A DNA stretch of 33,217 nucleotides from Eubacteriales bacterium (GTDB taxonomy: Bacteria > Bacillota > Clostridia > Lachnospirales > Lachnospiraceae), in NCBI GenBank assembly GCA_030527715.1, contig JAUNAF010000021.1, positions 1 through 33,217 on the forward strand. Direction: 5' to 3'. The position numbers and the translations under genes are program-made. Each line of letters opens with the position of its first letter. Position 1 is the stretch's first letter. Shown here in pieces: positions 1 through 33,217 of the stretch. The notes below the pieces were generated by a model. It was not told the DNA's origin. It did no database searches and saw nothing but the letters and a program-made list of their open reading frames with translations.

Positions 1-57
1 ATTATATATTTTTTTGTATTTCCTTTTTTTAAGTATTATTTTATATAATTTTTATCT

Positions 58-621
58 TTACTGTCCCTGCTTTTCACCAAGATAAGAACTGATGTTGACC
101 GGAATGGTTCTGCTGAGATATCCCGCAAGTTCCTCCTCTGTATAGGGAAGCCCCTGAACGATCCATGCTTCGATACAGTAGCCAAATCCCTTCAGATAAA
201 ACAGAATGTCAAACTCTTCCTCCTTCGTTAAGTCCGCACCTTTTCTTTCTCTGATGACATCCCGCATCAGCTCGATGGAACGCTGACTGGCAGCCTCAAA
301 AAAAGAGTTCTGTCCGGCAGTATTTTTCAGTGCGTTTTTATAGAAAATATGATCTTTATTCACAACGCGCAGCAGTGCGGTAAGTGATGACAGCCATCCG
401 TTCTCCTGCTCCAGATATTCTTTTGTGATGGACTCCATCTGATTCAGATAGATCCAGGCGATCAGATCATATTTATCCTTGAAATGATTGTAAAAGGTCC
501 CTGCTGACATACCGCAGTTCTCCACTATTTCTCTGATCGTGATCTTGTCTATGGATTTTGACTCGGAAAGCTCACGGAGTGATTCTGCAAGCGTCTCCTT
601 TGTAGTTTTTCTGTATATCAT
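58..621 (-). CDS. TetR/AcrR-family transcriptional regulator
   Basis: This 187-residue protein has an N-terminal helix-turn-helix of the TetR type at about residues 8-55, including the hallmark stretch SAGTFYNHFKDKYDLI. The rest is a helical ligand/dimer domain with no recognisable specificity. The ATG follows a GAGGAG ribosome binding site by four bases. It is transcribed divergently from the PNPOx-like gene starting at 764, and the 142 bases between them hold two palindromes, so it probably represses itself and that neighbour. TetR proteins usually act as dimeric repressors released by a small ligand; the ligand here cannot be read from sequence. The 57 bases after its stop are very AT-rich and show no clear terminator before the window edge. 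Confidence 0.9.
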   Translation of the reverse strand: MIYRKTTKETLAESLRELSESKSIDKITIREIVENCGMSAGTFYNHFKDKYDLIAWIYLNQMESITKEYLEQENGWLSSLTALLRVVNKDHIFYKNALKNTAGQNSFFEAASQRSIELMRDVIRERKGADLTKEEEFDILFYLKGFGYCIEAWIVQGLPYTEEELAGYLSRTIPVNISSYLGEKQGQ

Positions 622-635
622 TTTACTCCTCTTTT

Positions 636-653
636 GGCATCACAGCTGATGCC
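636..653. promoter_or_regulatory. Palindrome in the tetR 5' leader, candidate TetR operator
   Basis: GGCATCA and TGATGCC arms (7 of 7 bases) flank a four-base centre CAGC. It lies between the tetR start codon and the divergent promoters, a typical place for an autoregulatory TetR-family operator. It could also simply form a hairpin at the start of the tetR mRNA. Confidence 0.45.
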
Positions 654-671
654 GGTCTGTTTAAGTCATGC

Positions 672-712
672 TTGTTCTTTTGATCATAATCCGTATAATG
701 AAATTATAGCAA
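672..712. promoter_or_regulatory. Overlapping divergent promoters with a perfect 6-3-6 palindrome
   Basis: For the plus-strand gene, TTGTTC (672-677) and TATAAT (694-699) are 16 bases apart. For tetR on the minus strand, TTGCTA (707-712) and TATGAT (683-688) are 18 bases apart. The two promoters interleave. The palindrome TATAATGAAATTATA at 694-708 covers the plus-strand -10 box, so a repressor bound there would block both directions. The boxes are read by eye; the minus-strand promoter is the weaker call. Confidence 0.45.
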
Positions 713-763
713 GCAGGACTTTTCTGCGCTACAATATTTACTGATTTGAAAGGAGTCCATATC

Positions 764-1156
764 ATGAACGAAGTATTAGAATTTCTGAAAAGCTGCGGTA
801 CCTTTTATCTTGCCACCACTGACGGGGATCAGCCTCGCGTACGTCCTTTTGGTGCAGTATGTGAGTTTGAGGGCAGGCTCTACATCGTGACCAACAATCA
901 GAAAGATGTATATAAGCAGATGCAGAAGAATTCCAAGATCGAGATCAGCGGCATGAGCCAGGGCAAATGGATCCGCCTCGCAGGCAATGCCGTACACGAT
1001 TCCCGCAGAGAGGCTCGTGTTGCAATGCTGGAAGCCAATGCATCCCTTGGCAGCATGTACAATGCAGACGACAATCTGATGGAAGTACTCTACATCGAGA
1101 ACGGAACAGCGACCTTCTGCTCTTTCACCGAGGAGCCGAAGACCATTAACTTCTAA
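764..1156 (+). CDS. Pyridoxamine 5'-phosphate oxidase-like (PNPOx fold) flavoprotein
   Basis: A 130-residue single-domain protein resembling the small PNPOx-like split-barrel family that binds FMN or related flavins. Family features seen are the N-terminal FLKSCGTFYLATTDGDQPRVRPFG strand pair and the strand with FEGRLYIVTNNQKDVYKQM. The start is set at 764 because AGGAG at 751-755 lies eight bases before this ATG; an upstream in-frame TTG at 746 would include the ribosome binding site in the coding region. It is the only plus-strand gene in the window and is divergent from the TetR regulator, its likely repressor. Substrate and true cofactor are unknown; members of this family include reductases and many uncharacterised proteins. 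Confidence 0.85.
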   Translation: MNEVLEFLKSCGTFYLATTDGDQPRVRPFGAVCEFEGRLYIVTNNQKDVYKQMQKNSKIEISGMSQGKWIRLAGNAVHDSRREARVAMLEANASLGSMYNADDNLMEVLYIENGTATFCSFTEEPKTINF

Positions 1157-1190
1157 TTAAGCATCTGTCACATATTGATCATCACAGAAA

Positions 1191-1246
1191 CAAGCAAGTC
1201 CCCCACCGCTTAATGCTGTACGCATTTGAAGCGGGGGACTTACTTG
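1191..1246. repeat. Very strong imperfect hairpin after the PNPOx-like gene
   Basis: CAAGCAAGTCCCCC pairs with GGGGGACTTACTTG with one mismatch, followed inward by a short bulge, ACCGCTT against AAGCG, and an inner AATGC/GCATT stem. The structure lies 35 bases after the stop at 1156. Neither strand has a T-run after it, so it is not a standard intrinsic terminator. Long, bulged GC-rich hairpins of this kind are typical of IS200/IS605 element ends, but no transposase gene is nearby. It could still act as the 3' end of the PNPOx-like transcript. Confidence 0.5.
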
Positions 1247-1281
1247 AATTTGCTTGCCATATCTTCTATCTGCCTGGAAAT

Positions 1282-1368
1282 TACACCGGGATTTATATTT
1301 TTTACTGTTTCCGGTGTAGACTGGTCGTTGAGTACATCGAAATTTACATTTTTCGCTCTTTTCGGTGT
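1282..1368. repeat. Tandem pair of degenerate hairpin repeats, 51-base period
   Basis: The first copy has perfect arms TACACCGG (1282-1289) and CCGGTGTA (1311-1318). The second copy, starting 51 bases later, has arms ACATCGAAA (from 1334) and TTTTCGGTGT (1359-1368) with two mismatches. The interior sequences also match, roughly two thirds of about 42 aligned positions. Together with the hairpin at 1191-1246 these fill the roughly 300-base gap between the PNPOx-like gene and nitR, in which I see no convincing gene. Confidence 0.5.
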
Positions 1369-1394
1369 CTTTTAAGTTCTGGATGAAACATTTC

Positions 1395-1440
1395 AAAAAA
1401 GAGCCCCGCTCCATAGATGCAATCTGAAAATCTCATCTAT
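1395..1440 (-). terminator. Intrinsic terminator candidate after nitR
   Basis: Reading the minus strand after the nitR stop, an ATAGATG/CATCTAT stem is followed by GAGC-GGG-GCTC and then six T residues (1395-1400). The second stem is short, so efficiency is uncertain. Its position 27 bases past the last gene of the nitrogen block fits the end of the glnA-nitR transcript. Confidence 0.5.
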
Positions 1441-1466
1441 TTTGCAGCAGCTCCTTCATCAATGTT

Positions 1467-2021
1467 CTACCACTCACCACTCTGCAGCAGCAGAATCATC
1501 TGTGCACTTTCCACCATAGAGCGATGATAGTCCATGGACTGCTTCTGCAGCATGGCATGTGCCTCAGGCTCATCGATCCCGTGCAGCTTCATCAGGATCT
1601 CCTTTGCCTGATCGATCATCTTCTGCTCCTGCGGAGTGCGCTGTATTTTGATCTGTTTCTTTTTTCGCTCTGTCTTTTTCCTTTCAGCGAGACTGTCTGT
1701 GACGAGTTTCAGCAGCAGCTGAATCTGAAACGGTGAGGTTAACAGTTTCAATCGATCATCACCGGATTCCAGATCCGTGCGCTTCGATATCATGATCATA
1801 TGAAAGTTCCGTGGAAGATAGTCGAACAATTCTGTGTAGCTCATCCCCTGAATCCGCTCTGTGCAGATGACTACTCCGGCATCTGCTAACTGTGTTTCAC
1901 TGAGCACACCTGATGCTGAATGATGTATCATGATCTCTATATCCAGTCCGTTCTTTCTGATGATCTCCGCAATCTTTTCAGCAGTCTCCCTCTTTGGAAA
2001 TGCAACGACAATACATTCCAT
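1467..2021 (-). CDS. nitR: ANTAR-domain RNA-binding antiterminator, NitR-like nitrogen regulator
   Basis: This 184-residue protein has an N-terminal receiver-like domain (about 1-110), a basic charged linker (KKTERKKKQIKIQRT) and a C-terminal three-helix ANTAR domain (about 128-184). ANTAR proteins bind leader-RNA hairpins and prevent transcription termination. Clostridial NitR proteins are encoded beside glnA and control nitrogen genes; the placement here is the same, nine bases after the glnA stop, with an AGGAGG ribosome binding site overlapping that stop. The receiver domain lacks the acidic N-terminal pair and has no aspartate where the phosphoacceptor should be (GVVICTERIQGM), so it is probably not a kinase target. 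Likely RNA targets are the terminator-like leaders of the three nitrogen transcription units, but this is inference. Confidence 0.85.
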   Translation of the reverse strand: MECIVVAFPKRETAEKIAEIIRKNGLDIEIMIHHSASGVLSETQLADAGVVICTERIQGMSYTELFDYLPRNFHMIMISKRTDLESGDDRLKLLTSPFQIQLLLKLVTDSLAERKKTERKKKQIKIQRTPQEQKMIDQAKEILMKLHGIDEPEAHAMLQKQSMDYHRSMVESAQMILLLQSGEW

Positions 2022-2030
2022 GGAGTCCTC

Positions 2031-3311
2031 CTAGAGGCGATTTAAGTATCTCTGTCTTTCCCAGTCAGTAACCTCTGACATATATTCCTGCCATTCTCTG
2101 TTTTTTATCTCCGCATAGATCTGAGTAAAACGTCTGCCCAGACATTTTCTGATCAGTTCATCCTTCTCCAGAGCATGAACTGCCAGATCCAGACTTCCCG
2201 GCAGCATATACTTTACTTCATTCTGAATATCCTCCGGGTTGATCTTCTGCTCGATTCCCTCTATTCCTGCAAGAATGCACACGGCAATTGCCAGATACGG
2301 GTTTGCGGAAGTATCCGGGAAACGCAGCTCCACCTTGCTCTCACCATGTCTCTTGCGATACTTGATCAGGGCAGATTCTCCCTCCATCGCAAAGTCTACC
2401 TGATGCGGTGCCTGAGCTCCGCAGCGAAGTCTTTTATAGGAATTGACGATCGGATTGGTCAGTGCACAGACTGCGCTGATATGTCTCATGATTCCACCGG
2501 TAAAATATCTTGCTTCCTGTGAAAGCTCCCCATTCTCATCCGGATCAAACAGATTTTTTTCTCCCTGATACATGGAAATATTCAGATGCATGCCGGAACC
2601 GGCGAGCTCTGTCTTCGGTTTCGGCATAAAGGTCGCATAGAGCCCGAATCTTCTTGCAATCGAACGCACTGCAAGTTTGAAAGTCATCACCGCATCTGCG
2701 ATCTCCAGACTCTCTGACTGTGCAAAATCGATCTCATGCTGTGCCGGAGACAGCTCATGGTGGGAGGACTCGATCTCAAATCCCATCTCCTCCAGAGTCA
2801 GAACGATATCACGTCTTGCATTCTCACCGTAATCAAACGGTCCTACATCAAGATAACCGGCGCTCTCATGTGTCACTGTGGTAGGCATCCCATCCTCGTC
2901 CGTATGGAAAAGATAGAATTCACACTCCGGATTGATCATAAAGCGGTAGCCCTTGCTCTCGGCGATCGCGATCGCACGTTTTAAAATGGTGCGCGGACTC
3001 ATCTCATACAAGGTACCGTCTTCATGGCAGACATCGCAGATGACTTTTGCCACCTTACGCTGCTGCGGACGCCACGGCAGGATCACAAAACTGTCCAGGT
3101 CCGGATACAGGTACAGCTCCTCATCGATCTGGTACTGATTGTCAAACACCGCAGATCCCTCAAAAGAAAACTGATTATTCATCACTCTCTCAAGCTGTCC
3201 GGTCGTTACCGCAATATTCTTCAGGTTTCCAAACGCATCGGCAAACTGCAGACGTAAAAATTCAACATCCTCAGCTTCGATCATCTTTGCAATTTCTTCT
3301 TTTGTTCTCAT
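2031..3311 (-). CDS. glnA: Glutamine synthetase type I
   Basis: Makes glutamine from glutamate, ammonia and ATP in the cytoplasm as a dodecamer. The 426-residue length and absence of the extended adenylylation region fit the GSI-alpha group of Firmicutes. Motifs seen include NPECEFYLF (metal-binding glutamate), HHELSPAQHEIDF, GSGMHLNIS (ATP/metal histidine), KRLRCGAQAPHQVDFA and RFPDTSANPYLA (glutamate-binding arginine region). It has its own promoter and a long structured leader, and is co-transcribed with nitR. A second, unrelated-length synthetase (glnN) is encoded about 11 kb upstream in the same block. GSI-alpha enzymes are normally controlled by glutamine feedback rather than adenylylation. 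Confidence 0.97.
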   Translation of the reverse strand: MRTKEEIAKMIEAEDVEFLRLQFADAFGNLKNIAVTTGQLERVMNNQFSFEGSAVFDNQYQIDEELYLYPDLDSFVILPWRPQQRKVAKVICDVCHEDGTLYEMSPRTILKRAIAIAESKGYRFMINPECEFYLFHTDEDGMPTTVTHESAGYLDVGPFDYGENARRDIVLTLEEMGFEIESSHHELSPAQHEIDFAQSESLEIADAVMTFKLAVRSIARRFGLYATFMPKPKTELAGSGMHLNISMYQGEKNLFDPDENGELSQEARYFTGGIMRHISAVCALTNPIVNSYKRLRCGAQAPHQVDFAMEGESALIKYRKRHGESKVELRFPDTSANPYLAIAVCILAGIEGIEQKINPEDIQNEVKYMLPGSLDLAVHALEKDELIRKCLGRRFTQIYAEIKNREWQEYMSEVTDWERQRYLNRL

Positions 3312-3349
3312 TTCTTCTCGCTCTCCTTATGTAAAGGGTATCACTTATC

Positions 3350-3416
3350 ACTATTCAGAGCCTGTCTCGAAAATGCTTCACATTTCATCAATGTGGCTTC
3401 TTGCCATATGAATAGT
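3350..3416 (-). promoter_or_regulatory. Structured segment of the glnA leader RNA
   Basis: On the RNA, arms at 3409-3416 and 3350-3357 (ACTATTCA against TGAATAGT) can close a domain of about 67 bases. It encloses a stem CACATT-GATGA-AATGTG (3379-3395) and a small TGGC/GCCA stem (about 3394-3406). It follows the terminator-like hairpin and precedes the glnA ribosome binding site. A comparable closing pair, AACTATC/GATAGTT, is present at the same relative place in the glnN leader. Function is unknown; regulation or mRNA stability are possible. Confidence 0.4.
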
Positions 3417-3419
3417 TGC

Positions 3420-3469
3420 AAAAAGGCATTCGAAAAAGAGTGTTTCTCACACTCCTTTTGAACGCCTTT
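3420..3469 (-). terminator. Terminator-like hairpin at the start of the glnA leader
   Basis: On the RNA, AAAGGCGTTC pairs with GAATGCCTTT, with an inner GAGTGT-GAGAA-ACACTC stem-loop, followed by a run of T (3420-3424). It starts only a few bases after the expected transcript start of the promoter at 3480-3508. It can end gltD read-through and can also attenuate glnA. Its outer arms (AAAGGCG, GCCTTTTT) match those of the leaders before dapF and glnN. Confidence 0.7.
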
Positions 3470-3479
3470 GACTGAATAT

Positions 3480-3508
3480 ATTATATACTACTTTTTGACA
3501 AAGTACAA
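3480..3508 (-). promoter_or_regulatory. Promoter of glnA-nitR
   Basis: TTGTAC (3503-3508) and a perfect TATAAT (3480-3485) are separated by 17 bases. The -35 box lies four bases after the gltD stop codon. Start of transcription is expected near 3473, giving a leader of about 160 bases before the glnA start. Confidence 0.7.
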
Positions 3509-3512
3509 GAGA

Positions 3513-5000
3513 TCAGAGAAGATTCGTATATCCCATCAGTGATCGGTCTACCGCCTTTGCAACTGCCCTTCCCTCAGAGATCGCCCAAACTACCAGTGAC
3601 TGACCACGTCTGATATCTCCGGCAGCAAAGACGTTCTCCTTTGAAGTCTGATAGGTATCTGCTTCTGTCGCAATGTTGCTTCTTCGGTCGAGTTCTACGC
3701 CAAAGGCATCTGTCAGATACTTCTGGCTGCCGAGGAAACCGGCTGCGATCAGCACCAGGTCTGCCTTGATCTCCTTCTCGGAGCCCTCGATCTTCTGAAA
3801 TGTTTTCGGCTGAAGCATGACGGTCTTTGCAGCGCAGACTCTTCCTTTTTCATTTTTCACAAACTCCGTCACCGTAGTCTGATAGATACGCGGGTCGTGA
3901 CCGAACCGGTCGATCGCCTCCTCCTGACCGTAATCCGTCTTCAGGACTCTCGGCCACTCCGGCCATGGATTGCTCTCCATTCTTTTTTCTGAAGGCTTCG
4001 GCATCATCTCCAGCTGGACGACACTGCCTGCTCCGAGACGGATCACGGTTCCGACACAGTCATTTCCCGTATCTCCTCCACCGATGACGACCACGGATTT
4101 TCCTTTCAGACTTCCAAAGCTGAAGTCCTTCGCCTGGATCACCTTTGCCGCATCGTAGTTCTCATCCATCAGCCGCTTACTCACCTCAGTCAGAAAATCC
4201 ACTGCAAAATAGATGCCCTCTGCCTCGCGTCCCGGGACCTGGATGTTTCTCGGATTGGAGGCGCCTCCGCAGAGAATGACCCTGTCATACTCTCTGCCCA
4301 GCTCCTCAGCCGTGACATCCACGCCGACATTCACATTGTATCGGAATTCCACGCCTGCCGCCTCCATCAGACGGATCCTGCGGTCAATGCTTCTTTTATC
4401 CAGCTTCATATTCGGAATTCCGTATCTGAGCAGACCGCCTGCACGGTCTCTTCGCTCAAAGACGGTCACCTGATGGCCTCTGCGATTCAGAAGCTGTGCC
4501 GCAGCGAGCCCGGAAGGACCGCTGCCGACCACTGCCACCTTCTTTCCTGTCCGTATCTGCGGAACCGGCTCCTCCACCAGATCATGCTCGTAGGCATAGT
4601 CAATGATCGTGCGCTCATTTTCTTTTGTAGATACGGCATCTCCGTGATAACCGCAGGTACATGCAGCTTCACAGAGCGCTGGGCACACTCTTGAGGTAAA
4701 TTCCGGAAAGCTGTGTGTCTTTGCCAGACGGTAATATGCCTGCTCCAGATTTCCCTTATATACAAGATCATTTGTTTCCGGAACCAGATTGTGGAGCGGA
4801 CAGCCTGAGCCCATGCCTGCGATCATGCCTCCGTACTGGCAGAACGGAACACCGCATTCCATGCAGCGGGCAGCCTGCTCCTGCTGTTTTTCCAGAGGCA
4901 GTCTTCTGTGAAATTCTTCAAAGGAACCGATACGCTCCGATGGCGCCGTCACCGGTCCGTCTTCACGCTGATATTCCATAAATCCATTGATTTTTCCCAT
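3513..5000 (-). CDS. gltD: Glutamate synthase (NADPH) small subunit
   Basis: The 495-residue beta subunit passes electrons from NAD(P)H through FAD and 4Fe-4S clusters to the large subunit. The N-terminal cysteine region (CMECGVPFC, then GSGCPLHN, CPALCEAACTCG) supplies the Fe-S ligands. Two Rossmann motifs follow, VAVVGSGPSGLAAAQLL for FAD and VVVIGGGDTGNDCVG for NAD(P)H, and a C-terminal FAAGDIRRGQSLVVWAISEGR. The start at 5000 is chosen because AAAGGAGG lies six bases upstream and residues [13 protein letters not shown] match the usual N-terminus. This ATG overlaps the gltB stop by one base (TAATG), so translation is probably coupled. Confidence 0.96.
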   Translation of the reverse strand: MGKINGFMEYQREDGPVTAPSERIGSFEEFHRRLPLEKQQEQAARCMECGVPFCQYGGMIAGMGSGCPLHNLVPETNDLVYKGNLEQAYYRLAKTHSFPEFTSRVCPALCEAACTCGYHGDAVSTKENERTIIDYAYEHDLVEEPVPQIRTGKKVAVVGSGPSGLAAAQLLNRRGHQVTVFERRDRAGGLLRYGIPNMKLDKRSIDRRIRLMEAAGVEFRYNVNVGVDVTAEELGREYDRVILCGGASNPRNIQVPGREAEGIYFAVDFLTEVSKRLMDENYDAAKVIQAKDFSFGSLKGKSVVVIGGGDTGNDCVGTVIRLGAGSVVQLEMMPKPSEKRMESNPWPEWPRVLKTDYGQEEAIDRFGHDPRIYQTTVTEFVKNEKGRVCAAKTVMLQPKTFQKIEGSEKEIKADLVLIAAGFLGSQKYLTDAFGVELDRRSNIATEADTYQTSKENVFAAGDIRRGQSLVVWAISEGRAVAKAVDRSLMGYTNLL

Positions 5001-8000
5001 TATTTGCCTCCTTTCTCTGTTGTGCACAGATAAAATGCTTCGTTCTGTGCATCCTGCAGGCTCATTCCACTCTCAATGAGACGGTTTGTCTGTGCCATGA
5101 TCCGTTTGTAATCCACCGGAATGATCCTTTTAAATCTGGTCAGGCTGTTCTCAAAATCATCCAGGATCTCCTTTGCCTTCAGAGATCCGGTACAGCTGTA
5201 ATGGTTCTCCAGCAGCTGCTTCAGTTCCACACGGTCGGTGATCTGCTCTACTGCCTCCATGGATACCATGCTCTTATTCAGATTTCTGTACAGTCGGTTA
5301 TGCTCATCATAAACATAGGCAATACCGCCGCTCATTCCAGCTGCAAAGTTTTTACCGGTCGGACCGAGAATCACTGCAACACCTCCGGTCATGTATTCAC
5401 AGCCATGCTCTCCGACACCCTCGACCACCGCTTTTGCACCGGAGTTTCTGACACAGAAGCGCTCGCCTGCCATTCCGGCAATATAAGCTTCACCGCTGGT
5501 CGCGCCGTAGAGAGCCACATTTCCGACGATGATATTCTCCTCTGTGTTATAGGCTGCATGTTCAGAGGCATGCAGGATCAGTCTGCCTCCGGAGAGTCCT
5601 TTTCCGAAATAATCATTGCTGTCTCCGGTCAGATGCAGGGTCAGTCCCTTCGGAATAAACGCTCCGAAACTCTGTCCGCCTGCTCCGTGACAGTCGATCG
5701 TGATCGTATCATCTGCAAGTCCTTCAGGATGATGACCTGTGATCTTTGCACCGATCAGTGTTCCAAACGTACGGTCTGTATTGGTCAGCTCAACAGAAAG
5801 TTTTACTTTTTTTCCATTTGCAATGGCTGAAGAAAGCTTTTTATTCTGAACAAAAAGACGCTCATCCTTTTTGTCATCTAATTTGAAGTCGAATTTCTGC
5901 TTTTCTGTATCAAGCGCTGTCGGCTGTCCGAGGATGCGATCCAGGGAGATTCTGTCTGCAATACCTGACAGTGCTTCCTTTTTTCTGAGCAGATCGGTAC
6001 GGCCAACCAGCTCATTCACTGTCCGCACACCGAGACGCGCCATATATTCCCTGAGCTCCTGCGCGATAAAACGCATGAAATTTTCAACATATTCCGGCTT
6101 TCCTGCAAATCTGGCACGAAGCTTCGGATTCTGTGTAGCTATTCCCATCGGACAGGTATCCTGGTTGCAGACACGCATCATCACACAGCCGAGTGTTACA
6201 AGCGGAGCTGTCGCAAATCCGAATTCCTCCGCTCCGAGAATCGCTGCGATCGCCACATCTCTGCCGCTCATCAGCTTTCCGTCTGTCTCGATCACGACAT
6301 AATTTCTCAGATCATTCTGAAGCAGTGTCTGATGTGTCTCCGAGAGACCGAGTTCCCACGGAAGTCCCGCATTGTGGATGGAACTGATCGGAGCTGCTCC
6401 GGAGCCGCCGTCATATCCAGAGATCAGGATCACGGCTGCTCCTGCCTTTGCAACACCTGCTGCGATCGTTCCGACGCCTGTCTCAGATACCAGCTTGACT
6501 GAAATTCTCGCATCTCTGTTTGCATTTTTCAGATCATAGATCAGCTGTGCAAGATCCTCGATAGAATAGATATCATGGTGCGGAGGCGGTGAGATCAGGC
6601 TCACACCCGGTGTCGAATGTCTTGTCTTTGCGACCCACGGATATACCTTTTTTCCGGGAAGGTGACCACCCTCTCCGGGTTTTGCCCCCTGTGCCAGCTT
6701 GATCTGAAGTTCTCTTGCGCTGAGCAGATATCTGCTTGTCACGCCGAATCTTCCGCTCGCTACCTGCTTGATCGCGGAGCTGATGTCATTTGCGGTACCT
6801 GCAGTGGCGATGCGCTCCTCGCTCTCTCCGCCTTCTCCGCTGTTTGACTTTCCATGCAGATGATTCATTGCAACTGCCAGGGCGGTGTGCGCTTCCTCAG
6901 AGATCGATCCGTAGGACATGGCTCCTGTTTTAAATCGTTTTACGATTTCCTCCACCGGCTCCACTTCCTCCAGCGGCACACCGCTTTCCGGATAGCAGAA
7001 CTCCATCAGGCTTCGAAGATAGCCAGTCTGCTCCCGGTCGACCATTGCCGTATATTCCTTGAATTTATCGTAATTTCCCTCTCTCGTTGCGAGCTGAAGC
7101 ATATGGATCGTCGTAGGATTATATCGGTGCAGCTCACCTCCGGAGCGCATCTTGTGACGGCCGACCGAGTCAATCGTCATATCTGTCTGCAGTCCGAGCG
7201 GATCAAAGGCTTTGGAATGCTGACGATCGGTCTGCTCAGCGATATCCTCCAGTGTCAGACCGCCGATTCTGGAGACCGTTTTCGGGAAATACCGTTCGAT
7301 CACTTCTTCCGAGATACCGAGCGCTTCAAAAATTCTGCTGCCCTGATAGGACTGAATCGTTGAAATACCCATCTTTGAAGCGATCTTGATAATTCCAGAG
7401 AGGATCGCCTGATCATAATCCGTACATGCTGCATAGTAATCCTTATTCAGAAGTTCATCATCGATCAGTCTTGCGATCGATGCGTGTGCCAGATACGGGT
7501 TGATACCGCTTGCACCATAGCCGAGCAGTGTCGCAAAATCATGGACACCCTTCGGCTCCGCGGTTTCGAGCAGAATGGACATTGCCATACATTTTTTGGT
7601 TTCCACAAGATGACTGTGGACTGCCGATACTCCGAGCAGTGACGGAATCGCCACATGGTTCTCATCGATCCCGCGGTCTGAGAGGATCAGGATGTTTGCC
7701 CCCTCTCTGTACGCACGATCTACCTGAAGAAACAGTCTGTTCAGGGCTCTTTCCAGCGAGGTACTCTTGTAGTAGCACAGAGATACCGTCTCCACCTTCA
7801 GACCATCCTGATGCATGCCCTTGATCTTCAGCAGATCCAGATCAGAGAGGATCGGATTCTGGATCTTCAGTACTCTGCAGTTCTCTGCACTTTCCGAGAG
7901 CAGATTTCCGTTCTTTCCGACATAGACGGTCGTTGCGGTCACGATTTTCTCGCGCTGTGCATCGATTGGCGGATTAGTCACCTGCGCAAAAAGCTGTTTG

Positions 8001-9526
8001 AAATAGGCAAATAACGGCTGATGTTCCTTAGACAGCGCTGCGATCGGGGTATCCACACCCATAGAACCGATCATCTCCGCACCGGTTCCTGCCATATGTC
8101 CGATCTCATCCATATAATTTTCATAGGTGTAGCCGAAGGCTTTCTGAAGTCTGATCAGCTCCTCTTTGCCGTAGGATGGAACCTTTTCGTTCGGGATCTT
8201 CAGATCAGAGAGCTGTACCAGATTCATATCCAGCCATTCTCCGTAAGGTTCCTTGTTTGCATACTGACTCTTTAACTGCTCATCGGATAAGATCTCTCCC
8301 TTTTTCATATCTACAAGGATCATCTTACCCGGATGCAGACGCTCTTTTTTTACGATATGCTCTTCCGGCAGCGGCAGCACTCCTACCTCAGAGGAAAGGA
8401 TCAGCCTTCCGTCATCCATGACATAGTAGCGGGAAGGTCTCAGTCCATTGCGATCCAGGATCGCTCCCATCGCATCACCATCAGAGAACAGAATCGATGC
8501 CGGGCCGTCCCACGGCTCCATCATGGTTGCATAATACTGATAGAAATCGCGCTCTTCCTGAGAGATCGTATCATTATGCTCCCACGGCTCCGGGATCAGG
8601 ACCATGGCTGCCAGTGCCATATCCATGCCGCCCATGATCATAAATTCCAGTGCATTGTCGAGCATTGCCGAATCAGAACCTTCTGCCGAGATGATCGGCA
8701 GCACTTCCTCAAGCTGCTCTTCGGTAAACATGTCTGTGGCGATCGTCTCTTCTCTCGCGATCATCTTGTCTACATTGCCTTTGATCGTGTTGATCTCGCC
8801 ATTGTGAACAATAAAACGATTCGGATGTGCTCTGAGCCAGCTCGGGTTCGTATTGGTCGAAAAACGTGAATGAACTAAGGCAACCGCTGACATATAATCC
8901 TCATCCTGAAGATCAGTGAAGAAGGTGCGGAGCTGTCCGACCAGAAACATTCCCTTATATACGATCGTTCTGCAGGAGAGCGACGGAACGTAGGTATGCT
9001 CATTGCTCTGCTCAAAAATCCGGCGGATCACATACAGCTTGCGGTCAAATTCCAGATCTGTGAGCGCTTCCTCTGGTCTCTGGATAAATGCCTGAAAGAT
9101 CGTCGGTTTGCTGTCCAGCGCCTTCTTTCCCAGCACGCTTTCTTTTGTCTCTACCTTTCTCCAGCCCAGAAATTTCAGTCCCTGCTTTGCAACGATGATC
9201 TCAAACATCTTCATCGCCTGACGCAGTCCCAGCTCCTCCTGCGGGAAGAAAAACATTCCTGTACCGTAGCTGCGCTCCTCACCGAGCTCGATGCCCAGCT
9301 CCGGACAGATTTTTTTGAAGAATGCATGCGGGATCTGTGTAAGGATGCCGACACCATCTCCGGTCTCGCCTGCTGCATCCTTTCCGGCTCTGTGCTCCAG
9401 GTTTTCCACGATGCTCAGCGCATCTTCCACCACCTGATGGCTCTTCTCTCCATGGATATTTACCACTGCTCCGATTCCGCAGTTATCATGCTCAAATTGT
9501 GGCTCATACAGCGTATTCTGTCTCAT
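5000..9526 (-). CDS. gltB: Glutamate synthase (NADPH) large subunit
   Basis: Transfers the amide nitrogen of glutamine to 2-oxoglutarate, giving two glutamates. The 1508-residue chain has all expected parts: a class II glutaminase domain whose catalytic cysteine is residue 16 ([10 protein letters not shown]) after a short propeptide, a central domain, an FMN synthase domain with [11 protein letters not shown] and [10 protein letters not shown], the 3Fe-4S cysteines in [17 protein letters not shown], and a C-terminal beta-helix with repeated GG motifs. The start at 9526 is preferred over 9547 because it gives the usual short propeptide and follows a GGAAAGGCGGAAGA purine stretch. It overlaps the end of pyrG by 23 bases, an unusually tight junction for functionally separate enzymes. 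Confidence 0.96.
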
Positions 9527-11138
9527 ATTCTTCCGCCTTTCCTGCATAGCGCAATGCTGCCTGTATCAGTCCTGTAAATAACGGATGCGGCTGATCCGGC
9601 CTTGATTTAAACTCCGGGTGTGCCTGTGTCGCAATAAAATACGGATGATCCCGGTATTCCATCATCTCTACGATCCTTCCGTCCGGGGACAGTCCTGAAA
9701 GAACCATCCCGTGTTCTGACAGGATCCTGCGATATTCATTATTCACTTCGTAGCGATGTCTGTGACGTTCAGAGATCTCCCTCGTTTGATACAGTTCAAG
9801 CGCGAGAGTGTTCTCTTCAAGTACACAGGGATAGGCTCCGAGTCTCAGCGTTCCGCCCAGATTTTCCAGATTTTCCTTATCCGGAAGGATGTGAATGACC
9901 GGATAAGGTGTCTCCGGATTTAACTCACTGCTGGAAGCTCCCTTCAGACCGCATACATTTCTGGCAAATTCGATGATCGCCAGCTGCATCCCAAGACAGA
10001 TGCCCAGATAAGGAATTTTTCCTTTTCTCGCATACTCTGCCGCAAGGATCTTCCCTTCGGTTCCTCTTATGCCAAAGCCTCCCGGAACCAGGATCCCGTC
10101 CACATCATGCAGATACTGCTCCACCGTCTCCGGCGTCAGCTTCTCCGCATCGATCCAGCGGATATTGACACTGCAGCGGTTTGGAATGCCGCCGTGCTTC
10201 AATGCTTCCACCACACTCAGATACGCATCATGCAGCGCGACATATTTTCCGACGATCGCGATCTGCACCTCCTGCTTCGGGTGGTGAAAAGCCTCTACCA
10301 TCTGTGTCCACTCTCTAAGATCCGGCTCGGGGCACGGAAGATGCAGACACTCGCAGACCGCTGCAGCGAGATGTTCCTTTTCCATCATCAGCGGCACCTC
10401 GTACAGAGACTTTGCATCCAGATTTTCCAGCACATGCTCCTTGGGCACATTGCAGAAAAGTGCGATTTTCTCCTTCATCGGATCATCCACCGGGTACTCT
10501 GATCTGCAGACCAGAATATCCGGCCAGATGCCCATCGCCTGCAGACTCTTGACACTCATCTGCGTAGGCTTTGTCTTCATCTCACCTGAAGCCTTCAGAT
10601 AAGGAATGAGGGTGACCTCGATCATGATCGCATTCTCTCTTCCGACCTCAGACTGGAACTGTCTGATCGCCTCAAGAAACGGCTGACTTTCGATATCTCC
10701 CACCGTACCGCCGATCTCAATGATGGAGATCGTCTCCTCCTCCGGGTCCTCCGCACGGTAGAAATGATCCTTGATCTCATTGGTAATATGCGGAATCACC
10801 TGAACCGTACCTCCGCCGTAGTCTCCGTGACGTTCCTTATTCAGCACCGACCAGTAGATTTTTCCGGTCGTCACATTTGAATTATGATTCAGATTCTCAT
10901 TGATAAAACGCTCATAATGTCCGAGATCCAGATCCGTCTCCGTGCCGTCCTCAGTGACGAACACCTCACCATGCTGAATCGGGTTCATCGTCCCCGGATC
11001 TACATTGATATAGGGATCAAATTTCTGCATGGTCACATGATATCCTCTGGCTTTCAGAAGCCTTCCAAGGGAAGCTGCCGTGATTCCCTTGCCAAGTCCG
11101 GACACTACTCCGCCGGTCACAAATACATACTTCACCAT
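9504..11138 (-). CDS. pyrG: CTP synthase
   Basis: Converts UTP to CTP with glutamine as nitrogen donor, the last step of pyrimidine nucleotide synthesis. The 544-residue protein begins with the synthase motif [14 protein letters not shown], followed by [13 protein letters not shown]. The C-terminal class I amidotransferase domain shows the GGFGIRG oxyanion strand, the nucleophile elbow GICLGMQ and the histidine in [10 protein letters not shown]. It starts three bases after the asnB stop, with only a weak AGGA close to the ATG, so it probably depends on translational coupling to asnB; a GTG one codon later is an alternative start. Its end overlaps gltB. Placement inside a nitrogen operon rather than beside rpoE or fba links it to glutamine supply. 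Confidence 0.96.
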
Positions 11139-11141
11139 TTC

Positions 11142-12731
11142 CTAAACCCCGCTTTCACCGTAATTGGACAGTATTCTCGCTGACGGATCATCCACATTGC
11201 AGCCTTCCCATTCTTTATTCGGCATCCAGAAATCGGTGATCATATGCGCCTGATCCGGATAATATTTTTCAAACAGTTCTCTGTATAGAAGTGATTCCTT
11301 GGTAAACGGTCTCGCATGCTCATATTTCCGGCACAGTTTTTCAAATTCCTCATCACTGTAATATTCATTTGCATATTCTTTCAGATCATCTACCATGGAA
11401 TGTCCCACAGCATCCGAGAAAGCTGCCTTCTCTCTCATCAGGATCGATCTTGGCAGATAATCCCCCTCAAATGCATGACGGAGCAGATATTTTCCGATCC
11501 CATAGGTATTCCGTTTCAATGCGGGATCGATACTCATCACATACTCTACAAACTCCAGGTCTCCGAACGGGACCCTCGCCTCCATCGAATTGCAGGAGAT
11601 GCAGCGGTCTGCGCGAAGCACATCGTACATATACAGCTCCCGGATCCTCTTTTCGGCCTCCTTCTGAAAGCTCTCATCATCCGGCGCAAAATCCGTATAT
11701 TTATAGCCGAACAGTTCATCTGAGATCTCTCCGGTCAGCAGGACTCTGACATCGGTCGTCTCATGGATCGCCCTGCATACCAGATACATTCCGATACTTG
11801 CACGGATCGTCGTGATATCGAAGGTTCCAAGGATCCTGATCACTTCCGGAAGTGCTTCCAACACATCTTCTCTTGTGATGATGACCTCCTGATGGATGCT
11901 TCCGATATGCTCAGCCACCTCTCTGGCATATTTCAGATCAATGGCATCTGTGTTCATACCGATCGCAAACGTGCGGATTGGTTTCTTCAGCAGCTTTGCA
12001 GAAACTGCACATACCAGGGAGCTGTCCAGACCTCCGCTCAGCAGAAAGCCCAGCGGTGCATCCGCATCGAGTCTCTTTTCGATTCCCGCGATCAGCTTCT
12101 CACGGATCTGAGTACAGATCTCATCGATGCTTCCGTTTCGATATTCTTCCGTCTTTGTCATGTCACGGTAGCAGTGAAACTCTCCGTCCGCATAGTAATG
12201 TCCCGGAGGGAACGGCATGATCTTGTCTGTCAGCCCGATCAGATTCTTTGCCTCACTCGCAAAAACGATGCCTTCCGTCGCACCGTTCTTTACATATCCG
12301 TAGAACAGCGGCCGGATGCCGATGGGATCTCTTGCAGCTACCAGAGCATCCTTTTCCCGGTCATAGATGATGCAGGCATACTCTGCATCCAGCATGGCAA
12401 ACATCTCCGTGCCGTATTTTTCATACAGCGGAAGGAGCACCTCACAGTCTGACTCACTCTGAAACGTGTATTCTGACTCAAGTTCCTTCTTCAGACTGCG
12501 AAATCCGTAGATTTCTCCATTGCACACCACCCGGTTTTCATGCAGACGAAACGGCTGCATTCCGGATTCTGTCAGTCCCATGATCGACAGCCTCTGAAAT
12601 CCCAGCATCACCTGATCCGTGACTGTCTCTACCCTGTCCATATCCGGACCGCGTGAAGCAGTTTTTTCCATATATACGCGGAATGTTTCTTCAGTCATTC
12701 CGGTTCCCTGAAATCCCATGATTGAACACAT
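11142..12731 (-). CDS. asnB: Asparagine synthase (glutamine-hydrolysing)
   Basis: Makes asparagine from aspartate, ATP and glutamine. The start is placed at the second Met (12731) because class II amidotransferases need the cysteine directly after the initiator Met, giving MCSIMGFQG; the first Met nine bases upstream sits too near its AAAGGAGA ribosome binding site. The 529-residue protein has the glutaminase domain with ASRGPD and CNGEIYGF, and the synthetase domain with the PP-loop SGGLDSS at about residues 232-238 and the later TGEISDELFGYKY. It lies 64 bases after amt, separated by a hairpin without a T-run, and is followed directly by pyrG. Confidence 0.95.
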   Translation of the reverse strand: MCSIMGFQGTGMTEETFRVYMEKTASRGPDMDRVETVTDQVMLGFQRLSIMGLTESGMQPFRLHENRVVCNGEIYGFRSLKKELESEYTFQSESDCEVLLPLYEKYGTEMFAMLDAEYACIIYDREKDALVAARDPIGIRPLFYGYVKNGATEGIVFASEAKNLIGLTDKIMPFPPGHYYADGEFHCYRDMTKTEEYRNGSIDEICTQIREKLIAGIEKRLDADAPLGFLLSGGLDSSLVCAVSAKLLKKPIRTFAIGMNTDAIDLKYAREVAEHIGSIHQEVIITREDVLEALPEVIRILGTFDITTIRASIGMYLVCRAIHETTDVRVLLTGEISDELFGYKYTDFAPDDESFQKEAEKRIRELYMYDVLRADRCISCNSMEARVPFGDLEFVEYVMSIDPALKRNTYGIGKYLLRHAFEGDYLPRSILMREKAAFSDAVGHSMVDDLKEYANEYYSDEEFEKLCRKYEHARPFTKESLLYRELFEKYYPDQAHMITDFWMPNKEWEGCNVDDPSARILSNYGESGV

Positions 12732-12759
12732 TTTTTGCATCTCTCCTTTTACAGCTTAA

Positions 12760-12785
12760 CGCAGGAGACAGTCATATCCCCTGCG
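12760..12785 (-). other. Intercistronic hairpin between amt and asnB
   Basis: CGCAGG and CCTGCG arms, extended by GA/TC across a mismatch, enclose an eight-base loop. No T-run follows, so it is not a standard terminator. It may stabilise or mark a cleavage point between the amt and asnB parts of the mRNA. Confidence 0.45.
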
Positions 12786-12795
12786 AAAAGTTTAT

Positions 12796-14535
12796 TTACT
12801 CCACATCGAGCAATGCATCCAGATTTTCTTCTCCGGTACGGATCTTTACCACTCGCTCTACCGGATAAACAAAGATTTTTCCGTCTCCGATATGTCCGGT
12901 ATAGAGTGCTTTCTTTGCTGCCTCTACGACCCGATCTACCGGTACTTCGCCCACGACAACTTCTACTTTTACCTTCGGCAGTACCGTGACATCCATCTCA
13001 ACTCCACGGTAACGCTCACCGGCTCCTTTCTGTACTCCGCATCCCATGACCTGAGTGACCGTCATTCCGGTAACACCGATATCGTTCATTGCCTTTTTCA
13101 GACGCTCATATCTGCTGAGCTTTGCGATCACAACGACCTTGTTCATTTTTGCTGCAGGCAGTGCGTGATAAACAGGAACCTCAGCTTTCTCTGCGGTATA
13201 ACCCGCATGCTCATGATCATCAGCACCAAGGTGTGTATACTCGTTCACTTCCATTGTCATCGTGTTTGCCACATCCATGATACTGAAACCAGCGTAGGCA
13301 CTCGGAAGTCCATGCTCTGTCGCGTCGAGTCCGGAGACTTCTTCTTCCTCTGTCACTCTGATTCCAACAGTTGCTCTGATCACAAGGAAGGTGATCGTGA
13401 TCATTGCCGCTGCCCACAACCCAACGGTCAGGATTCCGAGACACTGCAGACCGAGAAGCTGAAATCCTCCGCCGTAAAACAGACCTGTCAGTTCTGATCC
13501 CGGAGCCGCAGTTGTTGCAAAAAGACCTACTGCAAAAGTTCCCCAGATACCATTGAGACAATGTACTGCAACTGCACCGACCGGATCATCGATATGAAGG
13601 ACATTATCCAGGAACCATACGCCGAATACCACCAGCAGTCCTGATACGATACCTACCATCACTGCCCCTCTGACATCCATCACATCACAGCCTGCGGTAA
13701 TGCCAACCAGACCTGCAAGTGACGCATTCAGACACATAGATACATCCGGTTTTCCGTATTTCACCCAGGTGAAAATCATGCATGCAACGGTCGCAACCGC
13801 CGGAGCGATCGTCGTCGTCACAAAGATGGAACCAAGCTGCGGAAGAGTCGTTGCGGCTGCTCCGTTGAATCCATACCAGCCAAACCAGAGAATAAATACT
13901 CCAAGTGCTCCGAGCGGAAGGTTGTGTCCCGGAAATGCATTGACTTTTGTCACCTTGCCGCTGTTGTCTCTGACGAATTTACCGATTCTCGGACCAAGGA
14001 TCTTTGCACCGATCAGTGCGGAGATACCTCCTACCATATGGATCGCGCAGGATCCTGCAAAATCATGAAAACCAAGCTGTGATAACCAGCCGCCGCCCCA
14101 GATCCAGTGTGCTTCGATCGGATAGATCAGTGCGGAAATAACGGCGGAATAGATACAGTAGGATAAAAACTTTGTTCGCTCAGCCATCGCACCTGACACG
14201 ATCGTGGCTGTTGTTGCACAGAACACTAAGTTGAACACAAAATTTGACCAGTCAAACTCCTGATAGGAAGTAAATATGTCAAATCCCGGCTTGCCGATAA
14301 ATCCAAGCAGATCCTCGCCAAACAGAAGACCAAAGCCAAGCGGGACAAAAACGACTGTTCCGATACAGAAATCCATCAGATTCTTCATGATGATATTTCC
14401 TGAGTTTTTTGCTCTTGTAAAGCCTGCCTCAACCATTGCAAATCCGGCCTGCATCCAGAATACCAGTGCCGCTCCGATCAGGAACCACACCCCGAAAAGT
14501 TCTTCATTTACCAGACTTAATACATCATTGCTCAT
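12796..14535 (-). CDS. amt: Ammonium transporter with C-terminal PII signalling domain (Amt-GlnB fusion)
   Basis: A 579-residue membrane protein. Residues 1 to about 395 form an Amt/Mep channel with 11 likely membrane segments, the pore twin histidines His166 (CAIHMVGG) and His325 (AVAVHCLNG) and Asp158. A linker of about 65 residues, partly acidic and His-rich, joins it to a complete PII domain at 464-579. The PII part has the T-loop QKGAGERYRGVEM with Tyr509 at the classic uridylylation position, LPKVKVEVVV, and the nucleotide-binding KIGDGK-like HIGDGKIFVYPVERVVKIRTGEE. Separate PII proteins plug Amt channels when 2-oxoglutarate is low; here sensor and channel are one chain. It follows glnN after an 84-base gap with a strong hairpin and a GGAGGAG ribosome binding site. 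No separate glnK or uridylyltransferase gene is in the window. Confidence 0.96.
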   Translation of the reverse strand: MSNDVLSLVNEELFGVWFLIGAALVFWMQAGFAMVEAGFTRAKNSGNIIMKNLMDFCIGTVVFVPLGFGLLFGEDLLGFIGKPGFDIFTSYQEFDWSNFVFNLVFCATTATIVSGAMAERTKFLSYCIYSAVISALIYPIEAHWIWGGGWLSQLGFHDFAGSCAIHMVGGISALIGAKILGPRIGKFVRDNSGKVTKVNAFPGHNLPLGALGVFILWFGWYGFNGAAATTLPQLGSIFVTTTIAPAVATVACMIFTWVKYGKPDVSMCLNASLAGLVGITAGCDVMDVRGAVMVGIVSGLLVVFGVWFLDNVLHIDDPVGAVAVHCLNGIWGTFAVGLFATTAAPGSELTGLFYGGGFQLLGLQCLGILTVGLWAAAMITITFLVIRATVGIRVTEEEEVSGLDATEHGLPSAYAGFSIMDVANTMTMEVNEYTHLGADDHEHAGYTAEKAEVPVYHALPAAKMNKVVVIAKLSRYERLKKAMNDIGVTGMTVTQVMGCGVQKGAGERYRGVEMDVTVLPKVKVEVVVGEVPVDRVVEAAKKALYTGHIGDGKIFVYPVERVVKIRTGEENLDALLDVE

Positions 14536-14562
14536 AATTTTCTCCTCCTAAACCAGTGGAAC

Positions 14563-14592
14563 GTTCGGGAGGAAGCGCCTTCCTCCCGGAAC
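14563..14592 (-). other. Strong intercistronic hairpin between glnN and amt
   Basis: Arms of about 13 base pairs (CGGGAGGAAG against CTTCCTCCCG, extended by GTT/AAC with one bulged base) enclose a three-base loop. There is no T-run after it. It may protect the upstream glnN mRNA from 3' decay or lower expression of the downstream genes relative to glnN. Confidence 0.55.
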
Positions 14593-14619
14593 GCGCCATT
14601 GCGTCAGTTTATTGCATGA

Positions 14620-16713
14620 TCAGACATAAAAAAGCATGTCTGCATAGGTCGGATACGGAATCTCTTCCTTCGGCATCGCTGCCTCAGCCTCATCGGCTAC
14701 TTTGCGGATCTCTTCCATATCCTTCAGGATCGTCTCCTGATAGAAATGTGCCTTGTCAAGCTCATCCTCTGTCTCTTCTGCTTTCTCAATATCTGCCTGC
14801 AGCGTTTTCGTCAGACGATAGAGCTTCTCATGCTGCTCTGTAAAAGAAGCGATCGCTGCCAGCTCAGCCTCACCCACAAGCTTCTCTGAGAGAAGTTTTT
14901 TCTGGTTTGCGAGCTCCACACAGCCGCGGATCGTCTTTGCGAGTGCCGGCAGGAACTGATGATTGATCATTTCCACCAGAGTGCCTGCTTCAATATGAAG
15001 CGTCTTGTTATATTCCTCAACCAGGATCTCGTATCTGGAACGGATCTCATTTTCTGTGAATACTCCGTAGCCGGTAAACAGATCCATATTCTTCTTCTCA
15101 AGAAATACCGGAAGGACATCCGGGGTGGAGCGGTAATTGTAAAGCCCTCTCTTCTCGGCTTCCGCTACCCATTCATCGGTATATCCGTTTCCATTGAAGA
15201 TCACTCTCTTATGACGGATGATCGTCTCTTTGATGACTTCATGGATCGCCTCTTCCAGTTTTTCCTCCGGAACCTCTCTGATCTTTCCGTAGATATCGTC
15301 CAGAGCATCTGCCACTGCTGTGTTGAGCACTACGTTCGGACCGGATACGGAAAGTGAGGATCCCAGGGAACGGAACTCAAATTTGTTTCCGGTGAATGCA
15401 AACGGTGAAGTACGGTTGCGGTCTGTCGTATCCTTGAAGAAATGCGGAAGTACCTTTGCGCCGGTCTCCAGCTGCACCTTGCTGTGCTTTTCAAAGAACT
15501 CATCCTTCTCGATTGCCTGCAGGATCTCGGTCAGCTCATCGCCGAGGAAGATCGAAATGATCGCCGGCGGTGCCTCATTCGCTCCGAGTCTGTGATCATT
15601 TCCCGCACTTGCCACAGACAGTCTCATCAGATCTGCATATTTGTCCACTGCCTCGATCACCGCGGTCAGGAAAACAAGGAACTGAACATTTTCTCCCGGT
15701 GTCTTTCCCGGATCCAGCAGATTCACTCCGGTATTCGTGATCATCGACCAGTTATTATGCTTTCCGGAACCGTTGATTCCCTCAAACGGCTTTTCATGCA
15801 GGAGGCAGACAAAACCATGCTTATCCGCAACCTTTTTCATTACCTCCATCGTCAGCTGATTGTGATCGACTGCAACGTTGGTGGTGTCAAATACCGGTGC
15901 GAGCTCATGCTGGCAGGGTGCCACCTCATTATGCTTTGTCTTCGCCGGAACTCCGAGTTTCCAGAGCTCATCGTCCAAATCATGCATGAATGCTGCCACT
16001 CTCGGCTTCAGGGAACCGAAATAGTGGTCCTCCATCTCCTGTCCCTTCGGAGGTCTTGCACCGAGGAGTGTACGTCCGGTAAAGATCAGATCCATGCGCT
16101 TTTTGTAATCCTCTTTATCGATCAGGAAGTACTCCTGCTCCGGACCGACCGTCGTCGTGATTCCGGTGACATCCTTCTGTCCAAGCTTCTGCAGTACTCT
16201 GACTGCTGACTGATTCAGTGCCTGCATGGATCTCAGAAGCGGTGTCTTTTTATCCAGCGCCTCTCCGCTGTAGGAGCAGAACGCGGTCGGAATGTAAAGT
16301 GTCTTATCCTTGATAAATGCCGGAGAAGTCGGATCCCATGCGGTATATCCTCTCGCCTCAAACGTTGCTCTGATGCCTCCGGACGGGAAACTCGATGCAT
16401 CCGGCTCGCCCTTTACCAGCTCTTTGCCGGAAAACTCCATCATGACCTCGCCCTCTCCGGTCGGAGAAATAAAACTGTCATGCTTTTCTGCAGTTGTTCC
16501 GGTCATAGGCTGAAACCAGTGAGTATAGTGGGTGGCTCCATGATCAACGGCCCATTCCTTCATGGCAACTGCTACGGCATTTGCGATCTCAAGATCCAGA
16601 TGTGTATTATTATCGATGGTCTTTCTGAGTGCCTTATATACATCTTTCGGAAGCTTGTTTTTCATTACTCTGTCGTTAAATACCAGACTTCCATAATTTT
16701 CAACAACCGTCAT
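14620..16713 (-). CDS. glnN: Glutamine synthetase type III
   Basis: A 697-residue glutamine synthetase of the GSIII family, much longer than GSI. It shows the family's PEQEYF (191-196), the long signature [14 protein letters not shown] (260-273), and [12 protein letters not shown] (312-323), plus a C-terminal helical extension. The ATG is nine bases after AAGGAG. It is the first gene of the glnN-amt-asnB-pyrG-gltB-gltD unit, with a consensus promoter and a leader that begins with a terminator-like hairpin. GSIII enzymes are common in Bacteroides and Clostridia and are usually nitrogen-regulated. Carrying both GSI and GSIII in one block raises the possibility that they serve different nitrogen conditions. 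Confidence 0.97.
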
Positions 16714-16747
16714 ACTCTTGTTCTCCTTTTCCTGTTATTCTGACCGT

Positions 16748-16801
16748 AACTATCTGCATGCATGGGACTTTCGAGCATTTGCCGGAAAGCTCCGGATAGT
16801 T
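16748..16801 (-). promoter_or_regulatory. Structured segment of the glnN leader RNA
   Basis: After the terminator-like hairpin, arms at 16795-16801 and 16748-16754 (AACTATC with GATAGTT) can close a domain that contains a CCGGA-GCTT-TCCGG stem-loop (16782-16795; one base is shared with the closing arm, so both cannot form fully). This resembles the ACTATTCA/TGAATAGT closure in the glnA leader in position and partly in sequence. Its role is unknown. Confidence 0.35.
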
Positions 16802-16814
16802 TTCGGAGTAAAAG

Positions 16815-16851
16815 AAAAAGGCGCCTTGAACATAATGTTCAAAGCGCCTTT
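16815..16851 (-). terminator. Terminator-like hairpin at the start of the glnN leader
   Basis: On the RNA, AAAGGCGC pairs with GCGCCTTT and an inner TTGAACA-TTA-TGTTCAA completes a nearly perfect stem, followed by five T residues. It begins about ten bases after the expected transcript start and 35 bases after the carB stop. It can serve as the carB terminator and as an attenuator for glnN. The sequence is nearly the same as the hairpin before dapF (24802-24839). Confidence 0.8.
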
Positions 16852-16867
16852 GCTTTTCATGTGTCGT

Positions 16868-16896
16868 AGTATATGCCTCTCGTTTTTATTTGTCAA
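16868..16896 (-). promoter_or_regulatory. Promoter of the glnN-amt-asnB-pyrG-gltBD unit
   Basis: A perfect TTGACA (16891-16896) and TATACT (16868-16873) are 17 bases apart. The -35 box lies inside the last codons of carB. Transcription should start near 16861, giving a leader of about 148 bases before glnN. Confidence 0.8.
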
Positions 16897-19800
16897 TACC
16901 ATTTTTAAATATTTCTGAAACTCGTATTGTCTGTTCCTCAAGCACATCCAGCAGGACCTTGACGGTGTCCAGCGAGGTAAAGGTCGTCACATTGTTCTCC
17001 ATCGCACACTGTCGCATCGCCACTCCATCCACATAGTGTACGCCGGAGAGAATGGCTCTGGTGTTGATCATATAGCTGACATATCCTGAGCGAAGTACTT
17101 CCAGAACCTCCTCGCTTCCCTCACTCAGCTTTCTGCGGATTCGAGTGCGGATACCGTGTTCTTTCAGATATTCCGCGGTACCGACCGTGCCCTCGATGTT
17201 GAATCCCATATGATAAAACCGGCGGATCAGAGGCAGTGCCTCCTCCTTGTCCTCATCTGCCAGTGTGACAAGCACGGTTCCGTAGTTCTGAAGACGGATC
17301 CCCGATGCAGTCAGTGCCTTGTACATTGCTCTGTGCAGTGTGGAATCATAGCCGATCGCCTCTCCGGTCGATTTCATCTCCGGAGACAGATAGGCATCCA
17401 TGCCCTTCAGTTTTGAGAATGAGAAGGCCGGTACCTTGACATACCACCAGTCTCTCTCCTCCGGATAGAGATCCATGATCCCCTGTTCTTTCAGACTGAT
17501 GCCTAAGATCACCAGAGTCGCAATATCCGCGAGGCTGTATCCTGTCGCCTTTGACAGAAACGGCACCGTTCTCGAGGAACGCGGATTCACCTCAATGATG
17601 TACACATTCTCCTTCTCATCCACGATAAACTGGATGTTAAACAGTCCCCTGATCCCGATGCCGAGTCCGAGCTTCTTCGTATATCGCAGAATCGTTCCCT
17701 TTACCCTGTCGGAGATGCTGAACGGCGGATAGACACTGATGGAATCTCCGGAATGCACACCTGTTCTCTCCACCAGTTCCATGATTCCCGGAACAAAGAC
17801 ATCTCTGCCGTCACAAATCGCATCGACCTCGACTTCCTTGCCTCTGATATAGCGGTCTACCAGGACCGGTTTATCCACATCCACCTCAACCGCAGTTTTC
17901 AGATAGTGGCGCAGATCCGCCTCTTTCGAGACGATCTGCATTGCGCGTCCTCCCAGCACAAAGCTCGGGCGCACCAGAACCGGATAACCGATTTCTTCTG
18001 CTGCCCTGACACCTTCCTCGATCGTTGTGACTGCCAGTCCCCTCGGCTCCGGAATATCCAGCTCCAGCAGCAGCTTTTCAAACAGATCCCTGTTTTCCGC
18101 GCGCTCAATAGCCGCACAGTCTGTTCCGATGATCTTCACTCCGTACTCCATCAGCGGCTCCGCAAGGTTGATGGCTGTCTGTCCTCCGAGAATGGCGATC
18201 ACGCCTTCCGGCTGCTCCATCTCGATGATATTCATGACATCCTCCACGCAGAGCGGCTCAAAATAGAGCTTGTCCGAGGTCGTATAATCCGTGGATACGG
18301 TTTCCGGATTGTTGTTGATAATGATCGCCTCATAGCCCGCATCTCTGATCGTCTGAACGGCGTGGACCGTAGAATAGTCAAACTCCACTCCCTGACCGAT
18401 ACGGATTGGACCGGAGCCAAGTACGATGATCTTTCTGCGTTCTGAAATGACTGACTCATTTTCTTCCTCGTAGGTCGAGTAAAAGTAAGGAATATAGCTC
18501 TCGAATTCAGAGGCACAGGTATCGATCATCTTGTACACCGGAAACATGCCTTTTTCTTTTCGCAGCTCAAAGATCTCCCGCGCGGTATGATCCCAGAGTT
18601 TTCCTATCTCACGGTCGGAAAATCCGATCCTCTTTGCCTCGTAGAGTACGCCAGGATCCCCCTTCTGTGCTTTCAGCCGCTCTTCCATCTGCGTGATCTT
18701 TGCGATCTTCTGAAGGAAAAACAGGTCGATTCCGGTCGTCTGTGCGATCTCTGAGAGCAGCACCCGGCGGCGGATCAGCTCTGCCAGTCCGTAAATACGA
18801 TCATCGGTTCCCTGCAGCACATAGGAGCTGATCGCCTCTGTCTCCATCTGATCAAACTTCTCATGGTGCAGATGAAAAACTCCGGTCTCCAGAGAACGTA
18901 CTGCCTTGAGCAGGCTCTCCTCAAAGGTCCTTCCGACACTCATAACCTCTCCGGTCGCCTTCATCTGTGTTCCGAGTGTCTGATTCGCATCACTGAATTT
19001 GTCAAACGGAAAACGCGGCATTTTTGTCACTACATAATCGAGCGCAGGTTCAAAACTAGCTAAAGTATTTGCCAGCGCGATCTCATCCAGATGCATTCCC
19101 GCAGCGATCTTTGCGGACACTCTTGCGATTGGATAGCCGCTGGCCTTCGAGGCAAGGGCTGAGGATCGGGAGACTCTCGGATTCACTTCGATCAGATAAT
19201 AGTGAAAAGACTTCGGATCCAGTGCGAACTGGACGTTGCATCCTCCCTTGATATTCAGTCTGCGGATGATCTTCAGCGCACTGTCACGCAGCATCTGATA
19301 CTCTTTGTTCGTGAGTGTCTGAGACGGGCATACCACAATGGAGTCTCCGGTATGAATGCCCACCGGGTCCATGTTTTCCATGTTGCAGATGGTGATCGCC
19401 GTGTCGTTTGCATCGCGCATCACCTCATATTCGATCTCCTTATAGCCCTTTACACTCTTCTCGATCAGCACCTGGTGCACCGGCGATAATACGAACGCAT
19501 TTTTCAGGATCTCACGCAGCTCCTGCTCATTGTCGACAAAGCCTCCGCCGGTACCTCCCAGGGTAAATGCCGGACGCACCACCACCGGATAGCCGATTCT
19601 TTCTGCTGCAGCGACGCCTTCCTCCATGGTCTCTGCGATCTCAGACGGCAGTACCGGCTCGCCAAGCTCAATGCAGAGTTCCTTAAACAGCTCACGATCT
19701 TCCGCTCTCTGAATACTGTCACTGTCCGTTCCGAGCAGTTCTACCCCGCATTCTCTCAGAATCCCCTTCTTCTCAAGCTGCATTGCGAGATTAAGACCGG

Positions 19801-20080
19801 TCTGCCCGCCGATTCCCGGCAAAATGGCATCCGGCCTCTCCATTCGGATTATTTTTGCAATAAATTCCAGCGTCAGCGGTTCCATATAGACCTTGTCCGC
19901 GATCGATGCATCCGTCATGATCGTCGCTGGGTTGGAATTACATAAAATCACTTCATAGCCTTCCTCACGCAGAGCAAGGCAGGCCTGTGTTCCCGCATAG
20001 TCAAACTCTGCAGCCTGTCCGATCACGATCGGTCCGGAACCGATCACCAGTATTTTGTGTATATCCGTACGTTTAGGCAT
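16886..20080 (-). CDS. carB: Carbamoyl-phosphate synthase large subunit
   Basis: The 1064-residue subunit makes carbamoyl phosphate for arginine and pyrimidine synthesis from bicarbonate, two ATP and ammonia channelled from CarA. The internal duplication is clear: each half starts with a nucleotide-binding motif ([22 protein letters not shown], then [21 protein letters not shown]) followed by an ATP-grasp domain with EVNPR. A C-terminal MGS-like regulatory domain of about 130 residues follows. Its ATG overlaps the carA stop by eight bases behind a GGAGGAG site. Its final codons also form the -35 region of the next promoter. Confidence 0.97.
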
Positions 20081-21188
20081 GTTTTCTCTCCTCCCTGAAG
20101 TCTGACATCATCTGCAGAAACTCATCAAACAGATATCCACTGTCCTGCGGTCCCGGAGCACTCTCCGGATGATACTGCACTGAGCATACATGATCCTCCC
20201 TGCAGCGGACTCCCTCCACGGTCTGGTCCAGCAGATTTCTGTGCGTCACCTCCAGACCGGTGCCCTGTATCGATGCCTCATCAACTGCATAGGAATGGTT
20301 TTGCGAAGTGATCTCGATCTTGCCGCTGAGCAGATTCTTTACCGGATGATTTCCTCCTCTGTGACCGAATTTCAGCTTGTATGTCTTTGCATGATAGGCA
20401 AGGGAAATGATCTGATGTCCGAGACAGATGCCGAAGATCGGAAACTGTCCTTTCAGCGCACGAACGGTCTCAATCGTTTCTGTGACATCTGTCGGATCGC
20501 CCGGGCCGTTGGATACAAAGATGCCGTCCGGTGAAAACTTTCTGATTGTTTCAGCATCGGTATTCCATGGAACGACTGTGAGAGCGCAGCCCTCTCTGCA
20601 GAGCATGCGCACGATATTCTGTTTCATTCCGCAGTCAATGGCAACCACATGATAAACTGCCTTCTCAGGATCTCCTGCATGATAGATCTCCTTCGTACTG
20701 ACCCTTGCCACCACCTTCGGATCCGGATCTGTCCGACTGATCTCTGCGACTGCCTCAGACAGGGACAGCTCCTCTTCCGTCAGCACTGTGATCATCGCCC
20801 TGCAGCTTCCGAATTTTCGGATATGTCTGGTGATCTTTCTGGTGTCCACACCGGAGATACCTGCGATCCCATGCTGCTTCATCACCTGATCCAGTGTCTG
20901 TGTGCTTCGGAAATTGGAAGGCTCATCATTGTAATCTCTGACAACCATTCCCGATATCGAGGGGCTCACTGACTCAAAATCTTCCTCATTGATTCCATAA
21001 TTGCCGATCAGCGGATAGGTCATGACCACTGCCTGATCTGTATAAGACGGATCCGACAGAATCTCCTGGTATCCGACCATTGACGTATTAAAGACCAGCT
21101 CGACGATCACGGTCCGCTCAGCTCCGAAGCTGACGCCGCAGAACTCTGATCCATCTTCTAAAGTCAGTCTTGCTCTCTTGTTCTTCAT
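20073..21188 (-). CDS. carA: Carbamoyl-phosphate synthase small subunit (glutaminase)
   Basis: The 371-residue subunit hydrolyses glutamine and passes ammonia to CarB. The N-terminal domain has [13 protein letters not shown] and the [12 protein letters not shown] stretch. The C-terminal class I amidotransferase domain shows SNGPGDP, the nucleophile Cys255 in FGICLGHQ, and His340 and Glu342 in [10 protein letters not shown]. Its ATG overlaps the purF stop by the ATGA arrangement and its end overlaps carB, so the three are translationally coupled. No pyrimidine gene other than pyrG is nearby, so the pairing here is with nitrogen genes rather than with a pyr operon. Confidence 0.97.
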
Positions 21189-22597
21189 TCTTCTGTTCCT
21201 TCCGTTGTCTCCGGATATTTCACCGGATAGTGATTGTCAAAGCAGGCTCTGCACAGCGGGAGATCTCCCGTCATGCAGGAAAAATCTTCGATCTTCATAT
21301 ATCCCAGAGAATCCGCACCGATCTGTCTGCAGATCTCTTCTGTCGAGAGATGATTCGCGATCAGCTGTGAATTATCCGGAACATCCGTGCCGTAATAGCA
21401 GGGATACAGAAACGGGGGTGAACTGATCCGCACATGGACTTCCTTCGCACCGCTTTTCCGCATCATACGGATCAGATTGGCGATCGTAGTTCCGCGGACG
21501 ATCGAATCATCGATCAGAACAACACGTTTTCCCCGCACAACACTGGCCAGTACATTCAGTTTCGCCTGTACACTGCTGACACGTTCCTCCTGGGTCGGCT
21601 TGATGAAGGTTCTTCCGATATAGCTGTTTTTATGAAATGCCAGTTCAAAAGGGATCCCGGATTCCCTCGCGTAGCCCACAGCCGCCACCAGTCCGGAATC
21701 CGGCACCCCTGTCACGACATCAGCCTCCACCGGATACCGTCTTGCAAGTGCGCGACCGCCACGGATCCTCGCGTCATATACGCTGATCCCGTCCATTCTC
21801 GAATCCACTCTTGCAAAATAGATATATTCAAAAATGCAGTGCGCTCTGCATGGCGCCTGCAGATGGTCTACCACCTGCATTCCTTCCTTCGTGATCGCAA
21901 GTACTTCTCCCGGTTCCACATCCCGAAGCACCGTTCCTCCGACACTCTCAATCGCACAGCTCTCAGAGGCGAGCAGATAGCTCTCTCCCAGCTTTCCGAC
22001 ACAGAGCGGCTTGATCCCAAACGGATCACGCACCGCGATCAGCTTTCTCGGGCTGAGTATCAGCAGCGCATATCCTCCGCGGATCTGCCGGGCAGTCTCT
22101 ATGACTGCCTCCTCGATCGAGCTGCATCTGACCCTGCATTTTGCTATCTTATAAGCTACCGTCTCAGAATCCGACGTTCCGTTGAAAACTGCTCCATCCT
22201 GCTGCAGCTCTTCCCGCAGCTCTGCTGCATTGATAATATTTCCGTTATGCGCCAGAGCCAGCGTTCCCTTCAGATAGTTCAGTACGATCGGCTGTGCATT
22301 TGCTTTCTCGCTTCCTCCGGTCGTTGAATAGCGCACATGTCCGATGCCGATATTTCCGTGCAGCTGTTCAAGATTTTCCCTGTGAAAGATCTCACTGACC
22401 AGACCCATCTCTTTGCGGCAGGTAATATTCCCGATCGGTCCCTTCGTATCACACACAACGATTCCCGCAGACTCCTGTCCCCGATGCTGGAGAGCCAGCA
22501 ATCCCTGGTAGATCGTATGCGCTGCATCCTCACTGCCGTTTCCCCAGATCCCGAATACACCGCATTCCTCTCTGATGTGTTCCTCCACTCTCTGCAT
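21185..22597 (-). CDS. purF: Amidophosphoribosyltransferase (PurF), Fe-S type
   Basis: Catalyses the first committed step of purine synthesis, forming phosphoribosylamine from PRPP and glutamine. The 470-residue chain starts with an 11-residue propeptide (MQRVEEHIREE) before the catalytic cysteine of CGVFGIWG, as in Bacillus subtilis PurF, where cleavage accompanies Fe-S assembly. Candidate 4Fe-4S ligands are present in the C-terminal half (CIFEYIYF, YPCYYG, LCRACF). The PRPP loop is VVLIDDSIVRGTT. It is separated from other purine genes and sits between dapL and carA, consistent with grouping by glutamine use. Confidence 0.97.
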   Translation of the reverse strand: MQRVEEHIREECGVFGIWGNGSEDAAHTIYQGLLALQHRGQESAGIVVCDTKGPIGNITCRKEMGLVSEIFHRENLEQLHGNIGIGHVRYSTTGGSEKANAQPIVLNYLKGTLALAHNGNIINAAELREELQQDGAVFNGTSDSETVAYKIAKCRVRCSSIEEAVIETARQIRGGYALLILSPRKLIAVRDPFGIKPLCVGKLGESYLLASESCAIESVGGTVLRDVEPGEVLAITKEGMQVVDHLQAPCRAHCIFEYIYFARVDSRMDGISVYDARIRGGRALARRYPVEADVVTGVPDSGLVAAVGYARESGIPFELAFHKNSYIGRTFIKPTQEERVSSVQAKLNVLASVVRGKRVVLIDDSIVRGTTIANLIRMMRKSGAKEVHVRISSPPFLYPCYYGTDVPDNSQLIANHLSTEEICRQIGADSLGYMKIEDFSCMTGDLPLCRACFDNHYPVKYPETTEGTEE

Positions 22598-22623
22598 TTC
22601 TCTCTTTTCGCTCCTTTGCCGAT

Positions 22624-23841
22624 TTATAGACGCTTCATTCGTTCGATCGCATTCCTTGTGTTTTCAAAGGTATTGAATGCTGTCAGACGGAAATATCCCT
22701 CTCCGCTCGGTCCGAACCCTGAGCCAGGTGTTCCCACGATATGGACCTTTTCCAGCAGATAGTCGAAGAATTCCCAGGAACTCATCTGATCTGGCGTCTT
22801 CAGCCAGATATACGGTGCATTCACGCCTCCGGAGACTGAGAAACCGGCTTTTCTCAGTTCTGTATAAATGTAGGACGCATTTTTCATATAATAGGCGATC
22901 TGCTCCTGTGTCTGTGCTCTTCCCTCCGCGGAATATACTGCTTCTCCGGCTCTCTGGACAATGTAAGGTGCTCCGTTGTATTTCGTGCCATGTCTTCTCG
23001 CCCACAGGCTGTTCAGGCAGACACCGTCCTCCGTCACCAGTTCTTTCGGTATCACAGTGAATCCGAGTCTTGTACCGGTAAAGCCGGCATTCTTTGAGAA
23101 GCTGCGCAGCTCGATCGCGCAGGTCTTTGCTCCGTCGCACTCATAGATACTGTGCGGGACCTCCTCCTCACTGATATAAGCCTCGTAGGCAGCATCGTAC
23201 AGGATCACACAGTGATGCTCATTTGCATAATCCACCCAGCCCTGCAGCTGTTCCTTCGTGATCGTGGCTCCGGTCGGATTATTCGGGAAACACAGATAGA
23301 TCAGATCCGGAACAGTTTCCGGGAATTCCGGTGCAAATCCGTTTTCCTCCCGGCAGGGCATATAAATGACATCACTCCATAAACCGCTGCCTGCATCATA
23401 GCTTCCGGTACGTCCTGCCATGACATTGGAATCTACATATACCGGATAGACCGGATCGCAGACTGCGATCTTACTGTCCTCTGCAAAAATCTCCTGAATA
23501 TTTCCGGAATCACATTTTGCACCGTCACTGATAAAGATCTCATCCAGTGCGATCTCCACTCCCCGTGTCCGATAATCCTGTTCTGCTATCGCTGAACGCA
23601 GGAATTCGTAGCCAAGATCCGGAGCATAGCCTCGAAAGGTCTCCTGCACTCCCATCTCAGAAACAGCCCCGTGCAGTGCATCGATGATCGCCGGTGCGAG
23701 CGGCAGCGTCACATCTCCGATGCCGAGCCGGATGATCTCTGCCTCCGGATGTGCTTTCTGATAGGCATTCACCTTCTTGCCGATCGTGGAAAACAGGTAA
23801 CTGCCCGGTAACTTCAAATAGTTCTGATTTGCTCTTGCCAT
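22624..23841 (-). CDS. dapL: LL-diaminopimelate aminotransferase
   Basis: Converts tetrahydrodipicolinate directly to LL-diaminopimelate with glutamate as amino donor, bypassing the acylated intermediates of the dapD/dapC/dapE route. The start at 23841 gives MARANQNYLKLPGSYLFS and a 405-residue protein of normal length; the open frame upstream overlaps dapF and has no fitting ribosome binding site. Typical features are FRGYAPDLGYEFLR, CFPNNPTGATITKEQL and the PLP lysine at about residue 250 in RSFSKNAGFTG. It lies 28 bases after dapF, which takes its product, so the pair provides meso-diaminopimelate for lysine and peptidoglycan. Confidence 0.95.
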   Translation of the reverse strand: MARANQNYLKLPGSYLFSTIGKKVNAYQKAHPEAEIIRLGIGDVTLPLAPAIIDALHGAVSEMGVQETFRGYAPDLGYEFLRSAIAEQDYRTRGVEIALDEIFISDGAKCDSGNIQEIFAEDSKIAVCDPVYPVYVDSNVMAGRTGSYDAGSGLWSDVIYMPCREENGFAPEFPETVPDLIYLCFPNNPTGATITKEQLQGWVDYANEHHCVILYDAAYEAYISEEEVPHSIYECDGAKTCAIELRSFSKNAGFTGTRLGFTVIPKELVTEDGVCLNSLWARRHGTKYNGAPYIVQRAGEAVYSAEGRAQTQEQIAYYMKNASYIYTELRKAGFSVSGGVNAPYIWLKTPDQMSSWEFFDYLLEKVHIVGTPGSGFGPSGEGYFRLTAFNTFENTRNAIERMKRL

Positions 23842-23869
23842 AGTGATATCTCTCTTTCTTTTTCTGATG

Positions 23870-24772
23870 TTAAATCTCAATGCTGCCTTCAAATACGGTC
23901 TTTGCCGGTCCGGTCATGAAGATCACATTCTTCTCTCTGTCCCAGCGGATGATCAGCTCTCCACCCAGAAGCTTTACGGTCACCTCATCTTCCGTCACAC
24001 CATTCAGGATCGCTGCAACCACGGTTGCACAGGTTCCGGTACCGCAGGCGAAGGTTTCTCCGGTTCCCCGCTCATAGACCCGCATCTTCAGATAATTCCT
24101 GCTCACCACTTCCACAAACTCTGCATTGACACGTCTCGGAAAGATCGGATGTGACTCAAAGACCCTGCCGACCTCATCGATCGGGAAATGATCCACATCC
24201 TCCACAAAGCTGACACAGTGCGGATTTCCCATGGATACGCAGGTGATGCGGTAATCCCCTCCTGCGATCTTTACCGGATAATCACAGATCATCTGATCAA
24301 ACGCTTTCCCGTCTGCCTCTTCTGTTCCGGCCTTCTTCAGTTCGTTCAGATCCACCGGAACCAGCTCCGGCTTCAGGATCGGTGCACCCATGTTGACTTC
24401 CACGAGCCGTACCGTTCCCCGATCCGTTTCATCCTTTTTCTCCAGCACAAAATGCAGATATTTGATTCCCGCCAGTGTCTCGACGGAAATATCGGTCTTG
24501 TCTGTCAGCCCGTGATCGTAGACATACTTTCCGACACATCGGATGCCGTTGCCGCACATCTCGCTTCTCGATCCGTCAGCATTGTACATCTCCATCGTAA
24601 AATCCGCGATTTTTGAGTCTTTAATCAGAATCAGTCCATCTGATCCGATACCAAAATGTCTGTCACTGACACGGATCGCCAGTTCTCCTGGGTCATCTGC
24701 TTTTTCCTTCAGACAGTTTACATACACGTAGTCATTTCCAAGGCCTTCCATCTTTGTAAAATGCAGTCTCAT
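23870..24772 (-). CDS. dapF: Diaminopimelate epimerase
   Basis: Interconverts LL- and meso-diaminopimelate without a cofactor, using two cysteines as acid and base. Both are visible, Cys73 in SEMCGNGIRC and Cys243 in ETFACGTGTCA, in a 300-residue protein of normal length starting MRLHFTKMEGLGNDYVYV. A strong AGGAGG site precedes the ATG. It is the first gene of the dapF-dapL-purF-carA-carB unit and has a perfect consensus promoter and a leader that is almost entirely a terminator-like hairpin. Confidence 0.97.
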   Translation of the reverse strand: MRLHFTKMEGLGNDYVYVNCLKEKADDPGELAIRVSDRHFGIGSDGLILIKDSKIADFTMEMYNADGSRSEMCGNGIRCVGKYVYDHGLTDKTDISVETLAGIKYLHFVLEKKDETDRGTVRLVEVNMGAPILKPELVPVDLNELKKAGTEEADGKAFDQMICDYPVKIAGGDYRITCVSMGNPHCVSFVEDVDHFPIDEVGRVFESHPIFPRRVNAEFVEVVSRNYLKMRVYERGTGETFACGTGTCATVVAAILNGVTEDEVTVKLLGGELIIRWDREKNVIFMTGPAKTVFEGSIEI

Positions 24773-24801
24773 AGGTACCTCCTGATCTGTTTTTTAACGC
24801 G

Positions 24802-24839
24802 AAAAAGGCGCTTTGAACCTTACCGTTCAAAGCGCCTTT
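24802..24839 (-). terminator. Terminator-like hairpin at the start of the dapF leader
   Basis: On the RNA, AAAGGCGCTTTGAAC pairs perfectly with GTTCAAAGCGCCTTT around a six-base loop GGTAAG, followed by a T-run. It starts about five bases after the expected transcript start. It may end the peptide-uptake/LanC-like transcript and also attenuate dapF. The arms match those of the hairpin before glnN almost base for base. Confidence 0.8.
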
Positions 24840-24850
24840 GCTTTTTCTGC

Positions 24851-24879
24851 ATTATATTCTTATTTTTTTTCGATGTCAA
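24851..24879 (-). promoter_or_regulatory. Promoter of dapF-dapL-purF-carAB
   Basis: Perfect TTGACA (24874-24879) and perfect TATAAT (24851-24856) with a 17-base spacer. It begins ten bases after the stop of the LanC-like gene. Transcription should start near 24844, directly in front of the leader hairpin. Confidence 0.85.
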
Positions 24880-24889
24880 TAACCGATTT

Positions 24890-26233
24890 TCATGCCTTCT
24901 CCGGGAACGGATCGTCCACGGCACGCAGTGCATGGAAATTTCCCTGCTCTATACTGTGCAGCTGCAGCAGCATTGCACCGATGCCTGCTGCCCCGTCCAG
25001 GAAGCCGATCGGAGAACAGAGCTCTGTCGGTGCGATTCGATTCAGAGCAAATGTCCACTTTGCCGTCAGTCCGTCTTCCGTCTCCTCATAGACCGCATCT
25101 TCCAGAAGGATCTTTCCGCATTCCTCTGCCTTCTCCAGATAATGCTCCTCTTTCAGCCCTGCCCAGAGACCGGCATACATATTCAGGATTCCGGCCGTGC
25201 CGCAGCAGATATTTTCGACATTCCAGTAGCCCTCACTGCGCTTTGCCGGCGCTCCCATGGACTCCAGTCCCCTGGTCAGCTGATGGATCGCCTCCAGATA
25301 TTTCGACTCCTTCGTCATCTCATAGAGCTTATAGTAGAAACGGTTGGTACCTGCCGGACCATGGCAGTATCCCAGATAAAACAAGTTTCCTCGATCCGGA
25401 AGTCCGTGCGGAAGCAGCTTTCCTGCAGGAGATATCTTTACTGCCACAGAATCCATGTATTCTGTCACGCTCTGTACCGCTTTCAGGAAACGCTCATCCT
25501 GACTCTCCTCATACAGACGCAGCAGCATATAGGAAATACCTGCCGTACCCATCGGATAGTTCGGATCCACATAATTCTTCGCAGCACCGAAATATACCGG
25601 ATCCACACCCTGATATACGATCTTTCCGTCTCCCATGTCGCGTCCCTGATTCAGGAACGCTGTGCCTGCCTCAACCGCAAACTCACGGAAACGATCCTCC
25701 TTCAGTACCTTCGCTGCCTTTAAGAAAAACAGAATCGTGCCTGCATTTCCGACGATTCCCTGGAAAGTGGACCAGAGGACAAAGGTACTCTCGTTCTCGT
25801 CCTGCGCAGCTTCCAGACGCACATCACTGACCGCCTGATCCAGGATCGAGCGTACCGTATCTGCATACTCCTCTTTTCCGGTTGCCTGGTACAGGTTGAG
25901 CAGTGCAAAACCTGCGCCGCTCCATCCGCTCGAAAATGCATATTTGGAGAAATTTCTTTTCAGTTCCTGTCTGTTTTCCCAGCGGTACTGCAGATACTCT
26001 GCGATCTCCTCTGCCTCACTCAGATACTCTGCCTTCTCCGTGGCATTGTAGAGTCCGAGCAGATAGCACAGAACTCCTGATGCTCCGGCATACAGACAGA
26101 TCTCATCATAATACTGCTTTGGACCTGCCTGCACATCTTCCAGTGTGAAATAAATGCCCTTCGATCCCTGTCTTTTTCTTGTGTTGATAAAACGCATGGC
26201 TGCTTCCGCAGTCTCAAGATATGTATACGCCAT
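24890..26233 (-). CDS. Stand-alone LanC-like cyclase/thiol-transferase family protein with CCG zinc motif
   Basis: A 447-residue protein with seven repeated GxxG turn motifs (GASG, GWSG, GIVGNAG, GTAG, GPAG, GTAG, GAAG from about residue 50 to 417), the pattern of the LanC alpha/alpha toroid. The zinc ligands of LanC appear as Cys290 (GYCHGPAG) and Cys343-Cys344 (ICCGTAG). Cys344 replaces the usual His, as in the CCG-type LanM cyclase domains such as ProcM. LanC enzymes join cysteine thiols to dehydroamino acids; eukaryotic LanC-like proteins add glutathione to them. No dehydratase or precursor peptide is nearby. The gene follows oppA by 60 bases across a terminator-like hairpin and uses a GGAGG site. 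No signal peptide, so it is cytoplasmic. The substrate is unknown; a role on imported peptides is inferred from context. Confidence 0.85.
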   Translation of the reverse strand: MAYTYLETAEAAMRFINTRKRQGSKGIYFTLEDVQAGPKQYYDEICLYAGASGVLCYLLGLYNATEKAEYLSEAEEIAEYLQYRWENRQELKRNFSKYAFSSGWSGAGFALLNLYQATGKEEYADTVRSILDQAVSDVRLEAAQDENESTFVLWSTFQGIVGNAGTILFFLKAAKVLKEDRFREFAVEAGTAFLNQGRDMGDGKIVYQGVDPVYFGAAKNYVDPNYPMGTAGISYMLLRLYEESQDERFLKAVQSVTEYMDSVAVKISPAGKLLPHGLPDRGNLFYLGYCHGPAGTNRFYYKLYEMTKESKYLEAIHQLTRGLESMGAPAKRSEGYWNVENICCGTAGILNMYAGLWAGLKEEHYLEKAEECGKILLEDAVYEETEDGLTAKWTFALNRIAPTELCSPIGFLDGAAGIGAMLLQLHSIEQGNFHALRAVDDPFPEKA

Positions 26234-26253
26234 GATTTCCTGTCCTCCCTGTG

Positions 26254-26287
26254 AAAAAATGCGGCAAGAACGCTCTCACCGCATTTT
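26254..26287 (-). terminator. Terminator-like hairpin between oppA and the LanC-like gene
   Basis: AAAATGCGG pairs with CCGCATTTT around a 14-base loop, followed by further T residues (26254-26259). It lies seven bases after the oppA stop. I see no good promoter between it and the LanC-like gene, so that gene probably depends on partial read-through. Confidence 0.65.
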
Positions 26288-26293
26288 CATCAC

Positions 26294-27895
26294 TTATGCA
26301 AGTTTTGCATGCTTCCAGATATTCTGACCTTTCTCATTGACCGGAACTACATATTTCGGATTTGTGAGATAAGTGGTGGTTGTCTGGTAGACCGGCAGAA
26401 TTCCTGCCTCGCTCATTACGATAGACTCAGCCTCTACCATTGCATTTACACGAGCCTCATTGTCAGCTGCAAACTCACCGTTTACCTGAGCCATCAGTGC
26501 ATCGTAGTCTGCATTGGACCAGCTTCCGTAGTTGTATGCGCTGTCTGAAGTCCACAGATTCAGGAAAGTGGTTGCATCCTGGTAATCTGCTCCCCATCTG
26601 GTAAGACCAAGTTCAAACTCTTTGTTGTTCATCAGCTCAGTTCTCTGCTTTTTCGGCTGAACCTGAAGATTGATGGTGACACCCGGAAGTGTGGTCTGGA
26701 TCTCAGACTGGATAAACTGTGCAATATTCTTGGTGTCGTCTGCATCATCGTACAGAAGCTCAAAGGTAAATTCGCTCTTTCCAAGCTCTTCTACTGCCTT
26801 TGCAAAATACTCTTTTGCTGCCTCTTTGTCAGACGCAAGATAAGTTGCATCTGCTGTCTCACGGAAGGTTACGCCGTCTGCATTCTTCGCAAATTTGGTC
26901 GGAACTGCAAAGTTTGCCGGAACAGAATCATTCTGAAGAATATTGTTTACGATCGCATCCTTGTCATATGCAAGTGCCAGTGCCAGTCTTAAGTTTGCGT
27001 TCTCAAGTCCTTCAACTGCTGTATTTGCTGCGATGTACCAGAGCATCGGAGTCTCACGTGCGGAGAATGCCTCGTTGTCCTTGTACAGGAGCACATTGTC
27101 GCCGGTGATATTGATCTCGTCGAGATCACCGGTCTCCCATGCCATGATCGCCTGCTGGCTGTCTGTGATGGTCTTGTAGGTGATGGAATTGATCAGTACA
27201 TTGTCAGCACCATAGTAGTTCGGGTTTTTGGAAACAGTCACTTCCAGAGAACCCGGCTCCCAGTCTGTCAGCTGGAACGGTCCGTTGGATAAGATATTAT
27301 CCTTGGTAAGTCCGTACTGATCTCCCTGTGCCTCGCAGAATTCCTGATTGATCGGCATAAAGTACGGTCCGATCAGAAGAGAAGGAAGATACGGAACCGG
27401 CTTGTCCAGTTCTACTACCAGAGTCTTGTCATCCACTGCTTCTACTCCGAGTGTATCAACTTCTGCCTCACCGCTGGTTACGGCTGCTGCATTTTTGATG
27501 CCTGCGGTTCCAACCATGAATGCATAGGTGGCACCTGTGTCCGGATCTGCAAGTCTCTTCCAGGAATACTCAAAGTCATTTGCTGTCACCGGGGTACCGT
27601 CTGACCACTGTGCATCGCGGATGATAAAGGTATAGGTCAGTCCATCCTCAGAAATGTCTACCGAATCTGCCATTCCGAGAGTCGCTGTTCCGTTCTCATC
27701 ATAGGTATACAGACCCTCATTTGTCTGATATGCGATCATCATATTCTCTGCGGTTGCAATCAGATTGGTGTCCATGGTTGAGATCTCTGCAGTAAGATGT
27801 ACTGCGATATTCTCCTCATCGGCAGCTGAGATACCGGAAAAAGTACCTGCGGTAATTCCTGCTGCAAGTCCAAGTGCGATCAACTGTTTCTTCAT
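26294..27895 (-). CDS. oppA: Oligopeptide ABC transporter substrate-binding protein
   Basis: A 533-residue family 5 (SBP_bac_5) peptide-binding protein with ADSVDISEDGLTYTFIIRDAQWSDGTPVTANDFEYSWKR near residues 76-115. It captures peptides outside the cell for the OppBCDF importer. The N-terminus MKKQLIALGLAAGITAGTFSGISA is a signal peptide ending in an ISA-A type site, with no cysteine, so the lipobox that normally anchors such proteins in Gram-positive bacteria is missing. A strong GAGGAGG site precedes the ATG. It lies after the dipeptidase and before the LanC-like gene, an unusual last-but-one place in an opp operon. Confidence 0.92.
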   Translation of the reverse strand: MKKQLIALGLAAGITAGTFSGISAADEENIAVHLTAEISTMDTNLIATAENMMIAYQTNEGLYTYDENGTATLGMADSVDISEDGLTYTFIIRDAQWSDGTPVTANDFEYSWKRLADPDTGATYAFMVGTAGIKNAAAVTSGEAEVDTLGVEAVDDKTLVVELDKPVPYLPSLLIGPYFMPINQEFCEAQGDQYGLTKDNILSNGPFQLTDWEPGSLEVTVSKNPNYYGADNVLINSITYKTITDSQQAIMAWETGDLDEINITGDNVLLYKDNEAFSARETPMLWYIAANTAVEGLENANLRLALALAYDKDAIVNNILQNDSVPANFAVPTKFAKNADGVTFRETADATYLASDKEAAKEYFAKAVEELGKSEFTFELLYDDADDTKNIAQFIQSEIQTTLPGVTINLQVQPKKQRTELMNNKEFELGLTRWGADYQDATTFLNLWTSDSAYNYGSWSNADYDALMAQVNGEFAADNEARVNAMVEAESIVMSEAGILPVYQTTTTYLTNPKYVVPVNEKGQNIWKHAKLA

Positions 27896-27952
27896 AATAC
27901 TTCCTCCTCATTGTTAGTTATCTCTGAACCGCGCAATCTGCGGGGATCATTC

Positions 27953-28957
27953 TTATTCATTCAGTTCCTCTAATACTCTCAGGACATTTCCTCTGACAAA
28001 TTTATCCATCTGCCGTTCGGTGATGCCCTTCTTCTTCAGAAGTGCAAAAAGCTGTTCCATCTCCTGCGGATGTCCGATCTCAAATTCACCGCGAATACCG
28101 TCAAAATCAGTTCCGAGTGCGATCACATCTTCTCCTCCCGCATTCAGCATATGAAGCACATGTGCTGCAAGATCTTCCGCTCTGGAGCTGTGATTATGCA
28201 GATCCGCTGTAAGAAACTCCGGTGCAAAATTCAATCCGGAAACTCCGCCTTTCTCTGCGAGTATCCTGATCATCTCATCTGTCAGATTTCTCAGATGCGG
28301 GGAAAGTGCCCTGCAGTTTGAATGTGATGCGATAAACGGTCTCTTCGAGAGTTCTGCCACATCATAGAATCCTCCGTCAGACAGATGTGAGACATCCACC
28401 AGAATTCCCAGCTCCTGCATACAGACCACTGCCTCCTTGCCGAAATCGGTCAGGCCAAGCTTCCTTTTCTCCGGATCCGGTGAATTCGGATATCCGAAAC
28501 AGTTTGGATAATTCCAGGTCAGTGCGATGGCTGTCACACCATCCTCACGCAGCTTTTTCAGCCGCTTCATCTCCCCATTGACCAGACGACCGTCCTCTAT
28601 GGTAAGAACCGCTGACATGCGTCCCTGTTTCTCATTTTCCAGGATCTCTGCGGCATTCTTTGCCATTGCGATCACATCTTTATGTTTTCTGACACCCTGC
28701 AAAAGCTGATTTTTCAGACTCTGGTAAAATTCCTCATCGGATAACAGTGCTCCTTGAGGAGCCTTGGGATCTCTGAAAAATCTCTCATCCTTTCTCGGCG
28801 GAAAAAACACTGCGAAAAACTGTGCCAGCTGTCCGGCATCTTTCATCTGTCGAATACTCTGCATGCCGTTTCCGTCATAAAGAATACTGCCGTCATCCCC
28901 GAGCGTATGAAGAAGCGTATCACAGTGCATATCGATCCACGACTGCTTCATGTCCAT
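27953..28957 (-). CDS. M19-family dipeptidase (membrane/renal dipeptidase-like)
   Basis: A 334-residue zinc dipeptidase of family M19. The ligands and catalytic residues of human dehydropeptidase I all have counterparts: His11 and Asp13 (DMHCDT), Glu121 (LTIEDG), His191 (DVSHLSD), His212 (ASHSNCR) and Asp284 (GTDFDG). M19 enzymes cleave dipeptides, tolerate a D-residue at the C-terminal position, and the mammalian enzyme also cleaves dehydropeptides. There is no signal peptide, so it should act in the cytoplasm on imported peptides. Its ATG overlaps the end of oppF by ten bases behind an AGGAGG site, showing tight coupling to the importer. Confidence 0.93.
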   Translation of the reverse strand: MDMKQSWIDMHCDTLLHTLGDDGSILYDGNGMQSIRQMKDAGQLAQFFAVFFPPRKDERFFRDPKAPQGALLSDEEFYQSLKNQLLQGVRKHKDVIAMAKNAAEILENEKQGRMSAVLTIEDGRLVNGEMKRLKKLREDGVTAIALTWNYPNCFGYPNSPDPEKRKLGLTDFGKEAVVCMQELGILVDVSHLSDGGFYDVAELSKRPFIASHSNCRALSPHLRNLTDEMIRILAEKGGVSGLNFAPEFLTADLHNHSSRAEDLAAHVLHMLNAGGEDVIALGTDFDGIRGEFEIGHPQEMEQLFALLKKKGITERQMDKFVRGNVLRVLEELNE

Positions 28958-29874
28958 TTTTTGAATTCCTCCTCTGTCGCAAGCACCATATGGCTGTCTG
29001 TGATCCAGTGCCTGCTTCCTCTGGTATAATCGATTCCTTCGCGCCTCATATCGTAAGACAGAGATTTTCTCGAAGGTTCTGTCTTCGGATTCGGTTCCGG
29101 AATCGCAGATAAAAGAGATTTCGTATAAGGATGTACCGGATTCTGAAAGATCTCTTCTCTGGTTCCCATCTCCACAAAATGTCCTCTGTGCATTACGCCT
29201 ATCTCGTCGGAGATATATTTCACCATTGCAAGGTCATGCGCAATAAAGAGATAGGTCAGCCCCTGTTCTTCCTGCAGTTCCTTCATGATATTGATCACCT
29301 GCGCCTGAATCGAAACATCCAGAGCGGAAATACACTCATCTGCTATGATCAGATCCGGTTCCATGATCATCGCGCGGGCGATACCGATGCGCTGTCTCTG
29401 TCCTCCGGAGAACATATGCGGATAACGGTTTGCCTGCTCTTTGTTCAGTCCGACCCTTTCCAGCATCCGGTAGACTTTTTCTTCGCGCTCCTTTTTTGAG
29501 CTGTAAAGATGATTCGCATCCAGCCCTTCCGCGACGATGTCGATCACTTTCTTTCTCGGATTCAGACTTGACATCGGATCCTGAAAAATCATCTGCATGT
29601 GATGGGTCAGGTAACTTTTCTTTTCCTTTGTGAGCTTTCCGGATATTTCTTTGCCGTTTAATCGAATCGTTCCTTCTGTAGGATCATAGAGCCTGATAAT
29701 AGATCTGCCGATCGTGGACTTTCCTGATCCAGATTCTCCGACCAGTCCAAAGGTGGTTCCCTTGCGGATCCGGAAGCTTACGCCGTCCACTGCACGGACA
29801 ACATCCTTTCGATCCAGCGGAAAGTACTGTTTCAGACCTTCCACTTCCAGAACGATGTTTTCTTCTGTTTTCAC
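28948..29874 (-). CDS. oppF: Oligopeptide ABC transporter ATP-binding protein OppF
   Basis: A 308-residue ATPase that powers the peptide importer with OppD. It has Walker [11 protein letters not shown]-loop [13 protein letters not shown], signature [13 protein letters not shown], Walker [13 protein letters not shown] and the switch His in FIAHDLAMV, followed by the oligopeptide-type C-terminal region ([16 protein letters not shown]). The start codon is GTG directly after the oppD TAA, so translation is coupled. Note the Walker B DECIS instead of the usual DEPVS or DEPTS. Confidence 0.95.
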
Positions 29875-30960
29875 TTAAGCTCCCTCCTGCAGCATTCTCG
29901 CAATTCTTTTTGCCAGAGCATCCGGCATCAATACTTTGGGTGCCTCCGGATGTTCCAGCCAGGAAGCCACTTCGTGAGTGTCTGAAAGTCTGGTCACCGG
30001 CGGCTCCTCTTCAAAATCTATATTCAACGCATAGGCATTTCTCGGTGCAAATGCGTCGCCCTTCTGTGCTCTGATCAGATTCGGAGGGGTACCAGGAATC
30101 GCATACAGACGCTCCTCAGTGGTATGCAGATCCGGCATTGCCAGCAGCAGTCCCCAGGTGTACGGGTGATGCGGCTCGAAGAAGATCTCTGATGCAGTCC
30201 CCTTCTCCACGATGCGTCCCGCATACATTACAGAAACACTGTCCGCCACTTTAGCTACCACACCCAGATCGTGCGTGATATAGATCAGCGAAATATTTCT
30301 CTTTTTCTGCATTTCCTGCAGAAGTTCCAGGATCTTCGCCTGTATCGTCACATCCAATGCCGTGGTCGGTTCGTCACAGATCAGAATCTCCGGATCACAG
30401 CTGATCGCGATCGCGATCACCACTCTCTGGCGCATTCCTCCGGACAGCTGATGCGGATAACATTTCATCACTCGCTCCGGATTCGGTATGCCTACCTCAT
30501 CCAGAAGTTCCGTTCCCTTCTTCCACGCCTCTTCTTTTGTATATTTTCGATGTTTTCTCATGCCCTCCGTCAGCTGTTTTCCTATCGAAAGCAGTGGATT
30601 TAAGGCTGTCATCGGATCCTGAAATACCATCGCCAGATGTTTTCCGTTGAATCTTCGAATGATCTCTTTCCTGGAAAGCTTCAGAAGATCCACGGTCCTG
30701 CTCTGTCCGTCTTCCGTATAAGTATAGAGGATCTCACCGGAATTTACTTTTTCATTCGCGCTTCGGATTCCCATGATGGATTTCACCGTCACAGATTTTC
30801 CGGAGCCGGATTCTCCGACGATTGCCAGTGTCTCTCCTCTGTGAAGAGAAAAGCTGACACCTCTGACTGCATTCAGGCTTCCTGCGGTCGTCTGAAATGA
30901 CAGATTCAGATTTTTTACTTCCAGCACAGTTTCTACCGGATGCTGCTCTTCTGTTTTCAT
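29875..30960 (-). CDS. oppD: Oligopeptide ABC transporter ATP-binding protein OppD
   Basis: A 361-residue partner ATPase of OppF with Walker [11 protein letters not shown]-loop [12 protein letters not shown], signature [13 protein letters not shown], Walker [13 protein letters not shown] and [11 protein letters not shown]. The C-terminal oligopeptide-transporter extension ([15 protein letters not shown], then [20 protein letters not shown]) lacks the three-cysteine cluster often seen in OppD-type tails. An AAGGAG site overlaps the end of oppC. OppD and OppF start with the same five residues, MKTEE, possibly a trace of duplication or only chance. Confidence 0.95.
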
Positions 30961-30972
30961 AGCTGATTCTCC

Positions 30973-31962
30973 TTACATCCGTTTCTGTTTTGGATCAAGT
31001 GCGTCCCTCAGACCGTCCCCAGCAAGATTCAGGGAGATCATCAGAAGTGCAAATACGACCACCGGTATCGCTGCCTGATAAGGATATATCGTCATTTTTC
31101 CGTATCCGTCATTGATCAGTGATCCCAGGGAGGCCTGCGGTGCAGGGATTCCCAGTCCGACAAAAGACAGAAATGATTCTGTAAAAATAGCTGTCGGGAT
31201 GGACATCATCGCCATAACGATCACTGAATTCAGAAGGTTTGGAAAGATCTCCCGAAACAGGATCACCGGTATCTTTGTGCCAAGTGTTCTTGAAGCCAGA
31301 ATATGTTCACTTGCCTTCAGGCGAAGTGTATTCGCACGCACCAGACGGCTCATATCGATCCATCCGGAGATCGTCATTGCCAGAATAATAGAAAACAGTC
31401 CCGGATGAATGACTATGATCAAAAGGGAAACGACCACCAGGCTCGGGATACTGTGGATCACTTCTGTGATTCTCTGCATGATCAGATCAAGTCTGCCGCC
31501 GTAATATCCGGAGATCAGTCCGTAAGTCACGCCGATCAGAAGGTCCAGCAGTGCACTGACCACCGCTACGATCAGCGATATTCTCGTTCCCTGCCAGAGT
31601 CTGGTAAACAGATCTCTTCCGAGACTGTCTGTTCCAAACCAGTAATACTCCTCCAGACATCCCTTGGCTTCGTACATATTTACCCCTTTCAGGGTTCCGT
31701 CGAAGATCCCGAGTTTCTCAAGTCCCGGAATCCTGGGCGGTAAATTCTGTCGATCGATCTGCACATAGTCGTATGTGTACTGATTCAGATGAGGACCGAT
31801 CACCGCGAGTATCACAAGAACCAGTATGATGACTGCTGCAGCGACTGCTCCTTTGTTTTTTGAAAAAATGACCAGTGTTTCTTTTATGGAAGAAACCGGC
31901 TGCGCCGTCTCTTCCTGTGCAAGGCTTCGTCTCCCGGCGAAAGCAAATTTCGAAGTACTCAT
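30973..31962 (-). CDS. oppC: Oligopeptide ABC transporter permease OppC
   Basis: A 329-residue inner permease with a cytoplasmic N-terminal tail, a first membrane helix at about residues 37-56, a long extracytoplasmic segment, and the cluster of five further helices. The ATPase-contacting EAA loop is seen around ASRTLGTKIPVILFREIFPNLLN. The C-terminus LNLAGDGLRDALDPKQKRM is typical of the family. Its ATG overlaps the oppB stop by four bases (ATGA). Confidence 0.95.
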   Translation of the reverse strand: MSTSKFAFAGRRSLAQEETAQPVSSIKETLVIFSKNKGAVAAAVIILVLVILAVIGPHLNQYTYDYVQIDRQNLPPRIPGLEKLGIFDGTLKGVNMYEAKGCLEEYYWFGTDSLGRDLFTRLWQGTRISLIVAVVSALLDLLIGVTYGLISGYYGGRLDLIMQRITEVIHSIPSLVVVSLLIIVIHPGLFSIILAMTISGWIDMSRLVRANTLRLKASEHILASRTLGTKIPVILFREIFPNLLNSVIVMAMMSIPTAIFTESFLSFVGLGIPAPQASLGSLINDGYGKMTIYPYQAAIPVVVFALLMISLNLAGDGLRDALDPKQKRM

Positions 31963-32900
31963 GATTCTCTGTGACCTCCCGCCAGTCGGATTCTCGGATC
32001 AATGATTCCATAAAGAATATCGATCAGTAAAATAATGCCGATATACATTACACTGAAAATAAATGCCAGCGAAATGACCACGTTGTAATCGTTGGTCTGT
32101 ATTGCATTGATAAACAGGGATCCGATGCCCGGTATTGCAAAGATCTCTTCTGCGACGGTACTTCCTGTCAGAAGCATCATGACCATCGGTCCGAGTGTTG
32201 TGATCAGTGAAACAAGTGTATTTTTCAATCCATGGATTCCTACGATCCTCAGTCTTCCGAGACCCTTGGTCTCTGCCAGAAGGATGTACTCTGAATCCAT
32301 CACCTCGATCATTTCATTTCTGGTAAATCGGGCGGTCATCGCCATCGGTCCGATGGACAATGCCAGTGTCGGCAGAATCGTCGAGCGGAAGACGTCATTG
32401 GAACTGAAGGTCAGCGGAAACAGTCTTGCCTTATATGCCAGGAAATAAACGAATCCGAGTGCAAGTACATGCGATGGAATACTGTTTCCGAGCATCGCAA
32501 GCACGGTCGTGACCGTATCAACCGGACCATTATGGTGAAGCGCTGCCGCAATTCCAAGAAGCAGTCCGAGGATGATCCCAAGGAAATAAGCCTGCAGTCC
32601 GATGCGGATCGTGATCGGATAACGGTTTGCGATCATTTTTGCGACCGGATAGTTCTGCTGAATCGCATAGGAAACTCCAAAATCGCCTGTCAGCATATTT
32701 TTGACATAAGTGACGATCTGCTTTGGCAGCGGCTCATCCAGTCCGTACTTGGAGATCAGCACTTCCTGCTGCTCCGCAGTCAGTCTCTCATTGTTAAAAG
32801 GGGAGCCCGGCATCAGCTTTAATAAGCAGAATAAAATGACGATAATGGTCAGAACCGTGATGCAGGAGATTCCGACTCTTCTCAGTACATATTTTCCCAT
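31959..32900 (-). CDS. oppB: Oligopeptide ABC transporter permease OppB
   Basis: A 313-residue permease with the family N-terminus MGKYVLRRVGISCITVLTIIVILFCLLKLMPGSPF, about six membrane helices and the EAA loop near AETKGLGRLRIVGIHGLKNTLVSLI. The C-terminus ILYGIIDPRIRLAGG is typical. It is the first gene of the oppBCDF-dipeptidase-oppA unit, with an AAAGGGG ribosome binding site and a good promoter about 55 bases upstream of the start codon. Confidence 0.96.
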   Translation of the reverse strand: MGKYVLRRVGISCITVLTIIVILFCLLKLMPGSPFNNERLTAEQQEVLISKYGLDEPLPKQIVTYVKNMLTGDFGVSYAIQQNYPVAKMIANRYPITIRIGLQAYFLGIILGLLLGIAAALHHNGPVDTVTTVLAMLGNSIPSHVLALGFVYFLAYKARLFPLTFSSNDVFRSTILPTLALSIGPMAMTARFTRNEMIEVMDSEYILLAETKGLGRLRIVGIHGLKNTLVSLITTLGPMVMMLLTGSTVAEEIFAIPGIGSLFINAIQTNDYNVVISLAFIFSVMYIGIILLIDILYGIIDPRIRLAGGHRES

Positions 32901-32953
32901 GTGTTCCCCTTTCTATTGCCTACTATTTTCATATGCTTTATAAGTTTAAAAGT

Positions 32954-32982
32954 ATCATAGTACTTTAAAGCTATAATGTCAA
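32954..32982 (-). promoter_or_regulatory. Promoter of the peptide-uptake operon
   Basis: Perfect TTGACA (32977-32982) and TATGAT (32954-32959) with a 17-base spacer, in AT-rich DNA. An inverted repeat AAAGTA-N6-TACTTT (32949-32966) overlaps the -10 box, and a second one, TTCATA-N5-TATGAA (33013-33029), lies about 30 bases upstream of the -35 box. Either may be a regulator site. Confidence 0.75.
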
Positions 32983-33099
32983 TCATTTTAGTAGGATTTT
33001 GTGAAACTTTTTTTCATACTTTTTATGAACACCTGACTTGCGAAATATGATCTTCTGTTAAAACTACGATCGAATGCGCTCTGCAAACATTCTATTATC

Positions 33100-33148
33100 A
33101 AAAAAACTGCCGCTCTTCTAACCGGTTTCCGATTATTTCGCGACAGTT
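33100..33148 (-). terminator. Terminator candidate for a gene beyond the right edge
   Basis: On the minus strand AACTGTCGC pairs with GCGGCAGTT (one G-T pair) around a loop that itself holds CGG-AAA-CCG, followed by seven T (33100-33106). Bases 32983-33217 hold no gene that I can support. The plus strand also has T-rich sequence after the hairpin, so it may work in both directions. Confidence 0.55.
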
Positions 33149-33217
33149 CTTTTCCTTTTTCTTATCCAAAATTGCAATAACAAGTTGCACACTTTTGCTC
33201 CACACCACACCTGTGGT

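Follow-up and report, generated by a model that had tools for sequence, protein, structure and literature searches.

A LanC-like gene beside an oligopeptide-import operon in a Lachnospiraceae genome, and the CysK-type neighbours of its relatives

The LanC and LanM lanthipeptide cyclases (PF05147) and the eukaryotic proteins LanCL1 and LanCL2, which stand alone and add glutathione to Dha/Dhb, are the closest described relatives of the protein considered here. Type IIa LanM enzymes (ProcM-type) carry a Cys-Cys-Cys (CCC) triad and LanCL1 and LanCL2 a CCH triad (PMC11251773), and the LanCL active site includes His219 (PMC9934072). In the LanC enzymes examined in PMC9934072, substitution of the active-site His is reported to impair catalysis and to eliminate the retro-Michael reaction. 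Thousands of LANC_like proteins have been left unclassified in lanthipeptide surveys; some are read in PMC7268733 as hints of new peptide products, and undescribed RiPP pathways are suggested for some of them.

The locus compared with these systems lies in the window, by which we mean the whole stretch of 33,217 nucleotides analysed (contig JAUNAF010000021.1, Eubacteriales bacterium, Lachnospiraceae). Its LanC-like protein shares the family and the zinc-ligand positions of the LanC/LanM cyclases and the CCC triad of type IIa LanM. Like LanCL1 and LanCL2 it is a stand-alone protein with an equivalent of His277, but it has CCC in place of their CCH and Met228 in place of His219. Unlike in LanC/LanM systems, neither a dehydratase (PF13575, PF04738) in the genome nor a precursor in the window was found, the proton-donor His is gone from the window protein and its near kin, and the commonest neighbour of LanC-like genes is a CysK-type enzyme.

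The operon and its LanC-like protein

The genes and putative signals of the locus are as follows.

24804..24839, no strand assigned: palindromic hairpin after lanC (RNA fold and sequence)
24879-24851, minus: perfect TTGACA-17-TATAAT, preceding the hairpin at 24804..24839 (consensus scan)
24890..26233, minus: LanC-like gene, 447 aa; Pfam LANC_like (PF05147), 109.4 bits against a cut-off of 23.2
26234..26293, minus: oppA-lanC gap with a terminator-like hairpin and a ribosome-binding-site-like GGGAGG (RNA fold and sequence)
26294..27895, minus: oppA, oligopeptide-binding protein; Pfam SBP_bac_5, 263 bits; best PDB match 5kzt, E 2.3e-92
27953..28957, minus: M19 dipeptidase; Pfam Peptidase_M19, 267 bits; PDB M19 matches including GliJ and renal dipeptidase
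28948..29874, minus: oppF ATPase; Pfam ABC_tran and oligo_HPY
29875..30960, minus: oppD ATPase; Pfam ABC_tran and oligo_HPY
30973..31962, minus: oppC permease; Pfam BPD_transp_1 and OppC_N
31959..32900, minus: oppB permease; Pfam BPD_transp_1 and BPD_transp_1_N
32954..32982, minus: sigma-70-like promoter TTGACA-17-TATGAT upstream of oppB (consensus scan, 11/12 matches)

A preliminary description of this DNA had claimed a single run of oppBCDF, an M19 dipeptidase gene without signal peptide, oppA and a LanC-like gene, and our analysis confirms it: seven genes lie on the minus strand, the gaps of 57 and 60 bases are exact for M19-oppA and oppA-lanC, and both the LanC-like family and the import operon are borne out by Pfam matches above their cut-offs, all five Opp subunits and Peptidase_M19 being present. 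Overlaps occur between oppB and oppC (4 bases) and between oppF and the M19 gene (10 bases). Read by eye, the start of the M19 protein has no signal peptide, and the N-terminus of OppA is signal-peptide-like without the lipobox Cys; the dipeptidase contains the HCD metal motif. A foreign composition of the LanC-like gene was considered and rejected, its GC3 of 0.57 resembling that of its neighbours.

The hairpin in the oppA-lanC gap (-24.4 kcal/mol, z -4.75, none of 200 shuffles equally stable in RNA folding) is strong and terminator-like, so that co-transcription of lanC may be only partial; a consensus scan found no promoter-like match in this gap and two weak ones within oppA. The contig reaches 317 bases beyond oppB on its upstream side, and since that region is no richer in promoter-like sites than its shuffles, the promoter match there is no evidence of function. 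The hairpin at 24804..24839 is likely the end of the operon, and the TTGACA-17-TATAAT preceding it probably serves dapF. No riboswitch or T-box reached the Rfam gathering score in the 19 sources searched, the window included.

The LanC-like gene accounts for all PF05147 matches in the assembly of 2.35 Mb (two stretches of the same gene). In a profile comparison, cyclase domains of LanM match its product over nearly the full length (probability 98.9, E 2e-17), its best PDB sequence matches are LanCL2 (E 9.3e-06) and LanCL1 (4.8e-04), and PF05147 is matched by 68/69 rows of the relatives' alignment at E 0.001. The predicted zinc triad C290, C343 and C344 aligns with LanM C881, C927 and H928, and the Cys-Cys-Cys triad is complete in 65 of the 67 core rows counted (L077, L104, L105 and L025 omitted), the remaining two being contig-end fragments. 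Y286, W337 and R399, together with the triad, are invariant in the core rows that cover them, except in the fragment L022. By alignment, His291 occupies the position of LanCL1 His277, near the Dhb carbonyl. The active-site acid is His219 in LanCL1 and His212 in NisC; Met228 of the window protein aligns with the corresponding proton-donor H823 of LanM. Met stands here in the window protein and also in the ten nearest kin whose sequences reach this position, and 38/64 core rows lack His at this site.

The lack of lanthipeptide machinery claimed earlier is upheld within the following scope. In the window genome, whose assembly is 91.5% complete, neither dehydratase family (PF13575, PF04738) gave a match, nor did either in any of 20 LanC-like-positive genomes; class III/IV lyase-kinase dehydratases lie outside this search, and the positive control, a match in the same-family genome G014, applies to PF13575, PF04738 having been run without one. 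The two gaps leave only 57 and 60 bases, no lanthipeptide precursor was found in the window, and the small ORFs upstream of oppB are not precursor-like by eye.

Neighbourhoods of LanC-like genes

Single-sequence scans of genome and viral contigs found no relative of the LanC-like protein, and a profile scan of genome contigs found 292; the 80 best were retained. The removal of 6 duplicates from 108 loci left 102 (the two LanC-like copies of L057 count as one), and a core set of 71 loci, used for the neighbour counts (tblastn), was picked from the tree and match identity. Flanks of 5 kb or more on both sides are available for only 49/102 loci, which makes the neighbour counts lower bounds. The window gene nests in a clade of 8 rows (SH-aLRT 100), 5 of them with a CysK-type neighbour, in a quick tree that misplaces the antisense-frame rows L077, L104 and L105 and probably L114, L122 and L131. 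Among plasmid records there were two distant matches to the protein; the annotated one, from a Mesobacillus plasmid (32% identity), has no CysK gene around it, its neighbours being sulfatase-type, glycosidase and regulator genes, and the second record carries no annotation in this region.

In 35 of the 71 core loci a CysK-type PLP gene lies no more than 500 bp from the LanC-like gene, and a 5 kb limit raises the number to 42; at the other 29 none was seen within 5 kb, partly because of contig ends, and none of the 31 distant loci has such a neighbour. All 32 adjacent LanC-CysK pairs are on the same strand, and in 27 of them the gap, overlaps included, is at most 25 bases (longest-ORF starts). 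The two proteins' trees correlate (mirror-tree r 0.67 over 29 pairs, matched by 0 of 5000 permutations), for which shared ancestry is a possible cause. Other genes within 5 kb in the 71 core loci include CGS/MGL (16), SDR (13), PatB (11; one, when scanned, exceeded its NCBIfam cut-off) and NMT1-type substrate-binding proteins (9). A CysK-type gene is present in just 6 of the 12 nearest loci, that of L079 lying outside the dedicated clade and that of L085 being a fragment, and in the window no CysK, CGS/MGL, PatB or Nif-like ORF occurs within 7 kb of lanC. Importers near LanC-like genes differ between loci, with TRAP (DctP) and NhaC-type among those seen, and are too varied for any single substrate to follow.

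A conserved linkage of Opp and LanC-like genes, on which the preliminary description had staked its interpretation, was largely not found. Opp genes were absent from the available flanks of the 12 distinct nearest loci (47-59% identical proteins), several of which sit on short contigs, and OppF lies within 5 kb in 4/71 core loci, a frequency we roughly estimate as little above chance. Two loci distant from the window do have Opp genes upstream of the LanC-like gene on one strand: in L087 (Lachnospiraceae) the order is SBP5-OppBCDF-LanC-nitroreductase and a Cys/Met PLP gene lies farther upstream; in L104 (Bifidobacterium saguinibicoloris) it is OppBCDF-CoA transferase-LanC-nitroreductase, with Cys/Met PLP genes flanking both sides on the opposite strand. 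In the Treponema locus L092, OppBCDF lies about 4 kb from the LanC-like gene with Nif-like genes between. The complete opp operons of two relatives (L224 and L226; L225 is cut by a contig end) have oppABCDF without M19 and without LanC, and on this basis we rejected the idea that opp operons are generally linked to lanC. The M19 gene was likewise rejected as a conserved partner, the window being the single core locus of 71 with one within 5 kb; its best relatives in 60 genomes are 45-46% identical, and six of their neighbourhoods contained neither the Opp SBP/permease set nor LanC.

A separate CysK-like paralogue

The usual CysK-type partner is a paralogue separate from canonical CysK. Of the 40 CysK rows labelled LanC-linked, 38 cluster together (support 88/74, and 100/97 for 35 of them), set apart from canonical CysK with support 95/92. 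Like CysK and CysM these enzymes belong to the PALP family and have the PLP-lysine and TSGNTG motifs; they differ in forming their own clade, in an extra segment, and in an SSG motif altered in most. The latter, within SSGAA, reads SA in 34/40 LanC-linked rows (a label set partly by the SA motif itself for rows 300-3000 bp away) and mostly SS in canonical enzymes, SA recurring in 2/21 canonical/other and 1/15 Nif-linked rows. Four partners scanned fell below all NCBIfam cut-offs for cysK, cysM, CBS, cysteate synthase and SbnA.

Across 397 genomes of the family, CysK-like matches of at least 445 bits occur in 15 of the 20 LanC-like-positive genomes and in 0 of the 377 others (Fisher p 2.8e-23), on a line that was chosen after the score gap was visible and with a profile whose source sequences were LanC-linked genes, often taken from these very genomes, so that such genes score higher. 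One copy outside the profile (G050), unlinked and on a separate contig, scores 502 bits. The partner was not detected in the window genome (91.5% complete), where the best match (319 bits) belongs to the canonical group. A weaker group of 403-431 bits, present in 14/377 LanC-like-negative genomes, is a Nif-linked sister clade, whose 13 further loci all adjoin NifH/NifDK-like genes.

Methylthio-alkane reductase clusters combine a nitrogenase-like enzyme with a PLP sulfhydrylase. The sister clade beside NifH/NifDK embodies the same idea of sulfur release to a PLP enzyme and is a possible parallel to such reductive release; in the LanC-linked pairs the zinc protein would stand where the nitrogenase-like reductase stands.

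Possible roles of the LanC-like protein

What we observe is the LanC-CysK linkage, the separate CysK clade, its distribution together with LanC-like genes over genomes, and the conserved Cys triad; these suggest that the family's role is sulfur salvage from small molecules or peptides, not antibiotic making. That the LanC-like protein belongs to a sparsely described group of stand-alone bacterial LanC-fold proteins with a CCC zinc triad, active in small-molecule sulfur metabolism and not in lanthipeptide maturation, seems to us about evenly poised between right and wrong. Its zinc would bind a thiol or thiolate, the enzyme would form or cleave a C-S bond in an organosulfur compound taken up from outside, and its sulfur would then pass into cysteine or methionine. 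For the window lineage, import would be the task of OppABCDF, paired with the M19 dipeptidase, and peptides might be imported, trimmed by the dipeptidase and handed to the zinc protein; Cys-Gly, S-substituted Cys-Gly and thioether peptides are examples of the likely sulfur-containing substrates. The window operon perhaps salvages sulfur from cysteine- or thioether-containing peptides, nutrition (sulfur/cysteine salvage) being favoured over resistance; none of our results hints at resistance to lanthipeptides. More tentatively, with less than even confidence, we picture a plug-in module of primary sulfur metabolism in which a LanC-fold zinc enzyme and its own CysK paralogue, served by exchangeable importers, would extract sulfur from small organosulfur compounds, parallel to the nitrogenase-like/CysK module of the same bacterial family and, in the window, rewired to peptides through OppABCDF and M19. 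We found no link between LanC-like proteins and cysteine synthase described in the titles and abstract openings of the open-access papers listed. A group tied to a CysK paralogue would give some unclassified LANC_like proteins a different and testable role in C-S chemistry, in the setting of sulfur nutrition in Lachnospiraceae and other gut bacteria, and, if true, would place the LanC active site in the small-molecule metabolism of bacteria.

A modest likelihood attaches to a chance rearrangement that placed lanC downstream of oppA with no functional tie to import, which would keep the sulfur role and so overlap with the preferred explanation. The lack of Opp genes at the 12 nearest loci, the hairpin separating oppA from lanC, the two complete opp operons of relatives without lanC and the scarcity of OppF all point that way; the same-strand Opp-LanC runs in two other lineages and the oppA-lanC gap without a promoter-like match, despite the two weak ones inside oppA, point the other. 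The preliminary description had proposed import of peptides with dehydro-, thioether or D-residues, the LanC-like protein capping the dehydroamino acids with a thiol as eukaryotic LanCL does. Its family, operon and dipeptidase stand, and no dehydratase was found, but general conservation of the Opp link does not hold and the commonest neighbours are CysK-type genes, not Opp. The run of Opp, M19 and LanC-like genes, His291 and the two Opp-LanC loci in distant lineages agree with it, yet a cyclase or glutathione-adding mechanism is made doubtful by Met228, and by its counterparts in kin and non-His core rows, given the catalytic importance of the acid His in the LanC enzymes studied in PMC9934072; we consider this proposal unlikely.

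Less probable again is a non-enzymatic zinc/thiol sensor that controls or channels the CysK-like enzyme and has another role in the window. CysE acts as a partner of CysK, and its C-terminus ends in Ile; no LanC-like C-terminus examined by eye does so. Tight pairing with mostly one CysK paralogue, and the fact that many members lack the catalytic His, would suit a sensor, but the conservation of Y286, W337, R399 and the Cys triad (fragment L022 excepted) resembles that of an active site, and the window genome has no detected partner. Slightly further down the scale we place a thioglycosidase-like or epimerase-like enzyme that frees thiols from S-glycosides. The sequence resembles, more weakly, the alpha/alpha-barrel families GH127, GH88 and GH76, Pfam GH127 matching 58 and GH88 47 of 69 members, and GH127 likewise uses a zinc-bound Cys, which recalls the CC pair here; against this, the window protein scores 109 bits for LANC_like and 35 for GH, whose matches are confined to residues 58-188, and the LanM alignment puts the triad on the LanC ligands. 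Membership of an undescribed RiPP pathway is very improbable: stand-alone LanC-like genes near ABC transporters do match the class for which such pathways have been suggested, but the dehydratase search was negative in all 20 LanC-like-positive genomes (control for PF13575 only), the window has no precursor by eye, and the scanned transporters, which come with binding proteins, are of the import type.

Genes and signals of the window operon

All seven genes of the operon (oppB, oppC, oppD, oppF, an M19 dipeptidase gene, oppA and the LanC-like gene) lie on the minus strand, exactly at the positions stated in the preliminary description, and the families it named were upheld for each by Pfam matches. 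The overlaps and the gaps of 57 and 60 bases are confirmed as well. The last two genes are:

26294-27895, minus strand, oppA
24890-26233, minus strand, LanC-like gene (lanC)

The LanC-like gene is the sole LANC_like match in the window assembly (109 bits, Pfam), and searches for a lanthipeptide dehydratase with PF13575, which did match in a control genome of the same family, and with PF04738 returned no match. The next genes downstream on the same strand are dapF, LL-diaminopimelate aminotransferase and purF. A sigma-70-like promoter (11/12 matches) precedes oppB, and at 24804-24879, after lanC and ahead of dapF, a perfect TTGACA-17-TATAAT is immediately followed by a 15-pair palindromic hairpin; promoter-like sites in the region are not in excess (10 versus 10.3 in shuffles). 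Since a hairpin of high stability, resembling a terminator, occupies the oppA-lanC gap, expression of lanC may occur by read-through. The window OppA has a signal-peptide-like start without a lipobox Cys (MKKQLIALGLAAGITAGTFSGISAADEE), an unusual feature in a binding protein if the bacterium is, as presumed, Gram-positive.

At E 1e-20 or better, the LanC-like gene was found in 20 of 397 genomes of the window's family, its own included, and in none of 398 genomes drawn from the phylum besides the window's own. Seven same-genus genomes, three of them 78-81% complete, gave no match. The best 80 of 292 relatives, kept from a profile scan of named genomes, come from Lachnospiraceae, Treponema, Bifidobacterium, Enterococcus, Acidobacteria, Planctomycetes and others.

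Predicted active-site residues

Residues 4-425 of the window LanC-like protein align with the cyclase domain of LanM proteins encoded by a relative (probability 98.9, E 2e-17); the LanM zinc ligands (Cys, Cys, His) correspond to C290, C343 and C344, giving a predicted Cys-Cys-Cys triad of the kind reported for ProcM-type LanMs in PMC11251773. Met228 aligns with the LanM His that protonates the enolate, a role given in PMC9934072. In a 67-row alignment of the core (71 LanC-like loci chosen by tree and match identity) the triad is complete in 65 rows, the remaining two being contig-end fragments, and Y286, W337 and R399 are invariant across the rows covering them. Of the 64 rows having a residue at position 228, 26 carry His; Met stands there in the window protein and in ten of its near kin (L073, L074, L075, L076, L078, L079, L083, L019, L081 and L082). 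Given the triad, Met228 and the conservation of Y286, W337 and R399, the window protein, as judged by alignment, is one that keeps the predicted metal-site residues and a conserved pocket and lacks one residue used by lanthipeptide cyclases.

A dedicated CysK-type partner in relatives

We compared 108 loci, of which 102 were left after removal of six duplicates, and counted neighbors by tblastn. Within the core, a CysK-type gene (a PLP enzyme of the PALP family) lies at most 500 bp from the LanC-like gene in 35/71 loci and at most 5 kb away in 42/71, where Cys/Met PLP enzymes (CGS/MGL, 16), SDR (13), PatB (11), NMT1-type binding proteins (9) and NifD-like proteins (5) are also seen. The 31 distant loci had neither CysK nor Opp (0/31 each), CGS/MGL in one and M19 in one. 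All 32 adjacent LanC-CysK pairs share one strand, with gaps of at most 25 bases, overlaps included, in 27.

Among the 40 CysK-type rows labelled LanC-linked, a label that takes in an unlinked G050 copy and that the SA motif helped to assign to genes 300-3000 bp away, 38 form one clade (support 88/74; 100/97 for 35 of them), and 34 carry SA, a change in the SSGAA motif that is mostly SS in canonical enzymes; SA also occurs in 2/21 canonical or other rows and 1/15 Nif-linked rows. The partners also have an extra segment. This clade is separate from canonical CysK (95/92), and its sister clade is linked with NifH/NifDK-like genes. The exceptions are a canonical CysK in L069, where a dedicated one stands on the other side of LanC, and the CysK of L079, which comes closest to the Nif-linked group. 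The four partners compared with NCBIfam models scored under every cysteine-synthase cut-off.

Matches of at least 445 bits, a line drawn after the scores were seen, occurred in 15 genomes, all within the 20 LanC-like-positive ones, and in 0/377 others (Fisher p 2.8e-23, 397 family genomes); scores of positive genomes are raised because the profile was built partly from them, and the G050 copy, outside the profile, scored 502 bits. A weaker group (403-431 bits), in 14/377 LanC-like-negative genomes, is the Nif-linked clade. The positive genomes below the line are the window's own (G000), G030, G079, G340 and G421; in G030 and G421 a divergent relative (277 and 272 bits) adjoins LanC. Since the window genome shows only a canonical CysK, located on a different contig beside a Cys/Met PLP gene, any module there either works without a dedicated partner or has it in sequence that the assembly lacks.

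PMC7268733 counts 3052 of 12,705 LANC_like proteins as unclassified and without lanthipeptide genes, and PMC11251773 speculates that a CCC triad in Emiliania might serve non-peptidic sulfur compounds. Among the open-access matches listed, we found no description of the LanC-CysK link, and no paper in the open library has both 'LanC-like' and 'cysteine synthase'. The new aspect would be a LanC-fold, predicted zinc protein in a sulfur-metabolism context, of which the window is the peptide-import version.

Peptide import and other loci

The preliminary description had suggested that the LanC-like protein may cap dehydro-residues of peptides taken up by the import operon; as a general feature of LanC-like loci the Opp link was not borne out. 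No Opp genes were seen in any of the 12 distinct loci whose proteins are 47-59% identical; six have a CysK-type gene (L073, L074, L075, L079, L083 and L085, the last being a fragment). Six, namely L073-L076, L078 and L079, have an Ssu-like NMT1 importer; the single binding protein of this type that was compared with NCBIfam fell under the SsuA cut-off. Within 5 kb, M19 was seen in 1/71 core loci. OppF was seen in 4/71 (the window, L087, L104 and L092), by rough estimate little above chance. Only the same-strand runs speak for a tie between Opp and lanC: OppBCDF lies upstream of lanC on one strand in L087 and also in L104, where one gene, for a CoA transferase, intervenes. Cys/Met PLP genes are found nearby in both. 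In these distant lineages a nitroreductase-family protein is encoded directly 3' of the LanC-like gene (L087, 9342-10106; L104, 9462-10268). Because two complete opp operons found via the closest OppA proteins (L224 and L226) have neither M19 nor LanC, the window lineage seems to have joined both genes to a peptide importer of general type.

We propose that a zinc-bound thiolate makes or breaks a C-S bond of a small substrate and that in many relatives the CysK-like enzyme accepts or donates the sulfur; in the window, sulfur-containing peptides would be imported and then trimmed by the dipeptidase. PDB relatives of the latter include GliJ and renal dipeptidase, and by family it could presumably cleave Cys-Gly-type or D-residue dipeptides.

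In the near kin L019, L081 and L082 (47-48%), an FAD-binding_2 oxidoreductase, a lactate/malate dehydrogenase and a Na+/H+ antiporter-family protein precede the LanC-like gene (identified by Pfam for L019 and by clustering for the others); a 68% identical FAD protein lies on contig C50 of the window genome. Clusters in the window's family (L198 on G016:C18, L200, L199, L059, L065 and L183-L195) encode NifH and NifDK-like pairs together with a CysK-like enzyme of their own, in most of them with an NPNQSVKDR motif. Nif-like genes adjoin CysK in 13/13 further loci of the Nif-linked clade, possibly a nitrogenase-like sulfur-releasing system. In L089 (5402-13703, Granulicella) the LanC-like protein has a Tat-like signal, an upstream ORF is gamma-glutamyltransferase-like by eye and two CGS-type ORFs follow, a gene set hinting at glutathione breakdown. 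Because the distant LanC-like proteins of L106, L108, L110 and L128 (Acidobacteria, Planctomycetes, Bacteroidetes) have signal-peptide-like starts by eye, they may act outside the cytoplasm.
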